From Verrucomicrobiales bacterium (GTDB taxonomy: Bacteria; Verrucomicrobiota; Verrucomicrobiia; Verrucomicrobiales; DEV007), in NCBI GenBank assembly GCA_002698785.1, contig PAAG01000049.1, positions 1-64,000 of the forward strand: a stretch of 64,000 nucleotides of DNA, given 5' to 3'. The notes beneath the pieces were generated by a model. It was given only the letters and a program-made list of their open reading frames with translations, searched no databases and was not told the origin of the DNA. Positions 1 to 64,000 of the stretch are shown piece after piece (within the stretch, counting starts at the first letter, position 1; every line of letters starts with the position of its first letter). Made by a program: the position numbers and the translations under genes.

Positions 1-807
1 ACCGGATTGGTCGCGCTTGGGAACCAATCCTAACCAGGCCCCTACGTCTCGCGCTTTCGGGAAGCGGTTGGGATCTTCGACGCTCAGCACGAAGCATAGC
101 GAAGTGACTGGTCCGACTCCGTCGATCTGCTGTAGGTGCTGGGCCTCGGGGTAGTCGGTCCTGGCGGCGTCGGCGATGGCTCGATCGTAGTGTTTGATCT
201 GTTCGTTTAATCCGTCGATGGCCTTGAGGCCGGGTTCGACGGCGGCGAGAAGCTCGGGGGTGTCTTCAAGGCAGGTTCTCACTCGCCTGGCAAAGGCTGG
301 GGTCGATACAAGCGGCATACGCTCTCCCATACTCTTGAGCAGGCCGCGGATGGAGAGCACGATGTTGGCTCGCTGTCGCACGAGGGTGTCGCGCAGTTTG
401 ATTTGCATGAGGTCTCGTTGGGTACGTTCACTCCGGTGATGGACGGGATGAAGCAGCTCGGGATCGATGCGCAGCAGTTTTGCGAGCATGGCGGCGTCGC
501 GACGGTCGCTTTTGCGCTCGTTTTCGTAGATGGCTCGCACGCGCCGGGCGTTGGCTACGGTCACGTTCATCCCTTCGGCTCTCAACAACCGGTCGATCCA
601 GGGGCTGTGAGTTCCGACTTCGATGGCAACGCGCGCTCCGGGGTAGGTTTTGGCCAGTTTCCGAAGGCTGTCTTTGTGGTTGGGTATTTCAAACTCTTTC
701 TCCACTTCTCCGGTGTTGCCCACAAGGCAAACTGCGTGTTTCTTATCTCCGAGGTCGATGCCGATTACGGCGTTCGAGGTTTGCGTAGATTGCGTTTTCT
801 TTTTCAT
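1..807 (-). CDS. IS110-family transposase, C-terminus cut by window edge
   Basis: DEDD-type transposase that moves an IS110-family element. The frame runs from ATG at 807 to the window edge (269 codons visible, no stop). The N-terminal RuvC-like domain has D18 in IGIDLGDKKH, E63 in AIEVGTHSPW, and D101/D104 in the KSDRRDA motif, together forming the DEDD signature. The Transposase_20 domain begins near residue 230 with the conserved QQIDGVGPVTS stretch. The C-terminal serine region used for catalysis would lie outside the window, so intactness cannot be judged. It is the first gene of the accessory region. The family assignment is secure; the IS110 versus IS1111 subgroup is not. Confidence 0.92.
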   Translation of the reverse strand, partial: MKKKTQSTQTSNAVIGIDLGDKKHAVCLVGNTGEVEKEFEIPNHKDSLRKLAKTYPGARVAIEVGTHSPWIDRLLRAEGMNVTVANARRVRAIYENERKSDRRDAAMLAKLLRIDPELLHPVHHRSERTQRDLMQIKLRDTLVRQRANIVLSIRGLLKSMGERMPLVSTPAFARRVRTCLEDTPELLAAVEPGLKAIDGLNEQIKHYDRAIADAARTDYPEAQHLQQIDGVGPVTSLCFVLSVEDPNRFPKARDVGAWLGLVPKRDQSG

Positions 808-924
808 ATCACCGAAATCGTAATCTCTCTCGACGCCGGTGGCACGGCCTCAATTCCTTCTCATCTTATCTTCTAACCAACCTCCGGAAAGACTTTCGAT
901 TCAAAAATATATACGATTTCGGGT
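1..924 (-). mobile_element. IS110-family insertion sequence, partial
   Basis: The element carries the transposase at 1-807 and non-coding DNA upstream of its start. The outer boundary is not certain: 924 is the end of an inverted-repeat arm, and the next gene ends at 946. IS110 elements lack obvious terminal inverted repeats and target-site duplications, so the end cannot be fixed from this sequence alone. Confidence 0.55.
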
Positions 925-945
925 GAGCCTGGTCCCAATAAACAT
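808..945 (-). other. Non-coding flank of IS110 transposase; possible bridge RNA region
   Basis: No open frame of note. An 11-base inverted repeat (CCGAAATCGTA at 812-822, TACGATTTCGG at 912-922) encloses about 90 bases immediately 5' of the transposase. In the IS110 group the non-coding left end is transcribed as the structured bridge RNA that pairs with target and donor DNA. Position fits that role; the RNA itself is inferred, and the stretch is shorter than many known bridge RNAs. Confidence 0.35.
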
Positions 946-2319
946 CTACGAAACGACGTGGTTGCTGGCCAGCCATTCTTTCGGAGTCATGTGAAAATGT
1001 TTATCCCAATGTTGATAATGATGAGGAGCGTCGTTTCCAATCAAGATCGAGTGCAGCGACACTGCCAGCCCCTTTAGAAACGCATTTATCTTGGCGTTAT
1101 CTAAGGTTCCTACACTTGCATCAGGTAGTCCTTCATGAAGGAGAGGATTGCGTAGCCGGGCGCGGACAATATCGTCGAGTGCTTTCCGCTTCGCTTTACT
1201 CATCGGGAATCGAGTAGCATCGAGAATGGCCTTGATTTTGGCATTCAGATTCCTCCCTTCTGGAAAGTTCAATCCATGCTGTTCACCGACGATATTGGCA
1301 ATCAATTCGGTTGCGGGGAGCAAGTGAGCAGACTTCCCGTTGACCGTAATTCCCGGTCCACTGGACATCGCCAAATATTGGGAGAATGCACCAAGCTTGT
1401 AGGTTTTTGAAAGACGCAAGTATTCGGCGAGACTGTTCTGAAGGAAGGGCTCCCAATCGATGAATCCGTCTTCGCGCCGTGCATAAGTAGAGCCCAGCGA
1501 AGAGGGTTGGGCGATATCCGACGGCAGGTGGAGTTCGAGTAACTTCCCATCACTATTCACCCGCCCCCAGCCGACCACATCGACAGGTCTCCCGGAATAC
1601 GTCTGAAAGAACTTTGAGATAGGTTTCGCCCAGTCGGAAACGAAGTCTCTAGGATTCCTCTTGAAATAGAGTGTGCAACATGTGGTAACCCGTGAATATT
1701 CAGGGCGGCGACGTTCTAACCGAGAAACCCGCATAGGATGAGAGACTCTCTCCATGGTAAACCTCACTCCTCCAACGCTGGTCATGGAAGCAAGTTCAAC
1801 AGGTATGTTGCTTAAAAAGACGACATAGGTTGCGGAATCGCTCACACCAGAAAACTTGAGGATCAACTCAGAGTTGGGAGCTGGATGAAGTTCAAGTCTA
1901 CTGTTAATGCTTGTTTCTGAAGTCAGGTCGGCGCACTCAAATGCGCACTGGCACTCTCCCAGATTTAGGGTTCCGGTGGCCGACCCGATTTCGTCAACGA
2001 TGCTCGTTTCGGTTGGCTCATCTAGCATGAGCAATGGCACATCCCCGCAGCGAAAGTCAAAGGCAACCCTACCGGAGTATCCGATTCGGGGAATATCAAT
2101 CGTGCCGATACCGTGAAGGCTTAGAGTGGAAAGATCAGTTCGCTCAAACCTGAGGCGGTCTTTTGCAGCCTCTTCCATCCACATCGAGAAAGACTCGTTT
2201 TGTAGCTGTGCGGCAGCCTGAGCTTCCTCTTTCAAGGTTGGGTCAAGGACAAGATTAAATCGACTACGGCGTTGCTCCCCGATCAGTGGTCGACCAAATG
2301 TGGATGAGGGTGGAATCAT
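946..2319 (-). CDS. Uncharacterised protein with HEPN-like C-terminal domain
   Basis: 457 residues from ATG at 2319; an in-frame TTG at 2370 would add 17 residues and is less likely. A short helical segment near residues 22-55 resembles a ribbon-helix-helix or coiled region. The middle (about 60-250) looks beta-rich and matches no family I recognise. The last 150 residues are helical and contain RNPLLH at 390-395, which fits the R-x4-H motif of HEPN ribonucleases, between predicted helices as in ApeA/Abi-type defence proteins. It lies between an IS110 element and a divergently transcribed membrane-HTH gene. An RNase or abortive-infection role is inference only. Confidence 0.6.
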   Translation of the reverse strand: MIPPSSTFGRPLIGEQRRSRFNLVLDPTLKEEAQAAAQLQNESFSMWMEEAAKDRLRFERTDLSTLSLHGIGTIDIPRIGYSGRVAFDFRCGDVPLLMLDEPTETSIVDEIGSATGTLNLGECQCAFECADLTSETSINSRLELHPAPNSELILKFSGVSDSATYVVFLSNIPVELASMTSVGGVRFTMERVSHPMRVSRLERRRPEYSRVTTCCTLYFKRNPRDFVSDWAKPISKFFQTYSGRPVDVVGWGRVNSDGKLLELHLPSDIAQPSSLGSTYARREDGFIDWEPFLQNSLAEYLRLSKTYKLGAFSQYLAMSSGPGITVNGKSAHLLPATELIANIVGEQHGLNFPEGRNLNAKIKAILDATRFPMSKAKRKALDDIVRARLRNPLLHEGLPDASVGTLDNAKINAFLKGLAVSLHSILIGNDAPHHYQHWDKHFHMTPKEWLASNHVVS

Positions 2320-2490
2320 TACAACTGACTTAATTACACAACAAAGTCCTTGAATATTTGCCGTTAGCAAGTAAATTTTTCAAACGCATTAGGAATGGTC
2401 TCCCTCGAATTGGGCGGCCAACCAACCGAGGTGACACCCACGGTGGATCGGCAATTCAGCCGGATGCGGGAATCAACATTCCAAAATTCT

Positions 2491-3231
2491 ATGTCTGACA
2501 ATTCTACTATGGTGGAACGCACTCCGCCTTCACTCAAAGTTCTGTCCTCGATGACAGGTATTCTCGTCGCCCTGCTCGCCACAGGAGCCTTTGCGCTGAG
2601 TTTCGACGCACTGAATCACCTCGCCGAAGAAAACGGCGTCACGCCCAGTCTGACGTGGGTATGGCCTCTTGTGCTGGATGGTGCGATCGTCGTATTCAGT
2701 CTTTCGGTGCTGCGAGCCAGCCTCCACCGAGAACCAATCCGATACCCCATGACGCTGGTTGTTATTGCGACGATGGCCAGCGTCATCTTCAATGTGGCCC
2801 ATGCACCGGATGGATTCCTTTCCCACACCATGGCGGCAGTCCCACCCGTGTTTCTTTTCCTAAGCTTTGAGTTACTCATGCGCCAACTACGATCAGAAGT
2901 GACACGAGCTTCCCGCATTAAGTGCCTCGGCGAATTGGAGGACGAAATCGAAGAATTGTCTTCCAAGACAGCGAGACTGTCCGGACAGGTGCTGCGACTC
3001 GAAGATCAACGCGACACCCTCAAGTTGGAGATAAAGTCTGGAAAGTCGGCATCTGTCCGCGAATTGCTGGACAGGGCCAACCTCGCGAAAGCAGACAAGA
3101 TCCGAGTTCGAAGGGAGAAAGTCTCTGAATTGCTTGCCCAGGACCTGCAAGTTCCTGAGATCGCCGGAATGCTGGGCGTTTCCACCAAGACCGTGAAACG
3201 AGATGTGTCAGAGTTGAACTCCGCTGCCTAG
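2491..3231 (+). CDS. Membrane protein with DUF2637-like segment, coiled coil and C-terminal HTH
   Basis: 246 residues from ATG 2491; upstream in-frame ATGs at 2395 and 2464 are possible and none has a clear ribosome binding site. About four hydrophobic helices lie between residues 20 and 130, with the FALSFDALNHLA and WPLVLDG pattern that I associate with DUF2637/SpdB-like proteins of actinobacterial conjugative plasmids. A charged coiled coil follows (about 145-200), then a helix-turn-helix near 215-245 (VPEIAGMLGVSTKTVKRDV). A membrane-tethered DNA-binding role is suggested by architecture. It is divergent from the HEPN-like gene and may share its promoter region (2320-2490). Transfer from another phylum is suspected, not shown. 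Confidence 0.72.
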   Translation: MSDNSTMVERTPPSLKVLSSMTGILVALLATGAFALSFDALNHLAEENGVTPSLTWVWPLVLDGAIVVFSLSVLRASLHREPIRYPMTLVVIATMASVIFNVAHAPDGFLSHTMAAVPPVFLFLSFELLMRQLRSEVTRASRIKCLGELEDEIEELSSKTARLSGQVLRLEDQRDTLKLEIKSGKSASVRELLDRANLAKADKIRVRREKVSELLAQDLQVPEIAGMLGVSTKTVKRDVSELNSAA

Positions 3232-3355
3232 GAGGTAGAGAACTTCAGTTATTTTGTGGTAATACGAAATTGGACGGTTTACCCTGATGTGCTCCAACTC
3301 CCGATAGAATTACCAGTTCGTGGGCATCGGGTCACAGAGCAAAATCTCAGTTACT

Positions 3356-3943
3356 ATGGGACTTTTCGATTTCCTTAAACCGCGACTGAAACCAACTTTG
3401 TCACCACAAGTTCAGGGTGAAATGGACAAAATTCTTGTGGCTGCTTTTCCTCGCGGAAAAAAGCAAATACAAGAAGAGACTGGGCAATTGCATGCGCTAT
3501 TGAGAGGGAAGCTGTCGAAGTCGGAAGCGGAGCGGCTTCTAAGGCGGACGAAGGCACTCTTGATTATAGCCAAGGACAAATCCGAAGAACGCATGATCAC
3601 AAGTATCGTCGAAGCCACCAACGGTAAACTGACGAGACATGAAGGAACATTGGCTTACCAGTTCTTCACCGGTATTTGTGGCGAAGTTTATGGTGGCGGC
3701 AGAGGAGACTCTCAGGAAGAAGCGATAGTCATTAACGCCACTTCGAGCATCGCTGGTATCGATGCAGAATATAAGTGGGTAGAAGCCAATCTGGGAAGGC
3801 CAAACGCAGATTGGAATATTGAGTCCAGAATGACAACTCAGTCGGACGATGGACGCTGGTTTGAGACTTTCCTCATAGAGATGAAGGATGGGACGAAGAA
3901 ATCGGTGGTCTTCGATATTACTTCCTTTTTTGGGCGCACTTAA
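3356..3943 (+). CDS. Hypothetical protein with C-terminal GIDAEY/FDI-type domain
   Basis: 195 residues. The start at 3356 (MGLFDFLK) is preferred over 3320 because that N-terminus is common in small cytosolic proteins. The first 100 residues are helical and charged. The last 80 contain a GRGDSQEEAIVI segment, a GIDAEYKWV segment and a final DITSFFG, a pattern I have seen in small uncharacterised bacterial proteins without a known function. No signal peptide or membrane segment. It follows the DUF2637-like gene on the same strand after a gap of about 125 bases. Confidence 0.7.
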   Translation: MGLFDFLKPRLKPTLSPQVQGEMDKILVAAFPRGKKQIQEETGQLHALLRGKLSKSEAERLLRRTKALLIIAKDKSEERMITSIVEATNGKLTRHEGTLAYQFFTGICGEVYGGGRGDSQEEAIVINATSSIAGIDAEYKWVEANLGRPNADWNIESRMTTQSDDGRWFETFLIEMKDGTKKSVVFDITSFFGRT

Positions 3944-4014
3944 CGCTCTGGTGGTCAATATCAATGACGAGGTGCGACGGGGAGCATACGTCTTTGGCTT
4001 CCTTGCCGCCATGG

Positions 4015-4968
4015 CTAGTCTGAACCGATCAAAAGCTCAGGAGCGTGCCGGATCACAAAACGGGCTACGTCGTTCCCCGCCATCAAATCGAATTGTTTAC
4101 CGGTCTCCTCCGCTGCTTGCTGCATTCGATCTTCGAGGGATTCCGTCTTCTGGGCCGTCGTAATTAATAGACCGCCATCGGCGTCATACTTCTTGATTCC
4201 TTCGATCAATTGATCGACGGCACCAAGATCGTAGTGATCTCCCTCATAAGATTTTGCCTGAACTACGAGCTTGCTGGTTAGGGAAACTCCAACAATAGGA
4301 TTTTGGAACTCAACGATTAGATCGGCTCCGTGATCGGTGCCCCATCCGAATCCGTTCTGAATCGAGACCACATTTGGAATAGAGTCGAAAACACGGTGGA
4401 GAAACCGCTCAAACTCCTTGCTTCGATTCATTCGGTGAATCTGCTCCGTCACACGGGGAAGGAAGTCTTCCTCCATCTTCTCTTTCAAATGCACCAACCC
4501 CTTTAATCCAGAGTCAGTCTCTTCAAATCTTGTGGTGCGCAGATTATCGAGAGTGCGAATGAAGTCTTCTACCTGAAGAACTCGCTGCCCTCTTCTCAAT
4601 GGAGCCAAATTGACGGATGGGATGACATTGGGGTCATTGCGATCGAACTCGATGATTGAGTCTGGATCGACCGGGATGAAATTGTGAAAATCTCTTCCCC
4701 AGCTACACTCGATACCATCATCGAATTGGTATTCTCCAACAGCTTGCACTGCGACGCACTGTCCCCATTCAGGCGAGTTTACATGCACAATCCAGTCCCC
4801 AGACGTTATTCGAAGGAGGAAATCATTCGGGCCGTAATACTCATCGCGCAGAGAAATATCCTGATCCCACATCCCGAATCGGGATCGTCCATTTGAAATC
4901 TCATTGTAAACCTTCCGACGAGCATCATCGTCGGTAATCTTGGCGAAAGCGTAAACTTGCGGGAGCAT
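4015..4968 (-). CDS. Mrr-type restriction endonuclease-like protein
   Basis: 317 residues from ATG 4968. The C-terminal half (about 180-310) is a PD-(D/E)XK nuclease of the Mrr_cat type: a helix with E186/E188, D216 in GTDHGADLIV, and Q237-A-K239 in VVQAKSYEG, followed by a helix and LLITTAQ strand typical of Mrr. The N-terminal 140 residues, which may sense modified DNA or another signal, match nothing I recognise. Mrr-family proteins are type IV restriction enzymes that cut methylated DNA. It points the same way as the NERD and HD genes upstream, with a gap of about 145 bases to the NERD gene. Confidence 0.82.
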   Translation of the reverse strand: MLPQVYAFAKITDDDARRKVYNEISNGRSRFGMWDQDISLRDEYYGPNDFLLRITSGDWIVHVNSPEWGQCVAVQAVGEYQFDDGIECSWGRDFHNFIPVDPDSIIEFDRNDPNVIPSVNLAPLRRGQRVLQVEDFIRTLDNLRTTRFEETDSGLKGLVHLKEKMEEDFLPRVTEQIHRMNRSKEFERFLHRVFDSIPNVVSIQNGFGWGTDHGADLIVEFQNPIVGVSLTSKLVVQAKSYEGDHYDLGAVDQLIEGIKKYDADGGLLITTAQKTESLEDRMQQAAEETGKQFDLMAGNDVARFVIRHAPELLIGSD

Positions 4969-5113
4969 GACTGATGGATTGGCGAGGCAATTTGAACACT
5001 TCTATTCCCATATTTGGTTTGAACTGCAAATATTGAAACGATCAGAGGTAAAACGAATTGTGATCAGCGAGCACAGTCATTCGATGACATCCACTTTGAA
5101 TCCGACCAATTTT

Positions 5114-5974
5114 CTACAATTCCACATCCCGACACTTTTCTTCAAGGAAGGCAGCGATCCGTTTTACTGTCTGATCGTCAAGCGATCTCCCCTCTTTTGA
5201 CAACCAGCTAACCACCTGCTTGTCATTCATGACTTGGACCTCAGTTCTTGCTGCTTCGCGGGTGACATACCAACCCAGATACACGATCACTGGCGTCACA
5301 GGGACTCCTCCGAAAACCTTTTCGAGTTGGTTGGACAACTCGTTTGCTTGCCTCTTTGCCTGTTCCAAAGGTTTCGAAGTTTCAGCATCCGGAAAACGAA
5401 TCACCTGATTGTTGAAGGAGATCTTGTGGCCGTCCTTCTCATTCTTTACCTTCCTCTTGTATTTGGTTTCGATGGCAAACACGCCGGGGGGACCCACTAC
5501 AACATGGTCGATATTGCCGAAGTCCGTGGGGAAGTCGTGGAAGACATAGAATCCGACTCGGAGAAGCTCGGTCAGTTGATGTCCGACCAGTTGCTCTCCA
5601 GCCAACCCCAACCGGTTCCTGCGGAGGATTTGTGAAGTCTTAAAAAGTCTGAAAACAAAAAAGCCGATCGCTCCGAGGTAGATCGTGAGAAATACGATCC
5701 AAGTTAGTAGTCCTGACAGCTTCACGAATCCAATGCCGGATACTCCCACTGTTACGGCGGGAATGAGGAGCAACATAGTCAGGTCATTGGACAAGCGTTC
5801 GTTTAGATCCTCTACCTCCTTTGTGAGTGTGAACCCAGCGTAGCGACAGACTTTTCGAGAGACGGGAGACTTTCTACGATGTTCCCCTTGAAACCAACGA
5901 ACAATCCAAAGACCAACTCCCACGATTAAGACTGGGGAAACTATCAGAGAAAGAAGGGCGAAATACGACTCCAT
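5114..5974 (-). CDS. Membrane-anchored NERD-domain nuclease-like protein
   Basis: 286 residues. One N-terminal membrane helix (about 5-27) and two more near 66-110 precede a NERD domain (about 120-235). The NERD domain shows GEQLVGHQL, D156 in GNIDHVVVG and E169-T-K171 in FAIETKYKRK, the expected D...E-x-K nuclease core. NERD proteins are associated with mobile DNA and defence loci, but substrates are mostly unknown. It sits between the Mrr-type nuclease and an HD hydrolase on the same strand. Confidence 0.82.
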   Translation of the reverse strand: MESYFALLSLIVSPVLIVGVGLWIVRWFQGEHRRKSPVSRKVCRYAGFTLTKEVEDLNERLSNDLTMLLLIPAVTVGVSGIGFVKLSGLLTWIVFLTIYLGAIGFFVFRLFKTSQILRRNRLGLAGEQLVGHQLTELLRVGFYVFHDFPTDFGNIDHVVVGPPGVFAIETKYKRKVKNEKDGHKISFNNQVIRFPDAETSKPLEQAKRQANELSNQLEKVFGGVPVTPVIVYLGWYVTREAARTEVQVMNDKQVVSWLSKEGRSLDDQTVKRIAAFLEEKCRDVEL

Positions 5975-6041
5975 AAACGTGAGCCAACTATATGCGTCTC
6001 AACAGAAAGCTCCTCCCAATCTTTCCTGACCTCTGGAGAAT

Positions 6042-6629
6042 TTACTCTTCGAACATGCTTGTATCGCATACCGAGCGAAGCGAGTGCCACTTCAAGTGAG
6101 GGTTCACGGGATCTGGAATGTGTGGTTTCGCGAGTTCCAACCATGGAAAAATCGATCCACTCTCGGCAATCTCGGCACCGAACTCCGTGCTCATATACTG
6201 TGGATCAGGGATCGAACCCGCTCTCCCAATGTCGAGCCGGTCCGCATCCCAGCAGGTGCCAATGGTAGGATCGTCGTGGTGACGCTCATCTGTGTGCCAC
6301 GTGCAAGCATAGTGGAGCAGATCGAAGTCCTCGTCGGACAGATCGTATTGTGATCCACGAAGTTCTTCAGCCAACTCGGCTCCACGGGCACCATGCATCG
6401 GATCAATCCAGTCATTCTCTCTCTGACTGTCGTGGAATAGAGCGAAGAGTCTCACCACTGGTATCCTAGCTCCCGTTTTGCTCGCTAAAACACATGCATT
6501 ACGTTCCACCCGTAGCCAGTGGTCTGGGCCATGAATCGAATATTTGTCTCGATGGTGTGGAAGACCCAAGACGAACTCCCAGAGTTTCTCGTAATCGATT
6601 TCTGAAGGTATCACATCCCGAGCAAGCAC
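6042..6629 (-). CDS. HD-domain phosphohydrolase-like protein
   Basis: 195 residues starting at a GTG (6629); no in-frame ATG upstream of the motifs. The metal-binding HD pattern is complete: H37 in GPDHW, H66-D67 in LFALFHD, and D128 in TCWDADRLD. This supports a metal-dependent phosphohydrolase acting on a nucleotide or phosphoester, substrate unknown. It is the upstream gene of three minus-strand accessory genes (HD, NERD, Mrr) separated by 70-145 bases. HD domains also occur in nucleotide-signalling defence systems, but nothing else here proves that. Confidence 0.8.
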   Translation of the reverse strand: MLARDVIPSEIDYEKLWEFVLGLPHHRDKYSIHGPDHWLRVERNACVLASKTGARIPVVRLFALFHDSQRENDWIDPMHGARGAELAEELRGSQYDLSDEDFDLLHYACTWHTDERHHDDPTIGTCWDADRLDIGRAGSIPDPQYMSTEFGAEIAESGSIFPWLELAKPHIPDPVNPHLKWHSLRSVCDTSMFEE

Positions 6630-6803
6630 TTTCTAATATCGTCTACAAACACATCTCCAGCAAATCGGGGACGGTTTTGGAGATCCAATGGATTATCACT
6701 CGCAAAGTGTCATTCGAGAATCCGATACTTCGAGATGTGACTCACCCGATTATGACTGAACGCCAGATTGCTGGATTCAGTCTGGGCGGTGACACTTAAG
6801 AAG

Positions 6804-7451
6804 ATGGAGCCACAGACGAACAATCCCGTTGTCGCCCTCATTTATCATGGTATGGCAAAGCGGGGAATGGATCGAAAATCTCTGGGGAATGCTCTCAGTT
6901 CCGGAGGGAACAACGCAAAGGCATTTCGGAAACTCGACGAGCTTCTTTCGGGCACACGGGTCGCTGAAGAATTTGCCATGCGTGTGTGTAATGCTCTTCA
7001 GATACCGGACGAACAGTTTGCTGTTGCTTGGGAAGCACACCTCGATCAGGTGATGGCATGGAGGGTGGAATCCAGAAGGCAAGCTGCCGAGGAAATGATG
7101 AAGCGACGTGGACCTCATCTCTGGGGAATCCTTCCGAAAGGCTACTATCCCAGCCTGATCACCGTCATAGGCCCTGAGTTTTTTCTTCTCCTGCCAGTGC
7201 CTGACGAGGTAATCCAACTTCCAAACTTTGAGATGCTTCAGGCAGTCGGAAATATGGCAGAAACACACTTTAGAGAGCAAAGAAGGTGCAGACTCGAAGG
7301 CTACGAGTTTCGAGCTTCGATGGAGGAAGTTTACAAGTTCAACACCGACGGCGAATGCTTGGGGAGACTCGAAGGTTTAGCTTCCTCGACAAGATCGTGT
7401 GTTCGATTCGGAAAGAATGAAATCGAGACCACGGATGGATTTTTGCTTTAG
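6804..7451 (+). CDS. Hypothetical protein with HTH-like N-terminus
   Basis: 215 residues from ATG 6804, preferred over 6768 because it follows a purine-rich AAGAAG. The first 70 residues resemble an XRE-like DNA-binding fold (KSLGNALSSGGNNAKAFRKL, then a VCNALQIPDEQF segment as in SinR-like repressors). The remainder matches no family I recognise and has no membrane segment. It is divergent from the HD-NERD-Mrr genes and could control them from the roughly 175-base intergenic region; this is inference from position. Confidence 0.65.
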   Translation: MEPQTNNPVVALIYHGMAKRGMDRKSLGNALSSGGNNAKAFRKLDELLSGTRVAEEFAMRVCNALQIPDEQFAVAWEAHLDQVMAWRVESRRQAAEEMMKRRGPHLWGILPKGYYPSLITVIGPEFFLLLPVPDEVIQLPNFEMLQAVGNMAETHFREQRRCRLEGYEFRASMEEVYKFNTDGECLGRLEGLASSTRSCVRFGKNEIETTDGFLL

Positions 7452-7539
7452 CTATCAATTCGCAGTCCCTTAAGAGTTCGTTGGGCACGGTTCGGTAATG
7501 ACCCCTTCCGAAATATTCGAGTCTGAAGTCATTCCTCAA

Positions 7540-7767
7540 TCAGGCAACCGAGGAAGCTTGTCTCCGCTCCGCCTCTTCTTCGGTCTTCAAGATCGAACTC
7601 AATCTGTAACGGACTACGTTGGGTCCGATTTTCAATGGAGTTAGCACTCCTTGGGCTTGGAGCCTTTTGATTGTCGAGAGTGAGCATTGCCAACGTATGG
7701 AGAGTTCCTGCCGCGTGACGAGCCGATCCTCCGTAAGGTCCATTTGAGGTATTAGGGGTTCAGTCAT
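7540..7767 (-). CDS. Excisionase/MerR-like small DNA-binding protein
   Basis: 75 residues from ATG 7767 (an upstream ATG at 7791 would add 8). A winged-helix HTH_17-type motif spans most of the protein: RQELSIRWQCSLSTIKRL, then a turn and LKIGPNVVRYRLSSIL, which matches the excisionase/MerR-like pattern. Such proteins direct excision of integrated elements or regulate them. It is the closest gene to tRNA-Phe, a usual place for a recombination module, but no integrase is visible in the window. Confidence 0.72.
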   Translation of the reverse strand: MTEPLIPQMDLTEDRLVTRQELSIRWQCSLSTIKRLQAQGVLTPLKIGPNVVRYRLSSILKTEEEAERRQASSVA

Positions 7768-8022
7768 GCTCAAATAAACCACACCCTTCATACATTCACA
7801 ACTCGTTGACTACAAATAAGTTAAATAACAAATTATGTGTCATTTGTCCACACGAGTTCACATCTTCAATCCCAAAGACTTACCGAGAGAGTTTGGTCCG
7901 GATGACACAAAAAATAATTCGGCGGTGATTTCTTCCTATCCCAGAGAAAAAAGTGGCTAGAAAGTGGCCAGAACGAAAAAAGGCGCGTTACCGCGCCTTT
8001 CATAACTCGTTGAGAAAGAAGG
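7768..8022. other. Intergenic region between excisionase-like gene and tRNA-Phe
   Basis: No gene seen. It holds the AT-rich presumed promoter of the excisionase-like gene and, at its right end, the tRNA terminator. A 10-base direct repeat AACTCGTTGA occurs at 7800-7809 and 8004-8013; its meaning is unclear. Confidence 0.4.
7976..7998 (-). terminator. Rho-independent terminator of tRNA-Phe
   Basis: Stem AGGCGCG (7981-7987) pairs with CGCGCCT (7992-7998) across a 4-base loop. On the minus strand it is followed by a run of T (7976-7980). It lies about 25 bases past the tRNA 3' end. Confidence 0.85.
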
Positions 8023-8095
<73 letters not shown>

Positions 8096-8165
8096 TTTCC
8101 TTCAGAACCCGCCTCAATCCAGACCCGGATTTTGGCGGGGTGAAAGTAATACCCACTGAATCGAG

Positions 8166-8191
8166 AAAAACAACCGGAAATTCACCCGGTT
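8166..8191 (-). terminator. Terminator after the DUF1080 lipoprotein gene
   Basis: AACCGG (8172-8177) pairs with CCGGTT (8186-8191) over an 8-base loop, followed on the minus strand by a T-run (8166-8170). The plus strand also has a T-run after the stem, so it could act in both directions. Confidence 0.65.
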
Positions 8192-8212
8192 TTTCGACTC
8201 AATTGGAGCGAC

Positions 8213-8950
8213 TTACAGTGGTTTTACCGCAAATCGCTCGTAATGCACCTCGCTGTCAGGGTCATGGGCTTGGATTGCAAATGTCCCTTCGGAGAGTTTG
8301 CGGCCCGCGAAATTGGACCCCGAGCCCTCTTCTGGCTCGGTGTAATCGACCGTAGTCTCACCATTTACCTGGATGGTGATTTGCTTTCCTTTCACGGTAA
8401 TATGGTAGTCGAACCACTCACCATCGGTGCTGGGAGCTTTGTCACGCTCTTCGTGTTCGCCACCTTTGGGAGGCTCCTGTCCCTCAGCGAGGACGAGGAT
8501 GTTACGCACACCATAGAGGCTACCCGTTTTCTTTGGATCCTTGTGAGTGGAGTTGACCTGGCACTCGTAGCCTTTGTCCGGCCAGCCTTCTTCCTGGTAT
8601 TCCGTGTGAAAATAGACTCCGCTGTTGGCTCCTGGAAAAGTCTTTGCGCGAACTTTGAGTTCGAAATCCTTAAATTTGCCGCCATTCACGTCTCCCGTGT
8701 AAAAGAGGTGGCTTCGGCCGCCTTTTACGATGAGTTCTCCGTCCTTCACTGAGTATGACTCGGGATTTTCTTTCGAAGCCGTCCATCCGTCGAGATTCTC
8801 TCCGTTAAAAAGCTCGACGAATCCGTCGCCTTTTTCTTCTGCTGGAGCCGAAGTGTCCTCCTGAGCAGGTTCAGAATCGGAATTGCAGGAAGTGAAAACT
8901 GCCAAAGCCACCGCGAAAAACGGTACTGCCACAAAATAAGGGTTTTTCAT
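8213..8950 (-). CDS. DUF1080 (3-keto-disaccharide hydrolase-like) lipoprotein
   Basis: 245 residues from ATG 8950. The lipoprotein signal peptide ends in VFTSC with C22 as the likely lipidation site, so it is probably anchored in the outer envelope. The DUF1080 domain (about 45-245) begins with the family signature FVELFNGENLDGW and contains NSGVYFHTEY and GYECQV. Family members are concanavalin-like beta-sandwich proteins, some of which cleave 3-keto-glycosides. It is one of several DUF1080 proteins in the window and stands alone between tRNA-Phe and hom. Confidence 0.9.
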   Translation of the reverse strand: MKNPYFVAVPFFAVALAVFTSCNSDSEPAQEDTSAPAEEKGDGFVELFNGENLDGWTASKENPESYSVKDGELIVKGGRSHLFYTGDVNGGKFKDFELKVRAKTFPGANSGVYFHTEYQEEGWPDKGYECQVNSTHKDPKKTGSLYGVRNILVLAEGQEPPKGGEHEERDKAPSTDGEWFDYHITVKGKQITIQVNGETTVDYTEPEEGSGSNFAGRKLSEGTFAIQAHDPDSEVHYERFAVKPL

Positions 8951-9079
8951 GAACGGCAGTAGACAACCAGTCCTGATCGATGCAACAGCGAAATCGCGGC
9001 CCTGAGAACGTACACGGTTTTCCCACAGATTCGCAGAATCCGGTTGCTTCCGGGCCAAGGGAGCCCTTCTTTTCCGAAA

Positions 9080-10372
9080 ATGTCCGCCACCCCCCTCCAG
9101 ATTGGTTTAGCAGGTTTCGGTAACGTCGGAGCCGGCGTGTACAAGAATATCGAGAAGAATCGCCATCTCCTCCGGGAGAGAACCGGTCGCGATCTGATCA
9201 TCAGTCGAATTGCAGTCCGAGACCCTCAGAAGGCGCGAGCATTCGCCTTGCCATCTGATATCGTCACGACAGATCTCGATGAATTGGTCAGTGACCCTGA
9301 TATCGACATGATTGTCGAACTCATCGGCGGCACTTCGCGTGCTTTCGAACTCGTAAAAAAGGCGCTGGAGTCGGGTAAGTCAGTCGTCACCGGGAACAAA
9401 GCGCTCCTCGCGGAGCACGGAAAGGAACTTTTCGCCATCGCCGAGAAGGCAGGGAAACCCATTTACTACGAAGCTGCCGTCGCTGGCGGAATCCCAATCA
9501 TCAAAACGGTTCAGGAGTCACTGGTGGGTAACCACATTCAGTCGGTGGTCGGAATCATCAACGGTACCTGCAATTACATCCTTACCCGCATGACCGAGGC
9601 TGGCCTCGATTATGAGGAGGCTTTAAAAGAAGCCAAAGATCTCGGATATGCGGAAGCCGACCCTACTCTCGACATCAATGGCTGGGATGCGGCACACAAG
9701 GCGATCATTCTCGCCTCGCTGAGCTACGGATGCTGGATGCCCTGCGATGAGATTTATGTGGAAGGTATCGAAAACATCAAACGCGAAGATATCGCCTTTG
9801 CCGAAGCACTGGGATACACCGTAAAACTGCTGGGTGTCATTCAACTCCATGAGGAGTCTGGAGCCATCGAAGTGCGGGTGCAGCCCTCCCTGATCGCAAA
9901 CGACCACATCCTTTCTTCCGTAAAAGGAGTCTTCAACGCCATTATGGTGCACGGTGACATCGTAGGAGAGACTCTATTCTATGGATCCGGAGCTGGGCAG
10001 GACCCCACGTCGAGCTCGGTGATTGCCGATATCGCCGATGCGGCCTCGCGGATTGATGCTCCCAACGGAACGGGATTTGTAACTCACGGGCTGTATGGAA
10101 AATCCCTTCCCGTCGAAGAAAGCGTTTCGAAATACTATCTTCGTATTGAAGTGGACGATAAGCCCGGCGTCCTCGCCAAGATCGCCACGATCCTCGGAGA
10201 GAGAGAGATCGGGATACTATCCGTCATCCAGCCCGAAGATGATGACGAAGAACACGCATCCATCGTTTTGACCCTACATTACGCGAAATATGGAGCCGTA
10301 TGCGAAGCTCTCGGCAAAATCAGTGAACTCAACTGCGTCCGAAACACTCCCGTTTTGCTTCGCATGGAGTAG
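9080..10372 (+). CDS. hom: Homoserine dehydrogenase
   Basis: 430 residues from ATG 9080 (an upstream in-frame ATG at 9044 would overlap the neighbouring promoter). It reduces aspartate semialdehyde to homoserine for threonine and methionine synthesis. The N-terminal Rossmann motif is GLAGFGNVGAG; the catalytic domain has GTCNYILTRM and EADPTLDINGWDAAHK; a C-terminal ACT domain (about 352-430, starting YYLRIEVDDKPGVLAKIA) indicates feedback control by an amino acid, probably threonine. thrC follows 73 bases downstream on the same strand, so the two likely form an operon. The aspartokinase gene is at 58513-59739. Confidence 0.97.
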   Translation: MSATPLQIGLAGFGNVGAGVYKNIEKNRHLLRERTGRDLIISRIAVRDPQKARAFALPSDIVTTDLDELVSDPDIDMIVELIGGTSRAFELVKKALESGKSVVTGNKALLAEHGKELFAIAEKAGKPIYYEAAVAGGIPIIKTVQESLVGNHIQSVVGIINGTCNYILTRMTEAGLDYEEALKEAKDLGYAEADPTLDINGWDAAHKAIILASLSYGCWMPCDEIYVEGIENIKREDIAFAEALGYTVKLLGVIQLHEESGAIEVRVQPSLIANDHILSSVKGVFNAIMVHGDIVGETLFYGSGAGQDPTSSSVIADIADAASRIDAPNGTGFVTHGLYGKSLPVEESVSKYYLRIEVDDKPGVLAKIATILGEREIGILSVIQPEDDDEEHASIVLTLHYAKYGAVCEALGKISELNCVRNTPVLLRME

Positions 10373-10445
10373 AATTCAACGTTAACTCCCAAAGTCTTTC
10401 TCCATTTTCCGTTTTCAACAGTCAAAAACGACCTAACTTTTCGCT

Positions 10446-11807
10446 ATGGAATTTGTTTCAACCCGTGGCGGCGCCGATGCCGTCGGTTTTTTCGATGCTT
10501 TTGCCAATGGCCTCGCCCCCGATGGAGGCCTCTATGTCCCCAAGCATCTCCCCTTGTTGCCCAGTGACCTCCTGATCGACGATGCACTCCCTTACCCAGC
10601 CCTTGCCTGGGATTTTCTTGGATTATTCGACACAGATCATGACAGCGAACATTTGATTGAGATCGTCGACAAGAGCTACGGCGATTTCAGCGATACGATG
10701 AGCGCGCCGCTTCAGCAGTTGGCGGAGAACTTGTTCGTGCTGGAATTGTTTCACGGTCCGACTCTCGCTTTCAAAGACTTCGGCCTACAATTGATCGGGA
10801 ATCTTTTCGAAGAGCAAATCGAGCGCACCGGCAATCCGATCAATGTGATTGGCGCAACCTCCGGTGACACAGGCTCTGCTGCCATCGCGGGTCTTGCGGG
10901 CAAGAAAGGGGTGAATGTTTTCATTCTCTACCCGAAGGGCAGAATCTCGAAACTTCAGGAGCGCCAGATGACCTGCACGGGAGCCAAGAATATTTTCCCG
11001 ATTCCAATCGAAGGAACATTCGATGACGCCCAGGCAATCGTGAAAGCACTTCTTGGTGACAACAAGCTGAAAGCTGAACTCCGACTTTCTGCGATCAACT
11101 CGATCAACATCGTCCGAGTCCTCGCGCAGTCCGTGTATTACGTGCACGCCTTCATGCAGCTTCCTCCCGAAAACCGGGACGATGTGAATTTCGTTGTTCC
11201 AACCGGGAATTTCGGAAATATCTTTGCAGGGTGGATGGTCCACCAGATGGGCCTGCCAGTAGACCAGTTCGTCGTCGCAACAAATCAGAACGATATTCTT
11301 TATCGTCTGTTCAACTCTGGCAAATACGAGCCCGAGTCCGTGCATCCGAGCCACGCCCCGTCGATGGACATTCAGGTCGCATCAAACTTCGAACGCTTTC
11401 TCTACTACCACAATGAGAAGAACTCGAAGTCGACTCTTGAGTTGATGAAGAAGTTCCAGGAAGAAGGCTCCATTGAAATTCCGAACTTCAACGCAAGCAA
11501 CTTTGCCGCGTCACGAAGCGATGATGAATCCATCCTCGCCAATATCCAGAAAGTGAAAGAGGAATACAATTACGTTGTCGATCCTCACACTGCCTGTGGT
11601 TTTCAGGACCTCGATCCAAGCAAAACTCACGTCGTGCTGGCAACAGCTCATCCAGCGAAGTTTCCCGATGTAATCAAAAAGGCGATTGGGGAAACACCTA
11701 CCGAGCCTTCGCTCGAAGCTCTCAAAAAGAAAAAGAAAGTCAGCTATCCCGTGGAAGCCACGACCGAAGCGGTGCAGAAATTCATCGAAGACAATGCTGT
11801 CTCCTGA
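10446..11807 (+). CDS. thrC: Threonine synthase
   Basis: 453 residues, near the usual length for the longer (class I) enzymes. It converts O-phosphohomoserine to threonine using PLP. The PLP lysine is K110 in GPTLAFKDFG, and the phosphate-binding loop is GATSGDTGSAA. The N-terminus starts with the family FVSTRGG pattern. It is the second gene after hom and is followed by a strong hairpin terminator at 11841-11868. Confidence 0.97.
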   Translation: MEFVSTRGGADAVGFFDAFANGLAPDGGLYVPKHLPLLPSDLLIDDALPYPALAWDFLGLFDTDHDSEHLIEIVDKSYGDFSDTMSAPLQQLAENLFVLELFHGPTLAFKDFGLQLIGNLFEEQIERTGNPINVIGATSGDTGSAAIAGLAGKKGVNVFILYPKGRISKLQERQMTCTGAKNIFPIPIEGTFDDAQAIVKALLGDNKLKAELRLSAINSINIVRVLAQSVYYVHAFMQLPPENRDDVNFVVPTGNFGNIFAGWMVHQMGLPVDQFVVATNQNDILYRLFNSGKYEPESVHPSHAPSMDIQVASNFERFLYYHNEKNSKSTLELMKKFQEEGSIEIPNFNASNFAASRSDDESILANIQKVKEEYNYVVDPHTACGFQDLDPSKTHVVLATAHPAKFPDVIKKAIGETPTEPSLEALKKKKKVSYPVEATTEAVQKFIEDNAVS

Positions 11808-11840
11808 TTTTTCTTTTTCCTGAGCGAATCTTTAAAACAA

Positions 11841-11868
11841 AAAACGGATCCCACTCGGGATCCGTTTT
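11841..11868. terminator. Bidirectional terminator between thrC and recA
   Basis: A 12-base perfect stem (11841-11852 with 11857-11868) closed by the 4-base loop ACTC, with A-run on the left and T-run on the right. It serves convergent thrC (+) and recA (-). Confidence 0.9.
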
Positions 11869-11904
11869 TCGTGTCCAGCACGGACAAAGTCTGCGTCAGA
11901 GGAA

Positions 11905-13113
11905 TTACTCTTCCTCTTCGCCTCCACCACCATCCATGATGGTTTTGACCTCGCCTTCGATTTCCGCATAAAGCTTCTCGTCTGCCTTGAGAGCTTCTTT
12001 TGCGGCATCTCGACCTTGCGCAACCTGCGTGCCTTTGTAGCTGATCCATGATCCGCGTTTCTGCAGGATATCGTGCTCGATTGCGAGATCGAGAAGCGAT
12101 CCTACGGCGGAAATTCCCTCGTTGAACATGATGTCGAACTCAGCTTCACCATACGGAGGCGCTACCTTGTTCTTTACCACCTTCAGTTTCGTGCGGTTAC
12201 CCGCGACACTACCATCGGAATTCTTGATGCTTCCCGTACGACGGATGTCACAACGAACCGAACTGTAAAATTTCAATGCACGACCACCCGGCTGTGTCTC
12301 GGGATTCCCGAACATCACACCGATCTTTTCCCGGATCTGGTTTGTGAACACCACCACCGTACGAGCTTTTGAGATAATCGCAGTCAGCTTACGAAGAGCG
12401 GCACTCATCAACCGAGCCTGCGCACCCACTGTCGCGTCACCAATGTCTCCATCCAGTTCCTGCTTGGTCACAAGGGCTGCAACGGAATCGAGGACGATTA
12501 CGTCGAGTGCGTTTGATCGAACAAGTGTCTCCACAATACGTAGTGCCTCTTCACCAGAACTCGGCTGAGAAAGAAGCAAATTGTCGAGATCAACTCCAAG
12601 CCGACGAGCATACTGAGGATCGAGCGCGTGCTCCACATCCACAAAGGCGGCGAGTCCTCCCTGCTTTTGCGCCTGGGCAATCACATGGAGAGTGAGAGTG
12701 GTCTTACCGGAAGATTCCGGCCCATACACTTCGACGATTCGGCCACGTGGAAACCCTCCGGCGCCGAGAGCTCGGTCGATGATAAGGTTCCCGGTCGGGA
12801 TGACTTCAACATCCTGCCGGTTTTCGGTGCCCAACCGCATGATAGCAGCTTCTCCGAAATCTTTCTGAATTTGGGAAATCGCGAGATCCAAATTTTTGGC
12901 GCGAGCTTCCGCAATGCGATTTGTCTCTTTGTCACTACTTTTTGAGGCAGCCATGTCGGTGTCGGATGAGGTAGAAGATTTAGATGAGGTCGATGATTTT
13001 CGAGAGACTGATGATTTGGCCCGTTCGGATTTCCCCGACTTGCCCTTGCCTGAATCAGCTGATGCAGATGCGTTTGCCTCTTCGGCTTCGTTAGGAGATA
13101 GCAGTTCAACCAT
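11905..13113 (-). CDS. recA: Recombinase RecA with Ser/Lys-rich N-terminal extension
   Basis: 402 residues from ATG 13113. RecA forms filaments on single-stranded DNA for recombinational repair and triggers the SOS response. The core has Walker A GPESSGKT at 131-138, the [11 protein letters not shown] Walker B strand, and the [15 protein letters not shown] loop. Residues 15-55 are a low-complexity tract rich in Ser, Lys and Thr, absent from typical RecA (about 350 residues). An internal ATG at 12954 would give a standard-length protein, and neither start has a clear Shine-Dalgarno. The acidic tail ends in GGGEEEE. A LexA-like site lies upstream. Confidence 0.97.
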
Positions 13114-13149
13114 AATATGACAAAGAGTTGTTTCGATTAGATTACTTTA

Positions 13150-13169
13150 AACTGTTCACCTGTCCAGTA
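13150..13169 (-). promoter_or_regulatory. Possible LexA operator upstream of recA
   Basis: TGTTC-ACCT-GTCCA at 13153-13166 resembles the TGTTC-N4-GAACA motif that I recall as the verrucomicrobial LexA site, with two mismatches in one half. It overlaps a TGGACA that could be the recA -35 box. AACTGTTC at 13150-13157 also forms an 8-base inverted repeat with GAACAGTT at 13177-13184. Confidence 0.4.
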
Positions 13170-13204
13170 AAAATGCGAACAGTTTTCATTTTCACACCTT
13201 TTTC

Positions 13205-13243
13205 TGATCACTCCTTCATTTGATTTCGGAGCCGGAGTGATCA
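13205..13243 (+). promoter_or_regulatory. Perfect 10-base dyad upstream of trpS
   Basis: TGATCACTCC (13205-13214) and GGAGTGATCA (13234-13243) are exact inverted copies, 19 bases apart, about 50 bases before the trpS start. It could be an operator or a leader hairpin. No T-box hallmarks were seen. Confidence 0.45.
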
Positions 13244-13294
13244 ATGATGGCCCGGACTTGTTCGGGATTCCCCCGGTCGAATTCATTCAGCGAC

Positions 13295-14260
13295 ATGCGC
13301 ATTCTTTCAGGTATCCAACCCAGCGGCAGCCCTCACATCGGAAACTATTTCGGTATGATGGAGTCAGCGATCCGCCTTCAAGACGAAGGCGATGCATTTT
13401 ACTTCATCGCCGATTACCATGCACTAACATCCACACATGATCCTGCCGTGTTGCGGGAGAATGTGAAGAATCTCGCTATCGACTTTCTCGCCTGCGGACT
13501 GAATCCCGAAAAGGCTACCTTCTGGAAACAATCTGATGTTCCTGAAGTCACCGAGCTTGCCTGGATCCTCAGTTGCGTGACTCCCATGGGGCTCTTGGAA
13601 CGCTGTGTGTCCTACAAGGACAAGATCGCACAGGGTGTTTCTCCCTCGCATGGATTGTTTGCCTATCCCGTTCTGCAGGCTGCCGATATTGTAATTTTCG
13701 ACTCTGACGTAGTTCCGGTGGGGAAAGACCAGAAGCAGCATCTGGAAGTAACACGTGACGTCGCGCAGAAATTCAACGATCGGTACGGAGAAGATCTGCT
13801 CGTCATTCCCCAGCCTCGCATCAGGGAAGAGGCAGCAACTGTTCCGGGTCTCGATGGTCGGAAGATGAGCAAGAGCTACGACAACACCATCCTGATCTTC
13901 GAAGAGACGGAAAAGAAACTCCGCAAGAAGATCATGAAGATCGTGACAGATTCTACGCCAGTAGAAGATTCAAAAGATCCGACCGGCAGCTACATCGTCG
14001 AACTGTATCGCCTTTTTGCTTCTGCGGATGAGGTTTCGGAAATGGAGGAATCTTTCCGAGCTGGAGGTCAGGGCTATGGCCATTACAAGCAGCAGTTGTT
14101 TGAGAAGGTCCGTGATCACTTCGCCCCGATGAGGGAACGGAGGGAAGAGCTCGAAAACGACTCGTCCTATGTCGAAGACGTTCTCGCGGAAGGTGCAAAG
14201 AAAGCGAGAGCCAAAGCTCGCGAGGTGACTGATCGAGTTCGTAGTGCAGTGGGTATGTAA
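13295..14260 (+). CDS. trpS: Tryptophanyl-tRNA synthetase
   Basis: 321 residues from ATG 13295, chosen because MRILSGIQPSG is the usual N-terminus; the frame is open upstream to 13244. Class I synthetase that charges tRNA-Trp. The HIGH-equivalent motif is SPHIGNYFG, and the KMSKS loop is present as GRKMSKSYDN. The VGKDQKQHLE segment is conserved for adenylate and tRNA contacts. It is divergent from recA and ends four bases before the convergent stop of the next gene. Confidence 0.97.
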   Translation: MRILSGIQPSGSPHIGNYFGMMESAIRLQDEGDAFYFIADYHALTSTHDPAVLRENVKNLAIDFLACGLNPEKATFWKQSDVPEVTELAWILSCVTPMGLLERCVSYKDKIAQGVSPSHGLFAYPVLQAADIVIFDSDVVPVGKDQKQHLEVTRDVAQKFNDRYGEDLLVIPQPRIREEAATVPGLDGRKMSKSYDNTILIFEETEKKLRKKIMKIVTDSTPVEDSKDPTGSYIVELYRLFASADEVSEMEESFRAGGQGYGHYKQQLFEKVRDHFAPMRERREELENDSSYVEDVLAEGAKKARAKAREVTDRVRSAVGM

Positions 14261-14264
14261 CGAC

Positions 14265-14915
14265 CTACCGAGAATCGTAATTCGGATTACGCAAACTCCT
14301 CGTTTCACCGTTGGCAAACACAACGGCGTAGCTCTCGACGTGGTCTGGAACGATTTCCTGTATCACAATCACAGAGTCCTTCGCAGCCTCCGGTACGGGA
14401 CGCCCATGTGGCACGATCTCGAAAGAGTTCATGCCTCCTCCCGAATAGGTGCTTCGCAGCAATTTCTGTAATTTATCTCCAGAAATGGAAACGCCCTCCA
14501 GCTCGTCCCATTGAAAGGGGTACCGATCTCTGTGTTCTTTCGCGTATGACTCGCACGCGACATATAGATCCCAGGCCTTTTCCCGGCTTTCCTTTTCCTT
14601 GTTGGTGTTCTGATCCACTCTCCACCATCCAATCGCAGGAAAAGATACCGCGACGATAATCACCAGCACAGGGAAAAGCAGCATCGAGAAATACCCCACT
14701 CCCACCGCAGCAGCCCCCAGTCTCCGACCACGCAGTTTCTTCAATCGAGCATCAGAGTATCCCACGTGTCCGCAAATGGCACCGACTGCTGCCAGAAAAA
14801 GGCCGACCCCTGCTCCCAGCGTAAGAAAGCCTACTACCGAGAAGACAATACCTATCACGGCTGCTTTCGACCATCGATTGGCCAATGCCGGGGAAATGGG
14901 GATAGTATCGGACAT
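14265..14915 (-). CDS. DUF4190-like membrane protein with soluble C-terminus
   Basis: 216 residues from ATG 14915. The first 100 residues contain two to three hydrophobic helices with the DUF4190-type pattern (small-residue-rich helix, GHVGYSDARLKK, RRLGAAAVGVGY). The C-terminal 110 residues are soluble and unassigned; they include YPFQWDELEG and VESYAVVFANGET segments similar to the tails of small pseudopilin-like or envelope proteins. It is the downstream partner of an MFS transporter gene 22 bases upstream, so it is probably co-transcribed. Confidence 0.75.
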   Translation of the reverse strand: MSDTIPISPALANRWSKAAVIGIVFSVVGFLTLGAGVGLFLAAVGAICGHVGYSDARLKKLRGRRLGAAAVGVGYFSMLLFPVLVIIVAVSFPAIGWWRVDQNTNKEKESREKAWDLYVACESYAKEHRDRYPFQWDELEGVSISGDKLQKLLRSTYSGGGMNSFEIVPHGRPVPEAAKDSVIVIQEIVPDHVESYAVVFANGETRSLRNPNYDSR

Positions 14916-14937
14916 CTGATTCGGGAGATTCCCTTTA

Positions 14938-16146
14938 TCATGAAGCGTCATCCGTGGGAATCGTAATCTCACGGATTTCTTCTTTCCTTGGGATTCGGGA
15001 GAAAAGAAAGGCAATCACCAGGAGGGCACAGGTAGCCAACGCCGCGCCGTAGAAGAGGCCTCCTTTTAATCCGAAGGAACTGACAACCAGCCCAGCAGCG
15101 GCTCCACCGATCACTCGCGCCACTCCCCCAACAGCCATGGTAAAGACTCCCTGAATCGAATTTCGAAACTCATCTTTTGCCAACCGATCCAGGAACATTA
15201 CCGGACCAACGTATAGCGCAAGAACTTCGAGGCCATGGAACAGCTGCACCAGAACAGCAAGTGCCGAATTGGGAAAGAGAGCCAGAAGAATCATTCGGGC
15301 CGCCATACAGAACAACCCTGCTACCAAGATCCCTTTGAGGTGAAGAACCCGCTGCAACCATGGCATTAGAAGTGTGAATCCGACCTCCAGCAACACGCCG
15401 AGATTGATGACCAGCCCAACATGCTTGTTCGACAACCCAACATCCTCCGTAAGGTAATTCCCGATGAATGCGTAATAGCACGACGCTGCCATGAAACCGA
15501 AGAACAGGCCGATCGATAGCCATCTCGCATTAGGTCCAAATATTGCAGAAAGCGCCTCCCGAGTGGGCAGACGTTTTCCCTTTCGGACCAAACGTTTCAC
15601 GGGAGACAGCGAAAAGCTGTTCACGATACTCAGCAGGCAGAACGCTACAGCACAAGGCAGGATCGCCCTGGCAGATACACCACGAGAAAGCGGGATAAAC
15701 AAGACGAGGCTAGGGATAATAAACCCCACGGTTCCCCAGACCCTAATGAGCGGGTAATCCGGTACTGATAAACCCTCTTTCCTCCGCTCTTCCGAGTAGG
15801 AAAAATAGTAGCCATCCTGAAGCGGAATCATCGCGACGAAGGCCATTCCGTGAAAGAGGAAAAGAATCAGCGTAAACACCACGCTGGAGGACAGATACAT
15901 CAACGTGAGCACGACCGCACTGCATGAAAAGGCCACGGATAGAATCCGACGAGGATCGACGTTTCGATCTGCCAGCAATGTGATAATCGCGGGCGAACAG
16001 AGCATCGGCACACTCGTGAAGGACATCGACAGGCCAATCTGAAAATAGTTGAAGCCACCTTGTTCCTTCAAAAAAACCGTCATCAAAGGCATGACGCTGC
16101 CAATGACCGCATAACTGAGAAAGAACTGTCGACGAATAGCGTTCAT
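14938..16146 (-). CDS. MFS transporter (MFS_1-like / nucleoside-H+ symporter type)
   Basis: 402 residues with about 12 membrane helices. The N-terminal FFLSYAVIGSVMPLMTVFL and the RVWGTVGFI motif in the middle are typical of the MFS_1-like/HcaT/NupG branch of the major facilitator superfamily. Substrate cannot be told from sequence; a sugar, nucleoside or aromatic acid are all possible. A DUF4190-like gene follows on the same strand. Confidence 0.85.
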   Translation of the reverse strand: MNAIRRQFFLSYAVIGSVMPLMTVFLKEQGGFNYFQIGLSMSFTSVPMLCSPAIITLLADRNVDPRRILSVAFSCSAVVLTLMYLSSSVVFTLILFLFHGMAFVAMIPLQDGYYFSYSEERRKEGLSVPDYPLIRVWGTVGFIIPSLVLFIPLSRGVSARAILPCAVAFCLLSIVNSFSLSPVKRLVRKGKRLPTREALSAIFGPNARWLSIGLFFGFMAASCYYAFIGNYLTEDVGLSNKHVGLVINLGVLLEVGFTLLMPWLQRVLHLKGILVAGLFCMAARMILLALFPNSALAVLVQLFHGLEVLALYVGPVMFLDRLAKDEFRNSIQGVFTMAVGGVARVIGGAAAGLVVSSFGLKGGLFYGAALATCALLVIAFLFSRIPRKEEIREITIPTDDAS

Positions 16147-16194
16147 GCCGAGAGACGCTATCGATACTACCCAGGCAACCGAAAGCGAATGGTT

Positions 16195-16584
16195 TCAGTC
16201 GCCTGCCTTTTTTACAACCTCGCGAGCTCGGGCCAGTATTCGCTCGCAGGAAAGTATTTCGGTGGAGAGTCTCCGGCGAAAATATATGCCCCATGCCGTA
16301 AAAAACAGCCCCAACACTCCCAGCCCCGCTTTCAACACACCGGAGGCATTTGTTCCCAATACGATCCAATCTGTTGCACCACCATGTCTCCTCGCGGCAA
16401 CCGGAACCGCAATGCTGTCTCTGTTCGCAACAGAGATCACAAAAGAAAGAATCAGGAAAACTCCAAGGAGAATTCCAACAGCAGGATATACTCGGCGGTT
16501 TTTTCTCAAGAGGTCCAGCCGCCTCTCCACACTGACTATCTCATCATGCCAGTGTCCAGCCCGCTTCATGTCATGGACCGGCAA
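16195..16584 (-). CDS. Small two-helix membrane protein, unknown function
   Basis: 129 residues. Two hydrophobic helices (about 33-54 and 80-102) are flanked by charged helices, giving a hairpin topology; the segment between them is probably outside the membrane. No family recognised. It lies between a DUF1080 gene and the MFS gene on the same strand, 11 bases after the DUF1080 stop in transcription order. Overlapping plus-strand open frames here look like shadows, but coding status is only moderately certain. Confidence 0.55.
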   Translation of the reverse strand: MPVHDMKRAGHWHDEIVSVERRLDLLRKNRRVYPAVGILLGVFLILSFVISVANRDSIAVPVAARRHGGATDWIVLGTNASGVLKAGLGVLGLFFTAWGIYFRRRLSTEILSCERILARAREVVKKAGD

Positions 16585-16595
16585 AAGGAAGAAAG

Positions 16596-17384
16596 CTATT
16601 TCGCTTTCCCTTTCGGCTTTTTGGGCGGGTTTACCAGAGGAGCACCTTCCGGAATCGGTGTTTCTTCGGGACTGACGAGCTCAGCCTTAGGAAACCGCTT
16701 CAGTGTAACGTTACGAATTTCCACCTTCATTGCCGGACCACGATGGATCTGGAATGCGATAACACCGCTGAGATCTCGCTCGCTTTCCTCGTGGTCGTAG
16801 AAATCGACCGTCTGCACTCCGTTCACTTCATGAACGATGTGGTTGCCCTTTGCTGTGATTTTATACGTCGTCCATTCGCCTGTGTCGAACTCAGGTTCCT
16901 GCCCGAGATCTCCTACGACTCGAGCGCCGCCACCTTCGGGCACTACGACTTTCATGCCTCGCTTGCAGACGATGCCGCGACCTTTTTCGTCATAGAGCAT
17001 TCCATTTGCCCATATCGCAGGGTGCATGTCGCATTGGTATCCGCTGACGACGTATTCACCAATATCGGGACGCAACTGAGCTCGATATTGGATTCCAGAG
17101 TTGTTTCCGTCGGTTGTTAGTTTCAACTCAGCAGTCAGCTCAAAATCCTCGACGGGATCTCCTTCCCAAATCAAAAACTGATTAAAGGGGAGCGGCGCAT
17201 CGTCAGTAGTGGTTCCGACAATCGTTCCATTTTCGACCTTCCAGTTGTCGGGATTTCCCTTCCAACCATCGAGATCCTTACCGTTGAAAAGGATTTCTTC
17301 TTCGTCCGCCCAACCGATAGGAATGGCAAAAGACACCGCGATCACAGCGGCGAAACAGGAAATCATGCGTCTGCTCAAAGTCAT
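16596..17384 (-). CDS. Secreted DUF1080 (3-keto-disaccharide hydrolase-like) protein
   Basis: 262 residues. The signal peptide (about 1-26) ends near GWADEE. The DUF1080 domain (27-230) starts EEILFNGKDLDGWKG and has NNSGIQYRAQL and GYQCDMHP, the conserved carbohydrate-binding face of the family. The C-terminal tail is rich in Pro and Lys and probably disordered. It probably acts on sugars in the periplasm. Related to the protein at 8213-8950 but without the lipobox. Confidence 0.9.
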   Translation of the reverse strand: MTLSRRMISCFAAVIAVSFAIPIGWADEEEILFNGKDLDGWKGNPDNWKVENGTIVGTTTDDAPLPFNQFLIWEGDPVEDFELTAELKLTTDGNNSGIQYRAQLRPDIGEYVVSGYQCDMHPAIWANGMLYDEKGRGIVCKRGMKVVVPEGGGARVVGDLGQEPEFDTGEWTTYKITAKGNHIVHEVNGVQTVDFYDHEESERDLSGVIAFQIHRGPAMKVEIRNVTLKRFPKAELVSPEETPIPEGAPLVNPPKKPKGKAK

Positions 17385-17453
17385 GGCTCAGATGTAAAGG
17401 ATTGGAACGGGTGAGACGAGTCCGTTTTCGCGGAGATTCGGACCGCCCCAGGA

Positions 17454-17487
17454 AAAGAAAATGCCCGATCAGGCAATCCTGATCGAG
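17454..17487 (-). terminator. Terminator after the pseudopilin gene
   Basis: CGATCAGG (17466-17473) pairs with CCTGATCG (17478-17485) over a CAAT loop, followed on the minus strand by a T-rich stretch. It sits just past the stop of the pseudopilin gene. Confidence 0.75.
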
Positions 17488-17515
17488 CATCCTCAAGGGG
17501 GGTTAAACTGTTATC

Positions 17516-18223
17516 TTAGTCAGGAAGCAGGACGTAGTCCTGATCGACAGAAAGAAGGCCTCCGGAAGCTTCGCCGTCTTCGCTGACTTCGCGCTTCTCA
17601 AAGATGTTGTCGACGAGGCCGTCTTTTGTCTTCACCGTCGCACCAGCAGCTGCGCTGGAAAGACGCTCGACATTGACGTTACCGCCACAGTATCCGACAA
17701 CTGCTTTCTTGGAACCAAGCCAAGGGTGGTATTCACCATACTCACCTGGACCGTCCATGAGCCCGTCCGCCACCAGGGGAGAACGGCTGTAAGTTGTGTC
17801 AGATTGGTTGGAAACGTAAGCGTATACGTTTTCCTCGTCCTCCAGATCTCCGTCATCGCGAGGTGGCTGGATACGGTCTGGATCTGGTGTTTTGAACCAG
17901 AAAATTGCTTCCGTATCGATGTAATCCGGAATCAACACGTTAAAGGCTTCTGTTGAGGTGGTAAATCCACCATCTCCACCACCGCCCTCGTCATTTTCGG
18001 CATCTGGGTCGAATGAAGGGTAGGCGCCATCCCAGTCAGCAGCGAAGGAGCGACAACCGAGCAGAATCTGCCGGACATTACTCGTATCTTTACTGATCTT
18101 TGCGTTCTCCATCGCTTTGTTCATCGCCGGCATCGCAGCACTCGCCAGAATGCCGAGAATCGCGATAACGACAAGCAACTCGATGAGAGTGAACGCTTTC
18201 ACTTTTCTCTCGTTGGTTTTCAT
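17516..18223 (-). CDS. Type II secretion/type IV pilus-like pseudopilin
   Basis: 235 residues. The prepilin cleavage motif KAFTLIELLVVIAILGILA at residues 9-27 has the Glu at +5 expected for prepilin peptidase processing. The soluble domain is acidic (a DPDAENDEGGGGDGG stretch near 75-90) and ends with YVLLPD. Proteins of this type are very abundant in Verrucomicrobia and their roles are mostly unknown. It is isolated from other secretion genes and divergent from the HTH-metallohydrolase gene. Confidence 0.9.
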   Translation of the reverse strand: MKTNERKVKAFTLIELLVVIAILGILASAAMPAMNKAMENAKISKDTSNVRQILLGCRSFAADWDGAYPSFDPDAENDEGGGGDGGFTTSTEAFNVLIPDYIDTEAIFWFKTPDPDRIQPPRDDGDLEDEENVYAYVSNQSDTTYSRSPLVADGLMDGPGEYGEYHPWLGSKKAVVGYCGGNVNVERLSSAAAGATVKTKDGLVDNIFEKREVSEDGEASGGLLSVDQDYVLLPD

Positions 18224-18262
18224 TTTCGTTTTTGTTCGATTATAGGTTATGATTTGCCCGAA

Positions 18263-18321
18263 GGCGTATGTATTGCAGATGTTGGCATAGTAAATACGCC
18301 AACATCATTGTCATAATGACA
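18263..18321. promoter_or_regulatory. Cluster of inverted repeats between pseudopilin and HTH-metallohydrolase genes
   Basis: Three dyads lie in the divergent gap: GATGTTGGC/GCCAACATC (18278-18286 with 18298-18306), GGCGTAT/ATACGCC (18263-18269 with 18294-18300, competing with the first), and the compact palindrome TGTCATAATGACA (18309-18321). The last looks like an operator for an HTH protein. Confidence 0.45.
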
Positions 18322-18394
18322 TTTTTCTGATTCTTCGACAAGAAAAATAGCATTTCTGGATGCAAATCCCGCCATTGGGCTTATTCCGAAAGGG

Positions 18395-19228
18395 ATGAAT
18401 TCGCACATTCCTATCGAAGATCTCTTTGAGGATATCATCGCAAAATCCATGCGGGGACGACACATCTCCGAAGCGGACCTGGCCCGCACGACCGGAGTAG
18501 CTCCGGATGTTCTGAGTCGGCTTTGCCGCGGCGAATTCTGTGATGAACCAGCCCTCCTTAAAGTAGCCAGAGCACTGAGCCTCGATCCCGAAGCCCTCAC
18601 TATGTCCGCTTCCTGCGTATGGAGACCGAGACCCGTAAACATTGAGGGTCTGGCAATCTTCAATACACCGTATCGTGACATGAGGGTTAATTCGTTCTTG
18701 ATTTGGGACCCGGTATCGAAAGAAGGAGCTGCCTTCGATACGGGCACCGATAGTTCTCCACTGTCAGACTTCGCAAAAGCGAACAATGTTCAAGTAAATT
18801 CCATATTTATTACACACACTCACAACGACCACATCGCTGACCTCAACCGGCTGATCGACGCCACCGGGGCCTCGAAGGTGTATTCCAATGTGGAAGAACC
18901 CTGGCCAGGCACTGAGACTTTCGCTGAGGGAGCAACGTTCAACATCGGGTCGCTTTCGGTGAGCACATACACCACTAGCGGGCACTCTGTCGGTGGAACC
19001 ACTTATTTCATTGAAGGACTGGAGCACCCGATAGCCGTCGTTGGTGACGCGATGTTCGCAGGCTCTATGGGAGGAGGAATGGTTTCCTTTGCCGATGCAT
19101 GGAAGAACAATCGAGAGAAAATCCTCGTGTTGCCAGACGACACCATCATCTGCCCTGGGCATGGCCCAATGTCTACTATTGGCGAGGAAAAGAGAAATAA
19201 CCCCTTCTTTGCTTCCGAATTTAAATGA
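18395..19228 (+). CDS. HTH-fused metallo-beta-lactamase-fold hydrolase
   Basis: 277 residues. Residues 1-70 form an XRE-like helix-turn-helix (SEADLARTTGVAPDVLSRLCRG). The rest is an MBL-fold hydrolase with H141/H143/D145/H146 in THTHNDHI, H197 in SGHSVGG, D218 in VGDAMF and H256 in CPGHGP, a full dinuclear site of the glyoxalase II/persulfide dioxygenase-like type. An HTH joined to an MBL hydrolase suggests a ligand-sensing or thiol-detoxifying regulator; substrate unknown. Its stop overlaps the maf start by four bases (19225-19228). Confidence 0.88.
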   Translation: MNSHIPIEDLFEDIIAKSMRGRHISEADLARTTGVAPDVLSRLCRGEFCDEPALLKVARALSLDPEALTMSASCVWRPRPVNIEGLAIFNTPYRDMRVNSFLIWDPVSKEGAAFDTGTDSSPLSDFAKANNVQVNSIFITHTHNDHIADLNRLIDATGASKVYSNVEEPWPGTETFAEGATFNIGSLSVSTYTTSGHSVGGTTYFIEGLEHPIAVVGDAMFAGSMGGGMVSFADAWKNNREKILVLPDDTIICPGHGPMSTIGEEKRNNPFFASEFK

Positions 19229-19818
19229 GTTCAGCAAAAATCGGTCTCGTCCTGGCTTCCGGATCACCAAGGCGCCGAGATCTGCTGGAAGAATTCGGAT
19301 ACGACTTCACCGTCACCAAACCAGAGGTGGAGGAAGTCGAAGACATGAGTATTCCCATCCGGGAACTCACTTCTCACAATGCGCGCCTGAAAGCAGAGGC
19401 CGTGGCAAAAAGCAGCCCGGAATCGACGGTCATCGCCGCAGACACATTGGTGCTTCTTGGTGACACCGTGCTGAGCAAGCCTCTTGACCAGGAAGAAGCC
19501 TCACGAATGCTGGACAGCCTGAATGGGAAATCGCATCAGGTATTTACTGCCGTGACAATCCTGAACCTGAGTCGTGACAAAGAAGAAGACTTCACCGTCA
19601 CTACGGATGTTCACTTCAAAACCCTCTCTCCTCAGGAGCAGGCGGAGTATCACCAAAAGATTAATCCGATGGATAAGGCGGGCGCCTATGCGGCTCAGGA
19701 ACACGGGGAACTGATCATCGATCGCATCGAAGGATCGATGACAAACGTCATAGGCTTACCGATGGATGAAGTCCGCGAGGTACTTTTGAAGGAATTCGAC
19801 ATCAGTCCTGACCAGTAA
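19225..19818 (+). CDS. maf: Maf-family nucleoside triphosphate pyrophosphatase
   Basis: 197 residues. Maf proteins hydrolyse non-canonical or excess nucleotides such as dTTP/UTP or m7GTP to monophosphates. The signature LASGSPRRRDLLEEFG is at 10-25, and the VIAADTLVLLGD and KAGAYAAQEHG motifs are present. It is translationally coupled to the upstream HTH-metallohydrolase by an ATGA overlap, and overlaps the convergent rfbB end by 17 bases. Whether it belongs to the YhdE or YceF subgroup was not resolved. Confidence 0.93.
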   Translation: MSSAKIGLVLASGSPRRRDLLEEFGYDFTVTKPEVEEVEDMSIPIRELTSHNARLKAEAVAKSSPESTVIAADTLVLLGDTVLSKPLDQEEASRMLDSLNGKSHQVFTAVTILNLSRDKEEDFTVTTDVHFKTLSPQEQAEYHQKINPMDKAGAYAAQEHGELIIDRIEGSMTNVIGLPMDEVREVLLKEFDISPDQ

Positions 19819-20860
19819 ATCCCAGTCTTTCTCCTTTGTATTTTCCGGCAGCGATCGCTTCCGCCCACTCTGGATGATCGCGATACCAGCGTATCGTTTC
19901 CATCAAGGCGTCGTCGAACGACCAGGTAGGCTTCCACTTTAGCTCCCTCTGGATTTTAGAAGTATCGAGAGCATACCGTCGATCATGACCGGGCCGATCC
20001 TGAACGAATACGATCTGGGATGGGGATGCTGATTCGGGGACCATTTCCCGCAGCTTTCTTACAAGCTCCACGTTGGAAATTTCGTTCCTTCCACCAATGT
20101 TGAAAACCTCCCCGGGGTTCGCGAGGCAAAGCACTTGGAAGACCGCTCTGCAGAGATCTTCGACATAAAGCCAATCCCTAACATTCTTCCCATCCCCATA
20201 CACTGGTAGAGCGTTACCCGCTTTCAATTTCGAAAGCATAAGCGGGATGAGCTTTTCAGGAAACTGCCTAGGTCCGAAGGTGTTTCCGGGGCGGAGAGTC
20301 AACGTGGGTAACCCATAGGTCTGGTACCACGCTCGAACAAGATGATCGCCAGCTGCCTTAGATGCAGAATATGGGCTGTTTGGCGCAAAAGGATCGGATT
20401 CCACTCGGGCAGCATCATCTGCTTCAAGTGAGCCATACACCTCGTCTGTAGAGACATAGAGGAACCGAAAATTCTGAGAATTGAAGCTCTTGGTCCATCT
20501 TCGTGCGGCCTCCAACACGACCTGCGTTCCCTCGACGTTAGTCTTCACAAAAATAGAAGAATCGTCGATCGAGCGATCCACGTGGGTTTCAGCAGCTAAG
20601 TGAAGAACGGAATCAATATTTTCCGTTCGCAAAAGAGTTCCCATCAACTCCCGGTCCAGTATGTCACCTTGGACGAAGCGATGCCTTTCCCCGTCCTCTG
20701 GTAGGTTAATCCGACTTCCCGCGTAGGTCAGTTTGTCGAGAGCAACTACCTTCTCCACCTTGGTCTCTCCAAGCAAATACCTCACAAGATTTGAGCCAAT
20801 GAAACCTGCGCCTCCCGTGACCAGAATCCGCTTCCCCTTTTCGCTGGCTGGCTCGTTCAT
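19802..20860 (-). CDS. rfbB: dTDP-glucose 4,6-dehydratase
   Basis: 352 residues. Extended SDR enzyme that converts dTDP-glucose to dTDP-4-keto-6-deoxyglucose for rhamnose and related surface sugars. The NAD motif GGAGFIGSN is near the N-terminus, the catalytic STDEVYG triad segment and YSASK follow, and QFPEKLIPL is conserved. The other rml/rfb genes are not in the window. The start overlaps the tilS stop by four bases (20857-20860), so translation is probably coupled. Confidence 0.94.
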   Translation of the reverse strand: MNEPASEKGKRILVTGGAGFIGSNLVRYLLGETKVEKVVALDKLTYAGSRINLPEDGERHRFVQGDILDRELMGTLLRTENIDSVLHLAAETHVDRSIDDSSIFVKTNVEGTQVVLEAARRWTKSFNSQNFRFLYVSTDEVYGSLEADDAARVESDPFAPNSPYSASKAAGDHLVRAWYQTYGLPTLTLRPGNTFGPRQFPEKLIPLMLSKLKAGNALPVYGDGKNVRDWLYVEDLCRAVFQVLCLANPGEVFNIGGRNEISNVELVRKLREMVPESASPSQIVFVQDRPGHDRRYALDTSKIQRELKWKPTWSFDDALMETIRWYRDHPEWAEAIAAGKYKGERLGFTGQD

Positions 20861-21849
20861 TTTGAATCGCCCTCCTCAAGAAATAAAATTCCCTCTCGAC
20901 GCCTGGCGAAGATATTGCCGGGGAGATTTACTTTGGCTGGCCTACCGCTCGACATCGCAATCTCGGCTACGGACTCCACTTCCGAATAGCCGCAGTCTTT
21001 GACTCCCCTATTTCGAAACCACTGAAGGATAATGCGATTTCGAAGCGGCTCGGCCAACGTGCGAAGCCATTTCACATCGAGAGTCGCTCCATTCACAGCC
21101 TCATCGTGCGTTGCCATCTCCTCTTCAATCCATGTTTCATTCTGCCTGGCCAGTTCAGCGCCACGCAGGACGGCCTGCCTTACATCTCGTCGAAAAACCT
21201 CTTCGAGTTCTGGCATCAGCCGATGGCGCACCCGATTACGAAGAGCGAAGTCCTCTCTGTTGCTTTCATCTTCACAAAACGATATCCGATTTTGAGAGGC
21301 GTATTGATCGATCTCTTCCCGAAAGATCCCGAGCAATGGGCGAAATAGCCGCATTTTTCCCCAGTTCTCGTTGCGCTCCGATAGCGCTGTCATTCCAGAA
21401 AGGCCCCGCCCCCCGGCTCCTCGAAAAAAGTTCATGATCACCGTCTCCACCTGATCATCTGCATGATGGCCGAGAATGACCCTAGGACAGCTCAATTCGT
21501 TCGCGAGAGTCGCAAACCAGGCATATCGCGCCTCTCGCGCTGCAAGTTCGAGAGAGATTCCTTCTTCGTCTGCCTTGGTATCTATATCGACCCGGGTAGC
21601 TCGAAAATCGTCCTCGCGACGCCCCGCCTCGGTTTCCACAAATGCCTCATCCCTGTCAGACGCCGCGCCTCGCAACAGGTGATTCACGTGGCAGACAACG
21701 AGGTTCTCATAGCCCGCCCTCTTCAGTAAGTGCCACAAGACCATGGAATCCCGCCCTCCTGAGACAGCCAGAAGGTAGGTCTGATTTCGGGGCATCCAGT
21801 CGTTTAGAACCTCGATCTCAGACGGTTCCAGGGACTTGGGAAGATTCAT
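20857..21849 (-). CDS. tilS: tRNA(Ile)-lysidine synthase
   Basis: 330 residues from ATG 21849; the upstream in-frame ATGs overlap typA. It modifies C34 of tRNA-Ile(CAU) to lysidine so that it reads AUA. The PP-loop ATPase motif is LAVSGGRDSMV, followed by HVNHLLRG and GHHADDQVET, which are diagnostic. It is shorter than the E. coli enzyme and may lack the full C-terminal domain. Followed by rfbB with overlapping stop/start. Confidence 0.94.
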   Translation of the reverse strand: MNLPKSLEPSEIEVLNDWMPRNQTYLLAVSGGRDSMVLWHLLKRAGYENLVVCHVNHLLRGAASDRDEAFVETEAGRREDDFRATRVDIDTKADEEGISLELAAREARYAWFATLANELSCPRVILGHHADDQVETVIMNFFRGAGGRGLSGMTALSERNENWGKMRLFRPLLGIFREEIDQYASQNRISFCEDESNREDFALRNRVRHRLMPELEEVFRRDVRQAVLRGAELARQNETWIEEEMATHDEAVNGATLDVKWLRTLAEPLRNRIILQWFRNRGVKDCGYSEVESVAEIAMSSGRPAKVNLPGNIFARRREGILFLEEGDSK

Positions 21850-21958
21850 TTTCAAGATATTGCATTCAACAGGCAGGAAAGCCCCAGTCAACTTTGATCG
21901 GTTTGGGGCATTTTCCCTGCTTGATTTCCTGCATTTCGAGCGGTCATTCCCGGCCATC

Positions 21959-23794
21959 ATGTCAGACTCCTCCATTACCGCGGATCGCATCCGGAATATT
22001 GCCATCATCGCACACGTTGATCACGGCAAAACCACCCTTGTGGACCAGATGCTCAAACAAGCCGGCTCCTTCCGGGAAAACCAGGTCGTGGAGGAGCGCG
22101 CCATGGACTCCATGGATCAGGAGCGCGAGCGCGGCATCACCATTAAGGCAAAGAACACCTCTGTTCGCTGGGGCGACAACATCATCAATATCGTCGACAC
22201 TCCCGGCCACGCCGACTTCGGCGGAGAGGTAGAGCGTGTAATGAAAATGGTCGACGGCGTCATGCTCGTTGTAGATGCCTACGAAGGACCTCAGGCACAG
22301 ACCCGTTTCGTTTTGAAAAAAGCTCTCGCGGCGGGACTGACTCCCATCGTTTTCGTAAACAAAATCGATCGCCCGAATGCGGAGCCCCTCGAAGTGCATG
22401 ATAAAGTTCTCGAACTCTTCCTCGATCTCGACGCGAACGACGATCAGTTCAATGCTCCATTCCTCTACGGCAGTGCCAAAAACGGCTTTGCGATGGAGAA
22501 TCCGGACGATGAGTCCGAGGACATGATCCCTCTCTTCGACGCCATCATGGCAAATATCCCGGCCCCCATCATCGATCCAGAAGCCGGTTTCAAGATGCTG
22601 GTTTCCAATATCGACTGGTCTGACTATGTCGGTCGAATCGCCATCGGCAAAATCATTGGGGGCAAGGTATCCGTGGGAGATACAGTGTGGCGCCTCATGC
22701 CAGGTGAGAAACCACAGAGAGCCAAGATCAGCAAAGTTTTCGAGTACAATGCCCTCGCCACCAGCGAAGCCACCGAGGCAATCGCCGGAAATATCGTAGG
22801 CCTGTCAGGGTTCGAAGATGTCGACATCGGCGAAACCATCGCCGGTAATCAGGAAGAAGAGCCTCTTCCTTTCGTCGAGATCGACCCGCCAACAGTGATG
22901 ATGTCTTTCGCGGTAAATGACGGTCCGTTTGCCGGAACCGAAGGTGACAAAGTGACCTCACGCGAACTTCGCGACCGAATCTTCCGCGAAGCACGCACGA
23001 ACGTTTCCATCAAAGTGGAAGACACAGACAGTGCGGGTGAATTCAAGGTCAGCGCCCGAGGAGCCATGCAGGTCGCCGTAGTTGTCGAACAGATGCGTCG
23101 CGAGGGATACGAAGTGCTCGTTTCTCGCCCTACCGTCATTAAACGCGAAATCGACGGGAAATGGCACGAGCCATTCGAAACCCTCTATCTCGAAGTTCCC
23201 GACGAGGCCGTTGGCGGATGCATGCAATCCCTCGCCAACCGAAAAGGAAAAGTCGAAGCCATGTCGGCCAAGAACGGACGGACCAGCCTTGAAGTGACAA
23301 TCCCCACGCGCGGACTCATCGGATTCGAATTCGAACTCCTCAACCTCACCAGCGGTGAAGGCATCATGTCTCACCTGTTCAAGGAATACCGCCCTGACAG
23401 TGGCGACATTCGCACGCGAAACACGGGCACCCTTGTTTCCATGGAAAAAGGCGAGGCAATGACCTACGCCCTCACCAACATGGAGACTCGCGGAAAGCTT
23501 TTCGTCGGCCCCGGAGAAAACGTCTACGAGGGAATGATCGTGGGAGAAAACCCAAGAACTGACGATCTCCCCGTGAACCCCACCAAAGCAAAGCACGTTA
23601 CCAACCACCGTGCTGCGGGAAGCGACAAGACGGTAGCGCTCACCCCAGCACTTCGTTTTTCACTCGAAAGAGCGATCGAGTATATCGAGCCAGACGAACT
23701 CGTAGAGGCAACTCCGCAAAATATTCGTCTGCGTAAGCGCATCCTCGACAGCAATGAGCGAAAGCGTGCCGCCAAACGCGCCGCCGAAGTGTAG
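21959..23794 (+). CDS. typA: Ribosome-associated GTPase TypA/BipA
   Basis: 611 residues from ATG 21959, the usual length. Translational GTPase that acts on the 50S subunit under stress and cold. G1 is AHVDHGKTT, switch II is [12 protein letters not shown] and G4 is NKID. The C-terminal domains include [13 protein letters not shown], a typical TypA element, and a GYEVLVS strand. It is divergent from tilS with 109 bases between starts. Confidence 0.96.
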
Positions 23795-23841
23795 CGCCGA
23801 GTTGCATTCACTCGAAGTGGCGACAGGTTTATCCACCCTGT

Positions 23842-24927
23842 ATGAACCTGCCCACTTCGACGCTGCTAACCTGCCTTTTCGCTCTCTTCTGCTTCTCGCC
23901 AGCTCGATCCGAGACAGTGGTCTATGTCTCAGAAGGCGGAGACAAACGTATCGCCATTTTCTCGCTGAATGAAGCAGAGGAAACGCTGACCAGAATCGGA
24001 GAGGTTGAACTCAACGGAGGCCCGGGGTGTCTTGCATTGGGGAAGAATCGAAAATTCCTCCACGCAGCCGTACGAACGACCGGGGAGTTTGCCACTTTGG
24101 AAATCTCCCCGAAGTCCGGGAAGCTCAAAGTCGCGTCGACCGCTCCGGCATCAGGAAGCGCCGCCTACGTTTATCCTGATCGAACGGGCCAATGGTTGCT
24201 GGCGGCTTACTACCGCGAGGGACTTGTTAGCGTCAGCAAAATCACGAACGGTGCCGTAAAAGACGAGCCTCTCTGGGTCCTCGACATCGGCCCAAAAGCA
24301 CACTGTATCCAGACCGATCCCGCAAACCGGTTCGCATTCTGCCCTCACCCCATGGACTTGAATTGCGTTGATCTTTTTCGTTTCGACGCGAGTTCCGGTA
24401 AGCTGACACTCAATACCCCGCCCATCTTCGAAGCTCCAGAGAACCAAGGGCCTCGTCATATTCAGTTTCATCCAAATGGAAAGTGGGCTTACCTCGTAAA
24501 CGAACAGGGAAAAAGCGTCACTTTCTGCCACTATGATTCCGACAAAGGCACACTCAAAGCACAGCAGACCCTGTCGACTCACCCACCCGATTGGAATCCC
24601 AGTTGGGGGAGTTGCGCAGACATTGAGATCACTTCAGACGGACGCTTCCTCTATGCATCGAACCGCGGCCACGAGAGTATCGCAGGTTTTTCTCTCGATG
24701 AAGAAACCGGGAACATGACGTCACTCGGCCAAACGCCTACCGAGAAGATCCCGCGTTCATTCAATCTCATGCCCGGAGAAAAGTATCTCGTCGCGGCCGG
24801 CCAAGGCGAAAGCCGCCTCGCCCTATACCGCCGAAATCCGGACAATGGAGAACTCACTCATCTCCAGACCATTCCTTGCGGAAAAAGTCCAGCTTGGGTG
24901 CTGGGATATCAATTGGACGACAACTGA
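23842..24927 (+). CDS. Secreted lactonase-family seven-bladed propeller (6-phosphogluconolactonase-like)
   Basis: 361 residues. A signal peptide (about 1-23, ending ARSET) places it outside the cytoplasm, which argues against a role in the cytosolic pentose pathway. The rest is a beta-propeller with repeated blade motifs such as GGPGCLALGKNRKFLHAA, GPRHIQFHPNGKWAYLVNE and DIEITSDGRFLYASNRG, matching the lactonase (Pgl, YbhE-type) family. Its end overlaps the convergent esterase gene by 19 bases. Named by family only. Confidence 0.88.
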   Translation: MNLPTSTLLTCLFALFCFSPARSETVVYVSEGGDKRIAIFSLNEAEETLTRIGEVELNGGPGCLALGKNRKFLHAAVRTTGEFATLEISPKSGKLKVASTAPASGSAAYVYPDRTGQWLLAAYYREGLVSVSKITNGAVKDEPLWVLDIGPKAHCIQTDPANRFAFCPHPMDLNCVDLFRFDASSGKLTLNTPPIFEAPENQGPRHIQFHPNGKWAYLVNEQGKSVTFCHYDSDKGTLKAQQTLSTHPPDWNPSWGSCADIEITSDGRFLYASNRGHESIAGFSLDEETGNMTSLGQTPTEKIPRSFNLMPGEKYLVAAGQGESRLALYRRNPDNGELTHLQTIPCGKSPAWVLGYQLDDN

Positions 24928-25979
24928 TTTTCGAGAAACTCGAATGCTTCTTGCCGCACCGCAGGCGGAAAGTCGTGGTCTGCATCGGGATAGGCAATCC
25001 TGAGGCGATCAGGCACACCATAGAGTTCGTAAACTCGCCGCACTTTCGGAGCTGCTTTTTCCACCCCTCGGTAATCGAAATTCGAATCGTGTAGTGGCGA
25101 GTTGGAAAAAAATGATCTCGGTGCAAGAGAGGCTACCAACTCATAGAAATCAAAAGGAACTTTGTCAGGGTCTAGGTCATAACGATCCCGAAGCGCCGGC
25201 AGGTAACGATCGCTCGTCCAGCCGGTAATGTTCCCTTCCTTGTAATCGTGAAACGGTGTCCAACCGCAGCTGGAAACAATGGCTTTCAACCTTGTATCGA
25301 ACACTCCCAGAAAAATCGCGTTATGCCCTCCCAGAGAATGCCCTATCGCACCGATGCGTTCGGGATCGACATCATCACGCGAAGTCAGCAAATCAACACA
25401 ACGCATGTGATTCCAGATCCCCTTCATTGTTCCAGACTCGAAACGATCGCTGGCGAAATCATAGTCCGCCTCATCGCCAAACGACAAGTAGTCCGGTGCG
25501 ATTACAACATACCCCTTCTCGGCCAATTCTCTGGCGTAAGCGCGATTTGGTCTCTCACTTTGCCCGTCGACAACTCCCTTTCCAATCTTGTGCGTAGGAT
25601 GGAGCGCTACAATTCCTGGCCTACGTTCTCCCTTAGGAACGCCAATCGGGACATACAAGAACGCGGAAAGTCGATCGACTGTTTCGGACACGAAGGTGAT
25701 TGTATTTCTTGAATAGAGTTCCGTCGCTCTCACCTCGCTCACTTCTATTTCCAGTTCTGGCAGCACCTCTCGTGAAGGCAAATCACCAGCTACTTCCTGA
25801 AACCCCTCCAGGATATGTTCCCGCCTTTCTTGCCAGTCTTCGACCGTCCGAATTGGTTGCACTTGACCAGCTTCATTCCTGAACCAGTCCAATTCCCTGT
25901 GGTTGCCTTCACCAAGGCCTACCACGAACACATTCAGCAAAAGAAAAATCAGGAATTCTTTGTTCACCACCTCATTCAA
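24909..25979 (-). CDS. Secreted alpha/beta hydrolase (acetyl-xylan-esterase/dienelactone-hydrolase-like)
   Basis: 356 residues. A hydrophobic N-terminus (about 8-22) looks like a signal peptide. The nucleophile S215 is in GAIGHSLGGHNA, and the catalytic His is in DADHDFPP near 340; PDYLSFGDEADYDF forms the oxyanion side. The large insertions and TSDRYLPALRDRYDL segment are common in esterases of polysaccharide degraders (glucuronoyl or acetyl esterases). Substrate unknown. Convergent with the lactonase-like gene. Confidence 0.85.
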   Translation of the reverse strand: MNEVVNKEFLIFLLLNVFVVGLGEGNHRELDWFRNEAGQVQPIRTVEDWQERREHILEGFQEVAGDLPSREVLPELEIEVSEVRATELYSRNTITFVSETVDRLSAFLYVPIGVPKGERRPGIVALHPTHKIGKGVVDGQSERPNRAYARELAEKGYVVIAPDYLSFGDEADYDFASDRFESGTMKGIWNHMRCVDLLTSRDDVDPERIGAIGHSLGGHNAIFLGVFDTRLKAIVSSCGWTPFHDYKEGNITGWTSDRYLPALRDRYDLDPDKVPFDFYELVASLAPRSFFSNSPLHDSNFDYRGVEKAAPKVRRVYELYGVPDRLRIAYPDADHDFPPAVRQEAFEFLENQLSSN

Positions 25980-26080
25980 GCAGACTCACCGAAACACAAC
26001 AACCAGAATAGCCGCGATTTTTCCAGGCAGCCAAAACCGTCGCTCGTTCGTAACGCATTCTAAACCATACTTTAAACAAC

Positions 26081-26350
26081 ATGAGTGCCCCCACTATCGA
26101 AGAAACTGTTCAGCAAATGACATCTCACCTCTCTCAGTTCAAAGAGATGTCGCACAGAGCAAAAATGCGGATCGAAAAACTGGCGGAACTTTCCCTCATC
26201 ATTGAAGACGAACTGAAGCAGAAGGAATACGCCGACCGAGTCAGCGAGCTTTTCGGAATCGCAAACAGCTTTGAGGATAAACTTGAGTCACTGATTCAAG
26301 ACTACGAAATCGAAAGAAACCGCATGCAGAACGAAGAGATGAACGCCTGA
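26081..26350 (+). CDS. Small coiled-coil protein
   Basis: 89 residues, almost entirely helical and charged, with heptad-like spacing of Leu, Ile and Met from about residue 15 to the end. No signal peptide or membrane segment. No family recognised. It stands alone between two minus-strand genes and ends seven bases before the convergent aspartase-like gene. Coding is supported by composition and by fitting the gap exactly. Confidence 0.75.
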   Translation: MSAPTIEETVQQMTSHLSQFKEMSHRAKMRIEKLAELSLIIEDELKQKEYADRVSELFGIANSFEDKLESLIQDYEIERNRMQNEEMNA

Positions 26351-26357
26351 TAGCGTT

Positions 26358-28223
26358 CTACTCATGCGCCAGCGGATTCGCCATCTTCTCAGGGCTGAGT
26401 AAATTGTCGAGTTGGGTCTTTGAGATCCAGCCCTTCTCAAGAGCAAGGTCGTACACACTGCGATCTGTCGCGAGAGCCTCCTTCGCAATCGCGGCCGACT
26501 TCTCGTAACCCAAGATCGGATTCAGCGCAGTGATAATCCCTATCGAGTTCTTCACGTAACTCTCGCACCTCTCCCTGTTTGCTGAAATTCCGTTGATGCA
26601 TCGAGTGGAGAGGACGACAGCCGCGTTCTTCAGTAGCATCAAACTACTGAGAAGATTATAGGTCATGATGGGCTCGGCCATATTGAGTTCGAACTCACTT
26701 GCCTCCGCCGCCATCGATACGGTCAGATCCGACCCGATGATCTGGTAGCAAATCTGGTTGACCACCTCTGGTATTACGGGATTCACCTTGCCTGGCATGA
26801 TTGAGGACCCCGGCTGAAGCGGTGGCAAATTGATCTCCGCCAACCCGCACCTGGGCCCCGAAGATGCCCACCGGAGGTCATTGCAAATCTTCGAAATCTG
26901 GATCGCCGTTGTTTTCAAAGCCGCGCTCATTTCAGCGAAGTCTCCGGCGTCCTGCGTTGCCTCGACCAAGTTCGGAGCGAGCTTTACATGCAACCCGGTC
27001 AGTTCGTTGATCTTTCTCGTGCAGAGGGCCGCATAACCCTTCGGACTGTTTAATCCCGTGCCGATCGCAGTCGCCCCCATGTTGATGATCAACAGCTCCT
27101 CCGAGACGCGGTTCAAACGCCGGATGCCATCATCAACCATGACGGCGTACGCAGCGAACTCCTGCCCGAGAGTCATCGGAACAGCATCCTGGTTCTCTGT
27201 TCTCCCCATCTTGATGACATCGGAAAACTCCTCCGCCTTTTTCTCAAACGATCGCTTCAACACTTTCAGTGCAGAAGTCGTTTCGTGTATAGCAAATACC
27301 ACCGCCACTTTTACCGCCGTTGGGTAGGCGTCGTTCGTCGACTGAGAACGGTTCACGTGGTCATTCGGATGGCAGTATTGGTAGTCACCTTTCTTGTGCC
27401 CCATGACTTCAAGAGCAAGGTTGGCGATCACTTCGTTAGCATTCATGTTAGATGAAGTCCCTGCTCCTCCCTGGACCATATCGACCGCAAACTGATCGTG
27501 CAACTCTCCGTTCAAAATGCGGTCACAAGCTACACAGATAGCCTCCGAAATCTTGGGATCCAAAACTCCCAGAATCGAGTTCGAGATAGCGGCCGCTTTC
27601 TTCACGTAAGCGAATGCATTCACCAAATGTTGAAAGTGTGAGATTCGTATTCCCGAGAACTGGAAATTCTCCATCGCTCGGGTCGTCTGCACCCCATAGT
27701 AGTGTGCGTTTGAGATCTCCCGGGTTCCTAGAGAATCCTGTTCCGTCCGGTAATCGGTAATGTCACTCCGTGACATCTCCTGGTGTAAAAGCAGTTCGGT
27801 CGTTTCTCGAAGCCGGAAACTGATCCGCCTCGCTGCTCTTGCAACCATCCGGTAAAACAGATCGGGTTTCTCCTCACGAAACGCTTCGATCTTTGCCCGG
27901 GGAATGACCCATACCTCTGTATTCTCCAGAGCAAACCCTGAGACACTGTGAGCAAGATCGTCGATGAAAATACTCTCCCCGATCACAGCCCCTTCTTTCA
28001 AAACCGCGATAGTGACATGCCTGCCCGCCAATCCCCTCTGAAGATCGATCTTGCCCTCCAGGACAATACCGAACCACCGGCGGGGTGCGGATTCATGAAA
28101 AAGATACTCACCCTTTGGGAAAGTCAGTTTCTCTCCGTGAGCAGCAAATTTGACGAGTTCTTCCGCAGACACACCCATGTCTTCGGCGACCCGATGAATC
28201 AGTTCGCGAGTAATTTCCATCAT
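26358..28223 (-). CDS. aspA: Aspartate ammonia-lyase fused to an N-terminal cyclic-nucleotide-binding domain
   Basis: 621 residues, about 150 longer than ordinary aspartase. Residues 25-140 are a cNMP-binding (CRP-like) domain with FPKGEYLFHESAP and the phosphate-binding cassette GAVIGESIFIDD; the cassette keeps G82-E83 but has AHSVSGFAL where Arg is usual, so cAMP binding is uncertain. Residues 155-621 are the aspartase/fumarase fold with GGAGTSSNMNANEV, NRSQSTNDAYPTA and the GSSIMPGKVNP loop (472-482) that carries the catalytic Ser. It should interconvert aspartate and fumarate plus ammonia, possibly under nucleotide or other ligand control. The fusion is continuous with no frameshift. Confidence 0.93.
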   Translation of the reverse strand: MMEITRELIHRVAEDMGVSAEELVKFAAHGEKLTFPKGEYLFHESAPRRWFGIVLEGKIDLQRGLAGRHVTIAVLKEGAVIGESIFIDDLAHSVSGFALENTEVWVIPRAKIEAFREEKPDLFYRMVARAARRISFRLRETTELLLHQEMSRSDITDYRTEQDSLGTREISNAHYYGVQTTRAMENFQFSGIRISHFQHLVNAFAYVKKAAAISNSILGVLDPKISEAICVACDRILNGELHDQFAVDMVQGGAGTSSNMNANEVIANLALEVMGHKKGDYQYCHPNDHVNRSQSTNDAYPTAVKVAVVFAIHETTSALKVLKRSFEKKAEEFSDVIKMGRTENQDAVPMTLGQEFAAYAVMVDDGIRRLNRVSEELLIINMGATAIGTGLNSPKGYAALCTRKINELTGLHVKLAPNLVEATQDAGDFAEMSAALKTTAIQISKICNDLRWASSGPRCGLAEINLPPLQPGSSIMPGKVNPVIPEVVNQICYQIIGSDLTVSMAAEASEFELNMAEPIMTYNLLSSLMLLKNAAVVLSTRCINGISANRERCESYVKNSIGIITALNPILGYEKSAAIAKEALATDRSVYDLALEKGWISKTQLDNLLSPEKMANPLAHE

Positions 28224-28364
28224 AAGACTTCAGCACTATCATTGTCAGACGTTCAGGCCTGTTCAGCGAGCAGAAAAATCTGCATTCCATTTCCTCCGGG
28301 ACAGGCTGCTTTGCGTGATCACTCCACTCTCGCCAGAGATCCGGTTTCCCGCTGAACTTGCCCC

Positions 28365-29618
28365 ATGGCTCAAAAGAAACTTCGCTACGCCGGAATCGGG
28401 TGCAAACATCAGGGATTTGCCGACATCTCCCGAATCACGACTCACCCGGCCGTGGCGCCAGTCGCATTCTGCGATATCGACCAACGCCACTTCGCCGATG
28501 TAGATAAGAAGTGGCCGAATACGAAGCGATACACCGACTTTCGTAAACTCTTCGACGACCTTGAGGGTGAAATAGACGCGGTATCCGTCGGAGTCCCCGA
28601 TCACCAGCACGCACTCATCACCCAGGCAGCTCTCGATCGAGGCATTCACGTATATTGCGAGAAACCTCTCACTCACACCGTCTGGGAAGCGCGCCAGATC
28701 GCCAACCAGGCTGCTGCGGTAGGCACAGTAAACCGGATGGGAAATCAGATTCACTCGGAGTTCCAGTATCGGGTTATCAAACCCGTCATCCAGGACCTGA
28801 AAGCGATTGGAAAGATAAAGGAAGTTCACTCGTGGATCAGCGCGGCAGGTCACGGGCGGTCTCAACTTCTGGAACCGCCCGCCAACCCAGAAAAAGCGCC
28901 GAGCGAAGTCGACTGGGAGCAATGGATCGGCCCGGCACCATGGAGGGAATATGGTGGCGACTATGTTTACCACCCACGTTTCTGGCGCGATTGGCAGGAC
29001 TTCGGAACCGGTTCCATCGGTGACAACGGCTGCCACCTACTTGACCCGATCTTCACCGCACTGGGACTAACCGCTCCCATTTCGATCATGAACGAGCACT
29101 CGGGAATGAACGACGAAGTCTGGCCCGCACAGGAAACGATTACCTACATCTTCCCTGGAACAGAATGCACGGCAGAGGACACGATCAAGGTGACTTGGTA
29201 TGATGGCGGACGCCGCCCGAAATGGAACCACCCCGGCCTTCCTTCGGGAGATTCCCTTCCCCAGCCAGCCTCCATGATGATCGGTGAAAAGGGATACCTG
29301 TTAGTAATGCACTGGGGAAAGCCCAAGCTCTATCCCGAGAAAGACTTTGCCGATTTCGAGTGGCCCGAGATCGAACTCTCTAATCACTATCACGAATGGG
29401 TCGACGCCTGCCTCTCGGGCAATCCGAATATCTCCGACAACTTCGCCTACGCTGGCCCTCTGGCTGAAACAGTTCAGCTCGGCAATGTCGCGACTCACTT
29501 TCCCGGACAAACGCTCGAATGGGACGCGGCGAACCTTCGAATCACCAACATGGATGCAGCGAATGCTTTCCTGACTCGAGAATACCGCGAGGGCTGGGCA
29601 GTTCGCCCCTTCTCCTGA
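28365..29618 (+). CDS. Gfo/Idh/MocA-family oxidoreductase
   Basis: 417 residues, no signal peptide. The N-terminal Rossmann fold has AGIGCKHQGFADI, followed by HVYCEKPLTHTV, the EKP motif that places the catalytic Lys. The C-terminal part has GSIGDNGCHLLDPIF with the conserved metal- or substrate-site His. NAD(P)-dependent enzymes of this family act on sugars or inositols; this long form with WIGPAPWREY is common in PVC bacteria. Divergent from the cNMP-aspartase gene. Confidence 0.92.
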   Translation: MAQKKLRYAGIGCKHQGFADISRITTHPAVAPVAFCDIDQRHFADVDKKWPNTKRYTDFRKLFDDLEGEIDAVSVGVPDHQHALITQAALDRGIHVYCEKPLTHTVWEARQIANQAAAVGTVNRMGNQIHSEFQYRVIKPVIQDLKAIGKIKEVHSWISAAGHGRSQLLEPPANPEKAPSEVDWEQWIGPAPWREYGGDYVYHPRFWRDWQDFGTGSIGDNGCHLLDPIFTALGLTAPISIMNEHSGMNDEVWPAQETITYIFPGTECTAEDTIKVTWYDGGRRPKWNHPGLPSGDSLPQPASMMIGEKGYLLVMHWGKPKLYPEKDFADFEWPEIELSNHYHEWVDACLSGNPNISDNFAYAGPLAETVQLGNVATHFPGQTLEWDAANLRITNMDAANAFLTREYREGWAVRPFS

Positions 29619-29629
29619 CAAGTCTCGAA

Positions 29630-29983
29630 TTATCTCACAGCGACTCGATCCGGGCGGGAACAAGAAAAGATCGAGATCACCATTAGAATCATACACGGAG
29701 TCGAAATTAACGCAGAACTTGCCGCCGAGGTCAGCACCAGGGACATCGCATCAGTCACGGCTGCAGGGTGTGTCTCCGTATTTCCCGGAGTGGCATTCAT
29801 GCTCATTTGCATGGCACCGGTGGCGACGAAAAGTCCCAGAACAGGCGGGAGGAGAGTCCCCACGAGGGATACCCAGAAAAGGTGAATCCAGAACCGATGT
29901 TTGAATGATCTATGATCTGCTTTCTCTTTGATTGCTGGAGGATCTTCCCATCCGAACTCAACAGTATTGCAGCCACCATTCAT
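29630..29983 (-). CDS. Small membrane protein resembling the MotA/TolQ/ExbB proton-channel core
   Basis: 117 residues with two hydrophobic helices (about 32-58 and 78-107). LLPPVLGLFVATGAM followed by AVTDAMSLVLTSAASS resembles the two pore helices of ExbB/TolQ proteins, but the cytoplasmic parts are absent. No partner ExbD or TonB gene is nearby. It is convergent with the Gfo/Idh/MocA gene, 11 bases away. The family link is tentative. Confidence 0.58.
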   Translation of the reverse strand: MNGGCNTVEFGWEDPPAIKEKADHRSFKHRFWIHLFWVSLVGTLLPPVLGLFVATGAMQMSMNATPGNTETHPAAVTDAMSLVLTSAASSALISTPCMILMVISIFSCSRPDRVAVR

Positions 29984-30043
29984 GCTTCGAGGCTAACAAT
30001 TTCAATTAGCGAAGAAAACCTTAAAAGTGATTTTCCGAAATCG

Positions 30044-30107
30044 ACATCGCCCCATTGAATCGAATCCGGCAACGTTGGCGGATTGAATCAACGGGGCGAT
30101 GTTGTTT
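30044..30107 (+). terminator. Large hairpin followed by T-run
   Basis: ACATCGCCCC (30044-30053) pairs with GGGGCGATGT (30093-30102), with an inner stem AATCCG/CGGATT (30063-30068 with 30079-30084) and a T-rich tail on the plus strand. It lies between two minus-strand genes, so its direction of action is unclear. Confidence 0.45.
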
Positions 30108-30124
30108 TTCAATTGTTGTCAGCG

Positions 30125-30349
30125 TTAGTGCTGCTCGGTAACCGTTACTTGGTTGGCGGGCACGCCAGGGGTCGTCGTCGTGGTCCGACGGGAAGGAGCG
30201 GTGCGAGCAGCTCCCATGATTCCGAATCCAAGAATTACGAGGCAGGCAATTCCGACCCATACGGGTGGCAATCCGAGGAGGGTGATAGCCGCGTAAGCGA
30301 CTGCTCCTGCTACGAGGAGGCTACCGAAGATATAAAGGAAGATTCTCAT
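30125..30349 (-). CDS. Small two-helix membrane protein
   Basis: 74 residues from ATG 30349 (the frame is open upstream to 30553 but that part has no helix or motif). Two hydrophobic helices (about 3-26 and 29-48) are followed by a basic, Thr-rich tail (RRTTTTTPG). Unknown function; similar small membrane proteins are common in this phylum. Confidence 0.62.
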   Translation of the reverse strand: MRIFLYIFGSLLVAGAVAYAAITLLGLPPVWVGIACLVILGFGIMGAARTAPSRRTTTTTPGVPANQVTVTEQH

Positions 30350-30639
30350 GATTCTGTTTTTGGTTGTTTTCAGAATCCTAATATGCAGGCCGAGTACCAA
30401 AAACAGATACCAACAACAACCCTCTGACGGTAAATATCTTACAAACAAACAAAACCCACCATGAGCAGCCGTATTGTTGCATTTTGCAAATCCGTATCGC
30501 TTCATTCCCAGGGTTTTTTGCACGAACTGGATATGGCGGCACAGAATCGACATGCGACCGGTTTCCGCAGTGTCTCATCCCGCAATTTTCTGAAAAGACG
30601 ACAGTTGCTTCCCCCTCGTTCCACGCTACATCCTTGGGC
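30350..30639. other. 290-base gap upstream of a Gfo/Idh/MocA gene
   Basis: No confident gene. It should contain the divergent promoters of the small membrane protein and the oxidoreductase. A short frame from 30461 contains SRNFLKRRQLL in a different frame from the oxidoreductase, similar to a degenerate Tat signal. Confidence 0.4.
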
Positions 30640-31716
30640 ATGGGAAAAACCGGCTACGACTACGCACCATCTTCCAAAACTCTTCCCCCGGTTGTTGAAC
30701 CGGGAGATTTTGTGTTCTCAGTAACCGGACTCGATCACGGGCACATCTTTGGCCAGACCAACGGGCTTCTCGATGCGGGTGGAACGTTGAAGTATGTCTA
30801 CGATCCTGATCCGAAAAAGCTCGAAGACTTCCTGCAGCGGTATCCCGACGCCAAAAAAGCAGATTCTCTTGAACAGATCCTCGAAGACGACGAGACCCAG
30901 TGCGTTGCCTCCGCTTCCATCCCCTGCGATCGCGGACCTCTTGGCGTACGCGTCCTCAAGGCAGGAAAGCACTACTTCACTGACAAGTCGCCTTTCACCA
31001 CTCTGAAGCAGCTTCAGGAAGCCAAACAGGCCGTTGCCCAGACCGGCAAGCGCTACATGGTCTACTACAGCGAACGTCTCCACAATGAGTCGTCCATGAA
31101 GGCCACTGAGTTGATCAAAGACGGAGCAATTGGAGACGTTCTTCAAGTCATCAATCTCGCTCCTCACCGGATGTCAAAAGACGCCCGTCCCGACTGGTTC
31201 TTCGAAAAGGACAAATACGGCGGTATCCTCACCGACATCGGTTCGCACCAGTTCGAACAGTTTCTCGCCTTCACCGGCGCTACTGACGGAACAGTCAATT
31301 TCGCCCGCGTGGAGAATTTCACAGCACCCGACAAACCGGGGTTGGAAGACTTTGGCGAAGCCTCACTCACGATGGATACCGGGGCATCCTGCTACTGCCG
31401 CATCGACTGGTTGACTCCGGATGGCTTACGTGTTTGGGGAGACGGACGCGTTTTCGTTGTTGGAACAAAAGGCACCATCGAGATCCGGAAATACATCGCC
31501 CTGGCTCGTCAGGAGCCTGGCAACAAGCTCTTCCTCGTGAATGGCGAAGAAGAAAAGGAGATCGACTGTGACGGCACGACCGGCTTCCCGTTCTTCGGAG
31601 AGATGATCCTCGATCTCCTCAACGGAACCGAGCACGCGATGACTCAGGAGCACATCTTCAAATCTGCCGAGCTTTCCATGATCGCTCAGGAAATGGCAGA
31701 TCAGGCGAAGGACTGA
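30640..31716 (+). CDS. Gfo/Idh/MocA-family oxidoreductase
   Basis: 358 residues from ATG 30640; the frame is open upstream to 30484 without family similarity. The Rossmann part has SVTGLDHGHIFGQTNGL, then AGKHYFTDKSPFTTL, where the usual EKP is replaced by DKSP but the Lys is kept. A GGILTDIGSHQFEQF segment holds the conserved His. It resembles the shorter Gfo/Idh/MocA proteins of sugar degraders. Convergent with the Aas-like gene, with only four bases between stops. Confidence 0.9.
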   Translation: MGKTGYDYAPSSKTLPPVVEPGDFVFSVTGLDHGHIFGQTNGLLDAGGTLKYVYDPDPKKLEDFLQRYPDAKKADSLEQILEDDETQCVASASIPCDRGPLGVRVLKAGKHYFTDKSPFTTLKQLQEAKQAVAQTGKRYMVYYSERLHNESSMKATELIKDGAIGDVLQVINLAPHRMSKDARPDWFFEKDKYGGILTDIGSHQFEQFLAFTGATDGTVNFARVENFTAPDKPGLEDFGEASLTMDTGASCYCRIDWLTPDGLRVWGDGRVFVVGTKGTIEIRKYIALARQEPGNKLFLVNGEEEKEIDCDGTTGFPFFGEMILDLLNGTEHAMTQEHIFKSAELSMIAQEMADQAKD

Positions 31717-31720
31717 GAGA

Positions 31721-33865
31721 TCAGTTTGTCGCCAGCGTCTCGCAGCCTTTGATGTCGAGCTTGCCTGAGGCAAGAATCGGTATCTCCTCGACGTCGACTA
31801 CCTTCTTCGGCACCCAGAGGGCGGGAATTCCGTCCTCGAGGAGCTTTGCTCTCAGTTCCTGAAGGTCGATGTCAGGGTCTGAACTCAAAAGGATCAGTGC
31901 CTCCCCTTTCGCTTCGTCCGGTACTCCTACCACTGCAATCGTGCGCTCGTCGTCCGTATGGCCGAGAGCCTTGTTAATGACATCCTCCACTGTTTCGTGA
32001 GGCACCATCTCACCACCGATCTTCGAGAAGCGGGAAAGCCTGCCCTCAATGTAAAGGAAACCGTCTTCATCCAAGCGCCCAATGTCGCCTGTCATGAACC
32101 AGCCGTTTTTTATGACAGCTTCAGTTTTCTCGGGCTGATTCAGATATCCTTCGAAGACGTTCGCGCCACGGAGCCAGATCATACCTGAGCTATGAACAGG
32201 TAACGGCTCATGAGTCTCTGGATCGGTAATGCGAACGGCAATACCGGGCAAAAGAAGACCCACCGAGCCAAACCGGCGGTTGGGAACTACAGGGATGCGA
32301 TCATCCGGATCCACCTCCGGATCCGGGAGGTTCACGTTGGTGGCTGGCGATGTCTCAGTTAACCCGTATCCCTCCAGAACGGGCTTATCGAATCGCTTCT
32401 CGAAACTGTCCGCGACTTTCTTGGGTAGCTTCTCGGCACCGGTGATAACCAACTTGGCGCTGGCCAGCTGTTCTTTCGTTGCCTTACGCAGATAGCCACG
32501 AAGGAAGGTCGGAGTGGTCAGGATCAAACTGACCGAATATTTCTCGATCAGCTCTGCCAGCGTACCCACTTCCAGGGGACTCGGATAGGTCACCACACTG
32601 ACACCCTCGATCATCGGGTACCAGAGAGTCACGGTGCAGCCGAAGCTGTGAAACAAAGGAAGACAGCCGAGGATCTTGTCGTCCGACTTCATATCGATAC
32701 GGGCACCAAACTGATTCACATTCGCGAGCATGTTCCGGTGGGAAAGGACCACACCCTTCGGGTCTCCGGAGCTTCCACTGGTAAACAGGAGCACCGCTTC
32801 GTCATGCCCGCCTTTCTTGGAAAGCTTTAGCATTGCTCGGAGCATCCCGACCGACATCACCTTTGAAAGCACCAGCCAGAGGCCAATTCGTTTTTTCACA
32901 CCGGGAAGGATCCGGTCGATCATCAACAATTGGCGATTCGGCGGCCAGTTGAACGAACTCATTTTCCGAACAAATGGATCTGCCGTGATGTACTTATCCA
33001 GCCCGGCCTGCTCGATGCACGACTCGATCGCCTTCTCTCCGGCAGTGAAATTGAGGTTCACCGGAATCTTTCCGGCTAAGAGAACAGCTGCATTCGCAAG
33101 AAAGCCTCCTTTTCCTGGGGGTAAGATAATCCCCACTCGTGGTTTCGTAGTTTCCTTTCGAATGATCTTTGCCAGAACAATCGCGGCGGCAAGAAGCTTA
33201 TCGAAACGAAGATCTGAATGATCCAGACCGTCAATGATCTGAGCGGACTTCCCATGCCGCTTCAACCCTTTGAGAATCTCATAGGCCAAATTACTGCGAA
33301 AAAGAGGCCTATTCTCATACGCCGCTTCTGACGCGATCAGAAGATTCTCCGTGAAATTGGCGAGGTTCGATGCCTCACGTCGTAGAGGCTCCCCAAAGGA
33401 CAAGACAATTCGCTCTACATCGGTGCGGTTTTCCACACTGAGCGCAGATTCTTCTGGATGATCGACAAACAGAGGAAGAACCGGTGCCCCCGCGCTTGTT
33501 AAAAACTTCAATATCTCGGAAGGCACTTCAACCACTTGTCCTGATCGCGTGTGGGCCAAACCCGGGATAAAAATCGCCACGGCGTCATCCGCGAGGCATT
33601 GGTGCAATTCCTTTTTGAACACGTCCTTCGCCCCTTCCTCCGAAGAAAACTCAAGAGCCTCGGTATCTTCTTTCTCAAGATGGGCCTGCAATAGCGGATC
33701 GTAGTCCAATCCCCTTTCGATCAAATAGACGAGCCTACGACCGATCAGCTTCTTCTCGAGATGCAGCAGATCTTGAAAAGAGAGACGATTAGCGATAACG
33801 AGAACGCCGCCTGATGGGATATTCGATTCCCCGTATACTTCGAGCTTGTCGTGGAGACTGGCCAT
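31721..33865 (-). CDS. Aas-like acyl-AMP ligase with degenerate acyltransferase domain
   Basis: 714 residues, the length of the E. coli bifunctional Aas. Residues 10-200 correspond to a PlsC-type acyltransferase, but motif I reads NRLSFQD with R27 in place of the catalytic His of H-x4-D, and motif III reads FIPGLAHTRSG instead of FPEGTRSxxG, so this half is probably inactive. Residues 210-714 form an AMP-binding ligase with LLFTSGSSGDPKGVV, GYGLTETSPATN and WFMTGDIGRLDEDGF. It probably activates a fatty acid for phospholipid repair or uptake. Divergent from the symporter genes. Confidence 0.86.
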   Translation of the reverse strand: MASLHDKLEVYGESNIPSGGVLVIANRLSFQDLLHLEKKLIGRRLVYLIERGLDYDPLLQAHLEKEDTEALEFSSEEGAKDVFKKELHQCLADDAVAIFIPGLAHTRSGQVVEVPSEILKFLTSAGAPVLPLFVDHPEESALSVENRTDVERIVLSFGEPLRREASNLANFTENLLIASEAAYENRPLFRSNLAYEILKGLKRHGKSAQIIDGLDHSDLRFDKLLAAAIVLAKIIRKETTKPRVGIILPPGKGGFLANAAVLLAGKIPVNLNFTAGEKAIESCIEQAGLDKYITADPFVRKMSSFNWPPNRQLLMIDRILPGVKKRIGLWLVLSKVMSVGMLRAMLKLSKKGGHDEAVLLFTSGSSGDPKGVVLSHRNMLANVNQFGARIDMKSDDKILGCLPLFHSFGCTVTLWYPMIEGVSVVTYPSPLEVGTLAELIEKYSVSLILTTPTFLRGYLRKATKEQLASAKLVITGAEKLPKKVADSFEKRFDKPVLEGYGLTETSPATNVNLPDPEVDPDDRIPVVPNRRFGSVGLLLPGIAVRITDPETHEPLPVHSSGMIWLRGANVFEGYLNQPEKTEAVIKNGWFMTGDIGRLDEDGFLYIEGRLSRFSKIGGEMVPHETVEDVINKALGHTDDERTIAVVGVPDEAKGEALILLSSDPDIDLQELRAKLLEDGIPALWVPKKVVDVEEIPILASGKLDIKGCETLATN

Positions 33866-33963
33866 AAGAACTGAATTTGGCGTGTTTTTACACCATTTCG
33901 ACCAGTTTAGCGATTTTCCCCTTCAAAAACAGTGGTGTTTTGCCTTAAGTGGCTGCCTTAATA

Positions 33964-33990
33964 CCGTCCCTGTCGCTTTGCAGCGGACGG
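33964..33990 (+). promoter_or_regulatory. Hairpin in the leader of the symporter operon
   Basis: CCGTCC-CTG (33964-33972) pairs with CAG-C-GGACGG (33981-33990) with one bulged base, ending 16 bases before the first start codon. It may affect translation of the small symporter subunit. Confidence 0.35.
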
Positions 33991-34006
33991 AGTAACACAT
34001 TCCAAC

Positions 34007-34276
34007 ATGTCTGACGAAAACTCTTCTAAACCTCCGGCGAACGCCTACTGGCGCGCCAATCTGATCTGGGTAGGCATCCTGATGACCATCTGGTTCGTCG
34101 TTTCCTATGGCTGCGGCATTCTCTTTGTCGAGGAGCTGAACAAGATTCGCATCGGTGGTTTCAAGCTGGGCTTCTGGTTTGCCCAGCAGGGAAGCATCTA
34201 TGTCTTTGTCGTCCTGATCGCGGCCTACGTCCTGATCATGAAGAAACTCGACCACAAATACTCGAAGAAGAACTGA
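34007..34276 (+). CDS. Na+/solute symporter small subunit (DUF4212)
   Basis: 89 residues with two membrane helices (about 16-40 and 58-80). [21 protein letters not shown] and [14 protein letters not shown] match the DUF4212 family, which always precedes a VC_2705-type symporter. It is 37 bases before the large subunit and on the same strand. Confidence 0.93.
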
Positions 34277-34313
34277 GTATTTCGCTCCAAAACCCCGCTT
34301 ATTTCTATTTTCA

Positions 34314-36125
34314 ATGGACGTTCAATACTGGACCTATCTCATCGTCGGACTGACCTTCGCCCTCTACATTGGTATCGCGATCTGGTCGAGAGCCAGCTCT
34401 ACTGGTGAATTCTACGTCGCTGGCGGCGGCGTTCCCGCCCTCGCCAACGGCATGGCCACAGCTGCCGACTGGATGTCAGCGGCTTCATTCATTTCCATGG
34501 CTGGAATTATTTCCTTCGTCGGGTACGACGGCTCCGTCTATCTAATGGGATGGACTGGTGGCTATGTGTTGCTCGCACTTCTCCTCGCACCTTATCTCCG
34601 GAAATTCGGCAAATTTACCGTTCCGGATTTCGTGGGTGATCGCTACTACTCAAGAACCGCTCGAATCGTCGCGCTCATGTGCGCGCTTTTCGTTTCTTTC
34701 ACCTACATCTGCGGACAGATGCGAGGTGTCGGGGTGGTCTTCTCGCGATTCCTTTTCACCGAGGATATGGAGATGCTATTCGGATGGGAACAGATCACCT
34801 GGGGTGTTCTCATCGGGATGACAATCGTCTTTTTCTACGCCGTTCTCGGTGGGATGAAAGGCATCACCTATACACAGGTCGCTCAGTACTGCGTGCTGAT
34901 TTTCGCCTTCATGGTTCCGGCGATTTTCATCTCCATCATGATGACCGGAAATCCGATCCCTCAGCTCGGCTTCGGAGCTCAAGTCACAGGAGAAGACGTC
35001 TACCTCCTCGACAAGCTCGATGGCCTCAGTCAGGAACTTGGCTTCGCTGCCTACACCGATGGATCGAAATCGATGATGGACGTTTTCTTTATCACCATGG
35101 CGCTGATGGTCGGAACGGCCGGTTTGCCTCACGTGATCATTCGATTTTACACAGTGAAAAAGGTTAGCGCGGCCCGTGTCTCAGCTTTCTGGGCATTGCT
35201 CTTTATCGCAATCCTTTACACCACAGCTCCGGCAGTCTCAGTGTTTGCACGCACCAACTTGCTGGAGAGCATTCCCGGCAAATCGTATGCTGAAGCTCCT
35301 GACTGGCTGAAGTCCTGGGAAAGCACAGGGCTTATTGCCTGGATCGACAAAAACGACGACGGAAAGATCCAGTATGAGAAGGGTGATGCCTTCACCGGCA
35401 AACCTGTCTACGACGATGCCGAAGCAGGTAAGAACGGAGAGCGTCTCCTCGTTAACGAGCCCACGTCGAACGGAAACGAACTCTACGTCGACCGTGATAT
35501 CATCGTTCTCGCGAATCCGGAGATTGCCGGTCTGCCCAACTGGGTCGTCGCTCTCGTGGCGGCAGGTGGTCTGGCCGCAGCGCTATCGACTGCTGCCGGT
35601 CTGCTTCTCGTGATTTCAACTTCTGTCGCTCACGACCTTGTGAAGAAGACCTTCGCGCCCGGTCTGTCCGATAAAAAGGAGCTCACCATTGCCCGCTGTG
35701 CGGCCGGTGCTGCGGTGGTCATCGCTGGATACTTCGGCATCAACCCGCCAGGATTCGTTGCTCAGGTTGTGGCTTTCGCCTTTGGTCTTGCAGCGTCCTC
35801 TTTCTTCCCTGTCATCATTATGGGGATCTTCGATAAGCGGATGAACCGCGAGGGAGCGATCTCGGGAATGATCGTCGGTATCGTCTTTACCGCTGCCTAC
35901 ATCATCTACTTCAAGTTCATCAATCCCGCCGCGAACACGAAAGAGAACTGGTGGTTCGGAATTTCTCCTGAAGGTATCGGAACCCTTGGGATGATCTTTA
36001 ACTTCATTGTCGCCATCACCGTTTCCTTCTTCACTCCACGACCTCCTCAGGATGTCGTCGATATGGTGGAAGGTATCCGCCAACCCGAAGCGGAAGGCGA
36101 AGAACTCGCAGTGGCGGATCACTGA
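34314..36125 (+). CDS. Na+/solute symporter large subunit (VC_2705 type)
   Basis: 603 residues, SSS-family transporter with about 13 membrane helices. [28 protein letters not shown] is characteristic of ActP-like proteins (acetate or other short acids). A hydrophilic loop near 330-400 carries [12 protein letters not shown], which looks like an EF-hand calcium loop except that position 12 is Lys. The substrate is not known. It is paired with the DUF4212 small subunit; the gene at 36141 follows closely and may be co-transcribed. Confidence 0.94.
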
Positions 36126-36140
36126 TTGAAAGATAGGCCG

Positions 36141-36515
36141 ATGGCAAACACCGTTGTGCTATATCGACCAGTCGGGCAGCGAGAGTTGGATCTGCTGGAG
36201 AAAAGCGATTTCTCCAGCTGGCCACCTCGCCTTCCCGATCAGCCGATTTTTTACCCAGTTACGAACGAGGAATATGCAGCCCAGATCGCTCGCGAGTGGA
36301 ATACAAAAGATGCGCTAAACGGCAACGTTGGCTTTGTTACTCGCTTCGCCGTTGAGAGCGATTATCTGTCTCAGTTCCAGGTTGAGACAGTCGGAGGCAG
36401 TGAGCACACTGAATACTGGATTCCATCGGAGAGACTGGACGAGTTCAACCAGCACATCGTAGGGAAGATCGAAGTCATCCGAAAATTCCTTCCTGAAGGT
36501 GAGGTCGATCTCTAG
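36141..36515 (+). CDS. Small protein of the family labelled ADP-ribosylation/crystallin J1-like
   Basis: 124 residues from ATG 36141; a TTG at 36126 is also in frame. VVLYRPVGQRELDLL, WPPRLPDQPIFYPV, EYAAQIAREWN and GFVTRFAV form a conserved pattern of a small soluble protein that databases sometimes label ADP-ribosylation/crystallin J1. The label is weak evidence for chemistry and no activity is claimed. It starts 15 bases after the symporter stop, likely in the same transcript. Confidence 0.75.
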   Translation: MANTVVLYRPVGQRELDLLEKSDFSSWPPRLPDQPIFYPVTNEEYAAQIAREWNTKDALNGNVGFVTRFAVESDYLSQFQVETVGGSEHTEYWIPSERLDEFNQHIVGKIEVIRKFLPEGEVDL

Positions 36516-36552
36516 TATTCTGGAGTAGTTCCTGCTTCCCACTTACCCACAC

Positions 36553-37173
36553 ATGTCTCTTCACATCATAGAGCACCCGATTATTCGCGAGCGGCTAACT
36601 CACATCCGTTCGGTCGATTCTGATACGGCTGCATTTCGGCATGCCCTCCACGATATTTCGAGGCTGATGTGCTTCGAGGTGACGAAGGATCTGGAAACGA
36701 ATCCGTGCACGGTCAAGACCCCGCTAAAGAAAACCGAGGGGCATTCCCTGACACGTCCGATAGTTCTCGTTCCTATCCTGCGGGCAGGAGTGGGTTTGAT
36801 GAATGGCTTTGCTGATATCCTCACGGAGGCATCGGTGGGTTATATCGGCCTCTATCGAGACGAAGAGACGCACCAGCCTCACCGTTACTACTGCAAGATG
36901 CCTCCTAACATCGCCGAGGCCGATGTCATCCTCATTGACCCGATGCTGGCGACTGGTGGCAGCGCAGCCGACGCTGTGGACGAACTGAAATCCGAAGGCG
37001 CAACCCAGATTCGGTTCGCGTGTCTCATTGCTGCTCCGGAAGGTGTGGAGGCATTTTCCAAACGCCATCCTGATATCGAGATTTACACCGCCGCTCTCGA
37101 CGAGCATCTCAACGAGAACGCCTACATCGTCCCCGGACTGGGAGATGCAGGCGATCGGTATTTTGGGACCTGA
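36553..37173 (+). CDS. upp: Uracil phosphoribosyltransferase
   Basis: 206 residues. Salvage enzyme that makes UMP from uracil and PRPP. It has PILRAGVGLMNGF, the PRPP-binding loop VILIDPMLATGGSA, and the C-terminal YIVPGLGDAGDRYFGT, which is diagnostic for Upp. It follows the 36141 gene by 37 bases. Confidence 0.97.
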   Translation: MSLHIIEHPIIRERLTHIRSVDSDTAAFRHALHDISRLMCFEVTKDLETNPCTVKTPLKKTEGHSLTRPIVLVPILRAGVGLMNGFADILTEASVGYIGLYRDEETHQPHRYYCKMPPNIAEADVILIDPMLATGGSAADAVDELKSEGATQIRFACLIAAPEGVEAFSKRHPDIEIYTAALDEHLNENAYIVPGLGDAGDRYFGT

Positions 37174-37190
37174 CCTGGGCGGTCAGCTTT
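37171..37190 (+). terminator. Short hairpin shared by the stops of upp and the PVC-type gene
   Basis: TGACC (37171-37175) pairs with GGTCA (37181-37185) and is followed by GCTTTTCTTC. The left arm contains the upp stop codon and the right arm contains the reverse-strand stop of the gene at 37183. The stem is only five pairs, so termination strength is uncertain. Confidence 0.4.
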
Positions 37191-40100
37191 TCTTCAAGCT
37201 CGCCAGATAGGCCAGGATGTCGCGCAGTTCGTCCTTTTTCAGGATGTAGCCCATGGGCGGCATGGTAGACACGACCGGGGTTCTTTCCTTCACGTCTTCG
37301 ACGGAGATCTTTGTCTCATTGTTCTCCGCGTCACGCAATGTGATGACTCCCTTTTCCTCCTTACGAAATTGACCGGCAATGGATGTGCCGTCCTTCAGGG
37401 TTAGGGAAATGGTGCCGTATCCCTTTGCTACAACCTTCTGAGGGTCGACTAGAGATTCGAGCAGGTAGTTCATGTCCCGCTTCTTACCGATGTCTTTAAG
37501 ATTCGGTCCGACGTTGCTTCCTTTGCCGTCTTCCACCTTGTGGCAACGGATGCACTGCGCGGCAGCGTGGTTCATGAAAACCGATTTTCCGCGGGCCTTG
37601 TCACCGCCCGCCATTGCCACCTTGAAAGGAGCCAGCACATCGGTGGCCGCCGCAGCCATCCACTCTGCTTCCATGGCCTGAACGGGTTCGGCAATCGCTA
37701 CGCTGTCACCGAAGGCAGGATCTTTTGCAGTCTCCAGCACATCAAGCTGCAAAGGAGCATCGAGCTTTCCTTCCTTCAGTTGGAGAACGAGATTTTCCAT
37801 CAACTCGTTTCCGCCGACTTGCGGCAGTTGGCGAATGGCATGCTGCTTTACTGGAATGGAAGCATCGCTATCTACACGCCTCTGTATCTCTGTAAGAGCT
37901 TTGTCGCTATCCAGCCCTGCGAGGATCTCCAGTGCGGTCTCGCTCACTGAGTCCGCCTTGTCCTTTAACGACGTTGAAACCACCTCTTCCAGTTCCGGAG
38001 CTTTCTGAGTTGAAAGGGTTTTCAACGCCTCCGATCTCAATCCTGCGCTGGCCTTCTGATTCCCAACGACTGCAACGAGCGTGTCGTTCGCAATCTTCAG
38101 ATTCGACTGCTGAGCCAATGCCATCGCTCCCTGGCGGACGGACGAATATTTGGAGGTCAGCATCGCGTCGAGATTCTGCTTCAATGCAGCAGCGACGATT
38201 CCCGCATCACGTTCTTCAAGGGGGCGGTATCGGCCAATGACCAGATCGAGATCCTCGGGCTTCGTCCAGTTTTCCAAAGCTTCCAGTCCCGCCTCAAGGA
38301 GTTCTTCATCCGCTTCCCCAGCAGCAACAAACTGAGCGACTCGCCCGGCACTCTCACCATCACCGAGACGGTAATTCGCACTGATGGCACGGCGAGTGAA
38401 GGGCTCATGGTTCAGGTGTTTCCCGAGGGATTCGGCGAGTGCCGGGAAAGCATCCGGAATCATCCAATCGTCGTGAATGGCACGAGCTGCGTCGCCCGCG
38501 ATCAAAGATGACGTGTCACTAAGAAAAGTGGTTACTTCAGGAGCACCGCGTTTTCTCAAAGCAATCACAGCACAGGTCCTGACAAAATCAGATTTGTTGT
38601 CTTTCAATCCGACCAATTTGTCGGTCGGAGCACACCCGGCAAAGGCGATCACACCCGCATGGCGCAGGTAAGTCATCCCTACGTTGTGCTCTTTTCGATC
38701 GAGAACCTTTACCACCGCATCGAATGCAGACGCATCCTGCAGGCGCCCCAATCCAAGCAGCGCCTGCATCCTGACACGCTGCGAGGGGTCGTCCAATCTT
38801 CCTACGAGGGTCTCCGTGAGAGGATGGGATTCTCCACCAGGGCCGGGGATACGGTCGAGCCCGAGATTTCTGCCGTATTGATCTGTCACCGTCCGAATGG
38901 CCTGTGCCCGGATCTCGGGGTCAGCATCGTCGAACAAAGCGACCAATGTCTCGTCCTCGGCGGCGTCTTTGCGAATCAATTGTCCCAGTCCCCAGATCGC
39001 ATGGATGCGCGCCATCTGATTGCCCGCGACTTCCCCGGCTACAGTAGTAAAGGCCGCTCCATCGCCGCGCTTTGCCAGCTCGAACTGGGCTTTCAATCGT
39101 ACTCTCTGGTCAGGAAATCCAAGGTGTTTGACCAACTGAGCTTTCTCCGATTTCCCAAAATCGGCGGCGATGAGATCCTGCGTCAGGTCGCGGTCATTCA
39201 GTGCGGTCGGCTGGCCCACATCGATGCGCCAGACGGCTCCACTCTCATTCAATGGATAACCGCCGCCCCAGTCGACCCCATAGAGGGCACCGTCGGGCCC
39301 AAAACAGAGGCCGACCAGAGGCACCCCTTCCCCGATCTTATGATCGTTTACCATCTGGAAGCTGTCTCCATCTGGACGGATCTGAAACGCCCATTGCTCA
39401 CCCCGTGGGGCACTTGTCAGGAAGAAATAATCCTGATATTCGGGCCCGAGAGCCGTTCCGGGATTCATTTTGAAACCCGCAGGACCGTTTTCGTAGTTGC
39501 AGCGCGGTGGAGTAAACCATGCTGGCTGCCCTTCCTCGTAAGGAGTGTGCATATTGTCATGGATCCAAGGGTTGTATCCCTCGCGGAGATACTGCCAGTT
39601 CGAGCGCCATCCCAAATCAGTGTATTGCTCGATCTGAACAAAGCGCTCACGTTCTCCGGGATAATCCGCGTCGTTGTCCACGCCGAAAAAGTTTCCGTAT
39701 TGATCGAAGGCCACTTCCTGGATGTTCCGCTGCCCATGGGCATAGACTTCGAAGTTCGAACCATCGGGTTCGCAGCGCATCAGACCACCCTGATTGGGAT
39801 AGCGGTAATCTAAGCCTTCCGGTGTTTTCACCCGGATTCCCTTGTCCCCCACGGACCAGTAGATTCTTCCGTCCGGCCCTACGCTGAGGCCGTGCATGTC
39901 GTGTCCCGCATAGGCGAGGTGGACTCCAAACCCTGACACGAGCACTTCTTTCTCATCCGCAACGTCGTCTCCATCCGTGTCGCGAAAGCGAACCAGTTCT
40001 GGAACGGGACAGACAAAGACTTCCTTGTCGTGGAAAAGAACGCCACCGGCAACACCGCCGATCAAGTGATTCAAATCCTCTGCGAACACCTTCGTTTTGT

Positions 40101-41127
40101 CAGCCAGTCCGTCGCCATCCGAATCCCAGATCAAGTGGACGCGTTCAGTCAAGGCGGTGAGGTCTTTGATGTCATGAATGCCATCACCCGTGTAGTCAGC
40201 GACACGCTCCTTGTTCTTTTCGCTGTTCTCGGGAGTGAACTGCTCCCGGTAGAAATTCATCTTGTCCTCGATGCTCTGAAAGCTGAGGTCGTTCGGAATC
40301 CAGTCTGAGTTGGGACGAATATCGAGATCGTTCGCCTTCCGGCGCTGCGTCTGAGTCACATAGGCTCGCCCCTGAGGATCAAAGGAGAGGGCGACTGGAT
40401 CGGGAACCGGGAAATCCGGAGTCCACTTTTGAAACTTCAGCTGCTTGGGATCAGCTTGCTTTGCTGTTGGTATCTCAACTTTTACTCCCCGGAGTTCGAC
40501 ATCGTCCCACATGCCCTTGTCGTCAAAGGTTCCCAGCCCAATTCGTCCCCACGTAAAGGTCTTATCGTGAGCCACGTGGGTCGGTGTGTCCATGTCGTCG
40601 AAATAGATCTCGATGAGACCATCCGCGACCTTTCGGACGATCTTCACGTCGTGCCAGGTTTTGTCTTTCCATGGTGTTCCGTCTGTACCCTTCTCCGTAA
40701 TTGCGACACGAGGCGCTTCATTGACGAGGAAGATCTGATTCGCGTGGGGATCCGCTTTCTGGCCCAGGTGGATGTAGTAGTAGTTCGCCGGATTCTGGTA
40801 TCCGAAGAACAGGCACATATCGCGATGCCCGTAGGATTCCTTGGTTGTCTGGACCTTGGCCGTGAGGACGAAATCTCCGACAGCATGCCCTTTCAGAAGG
40901 GATATGTTTTTGGGGCTCCGGTAAGGAGGTTCGTATTTGGAACCGCCGAGATTTTCGTAGACCTGATTGCCCTCGACTTCGGTAATCTTCCAAGCGCTCT
41001 CGTCGGTAGGCTCCCAGTTTTCGATACCGCCGGAGAAATCATCAGAATAAACCACCGGCAAATCTTCTGCCGTAGATAGCGATAGGGCACCCACCGTGAG
41101 GGCAATAACCAAAAGGGGATTTTGCAT
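37183..41127 (-). CDS. PVC-type haem-binding CxxCH multidomain protein (DUF1080, PQQ-type propeller, HEAT, cytochrome c)
   Basis: 1314 residues from ATG 41127, chosen because MQNPLLVIALTVGALSLS is a signal peptide; the frame is open to 41358. Order: signal (1-20), DUF1080/LamG-like domain (about 25-210), sugar-dehydrogenase-like beta-propeller (about 230-680, HDMHGLSVGPDGRIYW, QRNIQEVAFDQYGNFFGVDND), HEAT-like repeats (about 690-1130), and a cytochrome c domain with CIRCH at 1192-1196 and a Met ligand near 1290 in STMPPMG. Such proteins are a hallmark of Planctomycetes and Verrucomicrobia and are thought to oxidise polysaccharide-derived sugars in the periplasm. Convergent with upp. Confidence 0.93.
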   Translation of the reverse strand: MQNPLLVIALTVGALSLSTAEDLPVVYSDDFSGGIENWEPTDESAWKITEVEGNQVYENLGGSKYEPPYRSPKNISLLKGHAVGDFVLTAKVQTTKESYGHRDMCLFFGYQNPANYYYIHLGQKADPHANQIFLVNEAPRVAITEKGTDGTPWKDKTWHDVKIVRKVADGLIEIYFDDMDTPTHVAHDKTFTWGRIGLGTFDDKGMWDDVELRGVKVEIPTAKQADPKQLKFQKWTPDFPVPDPVALSFDPQGRAYVTQTQRRKANDLDIRPNSDWIPNDLSFQSIEDKMNFYREQFTPENSEKNKERVADYTGDGIHDIKDLTALTERVHLIWDSDGDGLADKTKVFAEDLNHLIGGVAGGVLFHDKEVFVCPVPELVRFRDTDGDDVADEKEVLVSGFGVHLAYAGHDMHGLSVGPDGRIYWSVGDKGIRVKTPEGLDYRYPNQGGLMRCEPDGSNFEVYAHGQRNIQEVAFDQYGNFFGVDNDADYPGERERFVQIEQYTDLGWRSNWQYLREGYNPWIHDNMHTPYEEGQPAWFTPPRCNYENGPAGFKMNPGTALGPEYQDYFFLTSAPRGEQWAFQIRPDGDSFQMVNDHKIGEGVPLVGLCFGPDGALYGVDWGGGYPLNESGAVWRIDVGQPTALNDRDLTQDLIAADFGKSEKAQLVKHLGFPDQRVRLKAQFELAKRGDGAAFTTVAGEVAGNQMARIHAIWGLGQLIRKDAAEDETLVALFDDADPEIRAQAIRTVTDQYGRNLGLDRIPGPGGESHPLTETLVGRLDDPSQRVRMQALLGLGRLQDASAFDAVVKVLDRKEHNVGMTYLRHAGVIAFAGCAPTDKLVGLKDNKSDFVRTCAVIALRKRGAPEVTTFLSDTSSLIAGDAARAIHDDWMIPDAFPALAESLGKHLNHEPFTRRAISANYRLGDGESAGRVAQFVAAGEADEELLEAGLEALENWTKPEDLDLVIGRYRPLEERDAGIVAAALKQNLDAMLTSKYSSVRQGAMALAQQSNLKIANDTLVAVVGNQKASAGLRSEALKTLSTQKAPELEEVVSTSLKDKADSVSETALEILAGLDSDKALTEIQRRVDSDASIPVKQHAIRQLPQVGGNELMENLVLQLKEGKLDAPLQLDVLETAKDPAFGDSVAIAEPVQAMEAEWMAAAATDVLAPFKVAMAGGDKARGKSVFMNHAAAQCIRCHKVEDGKGSNVGPNLKDIGKKRDMNYLLESLVDPQKVVAKGYGTISLTLKDGTSIAGQFRKEEKGVITLRDAENNETKISVEDVKERTPVVSTMPPMGYILKKDELRDILAYLASLKKS

Positions 41128-41516
41128 TCCGAAACGTCTCACATTTCTGTTTTCGAATCCACTTTTCGCCTTCAGCAAAAGCGTGCGTATTTCTGTCCCT
41201 TTGCTCTGCGCAAAACGGATTTTCGCAAAATGATGGGAAATGAAGGGGTTTTCGTTTTTGGGTGATATTATCGAATATTTTCTATCCAACCATTTGATAT
41301 ATAGATGATTACAAAATCTTAGAAAATGATCGCGACCCATCATTTTGACGCATTTCATGCATTTGGCCGACTTTTCGGCGTTTTGTGAAGCGACGGTGAA
41401 TTTTTGTCTACGAAGAAATCAGAACTTCGCCAGACGACACCGCCAGTGAGAATACAACACTAACACAATCACAACAAAATGTCGAGATAGACCCTTCGCA
41501 GGTCGACACCCCAAGA
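41128..41516. other. 389-base gap with 12-base inverted repeat
   Basis: No confident gene. CAAAATGATGGG (41226-41237) and CCCATCATTTTG (41336-41347) are exact inverted copies 98 bases apart, in an AT-rich stretch upstream of the PVC-type gene. A small hairpin GCCGA/TCGGC lies at 41366-41379. The promoter of the gene ending at 37183 must be here. Confidence 0.5.
41476..41508 (-). terminator. Weak terminator after the ArsM-like gene
   Basis: TGTCGA (41480-41485) pairs with TCGACA (41503-41508), followed on the minus strand by TTTTG. It lies eight bases past the ArsM-like stop. Loop is long; strength uncertain. Confidence 0.4.
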
Positions 41517-42773
41517 TCAGCAGCAACTACTACCGTCCGAACCGGGACTGCAGCAGTCGCTGGCTTCGGTGGTGGCGTCGTATTCCTGCCCTTTTGTTTC
41601 GCGGGGATCGCGGAGGCGGGTTTCGGAGCAGTCGAAGAGTTCGGCCTGATCGAGAGGAATTTCTTCCTGAGGATCGACGAACTCGAACATGCCTTCATAG
41701 GCTGACGATTTGTAGATATTGAAGATCTTGTCGCAGACGGCGTAGCGCTTTCCTCGATCCATGGCATGTCCGTCGTCATCAAGAACTCGCTTGAACGGCC
41801 CCTTGTAAATGACGGCCTGGTTCCGCTCGAGACAGACGCCTTCTTTGCCTTTGTAGGCCTCAATGGTCATGCTACGGAATTCAATTCCCTTAACGGTCTG
41901 CCAGGGCTCTTTGTCGAGCTTGAGAATCTGGACTCCGTAGAAACCGGCGTCTTCAAAAGCCTGGAGGAAATCATCTTCACGGAAGGCACCGGAAATACAG
42001 CCGCTCCAAAGCTCGGGATCGTTCTGGAGTTCAATCGGAACGTCTTCGTCGCAGACAATGTCTGAGATCACGGCTCTGCCGCCCCGCTTCAGGACTCGGT
42101 GGATTTCCTGGAACATCTGGTGGCGGTTTGCCTTCGAGACCAAGTTCAACACGCAGTTGGAAACGACCACATCGACCGAGTCACTCTCGACGAGGGGCTT
42201 TCTCACGCGCAGATCAGCAGCCATTTCTTCGGCTTCCAGGAAACCGTTGGCGTCGGAGATCGGCTTAGTCTTCAGCTCCTCTTCGAGTGCTTCCAGATCC
42301 AGCTGGAGGTCCTGGATTCTTCCTTTCCGAAATTCGACGTTCTCGTATCCGATTCGCTCTCCCACGATAGGGGCATTCGTGCGGGCGACTTCCAGCATAT
42401 CATCCGTCATATCGACTCCGATGACTTTCCCTTCTGCTCCGACTACCTGACTGGCGATAAAACAAATCTTACCGGTTCCGCTACCGAGGTCCAAAACCGT
42501 CTCGCCCGGCTTCACATACTGACTCGGATCGCCGCAGCCATAATCTCGTTCGATCACTTCACTTGGGATCACTTCGAGATACTGCTGATTGTATTCAACG
42601 GGGCAACATAACGCTTCCTGCCGGGCGTTTGCGCCTTCAGCATAGCGATCTTTAACAACAGTTTCGGTTTTCATTGGTTTGAGAGAGGGTGTCGCAGGTT
42701 TTGCACCTTTGAAAAAGGAGATTTCTTCTGGATCAGATTTCAGCCAGCCAGTGTTCGGTTTCTCTTTGCTCAT
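41517..42773 (-). CDS. arsM: ArsM-like arsenite S-adenosylmethionine methyltransferase
   Basis: 418 residues. SAM-binding LDLGSGTGK at 95-103. The arsenic-binding cysteines of ArsM have likely counterparts: CC at 56-57, C207 in SNCVLNL and C259 in WSGCISGAF; YGCGDP is also conserved. An extra segment (about 155-195) interrupts the Rossmann fold relative to short ArsM, and the C-terminus ends in a Cys-rich tail (DCCSPGSDGSSCC). It should methylate arsenite. Downstream partner of the ArsS-like gene (60-base gap). Confidence 0.87.
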   Translation of the reverse strand: MSKEKPNTGWLKSDPEEISFFKGAKPATPSLKPMKTETVVKDRYAEGANARQEALCCPVEYNQQYLEVIPSEVIERDYGCGDPSQYVKPGETVLDLGSGTGKICFIASQVVGAEGKVIGVDMTDDMLEVARTNAPIVGERIGYENVEFRKGRIQDLQLDLEALEEELKTKPISDANGFLEAEEMAADLRVRKPLVESDSVDVVVSNCVLNLVSKANRHQMFQEIHRVLKRGGRAVISDIVCDEDVPIELQNDPELWSGCISGAFREDDFLQAFEDAGFYGVQILKLDKEPWQTVKGIEFRSMTIEAYKGKEGVCLERNQAVIYKGPFKRVLDDDGHAMDRGKRYAVCDKIFNIYKSSAYEGMFEFVDPQEEIPLDQAELFDCSETRLRDPRETKGQEYDATTEASDCCSPGSDGSSCC

Positions 42774-42833
42774 TTCTAACGCTGATATTGATGGAGGACT
42801 TCGTCGGACGGGATCAAACGGTTCACATTTTTG

Positions 42834-43820
42834 TTAGGAAAGTGAGCCTCCGCATGAGCTTCCACTGCCTGCCGTGCAGCCGAAGCAGTGATTGCCGGTG
42901 CGGATCGACTTTTCCAGGAAACTCTCCAATTCGATATCCCAGAGCTTCATGCCGTTGCGGCTTCCATTGCCGTTTTCCAACGGAAGCTTCATCATTTGAT
43001 TGAAGTCGCAGTCGTAGACATCGCCTTCCCAACTCACGTTGATCGTGTTTCGACACATGAGGCCTTCCACGGTCCCTGGATTGAAGCTCTCTTTGAGCAA
43101 ATCCATATACTCCTGCAATTCTCCATTTCGTTTCAGGTAACTGGCAAAACGGGAAATCGGCATGTTTGCGATGCAGTAGAGGGCATTGAAGTCGATATCG
43201 AAGTGCTTCTTCATCTCCTCCTTGTAGTCGGCCTCCAGTTCTACCTGATCCGGAGGGAGAAATGCTCCATTTGGATTATAAACGAAGTTGAGAACCAGCT
43301 CGGGATCTCGACCATACCCAAGTTCATTCAGCTTTTGAAATGCCTCGATACTGCGGTCGAATACGCCGTCACCTCGCTGCTCGTTCACATTATCGGGAGC
43401 GTAGCAGGGCATGCTGGCAATGATTTCGACTTTGTTCTCGGCCAGAAATTCGGGGACCCACTCGTAACCCGGCTCGTTGATGATCGTCGCATTGAGTCGA
43501 TCCATGACTCTGCGAGGCTGAGAAAAATTCCTCACCGACCGCACAAGTCGCTGAAAGTCAGGGATCATCTCAGGTGTGCCGCCTGTCAGGTCCAACGTCG
43601 GTATCTCGGTCTGCTCGAACCACTCGATGATGCGATCCACCGTTTCACCGGTCATGATCTCCTTCCGCGCAGGACCTGCATTCACATGGCAGTGAACGCA
43701 GGTGAGGTTGCACAGCTTTCCCACATTGATCTGCAGGATTTCGGTTTCGGCACGACGAAGCGGGCTGCCAGACTCGACTAAAGCCTTGTCGAATTCGTTT
43801 TTCGTTTCAGAAATCACCAT
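42834..43820 (-). CDS. arsS: ArsS-like radical SAM protein (arsenosugar biosynthesis)
   Basis: 328 residues. The radical SAM cluster motif is C37-x3-C41-x2-C44 in KLCNLTCVHC, followed by LTGGTPEM. Later Cys (MPCYAP, GLMCRNTI, DCDFNQM, and the C-terminal HCFGCTAGSGSSCGG) match the ArsS/rSAM-Cys-rich family that adds the deoxyadenosyl group to dimethylarsenite. The stop is TAA, not a selenocysteine codon. It is the first gene of an arsS-arsM pair. Confidence 0.9.
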   Translation of the reverse strand: MVISETKNEFDKALVESGSPLRRAETEILQINVGKLCNLTCVHCHVNAGPARKEIMTGETVDRIIEWFEQTEIPTLDLTGGTPEMIPDFQRLVRSVRNFSQPRRVMDRLNATIINEPGYEWVPEFLAENKVEIIASMPCYAPDNVNEQRGDGVFDRSIEAFQKLNELGYGRDPELVLNFVYNPNGAFLPPDQVELEADYKEEMKKHFDIDFNALYCIANMPISRFASYLKRNGELQEYMDLLKESFNPGTVEGLMCRNTINVSWEGDVYDCDFNQMMKLPLENGNGSRNGMKLWDIELESFLEKSIRTGNHCFGCTAGSGSSCGGSLS

Positions 43821-43868
43821 AAGTCTTGCCCGGTTGTTCGACGTGGACTTGGGAAATAGTTTACCCTT

Positions 43869-43892
43869 CTACGTGACAAAACCCTCACATAG
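43869..43892. promoter_or_regulatory. Imperfect dyad between arsS-like and serine acetyltransferase genes
   Basis: CTACGTGA (43869-43876) and TCACATAG (43885-43892) are inverted copies with one mismatch, 8 bases apart, in the divergent gap. It could bind a metalloregulator or cysteine regulator; no such gene is adjacent. Confidence 0.3.
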
Positions 43893-43973
43893 AGCCAGAA
43901 ATTTCCATCAGTGAAAGAAGAAACGCTTTTTTCTTGGAAAGGTTCGTCTCACACTTACGTTTCAAGATAGACA

Positions 43974-44909
43974 ATGGATTGCGTACAACAGAAAATCGCA
44001 GACACCCTCATCGACTCGTATCACGAGATCGGAGGTATCAATCGTATCGACAGTGCAAACCTGCCGTCGAAGCGGACGATCACCTCGACCTGTGAGCGCT
44101 TGCTGCAGTTGCTCTTTCCCGGTTACCACGACGAAGATCCCATCCCAGCTGATGAACTGGAAATGATCACCGCCGAGCGTATTGCCGTGCTCGTAGAATC
44201 CCTCGAAGTGGAGGTCGCCAAGTCAATTCGTCTTCGCGACGGTGAGACAGGGGAAGCCCATTCCGGCCTTCACCAGTTGGCTCGGGACCTGGTCTGCGAG
44301 TTCCTCGGCCACCTGCCCGAGCTGCGCCGCATTCTCCAGACAGACGTCGAAGCGGCCTACGAAGGTGATCCGGCTGCGAAAAATTTTGATGAAATCATCC
44401 TCGCTTACCCCTGCGTCGAGGCGATCTCGATCCAGCGCTGCGCGCATTGCCTTTACGAACTGGATGTTCCGCTGATTCCTCGAATCATGACGGAGTATGC
44501 CCACAACCTGACTGGGATCGATATTCATCCCGGTGCGACGATCGGCACACATTTCTTTATCGACCACGGGACAGGCGTCGTCATTGGTGAAACCTGCGTG
44601 ATCGGGAATCACGTGAAGCTCTACCATGGAGTCACCCTGGGAGCCCGCAATTTCCCCAAAGATGAAAACGGGCGCGTCGTCAAAGGCAACAAGCGCCACC
44701 CCAATGTCGAAGATCACGTCGTGATTTATCCACACGCAACGGTGCTGGGTGGGAAAACGACGATCGGAAAAAGCTCTACCATCGGAGCGAACGTGTTTTT
44801 GCGCGAGAGCATTCCGCCGAACTCTTTCGTCACGACCGTAGGTGAAGAACTGAACATTTTTAACAAGCTCACCGGAGAGCCTGTCGTCACTGCCGAGCCA
44901 ACGGCGTAA
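43974..44909 (+). CDS. Serine O-acetyltransferase (EpsC type)
   Basis: 311 residues. It makes O-acetylserine, the precursor of cysteine. The N-terminal helical part has SIQRCAHCLYEL and PRIMTEYAH; the C-terminal left-handed beta-helix shows the hexapeptide pattern with GIDIHPGATIGTHFFIDHGTGVVIGE and TLGARNFPKD, as in SAT. The long N-terminus fits the EpsC subgroup rather than short CysE. Divergent from arsS; thiol supply could support arsenic chemistry, but that is inference. Confidence 0.92.
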   Translation: MDCVQQKIADTLIDSYHEIGGINRIDSANLPSKRTITSTCERLLQLLFPGYHDEDPIPADELEMITAERIAVLVESLEVEVAKSIRLRDGETGEAHSGLHQLARDLVCEFLGHLPELRRILQTDVEAAYEGDPAAKNFDEIILAYPCVEAISIQRCAHCLYELDVPLIPRIMTEYAHNLTGIDIHPGATIGTHFFIDHGTGVVIGETCVIGNHVKLYHGVTLGARNFPKDENGRVVKGNKRHPNVEDHVVIYPHATVLGGKTTIGKSSTIGANVFLRESIPPNSFVTTVGEELNIFNKLTGEPVVTAEPTA

Positions 44910-44918
44910 GAGCCCCCC

Positions 44919-45545
44919 ATGCCCGAACAACTGGAGCTATTTGGCGACAGCGAATTCGCCGAGAAGAAAGCCTCACCCTCTCCTCCCACCGAGGAGATCC
45001 CGGAGAGTGCTCATCCACAATCGGGCAGGGACGAAGCACTGACGAAGATCGCGGCGCAGTATGCCCGCGGTTTACGACTCCGGAAACTAGCCGAGCAGGT
45101 TGAAGTGGTGTGGAACCACCGCATGCGGACCGCAGCGGGCAGGGCCTATTACCAGATCGGTCGGATCGAGCTGAACACTCGACTACAGCAACTCCCTGAG
45201 GAATCGAGAGGCACAGAAATCCAGAATACATTTCTCCACGAACTTGCCCATCTGGTTTCCTTCGCAAGAGCTCGGGGCCGCAAGATTCAGCCTCACGGAC
45301 CGGAATGGAAGCAGGCCTGCCACGACCTGGGCATTCCGGGCGAGGATCGCTGCCATTCCCTCAATTTCCAGCCTCGCAGAATGAAGCGGAAATACGCGTA
45401 TGTCTGTGGGAACTGCGGATCTACGGTTGAGCGGGTTCGCAAACTCCGGCGATACAGCGCCTGCTACGAATGCTGCCGCAAGCACAACAAGGGGCAGTAT
45501 GACGATCGCTTTCGCCTGATCGAGAAAAAGCTCCCGCAAGGCTAA
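44919..45545 (+). CDS. SprT-like zinc metalloprotease
   Basis: 208 residues. The metal site is H107-E-L-A-H111 in FLHELAHLVS with a third His near 126 (QPHGPEWK), the pattern of SprT/Spartan-type proteases that cut DNA-protein crosslinks. A C-terminal zinc ribbon has CGNCG and CYECC. The N-terminal 60 residues are charged and may bind DNA. It starts nine bases after the acetyltransferase stop, so the two share a transcript. Confidence 0.88.
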   Translation: MPEQLELFGDSEFAEKKASPSPPTEEIPESAHPQSGRDEALTKIAAQYARGLRLRKLAEQVEVVWNHRMRTAAGRAYYQIGRIELNTRLQQLPEESRGTEIQNTFLHELAHLVSFARARGRKIQPHGPEWKQACHDLGIPGEDRCHSLNFQPRRMKRKYAYVCGNCGSTVERVRKLRRYSACYECCRKHNKGQYDDRFRLIEKKLPQG

Positions 45546-45601
45546 AAGGCGCCGACTTTTGCCCTTTGTTTCGGCTCGCAATTGGATAGGGTGGTAGAGC
45601 T

Positions 45602-48178
45602 ATGAGATTCACCCCCGCCATCTGCACCGCGTTGGTGCTGTTTACCGCCTGCTTTGCCCGTGCTGAAGAGTGGATAGATCTGTTCGACGGGAAGACGCTG
45701 GAAGGCTGGTCTGCGAGAGGCGAAACGGAATCGCTCGAAGTATCGGAGGGAGAGATTCATCTCCTCTGTAAAAACAACGTCTGGGTCGTGAGCGACCGGA
45801 AGATGAAGGACTTCGAGGTCAGTCTCGATGTGTTTTTACCGGAAGATGCTTCAGCGGCGAAACTGAATTCGGGACTCGCATTCCGATGCACCGGCGACTC
45901 TGGCAAACCGAAAGGATACCAGTGCGAGATTGAGGCGCCCTACCCCGGTCACAACGGTGGGATTTTTGGAATCGGACTGGGAGGCTGGCTCTACCCCAAG
46001 AAGGGTGAGGAAGCAGCGCTCCAGAGTTCGCTTGAGGGGATCCTGAAAGAAGGAGACTGGAATACTTACCGGGTGATCTGCCACGGCCCCTTGATCACCA
46101 CTTTCGTAAACGACCAGATGATCTCCCAGATCGAAGACGATCAATCGCTGGAGGGATATTTTGGCATTCAACACCATGGAAAAGGCGGGACGATCCGCTT
46201 TCGAAATATCCGGGCGCGGGAGCTTCCGAGCCCCTCTCCCGCTGTTACGACAGAGCGCCCTAACATTCTCTGGATCACTGCGGAAGACATGAGCCCTACT
46301 CTGGGCTGTTACGGCGACTCTTACGCAAAGACTCCGAACATCGACAAGTTTGCCACGGAAAGCGTGCGCTATACGAACGCCTTCGCGGCGGCACCAGTTT
46401 GTTCTCCGTCGCGCTCGACCCTGATCACGGGGATGTGGGCCCCCAGCACTGGAACAAGCCAGATGCGATCGGGGTATCCCCTGCCATCCGAAGTGAAGGG
46501 TTTCCCGACTTACCTCCGTGAAGCTGGCTACTTCACCACGAACAATGTCAAAACCGACTACAACACGGCTGATATCAATCGGCTGATCGAAGAGTCATGG
46601 GACATCAACAGTGATACGGCGCACTGGCGAAGCGAAAAACGAGAAGACGACCAGCCATTCTTCTCGGTTTTCAACCACATGGTTTCCCATCAGTCCCGCA
46701 CGATGGTCTGGCCCTATCAAGCGTTTCAGGATTTTGTGCAATCTTCCCTTTCCGCGGAGGAAGTTCACGACCCTGCGAAAGCACCGGTCCCGCCCTATTA
46801 CCCTGATACGGAAGTGACTCGGAAAACGATCGCTCGTTTTTACGACTGCGTCAGCGTGCTCGATCAGCAAGTCGGTCGGCTGCTCGATCAGTTGGAAGAA
46901 GACGGCCTCGCCGATGATACGATCGTTTTCTTTTACTCCGACCACGGCTCGGGAATGCCTCGCCATAAGCGACTGCTGCACGATTCAGGAATGAAGGTCC
47001 CACTGATGATTCGTTTCCCGGACAAATACAAGCACCTCGCCCCGGCCGAGGCTGGCGAGACGATCGACCGACTCGTGACCTTTGTGGACTATCCGAAAAC
47101 CGTGCTTTCCCTGGCGGGTCTGTCGGCACCGGAATACATGCAGGGAGATGTCTTTCTCGGTCCGGTTGCAGATCCGGCAGCGGAATTTGTGTATGGGTTC
47201 CGCGATCGAGTCGATGAGGTCTTCGATTGCTCCCGCTCAATCCGAAGCAAGAAATACCTCTACATTCGGAACTACCTCCCCCATCACTCGTGGATGCAGC
47301 CCAGCGTCTTTTCCGATCTGGGTGAGATCCGGCAGGATTTGTGGGAATACATCGAAGAGAATCCTGAATCCCTGACAGAGCCACAGAAACATTTCATGGG
47401 TAAGACTCGCCCCGTGGAAGAATTCTACGATGTCGAAGCTGATCCTGACAATATTCACAATCTCCTCGCCAAGGGCGAACCGGATGCGGCGACGAAACAA
47501 GCTCTGGAAGAGCACAGAGAGATGTTCAAGAAAAAGCGCATGGAGATCCTCGACGTGGGAGTCGTTCCAGAGTCGATCATCACCGACTACATGCGCGAAG
47601 AGGAAGCGCCGATCCGGGACATCATGACCGGAGAGACGAATCACCATCCCGATCTGGAAAAAATATGGGCGGCAGCAGACCTCGTCGGTTTCGGCAGCAG
47701 GGCGGAGCTGCTGGAATTGATCGACTCCGGAGACGATGCCCTCCGCTTCTGGGGTGTGATCGGATTGCGACATGCTTCTCCAGATGACCAGGACCTGCTC
47801 GAACAGCTCTACGATCGAATGGACGACATCTCCGCGCCCGTGCGGATCGAAATGGCTTTCTGGATGGCGGAGGCTTCTGAGAAAAATCGCACGGAAGCGC
47901 TGCGAGTGCTCGCCCGAGAGCTGGACAATGCCGAGTGGTGGACTGCTCTTCGCGCCTGCCGGTCCATCGAACTTCTCGGAGAGAAAGCACGTGCTCTTCT
48001 ACCGTTTATGAAAAAGGTGTATCGCCAGACAAGGCACGCCCCGGGAGATGCGAATTTCTTCCTGGCGTTCTCGGCCGGAGCCTATCTGGATAAACTCGGC
48101 GAAGAAACCGAGCCGTGGGATTTCACGCCCAGTGCGGGGAGCTTTTCCGCCGATCCGCCCGATAAGGAAGAGGAGTGA
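45602..48178 (+). CDS. Secreted DUF1080-sulfatase-HEAT fusion
   Basis: 858 residues. Signal peptide (1-21), DUF1080 domain (about 22-207, EEWIDLFDGKTLEGW), sulfatase (about 218-640) and HEAT-like repeats (about 690-820). The sulfatase has RPNILWITAEDMSP and the formylglycine motif C267-S-P269-S-R271, plus YSDHGSGMPRHKR with metal ligands. It should remove sulfate from polysaccharide after secretion and conversion of C267 by a sulfatase-maturing enzyme not in the window. DUF1080 may bind the glycan. PQQ-propeller gene follows. Confidence 0.93.
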   Translation: MRFTPAICTALVLFTACFARAEEWIDLFDGKTLEGWSARGETESLEVSEGEIHLLCKNNVWVVSDRKMKDFEVSLDVFLPEDASAAKLNSGLAFRCTGDSGKPKGYQCEIEAPYPGHNGGIFGIGLGGWLYPKKGEEAALQSSLEGILKEGDWNTYRVICHGPLITTFVNDQMISQIEDDQSLEGYFGIQHHGKGGTIRFRNIRARELPSPSPAVTTERPNILWITAEDMSPTLGCYGDSYAKTPNIDKFATESVRYTNAFAAAPVCSPSRSTLITGMWAPSTGTSQMRSGYPLPSEVKGFPTYLREAGYFTTNNVKTDYNTADINRLIEESWDINSDTAHWRSEKREDDQPFFSVFNHMVSHQSRTMVWPYQAFQDFVQSSLSAEEVHDPAKAPVPPYYPDTEVTRKTIARFYDCVSVLDQQVGRLLDQLEEDGLADDTIVFFYSDHGSGMPRHKRLLHDSGMKVPLMIRFPDKYKHLAPAEAGETIDRLVTFVDYPKTVLSLAGLSAPEYMQGDVFLGPVADPAAEFVYGFRDRVDEVFDCSRSIRSKKYLYIRNYLPHHSWMQPSVFSDLGEIRQDLWEYIEENPESLTEPQKHFMGKTRPVEEFYDVEADPDNIHNLLAKGEPDAATKQALEEHREMFKKKRMEILDVGVVPESIITDYMREEEAPIRDIMTGETNHHPDLEKIWAAADLVGFGSRAELLELIDSGDDALRFWGVIGLRHASPDDQDLLEQLYDRMDDISAPVRIEMAFWMAEASEKNRTEALRVLARELDNAEWWTALRACRSIELLGEKARALLPFMKKVYRQTRHAPGDANFFLAFSAGAYLDKLGEETEPWDFTPSAGSFSADPPDKEEE

Positions 48179-48267
48179 TTTCACGCCCCGACACTTTTGG
48201 ACGTCACCTTTGTCCCGCGTAGAGGGCGGTTGACCCGAAGCCGTCTTTCCCTGACACTTCCCGCCCT

Positions 48268-49533
48268 ATGAAGAGGATCGTTCTCAGCCTTACCCTTCTT
48301 TCCCTGGCTATCCCAGCCTTTGCCGAATGGCCGGAATTCCGTGGCCCCAACCAGGACGGCACTACCGACGCCGAAAACCTGCCCACCGAATGGAGTGAGG
48401 AAAAGAACGTGAGTTGGAAAACTCCCATCCACGGGCTCGGGTGGTCGACACCTCTTATCTCCGAGGGAAAAATCTGGCTCACTACGGCCACGGAAGATGG
48501 GCGTGAGATGTCGATCCTGTGTGTCGATGAAGCCTCGGGAGAAATCCTGCTCGATCGTGTTTTCATCACGAACGACAACCCCGAGCCACTCGCCAATCCG
48601 ATGAATACGTATGCTTCTCCGACGGGCGTCGTTGAGAAGGGCCATGCGTATTTTCACTTCGGTTCGTATGGGACTTTCTGCCTCGATACAGAGAGCTACG
48701 AGATGCTCTGGCAGCGTCGCGACCTGACCTGCAGCCACTGGCGGGGACCTGCTTCCTCTCTCGCGATGTGGGAGGATAAAGTCATCCTGACGATGGAAGG
48801 CGCCGACCAGCAGTACTTTGTCGCTTTGAACAAAGAGACCGGAGAGACGATCTGGCGACGTGATCGCTCCACGAATTACGACGACGAGAAGGAAGGTATT
48901 CCCGCCAACAGCGGTGACATGCGCAAGGCCTACAGCACTCCGATTTTTGTTCCCGTTGGAGATGTCGTCCAGATGATCAGCAACGGGGCCAAAGCGGCCT
49001 GGGCTTACAATGTGGAAAACGGTGAGGAAATCTGGAGCGCTCACTATGCGACCCATTCCCCTTCTTCCCGCTCCATTTACAGTAAAAAGGAAGGGATGGT
49101 TTACATCAACACCGGACTGGGTAAGGCCGAGATCTGGGCAATCAAACTCGATCCCAAGGCCAAGGGCGAAATTTCTGAGACGCATCTCGCCTGGAATTAC
49201 ATCAAGCGAACACCAAAGCGCTCCTCCCCCGTTCTCGCCAATGGACTGATCTTCATGGCAAACGACGGGGTGATCAGTTGCGTCGACGCGAAAACCGGAG
49301 AAGCGAAGTGGACCGAAAGAGGCGGGCATGAATACTCGGCCTCTCTGCTCAGCGATGGGAACGTGGTTTATTTTTTCGACGAAGAGGGACTCTGCACGGT
49401 CACCAAAGCGGGTGCAGAATTCGAAGTCGTCAGCGAAAACCATCTCGACGACGGGCTGATGGCCTCTCCGGCAGTGAGCGGTGATGCCCTCATCTTGCGC
49501 ACCAAGACGCATCTGTATCGTGTAGCCAAATAG
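48268..49533 (+). CDS. Secreted PQQ-type beta-propeller protein
   Basis: 421 residues. Signal peptide ends near AFAEWPEFRG; EWPEFRGPNQDGT and VSWKTPIHGLGWSTP are typical of PVC outer-membrane-associated PQQ-like propellers. Repeated WSTP/GEEIW/DAKTGEAKWTE blades are seen. There is no cytochrome or clear PQQ-ligand set, so a structural or sugar-binding role is as likely as a dehydrogenase. It follows the sulfatase by 90 bases. Confidence 0.9.
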   Translation: MKRIVLSLTLLSLAIPAFAEWPEFRGPNQDGTTDAENLPTEWSEEKNVSWKTPIHGLGWSTPLISEGKIWLTTATEDGREMSILCVDEASGEILLDRVFITNDNPEPLANPMNTYASPTGVVEKGHAYFHFGSYGTFCLDTESYEMLWQRRDLTCSHWRGPASSLAMWEDKVILTMEGADQQYFVALNKETGETIWRRDRSTNYDDEKEGIPANSGDMRKAYSTPIFVPVGDVVQMISNGAKAAWAYNVENGEEIWSAHYATHSPSSRSIYSKKEGMVYINTGLGKAEIWAIKLDPKAKGEISETHLAWNYIKRTPKRSSPVLANGLIFMANDGVISCVDAKTGEAKWTERGGHEYSASLLSDGNVVYFFDEEGLCTVTKAGAEFEVVSENHLDDGLMASPAVSGDALILRTKTHLYRVAK

Positions 49534-49557
49534 CTGGCGAGTTGATATTGTTACGCG

Positions 49558-50304
49558 GTGAAATTGAATAAGAAAATAGGCAGCCTCATTCTCGCAGGGC
49601 TGCTCCTGGTCCTGGTTGTTTTTCTTTTTCCCTCGCTCGAAAGTGAACCAGCACCACCTGCTGCCACTCCAGAGCCTGTTCGTGAGGCTTACTGGATCAG
49701 GGCTTTTGGATCACAACAGAAGCTTCTGGAAGGTCATCTCGATGTCTGCCTGGTGGGAGATTCGCTGACACAGTATTGGGTCGCAGAGGGGCGACCGATC
49801 GTCGATCTGCAATTCCGTAACCTGAACGTCGCGAATCTTGGAATCGCCGCAGATCGAACGGAAAACATCCTCTATCGCATCCAGCATCTTAATTTCGATT
49901 CGGCGAAACCCGACGTATTTGTATTGCTTGCCGGGACCAATAACCTGGCAAAAACACCACCCGATTCACCAGAGGATACTGCGGCCGGAGTCAAGGCAAT
50001 CCTGGATGCAATGGAGAAGAAATCGCCGAGGTCCGAAGTAGTGCTTATCTCCATTCTTCCCAACGGAAACGATCCAGAATCCGAGCTTCGCAAAGACATC
50101 CAAAAAACGAACGCACTCATCAGCCAGTTTGCAAATTCCCGAGTTCACTACATCGACGTTCATGACCGTTTTCTAAAAGAAGACGGGACATGGAAAAGCA
50201 ATCTTACCGTCGACAAGACACACCTTTCGGTTCACGGCTACGACATCCTGGGAATCGAGCTGATAAAGGCAATCGATGCGATCCTGAGGGAGAAACGGGA
50301 TTGA
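49558..50304 (+). CDS. SGNH/GDSL-type hydrolase, membrane-anchored
   Basis: 248 residues from GTG 49558. An N-terminal hydrophobic helix (about 7-26) anchors or exports it. The nucleophile is S69 in LVGDSLTQYW, the Asn is in LLAGTNN and the catalytic D-x-x-H is in VDKTHLS. It is probably an acyl or acetyl esterase acting on sugars in the envelope. The next gene starts 30 bases later. Confidence 0.9.
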   Translation: MKLNKKIGSLILAGLLLVLVVFLFPSLESEPAPPAATPEPVREAYWIRAFGSQQKLLEGHLDVCLVGDSLTQYWVAEGRPIVDLQFRNLNVANLGIAADRTENILYRIQHLNFDSAKPDVFVLLAGTNNLAKTPPDSPEDTAAGVKAILDAMEKKSPRSEVVLISILPNGNDPESELRKDIQKTNALISQFANSRVHYIDVHDRFLKEDGTWKSNLTVDKTHLSVHGYDILGIELIKAIDAILREKRD

Positions 50305-50333
50305 CTCTTGATAATGCCGGTATTGTATCCCCC

Positions 50334-50975
50334 ATGCCTCGCCAAACCCTTTTTTCCTCCTGCCTCTACGGGATCGTAGACTTAGGATATGCCGAACCGT
50401 CGGACCTTACCCGAGTGACCACCGAGATGCTCGAAGGGGGTATTGATGCCATTCAGCTCCGGGCAAAAGGACACTCGGATTCCGATATCACAGACTGGGC
50501 TCGTGAACTCCTGCCTCTGTGTCGCGATGCTGGGGTGCCCTTCATCGTGAACGATTCTCCTGAAATCGCTGCTGAAATTGGCGCCGATGGTGTTCATGTC
50601 GGTCAGGACGATGCGCCGATGGACGACGTGCGTGCTATTGTCGGAGACGAAATGCTCGTCGGTCGTTCCACTCATAGCGTAGAACAGGCTGCGAACGCCT
50701 CTGCCGATCCCAGGACCGACTATATCGGGTTTGGCCCACTCTTTTCGACTCCAACAAAACCGGACTACGTTCCGATCGGTACCGAGGAAATCGCGACAGT
50801 CCACACCAGCCACACGGATCTTCCGATCTTCTGCATCGGCGGAATCAAGAAGGAGAACCTCAATCAAGTCATCAAGGCAGGGGCAAAACGTGCCGTCATT
50901 GTATCCGGGATCTTGCAAGCACCCGACATCGCTGCTTATGTCCGCGAAGCTAAATCCCTACTGACCCTATCTTGA
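50334..50975 (+). CDS. thiE: Thiamine-phosphate synthase-like protein
   Basis: 213 residues from ATG 50334. TIM-barrel enzyme that joins HMP-PP and HET-P to thiamine phosphate. IQLRAKGHSD, VNDSPEIAAEIGADGVHVGQDD and VGRSTHSVEQ are diagnostic, as is DYIGFGPLFSTPTKPDY. No other thi genes and no TPP-riboswitch-like leader were seen. Its stop is seven bases before the PfkB-type kinase, suggesting co-expression. Confidence 0.93.
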   Translation: MPRQTLFSSCLYGIVDLGYAEPSDLTRVTTEMLEGGIDAIQLRAKGHSDSDITDWARELLPLCRDAGVPFIVNDSPEIAAEIGADGVHVGQDDAPMDDVRAIVGDEMLVGRSTHSVEQAANASADPRTDYIGFGPLFSTPTKPDYVPIGTEEIATVHTSHTDLPIFCIGGIKKENLNQVIKAGAKRAVIVSGILQAPDIAAYVREAKSLLTLS

Positions 50976-50982
50976 CCCACCT

Positions 50983-51894
50983 ATGAGCGTTCTTGTTTCC
51001 GGATCCATCGCAATCGACCACGTCAAAACCCAGAAAGCATCGCAGGAGAACCTCCTCGGTGGTTCTGCTTCGTATGCAGCGATTGCAGCCAGCTTCTTTT
51101 CTCCTGCAGGAATCGTGGGTGTGGTCGGTCACGACTTTCCTGAAGAGCACCTCGATCTGCTCAAGAGCTACAAGATCAACCTCGACGGTATCGAATTTTC
51201 CGAAGGCGAAACCTTCCGTTGGACCGGCGAATACATGGAAGACATGAACGACCGGGAGACTCTCGAAGTTGCTCTCAACGTCCTTGAGTCCTGGAAACCT
51301 GCGGTCGCTGAATCGCAAAAAGCCGCCAAGATCAACCTGCTTGCGAACGCTCACCCGCTGAACCAGCATGAGGTTATTGATCAGGTCGGTGATACTCCCT
51401 CCTTCACTATCGCGGACACCATGGATCTCTGGATCCAGATTTCCCGCGACGAATTGGAGCGCCTTCTCAAGCGAGTCGATCTTCTCGTGCTCAACGATAG
51501 CGAGGCCAAGCTAATGCTGGATACTTCAAACGTTGTCGCCGCAGGAAAGGCTCTTCGCGAAATGGGCCCCAAGTATGTGATCGTGAAGAAAGGTGAGCAT
51601 GGAGCCATGCTTTTCGGTGAGAATGATTTCTTCACCTGTCCTGCCTTTCCACTGCACGAAGTATTCGATCCCACAGGTGCAGGCGACACGTTTATCGGCG
51701 GATTTGCTGGTTACCTCGCGAGTCTTGGAAAAGAGTCTTTTACCTTCAGTGATCTGACCAGCGCAATCGCACGAGGCACCATTCTGGCCAGCTTCACTTG
51801 TGAAAGTTTCAGCACTCACGCGCTGCAATCACTGACCCAGGATAGCTTCGAGGAACGCCTCAAGACCTTCCGTCAGTATTGCACCTTCGAGTGA
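50983..51894 (+). CDS. PfkB-family carbohydrate/nucleoside kinase
   Basis: 303 residues. NLLGGSASYAAIAASFF at the N-terminus and DPTGAGDTFIGGFAGYL with the catalytic Asp are the two PfkB signatures. IVKKGEHGAMLF precedes the second. Substrate (sugar, nucleoside or HMP) unknown; proximity to thiE makes a thiamine-precursor kinase possible but unproven. Confidence 0.9.
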   Translation: MSVLVSGSIAIDHVKTQKASQENLLGGSASYAAIAASFFSPAGIVGVVGHDFPEEHLDLLKSYKINLDGIEFSEGETFRWTGEYMEDMNDRETLEVALNVLESWKPAVAESQKAAKINLLANAHPLNQHEVIDQVGDTPSFTIADTMDLWIQISRDELERLLKRVDLLVLNDSEAKLMLDTSNVVAAGKALREMGPKYVIVKKGEHGAMLFGENDFFTCPAFPLHEVFDPTGAGDTFIGGFAGYLASLGKESFTFSDLTSAIARGTILASFTCESFSTHALQSLTQDSFEERLKTFRQYCTFE

Positions 51895-51932
51895 TTCGGC
51901 TCGAAATCCATCCCTGTGTCGGTTACCGTTCC

Positions 51933-51939
51933 CTAAGGA
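51933..51939 (+). promoter_or_regulatory. Strong ribosome binding site
   Basis: AAGGAGG lies 8 bases before the start at 51947. It stands out because most genes in the window have no clear Shine-Dalgarno. Confidence 0.7.
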
Positions 51940-51946
51940 GGAACCT

Positions 51947-52441
51947 ATGGAGTGGTATTATTCCGATAACTCGGAGCAGCAGCATACTGTCGACGAATCT
52001 CAGATTCCCGATCTTGTAAACGCTGGCACGATTCAGCGGACAACACTGGTTTGGAACGAGACGATGTCCGACTGGGAGGACGCCGGAGTGATCCGTCCCG
52101 ACTGGTTCCCCGATTCTCCGAGTGCATCTGGAGATTCCGTCCTGGCTCCCGTCACCCCGCCGGCTACCGGTTCCACCTCCACAGGGAGCACGAACGACCC
52201 TCTCGCAATCTGTTCTTTGGTTTTCGGCATTCTGAGCATCATGTGCCTGGGCCCACTCCTTGGAATCCCTGCGATTATCTGCGGTCACCTTGCTCGGAAG
52301 AATGCCGCCACCGAAGCCACCCAATCTTCGAGTCGTGGTCTCGCCCTGGCGGGTTTAATCACCGGGTATTTCGGAACTTTCATGTGGATTCTCTATTTTG
52401 CCTTCGGATTCGTGGTCGCGATGCTCGAAGAGTTCAACTGA
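51947..52441 (+). CDS. GYF_2/DUF4190 membrane protein
   Basis: 164 residues. Residues 1-50 form a GYF_2-like domain (MEWYYSD, then LVWNETMSDWEDAGV), known to bind Pro-rich peptides in eukaryotes and of unknown role in bacteria. A Pro/Ser/Thr-rich linker leads to two membrane helices with the DUF4190 pattern (ICSLVFGILSIMCLGPLLG, ICGHLARKNA). The 62-base gap to the DUF547 gene suggests joint transcription. Confidence 0.85.
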   Translation: MEWYYSDNSEQQHTVDESQIPDLVNAGTIQRTTLVWNETMSDWEDAGVIRPDWFPDSPSASGDSVLAPVTPPATGSTSTGSTNDPLAICSLVFGILSIMCLGPLLGIPAIICGHLARKNAATEATQSSSRGLALAGLITGYFGTFMWILYFAFGFVVAMLEEFN

Positions 52442-52502
52442 TCTCACTGAAAGGTCTCCTCATAGCTTTCGTCTCGAAGGACGTAACCCTTTCCACCGAG
52501 CT

Positions 52503-53225
52503 ATGAAAAAATTACTTCTCCCCCTGATTCTCGCATTGGTGACCGGGCCTACTTTGCGTGCATTTGACCACTCCACCTTCGACAGAATCCTGGGCACTTA
52601 TGTGAATGGAAACGGGATGGTCGACTACCAGGGCCTCAAACAACACCGGGCCGCACTGGATCAGTATTTGGAGTCCACCGGATCTGTTTCGGAATCGAGT
52701 TTCCAATCCTGGAGCCAGGACGAGCAACTCGCGTTTCTCATCAATGTATACAACGCCGAAACGCTCCAGTTCATCGTCGACAACTACCCTGTAGAATCGA
52801 TCAAAAAGCTCGGCGGCCTCCTCTCCACTCCATGGGATAAGAAAAATGTCGCTCTCTTTGGAGATACCACCACGCTAAACAAGCTGGAGCACGGGATCAT
52901 CCGGAAACAATACAACGAACCTCGCATTCACTTCGCACTTGTCTGTGCCGCAGTGGGGTGTCCCCCACTTCGAACCGAGGCTTACACCGGCGCCAGACTC
53001 GACAGCCAGCTTGACGATCAAGCGCGAACGTTTCTAGCACAATCTTCAAAAAATCGACTCGAAGGCGGCACACTCTACCTTTCATCCATCTTCGACTGGT
53101 ATGGTGGTGACTTCAAAACGAACGGCAAATCCGTCGCCGACTACGTTGATCCATATATGAGCGGATCAACTTCGGGGAAGAAGGTAGAATTCACCGACTA
53201 CGACTGGAGCTTAAACGAGCAGTAG
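52503..53225 (+). CDS. Secreted DUF547 protein
   Basis: 240 residues from ATG 52503. Signal peptide 1-20 (LRAFDHS at the end). DUF547 core has VDYQGLKQHRAALDQYL, AFLINVYNAETLQFI and HFALVCAAVGCPPLR, with Cys in a papain-like arrangement. DUF547 proteins are secreted and some are thought to be thiol proteases or peptidoglycan-related. Function not assigned. A TVP38-type gene follows at 53259. Confidence 0.88.
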   Translation: MKKLLLPLILALVTGPTLRAFDHSTFDRILGTYVNGNGMVDYQGLKQHRAALDQYLESTGSVSESSFQSWSQDEQLAFLINVYNAETLQFIVDNYPVESIKKLGGLLSTPWDKKNVALFGDTTTLNKLEHGIIRKQYNEPRIHFALVCAAVGCPPLRTEAYTGARLDSQLDDQARTFLAQSSKNRLEGGTLYLSSIFDWYGGDFKTNGKSVADYVDPYMSGSTSGKKVEFTDYDWSLNEQ

Positions 53226-53258
53226 AACTCCGACGGTCTATACCACCACGGGATCGCG

Positions 53259-53978
53259 ATGGAAAACGAAGCTCTCACCGAGGATTCTTCTCCTAAGAAT
53301 TCGGGTAAAAAATGGATTCTCTGGCTTGTGATTGCTCTGGTAATCTTCGCCAGCTTCAAGTTCCTACCGGTTGACGAGTGGATCGAAGTTATCAAAGAGT
53401 GGATCGACTCACTTGGACCGTGGGGTCCGATCGCTTACATCCTGATTTACACTGTGGCCGCTGTTTTCCTTCTTCCCGGGGCCGCTTTGACTCCTGTCGC
53501 CGGATTTCTTTTCGGGCTGGGTTGGGGGACGCTGTGGACTATCATTGCCTCAAACCTCGGGGCCAACGCGGCCTTCCTCGTGGGTCGTTATTTTGCTCGC
53601 GATTTCGTTTCCCGGAAAATCGAGGGGAATGAAAAATTCTCGGCAATCGACAGTGCCGTTGGGCGTGAAGGCTGGAAAATGGTCGGGCTTACTCGCCTCT
53701 CTCCCATTTTTCCTTTTGTCTTGCTCAATTATGCCTACGGGCTCACCAAAGTGAAATGGTCTCACTACTCGTTGGCAACCTTGATAGGGATGCTTCCTGG
53801 CACAGTGATGTACGTATACATCGGCTACCTCCCTACTCTCGCAGGAGGAGATTCGAAGCAAGACACGGCCAAGATCGTGGTGTCGATTCTATTCTTTCTC
53901 GGAACTGTGGCGGCCACCATTTTCATCACAAGGCTGGCAACAAAAACTCTCAAGAAGAGAGCGGATCTTGATTCGTAG
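53259..53978 (+). CDS. TVP38/TMEM64 (VTT-domain) membrane protein
   Basis: 239 residues with about five to six membrane helices. The DedA-like VTT core has FLLPGAALTPVAGFLFGLGWGTL, ANAAFLVGRYFARD and RLSPIFPFVLLNYAYGLTKV, typical of TVP38/TMEM64. Relatives act as lipid scramblases or undecaprenyl-phosphate transporters. Convergent and overlapping by 29 bases with the DUF6508 gene. Confidence 0.92.
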   Translation: MENEALTEDSSPKNSGKKWILWLVIALVIFASFKFLPVDEWIEVIKEWIDSLGPWGPIAYILIYTVAAVFLLPGAALTPVAGFLFGLGWGTLWTIIASNLGANAAFLVGRYFARDFVSRKIEGNEKFSAIDSAVGREGWKMVGLTRLSPIFPFVLLNYAYGLTKVKWSHYSLATLIGMLPGTVMYVYIGYLPTLAGGDSKQDTAKIVVSILFFLGTVAATIFITRLATKTLKKRADLDS

Positions 53979-54324
53979 TGGTCAGCTGAACTGCACGCCC
54001 CACCATTTTTTCGACTGACCCTTCGTCCAGCAAGGTCTTCAAGCCACCGGGGCTGAATCGCTCCATACGGATTACCAAAGTCAGTAACGCCCTGACTTCA
54101 TCGAGGTTTACCTCCTCTATTCTTCCCTTCAATTCCTGCAGGGGAAAAGCCGAGTAGTCTGTTCGCGACCACGCAGACAGAGAAATGAATCTCGTAAACT
54201 CATTGATTGGCTTCGGATAAACCGGGTACCCCGAGCGATCCTCTACGATCTGGGGAATCGCCGCTTCCGCTTCCCGGAATTTGGCCAGCAATTCTTTCGC
54301 CTCTTCCTCTGTAGGCTGGCTCAT
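53950..54324 (-). CDS. DUF6508-like small protein
   Basis: 124 residues, soluble, mostly helical. FTRFISLSAWSRTDYSAFPLQEL, VRALLTLVIRMERFSPG and a GSVEKMVGRAV stretch match the DUF6508-type pattern I recall. Function unknown. Its ATG overlaps the stop of the MobA-FdhD gene by four bases (54321-54324). Confidence 0.78.
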   Translation of the reverse strand: MSQPTEEEAKELLAKFREAEAAIPQIVEDRSGYPVYPKPINEFTRFISLSAWSRTDYSAFPLQELKGRIEEVNLDEVRALLTLVIRMERFSPGGLKTLLDEGSVEKMVGRAVQLTTTNQDPLSS

Positions 54325-55694
54325 TTCTCGATCTTACCGGAGTAGACGTTAAAACTCTTTCCTCTCACAAAGCCTGCAAGAAACTGACCGCTCTCTTTTG
54401 CCAACTGAACAGCCAGACTACTCGGAGCCGAAATTCCGGCCACCGCAGGAATACGTGCCGCCAGAGCCTTTTGCATCAGTTCGAAAGAGATGCGCCCACT
54501 GACCAACAGCACGCATTTTGACAAGTCTTTCCCATCGAGAAACGCTCGACCGATAACTTTGTCGAGAGCGTTGTGGCGTCCTACATCTTCACGCAACATC
54601 AGGAGATTCCCATCTGCATCGAAAAGTGCCGAGGCATGAAGACCGCCCGTTCGATCAAAGGTTTTCTGTGCTGCTCTCAATTTCCCCGGCAACCCGAGCA
54701 AATAGTCGGCAGAGATAGGGGGAACTTCGATGACAGGCGGAAACTGAAGGAACACCGCGTCGATCGTCGCCTTGCCGCACACTCCGCAACTGCTGGACGT
54801 AAAAACATGCCGTGTCAGTTCCTCCAGATCCGGAGAGCTGGACATGCGAACTTCCAAAGTGTTGCCCACCCCTTGAGGGTCGACGTCGGGACATTGAGCA
54901 ATCTCGAGAATCTCGTCTGGGGAAGTGGCCATTCCCTCCGTCACCAGGAAACCCGCTGCGAGCTCGTCGTCATTGCCCGGAGTCCGCATCATGACAGCGA
55001 CACTTTTCTCGTTCACACGAATCTCGAGTGGTTCCTCCGCTGCGACGAAATCCCCCTCCATGGAAAGCTGATCTTCTTCTCGATTGAATCGAGCGATCTC
55101 TACACGACGATCATAGACCGATGGCGACAGGGCCTCCAGGTCCTCTTGTGTATTGATGTTCTGAAAAAGCGGCTCTTCATCCGGCCCGATAGCAAGACGT
55201 GTGATCAGCCCAGCATCAAAAGCCTCGTGCAATACTGACTGGAGTTTTCGATTCCCCTGAGAGAGGTGATTTTCAAGGAGTGCCAGCATATCCTTCCTGG
55301 GATATACCGCCGCAAGAGGCTCCCAGAAGTCTCCATTGTGGGGCACGACACCTGTTCCGAAGTCGAGGAGACTATTCAGATACTCGGGAGACATACAGGG
55401 AAGATCTACTCCGAGAACGAGTATCCGATCCGCCTTGCTCTCTCGAAAGACACTAACAAGTCCTCCTATCGGGCCCTGATCAGGCTCTTCATCTACCAAG
55501 CGTGAAACACTCTCCAGCACCTGAGGAAAAGGTTGCTCCGCATTGGTCGACAGCCACATCGCAGTTGGCCGCAACGATGCCAGCATCTGCAATTGATGCG
55601 CATACAGAGGACGGCCTTTCCAATCGACAAATGCCTTATCCTCCCCGAATCGGGTCGAGCGCCCCCCCGCAATCAATACCGCATCAAAACTCAT
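54321..55694 (-). CDS. MobA-FdhD fusion (molybdenum cofactor guanylyltransferase plus sulfur-carrier)
   Basis: 457 residues. Residues 1-190 are MobA-like: LIAGGRSTRFGEDKA, DQGPIGGL and LGVDLPCMSP, the GTP- and Mo-cofactor-binding motifs. Residues 195-457 are FdhD-like: EEPLEIRVNEK, GFLVTEGM, C303-G-V-C306 in SSSCGVCGKA, and REDVGRHNALDKVIG. MobA makes the Mo-bis-MGD cofactor and FdhD passes sulfur to formate dehydrogenase, so a fused protein could do both steps in one place. No formate dehydrogenase gene is in the window. It overlaps the upstream sulfatase stop and the downstream DUF6508 start, each by four bases. Confidence 0.92.
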   Translation of the reverse strand: MSFDAVLIAGGRSTRFGEDKAFVDWKGRPLYAHQLQMLASLRPTAMWLSTNAEQPFPQVLESVSRLVDEEPDQGPIGGLVSVFRESKADRILVLGVDLPCMSPEYLNSLLDFGTGVVPHNGDFWEPLAAVYPRKDMLALLENHLSQGNRKLQSVLHEAFDAGLITRLAIGPDEEPLFQNINTQEDLEALSPSVYDRRVEIARFNREEDQLSMEGDFVAAEEPLEIRVNEKSVAVMMRTPGNDDELAAGFLVTEGMATSPDEILEIAQCPDVDPQGVGNTLEVRMSSSPDLEELTRHVFTSSSCGVCGKATIDAVFLQFPPVIEVPPISADYLLGLPGKLRAAQKTFDRTGGLHASALFDADGNLLMLREDVGRHNALDKVIGRAFLDGKDLSKCVLLVSGRISFELMQKALAARIPAVAGISAPSSLAVQLAKESGQFLAGFVRGKSFNVYSGKIEK

Positions 55695-57568
55695 GGAACC
55701 TTATTCTCGGTGCCGAGCAGGTCATTCACGGCACGGTTCGCTACACGAACAATATATTTGTTAGGCTGATCTTCAAGCGCGCCCTGCAGAGCTTCCAGCT
55801 CTGGACGGGCCACCTCATCGAGTTCATCAAGGACGATCGCAGCCTCCAGTCGAGCCCACTCATTATCTCCTGAAAGTTCGCCTGCCAATACATCGAGAGC
55901 AAACTCCGTCTCGCCCATGCGGCAGAGTGCTCTGGCTGCTGCGATCCGCACAGCCGGTGAATCATCCTCCAGGCGTCTCTTCAACTTCCCTTTCGAACCG
56001 GACACTTCCGCTGCATCTTCGGCGAAATTTCCGAGACCTGTAGCACCCCAGTAGCGAACGACAGAATCGTTGTGCTCCAATGCGTCCATCAGGCCAGGGA
56101 AGGCAGAAGGCCCTTTAGATGCGCTCGTTGCAACCGTAGTGATCTCCTCGATAAACTCGCTCTGGTCTTTTTCTCCATGGAGAATGGCATAAGTCGATCC
56201 CGCCTCTTTCTCTCTCTCCAGAATCTCTGATTCGGGAATCAGCCCAAGATCACCGATTTCCAATTGCCAGTTGAACAGAGTGTTGCTGAGGCTCTCCAGC
56301 TTGTCAGCGTATTTGGGATCGTTGGCCAGGTTGTTGATCTCGTGCGGATCTGCTTCGAGGTCGTAGAGTTCCTCGGCAGGTTTGGAATCTGCGGAGAACA
56401 AGGCAACAGCATCGGACATCTCACCCGACTTCTCTGCCTCTCGAATCTCCTTCATCGTTGCCCCTTTTTCCGGAGTGTTCATGTACTGATAGTATGGCTT
56501 AAGAGGTTCGAAATTCCGAATGTAGCGGAATTGTTTGTCCCGGACCGCACGGATGATGTCGTAGCGCTCGTCCATTCGGTCGCGTGCCCCGAACACATAG
56601 TCTCGCTCCATCGCCTTTCCGACAAAGGGTCGCCCTTGCACGTAGCTCGGCACTTCAATCCCCGCGAGAGCAAGAACTGTTGGGCCAAAATCGACGGAAT
56701 TGATCAATCTGTCGTTCGTGCCGCCCACTTCACCTGACGCCATGTAACGATATTGCTCCGGCATATAAGCGATAAAAGGAACATGCGTTCCCGAATCGTA
56801 AAGCCAGCGCTTAGCCCGAGGAAGGCCAATGCCATGATCCGACCAGAACATGATAATCGTGTTCTCCCATTCTCCCGCGTCTTTCACTTGCTGAATGAGA
56901 TCACCGGCCCAGGCATCCATCGCCGTGATGAGTTCATAATTCCGTTTCCAATCCTCCCGAACAATGGGTGTGTCAGGGTAATAGGGTGGTAGATTCTTGA
57001 AAGATTCAGGGTCCTGGCGCTCGCTCTCTTTGAGGTCTTTGGTTACCTTCTTGTATTTTTCTGCGTTCTCGATTCCGCTCTCGTGACAGCCCGTATAATT
57101 AAATATGGCGAAAAACGGCTGGCCTTCTTCCCGATTCTTCCAGTGTGCCTTTGATGAACTCTCGTCCCAGATTTCTTTCGGCGACGGTTCGCTGAACTGG
57201 TAATCCGTTTTGCTGTTGTTCGTGCAGTAGTAGCCCGCCTCCTTCAAATACATCGGAAACGGCTTCAACCAATCCGGCAACTTCCCATTGCAGCGCATGT
57301 GGTGCGTCCCTATCGAATTTTGATACATCCCCGTGATAATCCCCGAGCGGCATGGCGCGCACACTCCCGCAGTGGTGTAGACATTTGTATATCGCGTCCC
57401 CTTCTCTGCCAAGGCATCCAGATTCGGAGTAATCGCATACGGATCGCCGAAGCATCCAATGTGAGGACTGATGTCTTCGCAGGAAATCCAGAGGATGTTG
57501 GGCCCCTCGGCCGATCTGGCGGTATGAGCCAATAGGCAGGTAGCAAGGAGAAGAAAAAATCTGCGCAT
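55691..57568 (-). CDS. Secreted sulfatase with HEAT-repeat tail
   Basis: 625 residues. Signal peptide 1-20 (ending TARSAEG). Sulfatase domain (about 22-470) starts PNILWISCEDISPHIGC and has the formylglycine motif C70-A-P72-C-R74 and FWSDHGIGLPRAKRW. The C-terminal 120 residues are HEAT-like repeats (VRYWGATGLGNFAED, VRIAAARALCRMG). It resembles the sulfatase half of the protein at 45602-48178. The next gene starts inside its stop codon (55691-55694). Confidence 0.94.
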   Translation of the reverse strand: MRRFFLLLATCLLAHTARSAEGPNILWISCEDISPHIGCFGDPYAITPNLDALAEKGTRYTNVYTTAGVCAPCRSGIITGMYQNSIGTHHMRCNGKLPDWLKPFPMYLKEAGYYCTNNSKTDYQFSEPSPKEIWDESSSKAHWKNREEGQPFFAIFNYTGCHESGIENAEKYKKVTKDLKESERQDPESFKNLPPYYPDTPIVREDWKRNYELITAMDAWAGDLIQQVKDAGEWENTIIMFWSDHGIGLPRAKRWLYDSGTHVPFIAYMPEQYRYMASGEVGGTNDRLINSVDFGPTVLALAGIEVPSYVQGRPFVGKAMERDYVFGARDRMDERYDIIRAVRDKQFRYIRNFEPLKPYYQYMNTPEKGATMKEIREAEKSGEMSDAVALFSADSKPAEELYDLEADPHEINNLANDPKYADKLESLSNTLFNWQLEIGDLGLIPESEILEREKEAGSTYAILHGEKDQSEFIEEITTVATSASKGPSAFPGLMDALEHNDSVVRYWGATGLGNFAEDAAEVSGSKGKLKRRLEDDSPAVRIAAARALCRMGETEFALDVLAGELSGDNEWARLEAAIVLDELDEVARPELEALQGALEDQPNKYIVRVANRAVNDLLGTENKVP

Positions 57569-57698
57569 GTTATATCAGTGGCATTTTGAGAGGAAAGTGA
57601 CAAGAGAGGGATTCACGTTCCGTCAAAAGGAGCGAGGCAAGCGAAACACAAGTCTACGCCGTTTTCAGCAGGCGCATTTCCCTCCTACCTCCCATTGA

Positions 57699-58439
57699 CT
57701 ACTCCACCTCGGTGAAAAGAGTCTTGGTATACTCCAGCAATTCAGCCCCTCCGGGTAGGCCGTGCCCCGGAACTACCACCTCGACATCGGGAAACATTCT
57801 TCTCACCGTATCGATTGACTTTGGCCACGCTTCCAAGTCAGCGTCAGCTAGATTTCCCTTGGCTGCGTCCATCGATTTCACGAGGCATCCACCAAACAAG
57901 ACATTTCGCAGGGGCACAAAAGCGACGACATTGTCTTTGGTATGACCCGCCCCGGCGAAAGCTACGATTACTTCTACCGCCCCCACTTCAACGCAAGTCT
58001 TCTCCTCGAATGCTTCCTGAGGGAGTTCTTTGCCACTGAGCCGGGCTAGCCCGATAGTCATCTTCGATGCAGTCGAGGGAATTGATCGCTCATGAAACGC
58101 TGTCAGCCCTCCCAGGCAATCAACATGAAAATGAGTAGGCACGACTTTCCGAATTTGGGCGTTTAGATTCCGTTCTACGAAATCAATCAATTCCAATGAT
58201 GCTGTATCGTCGGTCGGAGTATCGAGAATCAGGGCTTCCCCACCATCGACGACAACCAGCCCGTTGCAGGGCACCTTGCCAAACTCCTTGGTCTGAAGAA
58301 AAGAGACATGCCGGTATACACCCTCTGACACCGGGTAAATCTCAAGCGCCTCAGAACGATACAATGGCGATTCCTCACCCGAGGAAGAAAAGGGTATCCA
58401 GCAGAAAGAAAACAGCAGTAAACGGTGAAGGTATAGCAT
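57699..58439 (-). CDS. Subclass B1-type metallo-beta-lactamase
   Basis: 246 residues from ATG 58439 (58463 is also in frame). Signal peptide about 1-20. The full two-zinc set of subclass B1 is present: H103-x-H105-x-D107 in THFHVDCLGG, H166 in GAGHTKDN, C185 in LFGGCLVKS and H226 in VVPGHGLPGG, and K188 at the position that contacts the substrate carboxylate. The LFGGC and GHTKDN segments are close to those of IMP- and BcII-type enzymes. It should hydrolyse beta-lactams in the periplasm; activity is inferred. No mobile element adjoins it. Confidence 0.9.
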   Translation of the reverse strand: MLYLHRLLLFSFCWIPFSSSGEESPLYRSEALEIYPVSEGVYRHVSFLQTKEFGKVPCNGLVVVDGGEALILDTPTDDTASLELIDFVERNLNAQIRKVVPTHFHVDCLGGLTAFHERSIPSTASKMTIGLARLSGKELPQEAFEEKTCVEVGAVEVIVAFAGAGHTKDNVVAFVPLRNVLFGGCLVKSMDAAKGNLADADLEAWPKSIDTVRRMFPDVEVVVPGHGLPGGAELLEYTKTLFTEVE

Positions 58440-58512
58440 CGAAACACGATACGATGCGCACAACGAAATATTTCAGCCGTTCTAGCTGATGGGTATTAAT
58501 TGTCCTACCAGA

Positions 58513-59739
58513 CTACGCCTCAGCCAGCCCGAACGTGTCGTGCATCACTTTGGCGGCATCGTCGATCTGGTCTTCGGAGACGGTGACAGTAATCTTGATC
58601 TCGGAGGTAGAGATCATCTCGATGTTGATGCCCGCTTCGGAAAGAGCCTTGAACATCTCGGCAGCCACACCGGAGTGCGAACGCATACCGATACCTACGA
58701 CACTGAGCTTGGCGATGCCGTCTTCGGCCTCGACGATGACACCTTCACCCAACTCGGAAAGAACCGGCTTGAGAGCATTCTCGGCTTTGGCCACGTCGTC
58801 TTTGTGGACGGTAAAGGAAATGTCGGTGATGCCGGTTTTCGACACGTTCTGGACGATCATGTCGACAAGGATGTTCGCCTCGGAAACGGCACCGAAAATC
58901 TTGCTCGCCGTGCCTGGCAAATCTTTGACTCCGGAAATGGTGACTTTCGCCTGGGCGCGTTCCAGACTGACACCGCGAATGACGACAGCTTCCATGCTCA
59001 TGGTTTCTTCTCGGACTATGGTTCCCGGATTATTGTTCAAACTACTGCGCACCTCGAAGGTAACGCCAAATTTCTTCGCAAACTCGACGGATCGGCTCTG
59101 CATCACCTTCGTGCCGGAGCTCGCCATTTCCAACATCTCGTCGTAGCTGATCTCGTTGATCTTCTTCGCGTCAGGCACGACACGAGGGTCACAGGTGTAA
59201 ACACCGTCGACATCTGTGAAAATCTGGCAAAGGTCGGCGTCGATTGCTGCCGCCATAGCGATAGCGGTGAGGTCGGATCCGCCTCGGCCCAACGTAGTGA
59301 TCATTCCCTCCGGGGTCTGCCCTTGGAATCCGGCGAGAATTACGATATTCCCACCATCGAGAAGGGCGTGGACGCCAGCGGGTGAAATATTGGAAATGCG
59401 CGCCTTGGTATGCACGCCGTCGGTCTGGATGCCTGCCTGCGCGCCAGTAAGGGAAACGGCTTTGGCACCCATGGCATTGAGAGCCATCGCAGTAAGAGCA
59501 ATGGTGGTCTGCTCGCCAGTAGAAAGCAGCACGTCCATCTCGCGCTCGGTCGGGTCGTTGTCGCCCGTCACATCGTTTGCGAGCTCGATGAGGCGATTAG
59601 TGACCCCCGCCATTGCCGACACAACTGCCACGACCTGATGGCCCGCTTCCTTCGTTTCAAGGATTCGCTTGGCTACATTGACGATTCGCTCCGGCGTTCC
59701 GACCGAGGTTCCGCCGTATTTCTGGACGATGAGGCTCAC
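58513..59739 (-). CDS. lysC: Aspartate kinase
   Basis: 408 residues. It phosphorylates aspartate, the first step to lysine, threonine and methionine. [10 protein letters not shown] is the N-terminal ATP-site motif, followed by [12 protein letters not shown]; two ACT-type domains (about 265-400) indicate feedback control by lysine and threonine. Separate from hom-thrC (9080-11807). cutA is 37 bases upstream on the same strand. Confidence 0.96.
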
Positions 59740-59776
59740 TGTTACAGTTTCGAAAAATTTCGGGAGGACTTATGCC

Positions 59777-60136
59777 TCAGGAACCGGGTTTGTCCACCCG
59801 CGTTTCTTCCCTTACCCAACCGAGATAGCCTGCAGAACCTGCTTCTACCGCTAAAACGACGAATTCAGGCTCGTCGTAGGGATGTTTTTCCTGCAGTTCT
59901 GCTTCCAGTTTTTCGAGCGTGCGTTCGGTCGTTTTCATAATTCCAACGACTTCGGTTTCTGTCTCGACGTTCTCCTTCCAACGATAAATTGAGGTCGCTC
60001 CCGGCAGCATGTTTACACAGGCCACCAGTTGCGAATCGACCAAATGTGTGCCAATTTGTCCCGCAACATCCTCGTTTGGAAAAGTTGTGACCGCCAGAAC
60101 CACTCGATCTCCCGCGTCTTTCTGTCTCTCTATCAT
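59777..60136 (-). CDS. cutA: Divalent-cation tolerance protein CutA
   Basis: 119 residues from ATG 60136 (longer frame reaches 60334 but has no family match). Small trimeric protein. [33 protein letters not shown] and [11 protein letters not shown] are the three conserved CutA segments. First gene of a cutA-lysC pair. Confidence 0.94.
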
Positions 60137-60166
60137 CCGTTTCAACCGTAACTCCCAGCAGCATAC

Positions 60167-61369
60167 ATGAAACCGGGCATTATCGACAGACTCATTGACC
60201 GACTCGACAAGCTGGAGCCGGAAGAGATCCAGAGCCTCGTACTGAAGGCCGTTCAGGAGAAAGGCTTTCTCGAGCGGGTCTTCGATGTGCTTCGGGAAGG
60301 CATCATCGTCACCGGAGCGCGCGGATCGATCCATTACATCAATCAGGCTGCCTGCGACTTTTTCGGTCTCGATTCCAGAGAAGCCTCAGGCGAATCAGTG
60401 TCAGAGATTTTCCCAGGAATCGACTGGGAGGAAGTCGTCAGCTCCGGCGGGGTGATAAATCGCGACCTCGTCGTTCGCTACCCGGAGATGCGATTTCTGA
60501 ATTTCTACATCGCTCCCCTTGCCGACGAGGAGTCCGAATCCGGAAATTCATCCGGGCTCGGCGGCTTCGTCATCATCCTTCGCGATAACACCCAGAGTCG
60601 CGAACGGCAGATCAAACGCATCGAGTCCGAGAAAATTCAGGCAGTCCAGAGCCTCGCCGCCGGAGTGGCGCACGAAATTGGAAATCCACTCAACTCCCTC
60701 AACATCCACCTGCAGGTGATCGAACGGAAAGTGAAGAAACGGGCCGATCCGGATCTCGCTTCCGAGCTTCTCGAGTCTCTCGAAATTACGAGAAACGAGA
60801 TCAAACGCCTCGATTTTATCGTTGAGAAATTTCTCAACGCAGTCCGCCCCACAAAGCCACTCCTTGAAGCCACAGACCTCAACGAGCTGCTTAACGAAGC
60901 GATCAACTTCATCGGCCCCGAGGTCGCAGACCGTCGCATTTCCATCACCTTGAATCTGACGGAGGACCTGCCCATCCTGCAGCTCGACCGAGACCAGATG
61001 AAACAGGTTTTCTACAACCTGATTCGTAACAGCAGCCAGGCGATCGGATCGGACGGGGAACTCGATATTCGCACGGGATTTGATGATGAGAATGTCTTCG
61101 TCACGTTCGCAGACGACGGCCCGGGGATTTCCGCCGATCAGGTGAGCCGCGTTTTTGAACCCTACTACACCACGAAGAAGACCGGATCCGGTCTCGGCCT
61201 GATGATCGTGCACCGCATCGTTCACGAACATGGGGGTGAAATTCAATTTTCCAGCCGAGAGGGCATCGGCACAGAGGTGACGATCTTTCTCCCCCGGGCG
61301 GAGAAGCTGATGCGCTTTCTACCAAGCAAGACCGAACCCCAGATCATCGACGTCGATGTCGTTGATTAA
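60167..61369 (+). CDS. NtrB-type sensor histidine kinase (cytosolic, PAS)
   Basis: 400 residues, no membrane helix. PAS domain (about 38-145, GIIVTGARGSIHYINQAACDFFG), then HisKA with H169 in GVAHEIGNPLNSL and HATPase with YNLIRNSSQAI, FADDGPGIS and KTGSGLGLMIV. It phosphorylates the NtrC-type regulator whose gene starts 12 bases downstream. The signal is unknown; the lack of membrane segments favours an internal signal. Confidence 0.94.
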   Translation: MKPGIIDRLIDRLDKLEPEEIQSLVLKAVQEKGFLERVFDVLREGIIVTGARGSIHYINQAACDFFGLDSREASGESVSEIFPGIDWEEVVSSGGVINRDLVVRYPEMRFLNFYIAPLADEESESGNSSGLGGFVIILRDNTQSRERQIKRIESEKIQAVQSLAAGVAHEIGNPLNSLNIHLQVIERKVKKRADPDLASELLESLEITRNEIKRLDFIVEKFLNAVRPTKPLLEATDLNELLNEAINFIGPEVADRRISITLNLTEDLPILQLDRDQMKQVFYNLIRNSSQAIGSDGELDIRTGFDDENVFVTFADDGPGISADQVSRVFEPYYTTKKTGSGLGLMIVHRIVHEHGGEIQFSSREGIGTEVTIFLPRAEKLMRFLPSKTEPQIIDVDVVD

Positions 61370-61381
61370 TCAGAGCCCGAT

Positions 61382-62794
61382 ATGGAATTCCAGGAACATA
61401 CCGTTCTCATCGTAGACGACGAAAGGAATACCCGGGAGGGCCTGCGTCTCTCGCTGGAGGACGAATTCGACATATATGTCGCCGCCAATATTTCCGAAGC
61501 GGAGGAAATCCTGAAGAACGAGAAAGTCGATGTGATGGTCACCGACCTCCGCCTCGGCGGGGAAAACGGGATGGACCTCATCCAAAAGACCCTCTCCCGC
61601 GCCAAGGCTCCTGTCTGCATTCTGATGACCGCCTATGGCTCTGTCGACGTGGCTGTCGAGGCCATGAAAAAGGGCGCCTACGACTACGTCAGCAAGCCGC
61701 TGAACATCGACGAACTCGAAATCGTTATCAAGCGCGCCATCCGCAGCCGCAATGTCGAGGAAGAAAACCAGGCTCTCAAAGCCCAGGTCACCGAGCGCTT
61801 CGGGCTCGAGAATATCATCGGCCAATCGATGGTGATGAAGCCGGTTTTCGACACCATCAAACAGGTGGCACCCACTCGAGCCACCGTCCTGATAGAGGGC
61901 GAAAGCGGAACAGGTAAAGAACTGGTCGGTCGGGCCATCCACAACCTCAGTGGCCGACCGACATCGAAACTCGTTACTGTCCACTGCGCGGCACTGAGCG
62001 AGCAGCTCCTGGAGAGCGAGCTATTCGGTCATGAACGTGGAGCTTTCACCGGCGCAATGGAGAGAAGAATCGGACGATTCGAAGAAGCCAACGGAGGCAC
62101 ACTCTTTCTCGATGAGATCGGCGAGATCGATCTCAATGTGCAGGTCAAGTTGTTGCGCGCCATTGGCGAACGTACCATTGAACGCCTGGGCTCGAACAAG
62201 CCGATCAAGGTCGATGTTCGCGTGGTAGCAGCAACGAACAAAGACCTGAGCGAGATGGTGAAGGAAGGGACATTTCGCGATGACCTTTTCTTTCGCCTGA
62301 ATGTGGTGTCCATCCACATGCCTCCACTCCGGACACGGAAAGAAGACATCGTGCTTCTCGTTGATTCATTCCTGAAGGAGTTCGCCGAGGAGAATGGAAA
62401 AGGCACCATGGAGTTGACCAACGACGCCCTCCAGCTACTGCTGGAATACGACTGGCCCGGTAACGTCCGAGAGCTGCGCACCGCAATCGAGCACGGGGTC
62501 GTCATGGCCAACGGAAGCAAGATCGGAATCCGGCATCTTCCTACTTTCCTCACCGATGACTCCCATCGAGGATTTCGCCAGAAACCCGCTGCCGGCACTT
62601 CGGCTCCCTCCACTAAGAGCGACGAGTCCCTCATCGATTCGGATGATCTAAACCTCGCCCGCATCGAGCAGAAAATGATCCGCATTGCCCTCGACCGCAC
62701 GGGTGGCAATCGCACCGAGGCCGCTACATTACTGGGAATTTCCCGACGCACGATGCAGCGAAAACTCAAAGAGATGGGCCTCATCGATGGCTGA
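61382..62794 (+). CDS. NtrC-type sigma-54-dependent response regulator
   Basis: 470 residues. Receiver domain (1-120) with phospho-acceptor D55 in VMVTDLRL. AAA+ domain with Walker A GESGTGKE (173-180) and GAFTGA (220-225), the loop that contacts sigma-54. Fis-type HTH at the C-terminus (GGNRTEAATLLGISRRTMQRKL). It activates sigma-54 promoters after phosphorylation by the partner kinase. Targets unknown. Confidence 0.96.
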   Translation: MEFQEHTVLIVDDERNTREGLRLSLEDEFDIYVAANISEAEEILKNEKVDVMVTDLRLGGENGMDLIQKTLSRAKAPVCILMTAYGSVDVAVEAMKKGAYDYVSKPLNIDELEIVIKRAIRSRNVEEENQALKAQVTERFGLENIIGQSMVMKPVFDTIKQVAPTRATVLIEGESGTGKELVGRAIHNLSGRPTSKLVTVHCAALSEQLLESELFGHERGAFTGAMERRIGRFEEANGGTLFLDEIGEIDLNVQVKLLRAIGERTIERLGSNKPIKVDVRVVAATNKDLSEMVKEGTFRDDLFFRLNVVSIHMPPLRTRKEDIVLLVDSFLKEFAEENGKGTMELTNDALQLLLEYDWPGNVRELRTAIEHGVVMANGSKIGIRHLPTFLTDDSHRGFRQKPAAGTSAPSTKSDESLIDSDDLNLARIEQKMIRIALDRTGGNRTEAATLLGISRRTMQRKLKEMGLIDG

Positions 62795-62801
62795 ACGTGG
62801 T

Positions 62802-62824
62802 AAAATCGTCACTTTACGATTTTT
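62802..62824 (+). terminator. Terminator after the two-component operon
   Basis: AAAATCGT (62802-62809) pairs with ACGATTTT (62816-62823), followed by T. The stem is AT-rich, so it may be weak. Confidence 0.5.
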
Positions 62825-62865
62825 GACAGCTATACGGACCAAACGCGATTAGACAGCCTGACATC

Positions 62866-63120
62866 ATGACTGACGACATCCCCGAAACTTCTGCAGCGCG
62901 TAGACTCACAGCATATTCCTACCTGGTAGTATTCGCCAACGATGGGACAATCGATGAGGGGGAACTTGCCCTTCTCAAAAAGATCGCGCTCGAAGACCAC
63001 ATCGTCGATGAAGCAGAAAAAGATGTTCTTCGCCGAATCTTCTCTCGTGTCTCCAAAGACACGGTAACTGAGAAAGTCTGGGAAAAGATCGAGGCTTTCC
63101 GGTCGAAACACGAGATCTGA
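62866..63120 (+). CDS. TerB-like small protein
   Basis: 84 residues, helical. AYSYLVVFANDGTIDEGELALLKKIA and the DEAEKDVLRRIFSRV segment fit the TerB/DjlA-type fold, which has acidic metal-binding sites. No other tellurite genes nearby. It precedes the AAA+ ATPase gene by about 120 bases on the same strand. Confidence 0.78.
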   Translation: MTDDIPETSAARRLTAYSYLVVFANDGTIDEGELALLKKIALEDHIVDEAEKDVLRRIFSRVSKDTVTEKVWEKIEAFRSKHEI

Positions 63121-63241
63121 TCCCGACTTCACTTTTCCCGGGACAAAACCTCATTACAGCCTTGCCCGGGCCAGTGGCAATTTCGTTGAATTGTGCCTTA
63201 TTCCCTCCCGAACCTGCTGGGAATTCCGCATTCTTTGACTC

Positions 63242-64000
63242 ATGCCGCTTGATGACAGCATCCGAAATACTCTGGAGAGTTACGGAATCGTTCGGGACGA
63301 TTTCGACGAGTTCCCCATAGCACTGGGATACGAGACCCAGGTCGATCAGCTGGTCGACCACATCGAGAAGTCGGCGAAAAAATCGCTCATTCTGATGGGC
63401 GAATCCGGAGTTGGTAAATCGACAATTCTGCGAGAGGCTTTTCGCCTTCTCAGCTATACCGGATGGAGCGTGGTAGAGACCTCGACGGCCGAGATCATGC
63501 GCGGCACGAGTTATCTGGGCGAGTGGCAGACCCGAACGACCCAGCTCGCCGACATAGCTTCCGCCGATCTGCAGGTGCTGATTTATGTGACGGACATTCA
63601 CAACCTTCGCGACACCGGAAAGAGTTCGGCAAGTAAGGACAACATGGCCGATGCCCTCATGCCCTATCTGCAGCGCGGAGACATTGTCCTGGTGGGAGAG
63701 TGCACGCCAGAAACCTTCCGCCACGGTTTCGAAAGCTCCCCTACTCTTCAAAGGCAAGTCAGTGTATTCCGAGTGCCTCCGGTAGAGAAAGAAAAAGCGA
63801 GAGAGATTCTCCACTCCGCCTACGAGACGATTCGGTCAGAATTTGAATCCACCTGCGGATGCAGCCTGGAACTCTCCGCAGTAACCCTGACAAGCCTCGA
63901 ACAACAGGGCGGGATCTACTTTCCCTCCATCGCTCAACCGGGCGCATCGATTGAGCTCCTCCGAAAAGTCGTGGAGACAAAACGAAGGGAGATCGAAGCA
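63242..64000 (+). CDS. AAA+ ATPase, C-terminus cut by window edge
   Basis: 253 codons from ATG 63242; no stop before the window end. Walker A GESGVGKST at 53-61; Walker B-like VLIYVTDIHNL near 120; then LVGECTPETFRHGFESSPTLQRQV, similar to the N-terminal AAA domain of ClpA/ClpB-type proteins. The rest lies outside the window, so it cannot be told whether this is a Clp ATPase or another AAA+ protein. It follows the TerB-like gene. Confidence 0.85.
   Translation, partial: MPLDDSIRNTLESYGIVRDDFDEFPIALGYETQVDQLVDHIEKSAKKSLILMGESGVGKSTILREAFRLLSYTGWSVVETSTAEIMRGTSYLGEWQTRTTQLADIASADLQVLIYVTDIHNLRDTGKSSASKDNMADALMPYLQRGDIVLVGECTPETFRHGFESSPTLQRQVSVFRVPPVEKEKAREILHSAYETIRSEFESTCGCSLELSAVTLTSLEQQGGIYFPSIAQPGASIELLRKVVETKRREIEA

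Follow-up and report, generated by a model that had tools for sequence, protein, structure and literature searches.

A CRP-like sensor domain joined to an aspartase-type lyase in bacteria of many phyla: a candidate ligand-gated enzyme with a remodelled nucleotide pocket

Aspartase is a meeting point of nitrogen release and fumarate supply, and to our knowledge no aspartase carries a dedicated small-molecule sensor domain. The question raised by one locus of a Verrucomicrobiales bacterium (contig PAAG01000049.1, positions 1 to 64,000, the whole stretch being called the window here) is whether such an enzyme exists and what its sensor might bind. The original prediction placed a CRP-like domain ahead of an otherwise complete aspartase in one frame, and the architecture is borne out: a single 621-residue protein with no internal stops is encoded (Table 1), in which Pfam recognises cNMP_binding (53.6 bits, cut-off 27.5), Lyase_1 (residues 169-497; 310.5 bits, cut-off 27) and FumaraseC_C (residues 563-615; 77.9 bits, cut-off 32.5). 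Each of the 31 members of the family alignment that were scanned matched all three domains (E 0.001). Translation probably begins at the second residue of the frame, since Met2 is found in 86 of 92 aligned fused rows and anything preceding it in only 3.

Table 1. Features of the fusion gene, in positions of the window; residue numbers count from the first residue of the frame, and CNBD stands for cyclic-nucleotide-binding domain.
Feature	Positions	Strand	Details
CNBD-aspartase fusion gene	26358..28223	minus	621 aa; start probably Met2 at 28220
CRP-like cyclic-nucleotide-binding domain, residues 34-117	27873..28124	minus	Pfam PF00027; AlphaFold2; fold matches
beta2-beta3 loop ESAPRRW (44-50)	28074..28094	minus	Pro47 92/92; Arg48 88/92
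Modified phosphate-binding cassette, residues 82-95	27939..27980	minus	Glu83 92/92; His92 92/92
Predicted long C-helix (120-151) and linker, residues 120-157	27753..27866	minus	AlphaFold2 models
Aspartase-type lyase domain, residues 158-617	26373..27752	minus	Pfam, NCBIfam, alignment
Active-site motif GRTENQDAVP (340-349)	27177..27206	minus	Glu343 = AspB His188 / E. coli Gln191
Trp452	26868..26870	minus	Leu in 36/40 non-TEN rows; co-varying block with Glu343
Substrate (SS) loop GSSIMPGKVNP (472-482)	26778..26810	minus	Intact by alignment
SEFELNM (509-515)	26679..26699	minus	Glu510 in place of AspB Gln355; co-varies with Glu343

The C-terminal part belongs to the aspartase/fumarase superfamily, as both lyase domains of Pfam exceed their cut-offs and the SS-loop pattern GSSxMPxKxNP is present, and it aligns from end to end with known aspartases (E. 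coli AspA, 1jsw; Bacillus sp. YM55-1 AspB, 1j3u/3r6v; 6wng) at 490-574 bits in phmmer. The aspartate ammonia-lyase subfamily model of NCBIfam, PRK12273, gives 709 bits (cut-off 510), and is a poor discriminator, the fumarase-like lyase of the same genome also lying above its cut-off (576 bits). With the AspA equivalog model TIGR00839 the protein scores 679.4 bits, 1.8 under the cut-off of 681.2, and is not filed as an AspA equivalog; the fumC_II model scores far lower, at 495 bits. The fusion is the sole aspartase-like gene found among the Lyase_1 matches of its genome, the other three being best described as a fumarase (fumC_II, 602 bits, below cut-off), an argininosuccinate lyase and an adenylosuccinate lyase.

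The fusion is neither a product of chance nor an assembly error, because it recurs at full length in close relatives and, in the same frame, far beyond them. Searching 95 genomes with the whole protein gave full-length matches in 21 of 32 genomes of the same genus, 2 of 25 of the same family (one of them split across two contigs) and 3 of 37 of the same order. Broader samples searched with whole proteins at set E-values show that the enzyme is rare, with matches in 5 of 387 genomes of the phylum aside from the window's own, and in 4 of 297 genomes of the phylum of Desulfosarcina. Across 84,980 species genomes, a scan with a DNA pattern encoding GRTENQDA[AITVM]P yielded 114 loci, and in 104 of these a CNBD profile built for the family matches the same reading frame, including one (L149) with the second half of the domain only; six of the remaining ten are cut at the edge of the locus, and four have readable upstream DNA without a CNBD. 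A search across PVC genomes had been proposed at the outset, and 40 of the 104 fused loci do fall in Verrucomicrobiota, but that frame is too narrow: 46 are in Thermodesulfobacteriota, and ten phylum labels (NCBI names) are represented. Six loci are labelled Myxococcota, perhaps wrongly, their metagenome-assembled genomes being titled Deltaproteobacteria; Pseudomonadota and Planctomycetota have three each, Sumerlaeota, Krumholzibacteriota, Actinomycetota, Chloroflexota and Acidobacteriota one each, and one locus is unassigned. Named strains of Desulfobacter, Desulfogranum, Chthoniobacter and Haloferula are among the hosts.

The trees suggest that the gene has moved in part by lateral transfer, because several rows group with other phyla: Cohaesibacter (Pseudomonadota) nests by Desulfobacter, Propionivibrio lies inside rows titled 'Deltaproteobacteria', and Humibacillus is the partner of Halomonas. 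Some tblastn matches on plasmids run from query residue 104 onward, which raised the idea of an N-terminal extension common to plasmid-borne aspartases. It was ruled out for two of these extended matches, H1 and H11, since the annotated gene of each is an ordinary aspartase gene of 1428 bp; that of the non-extended H2 measures 1449 bp.

Whether the lyase is indeed a complete aspartase has a divided answer. Its substrate loop is shared with AspA and AspB, and ten of the twelve active-site positions mapped from AspB (T101, S140, T141, N142, T187, S318, S319, M321, K324 and N326) are identical in 97 of 97 fused rows that carry the TEN of the active-site motif, so that 'otherwise complete' stands for most of the site; what had been missed is that the two others, AspB 188 and 189, are altered. 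The His of AspB, or Gln of E. coli AspA, expected of an aspartase is replaced by Glu343, and the next residue is Asn344 where the known enzymes have Leu. Glu at this place is also found in two unfused lyases, with the motifs TEM and TEL. The change is accompanied by a subfamily signature that sets the fused TEN rows apart: Glu510, Trp452 and Met515 occur in 97 of 97, Gln442 in 95 and Ser509 in 91, and among 40 non-TEN rows Glu510 is seen in one, Trp452 in three and the other three residues in none. Glu512 is not new, being present in 35 of the 40 non-TEN rows, AspB included. Glu343, Asn344, Trp452 and Glu510 thus form a co-varying block. In FumC the partner of His188 is presumably Glu331. In AspB, His188 and Asn142 are members of the carboxylate pocket that also touch the amine, according to an engineering study (PMC11744663). 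Together, Glu343 and Glu510 would bring additional acidic side chains to the vicinity of the substrate, where Glu512 is usual, and may retune pH dependence, metal need, affinity or substrate; a Glu close to the substrate carboxylate could weaken the binding of aspartate.

Genomic context points to aspartate/fumarate chemistry, because a gene for a DcuA/DcuB-like C4-dicarboxylate transporter, on the same strand and ending at most 400 bp upstream, precedes the fusion in 42 of the 93 loci whose upstream DNA extends for 600 bp or more (26 of the 39 from Thermodesulfobacteriota and 7 of the 35 from Verrucomicrobiota), which supports the predicted part in aspartate/fumarate balance. A separate clustering of reading frames placed the transporter in 38 of the same 93 loci, and its identity was checked with Pfam on one representative (315 bits). 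The arrangement resembles that of E. coli, where aspA and dcuA adjoin each other. On this context and its alignment, the reaction of the C-terminal domain is probably the cleavage of aspartate to fumarate and ammonia. A search of the window's own genome gave no DcuA/DcuB match, and no such gene lies upstream of the four TEN enzymes that lack the CNBD (0/4); in the window the fusion gene is flanked by genes for an alpha/beta hydrolase and a Gfo/Idh oxidoreductase, the latter divergent. Near a few other loci there are a sodium:dicarboxylate symporter gene, identified by Pfam, and, by sequence reading only, genes resembling amino-acid-binding proteins and fumarate reductase/succinate dehydrogenase.

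How closely the altered active site is tied to the sensor domain can be judged from loci in which the two occur apart. The invariance of TEN among the loci from the DNA pattern is circular, as these were picked by that motif; in whole-protein searches, which select for no motif, 27 of 30 fused loci had TEN, against none of 35 unfused, once five motif-less loci were dropped, and the fused count becomes 27 of 31 when one from the CNBD search (L215) is added. No CNBD precedes four TEN enzymes whose upstream DNA is readable (L070, L110, L134 and L138), and four fused enzymes have TQL instead (L032, L034, L165 and L215). These two sets, together with the placement of L138, rule out that TEN was caused by fusion. 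In both trees L138 takes a supported position outside the fused TEN rows, so that the motif may have preceded the fusion. L134 nests inside those rows, a probable case of CNBD loss, and L110, to judge from its place elsewhere in the trees, is independent; L070 takes no resolved position in the larger quick tree, and groups with two fused rows in the careful tree, without a star. A single origin of all fusions is compatible with, and not rejected by, the AU test: with the TEN and TQ-fused rows held as one clade, p is 0.32 for L032 and L034, 0.060 for L165 and 0.28 for all three. The sensor domains themselves do not place the TQ-fused proteins in the same CNBD family as the TEN ones, as their scores with the family profile (53-70 bits) overlap the range of generic CNBDs encoded in the window's genome (at most 66 bits); fused TEN proteins score 68-225 bits, with a median of 201.

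The sensor domain departs from the cAMP-binding pattern in a defined manner. Its phosphate cassette, GESIFIDDLAHSVSG, retains Gly-Glu and lacks the usual Arg, as had been noticed from the letters of this one gene, and the alignment of 92 fused proteins extends the observation to the family: the cassette Glu of canonical cAMP-binding domains is present throughout (Glu83), the Arg that corresponds to PKA Arg209 is His92 in every row, and Pro47, Gly78 and Arg137 are likewise invariant. The Gly of the facing beta2-beta3 loop (PKA Gly169) is also absent, its place being taken by Arg48, which aligns with a Gly of 'EGDPGD' in 2pqq. According to Kannan et al. (2007; PMC2246266), the cassette Arg has co-evolved with this Gly, and in CooA a His at the position of PKA Arg209 coordinates heme. 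Controls were taken from three genomes as 28 distinct CNBDs, five further loci being dropped for scores too low to align; 13 of them have Arg where the fusions have His92, and at the place of Arg48 Gly is found in 6, including 4 of the 13 Arg-type domains, and Arg in none. The missing Gly is therefore a weak feature taken alone, and the argument of Kannan et al. from coupled Gly is weakened. His92 as such is not unique to the fusions, His being found in two control CNBDs (L207 and L213) and Tyr in the fused L215; it is the pair of His92 and Arg48 that is distinctive, and from these residues the pocket is best read as re-specialised.

A collapsed pocket had been named among the outcomes that would tell against a sensor. 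The predicted structures give no indication of one: AlphaFold2 models residues 1-155 with a mean pLDDT of 91, the cassette helix 83-86 is predicted, and the closest structures are CRP-family domains, with a Z of 16.7 and an rmsd of 3.1 over 145 aligned residues for GlxR-cAMP. The full-length model, with a mean pLDDT of 81.7, places the C-helix at residues 120-151, and its pLDDT falls below 50 at 147-155, ahead of the lyase hairpin. The CNBD is under purifying selection, with dN/dS of 0.018-0.131 in the five of eight species pairs with estimable dS, the other three being saturated. Because of this selection, the confident model, the fixation of His92 and Glu83 and the near-fixation of Arg48, the pocket appears to be maintained and rebuilt, not a decayed cAMP site.

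The ligand is probably something other than cAMP, because His replaces Arg in all rows, an Arg is found in the facing loop, and in two genomes with a fused TEN enzyme, Cohaesibacter (G469) and Halomonas (G471), searches for class III and class I cyclases found none, the completeness of these genomes being unstated; the doubt about cAMP voiced in the original prediction is thereby strengthened. Two genomes of the window's order with fusions of the TQ type (G092 and G309) likewise gave no class III or class I cyclase when searched, and in G092 the fused CNBD is the only one found. Since Glu83 never varies and the phosphate-binding position is altered in every row, the ligand would most likely come from the nucleotides and nucleosides that contain ribose, cAMP excepted.

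The reading that we favour, possible though somewhat short of probable, is a ligand-gated aspartase in which the CRP-like domain senses a small molecule and controls the lyase. In the mechanism that we infer, the pocket would admit its ligand through the retained Glu83 (the ribose contact), with His92 standing in for the phosphate Arg and Arg48 in the facing loop; binding would shift the C-helix and the linker that lead directly into the lyase, and this shift would raise or lower the activity of a domain that would interconvert aspartate and fumarate plus ammonia at a site whose His/Gln contact is now Glu343 with its co-varying block. The same-frame fusions in 104 of 114 loci and the absence of Arg at place 48 from all 28 controls support this allosteric reading. 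Among the counter-points are the lower conservation of the CNBD (mean frequency of the commonest residue 0.60, against 0.79 for the lyase) and the four TEN enzymes without a CNBD, from which it follows that the altered active site is independent of the domain. A fuller version is rather unlikely as a whole: an aspartase family of many phyla, partly spread by lateral transfer, would be gated by some ligand other than a cyclic nucleotide through Arg48, Glu83 and His92, with its catalytic centre retuned to Glu343, Glu510 and Glu512. If true, the ligand would be an energy-state nucleoside or nucleotide, or a heme-bound gas, and fumarate/aspartate exchange would be gated post-translationally, largely in anaerobes.

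A rival reading gives the same pocket a conventional ligand, cAMP or cGMP, whose cyclic phosphate would be held by His92 (with Arg48) at an affinity weaker or more pH-dependent than the canonical one. The modelled fold lies near cAMP-bound GlxR and M. tuberculosis CRP, Glu83 is invariant, and class III cyclase domains were found in 13 of the 16 genomes tested (one of the 16 holding an unfused TEN enzyme), so that either nucleotide could still be the ligand. The window's own genome has ten class III matches, and its canonical Arg-type CNBDs show that domains of the cAMP type exist there; one genome (G690) has two class III matches and no CNBD other than the fused one, which is of the TQ type. 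The uniform replacement of Arg by His and the four fused genomes in which no class I or III cyclase was found leave cyclic-nucleotide gating decidedly unlikely. That the CNBD binds nothing, and serves as a structural part for oligomerisation through its C-helix or for docking a partner, is also unlikely. C-helices of CRP-family proteins dimerise, and here a long predicted C-helix with the invariant Arg137 leads directly to the lyase; the lesser conservation of the domain and the enzymes that do without it fit this account too. Most of the invariant residues, however, lie in the cassette and the facing loop (Glu83, His92, Pro47, Arg48), where a binding site explains them better.

The remaining two alternatives change the chemistry at one end of the protein or the other. 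His92 might bind heme as in CooA, CO, NO, O2 or redox state gating aspartase in anaerobes, and its occurrence in 92 of 92 rows at the very place of the heme-coordinating His, together with the 46 of 104 fused loci in Thermodesulfobacteriota, which are largely anaerobes, would suit a heme sensor. CooA does not require the cassette Glu, however, which is invariant here; Met2 aside, His92 is alone among the Cys, His and Met positions of the CNBD in reaching 93%, with His43 following at 73 of 92 rows, and His occupies the same position in two control CNBDs, all of which makes heme most improbable. The lyase, for its part, might no longer be an aspartase, Glu343, Glu510 and Glu512 forming an acidic centre that would take a metal or a different amine. 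Such a change would agree with the loss of a residue of the carboxylate pocket that contacts the amine in AspB, with the joint variation of Glu343, Asn344, Glu510 and Trp452, and with the narrow miss at the aspA cut-off. It is nonetheless quite improbable when set against the ten other active-site residues that are identical in every fused TEN row, the dicarboxylate transporter context, the presence of Glu512 in most non-TEN rows and the Glu at place 343 in two unfused lyases.

Aspartases and enzyme-fused CNBDs are each already known, and it is their combination that appears to be new. A literature search returned no paper on an aspartase combined with a CNBD, and 'lyase' is absent from the accessible portion of the CNBD-partner survey of Kannan et al. 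(PMC2246266). Relative to AspA and AspB, the additions are the N-terminal CNBD, Glu343-Asn344 and the signature that includes Glu510, Trp452 and Gln442. The fold, the cassette position and its Glu are held in common with CNBDs of the CRP/FNR type (T. thermophilus CAP, 4ev0; GlxR, 4cyd; 2pqq); unlike these, the fusion has His for the cassette Arg, Arg for the loop Gly, and an enzyme where they have a DNA-binding domain. CooA (PMC2246266) likewise has a His where the cassette Arg would lie in the structure, but the fusion, known here from sequence, keeps the cassette Glu and has a lyase in place of the HTH domain. Kinetoplastid PKA regulatory subunits offer a precedent for a changed ligand, since they are reported to be gated by nucleosides, with the phosphate Arg replaced and ligand control kept; they have an additional cassette Glu at the position of PKA Ala202, where the fusion (position 85) has Ala, Leu or Val in 76 of 92 rows (PMC10959531).

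A rebuilt pocket suggests that a small molecule may switch a reaction of central metabolism in many unrelated bacteria. The fused family is a test case for this, with one conserved pocket, a defined departure from the cAMP rule and relatives lacking the CNBD as controls, and it could reveal what a CNBD senses once the phosphate Arg has become an invariant His. Aspartase is assayed simply, at 240 nm. The mycobacterial Pat/KATmt acetyltransferase, which is under canonical cAMP control, likewise has a CNBD ahead of an enzyme domain, though the enzyme is a different one, and its NCBIfam model, ActPatMycb56, gives a weak match to the fusion protein.

Two kinds of CNBD-aspartase, the fusion of a CRP-like cyclic-nucleotide-binding domain (CNBD) to an aspartase-type lyase, occur within the window's own genus, since genome G005 of that genus encodes a second, also fused, kind (locus L215) in which the active-site motif is GRTQLQDAVP and Tyr occupies the place of the phosphate-binding Arg in the cassette. 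The unfused lyases of loci L178 and L184 carry GRTEMQ and GRTELQ, and Glu at the position of AspB His188 has therefore also arisen outside the TEN clade, the lyases with a motif of the GRTENQDAVP type. One TEN lyase (L134) is without a CNBD and is nested in the tree among fused Verrucomicrobiota rows; this absence is probably a secondary loss.

A recurrent small-protein gene is the second gene upstream of the CNBD-aspartase in 15 loci, including L093, L064, L066 and L071, and lies downstream of it in one locus. A Pfam search with the representative, L093_-2, returned no match, and its hydrophobic start suggests that proteins of this type are perhaps exported. The genome of Desulfosarcina alkanivorans (G464) combines a CNBD-aspartase (L053) with a rich cyclic-nucleotide repertoire (25 CNBD and 17 class III cyclase matches). 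Another window gene has a domain arrangement resembling that of Aas.

Further gene in the window
Feature	Coordinates	Strand	Remark
AMP-binding ligase domain and N-terminal acyltransferase-like stretch in one ORF	31721-33865	-	Acyltransferase-like stretch scores under the Pfam cut-off
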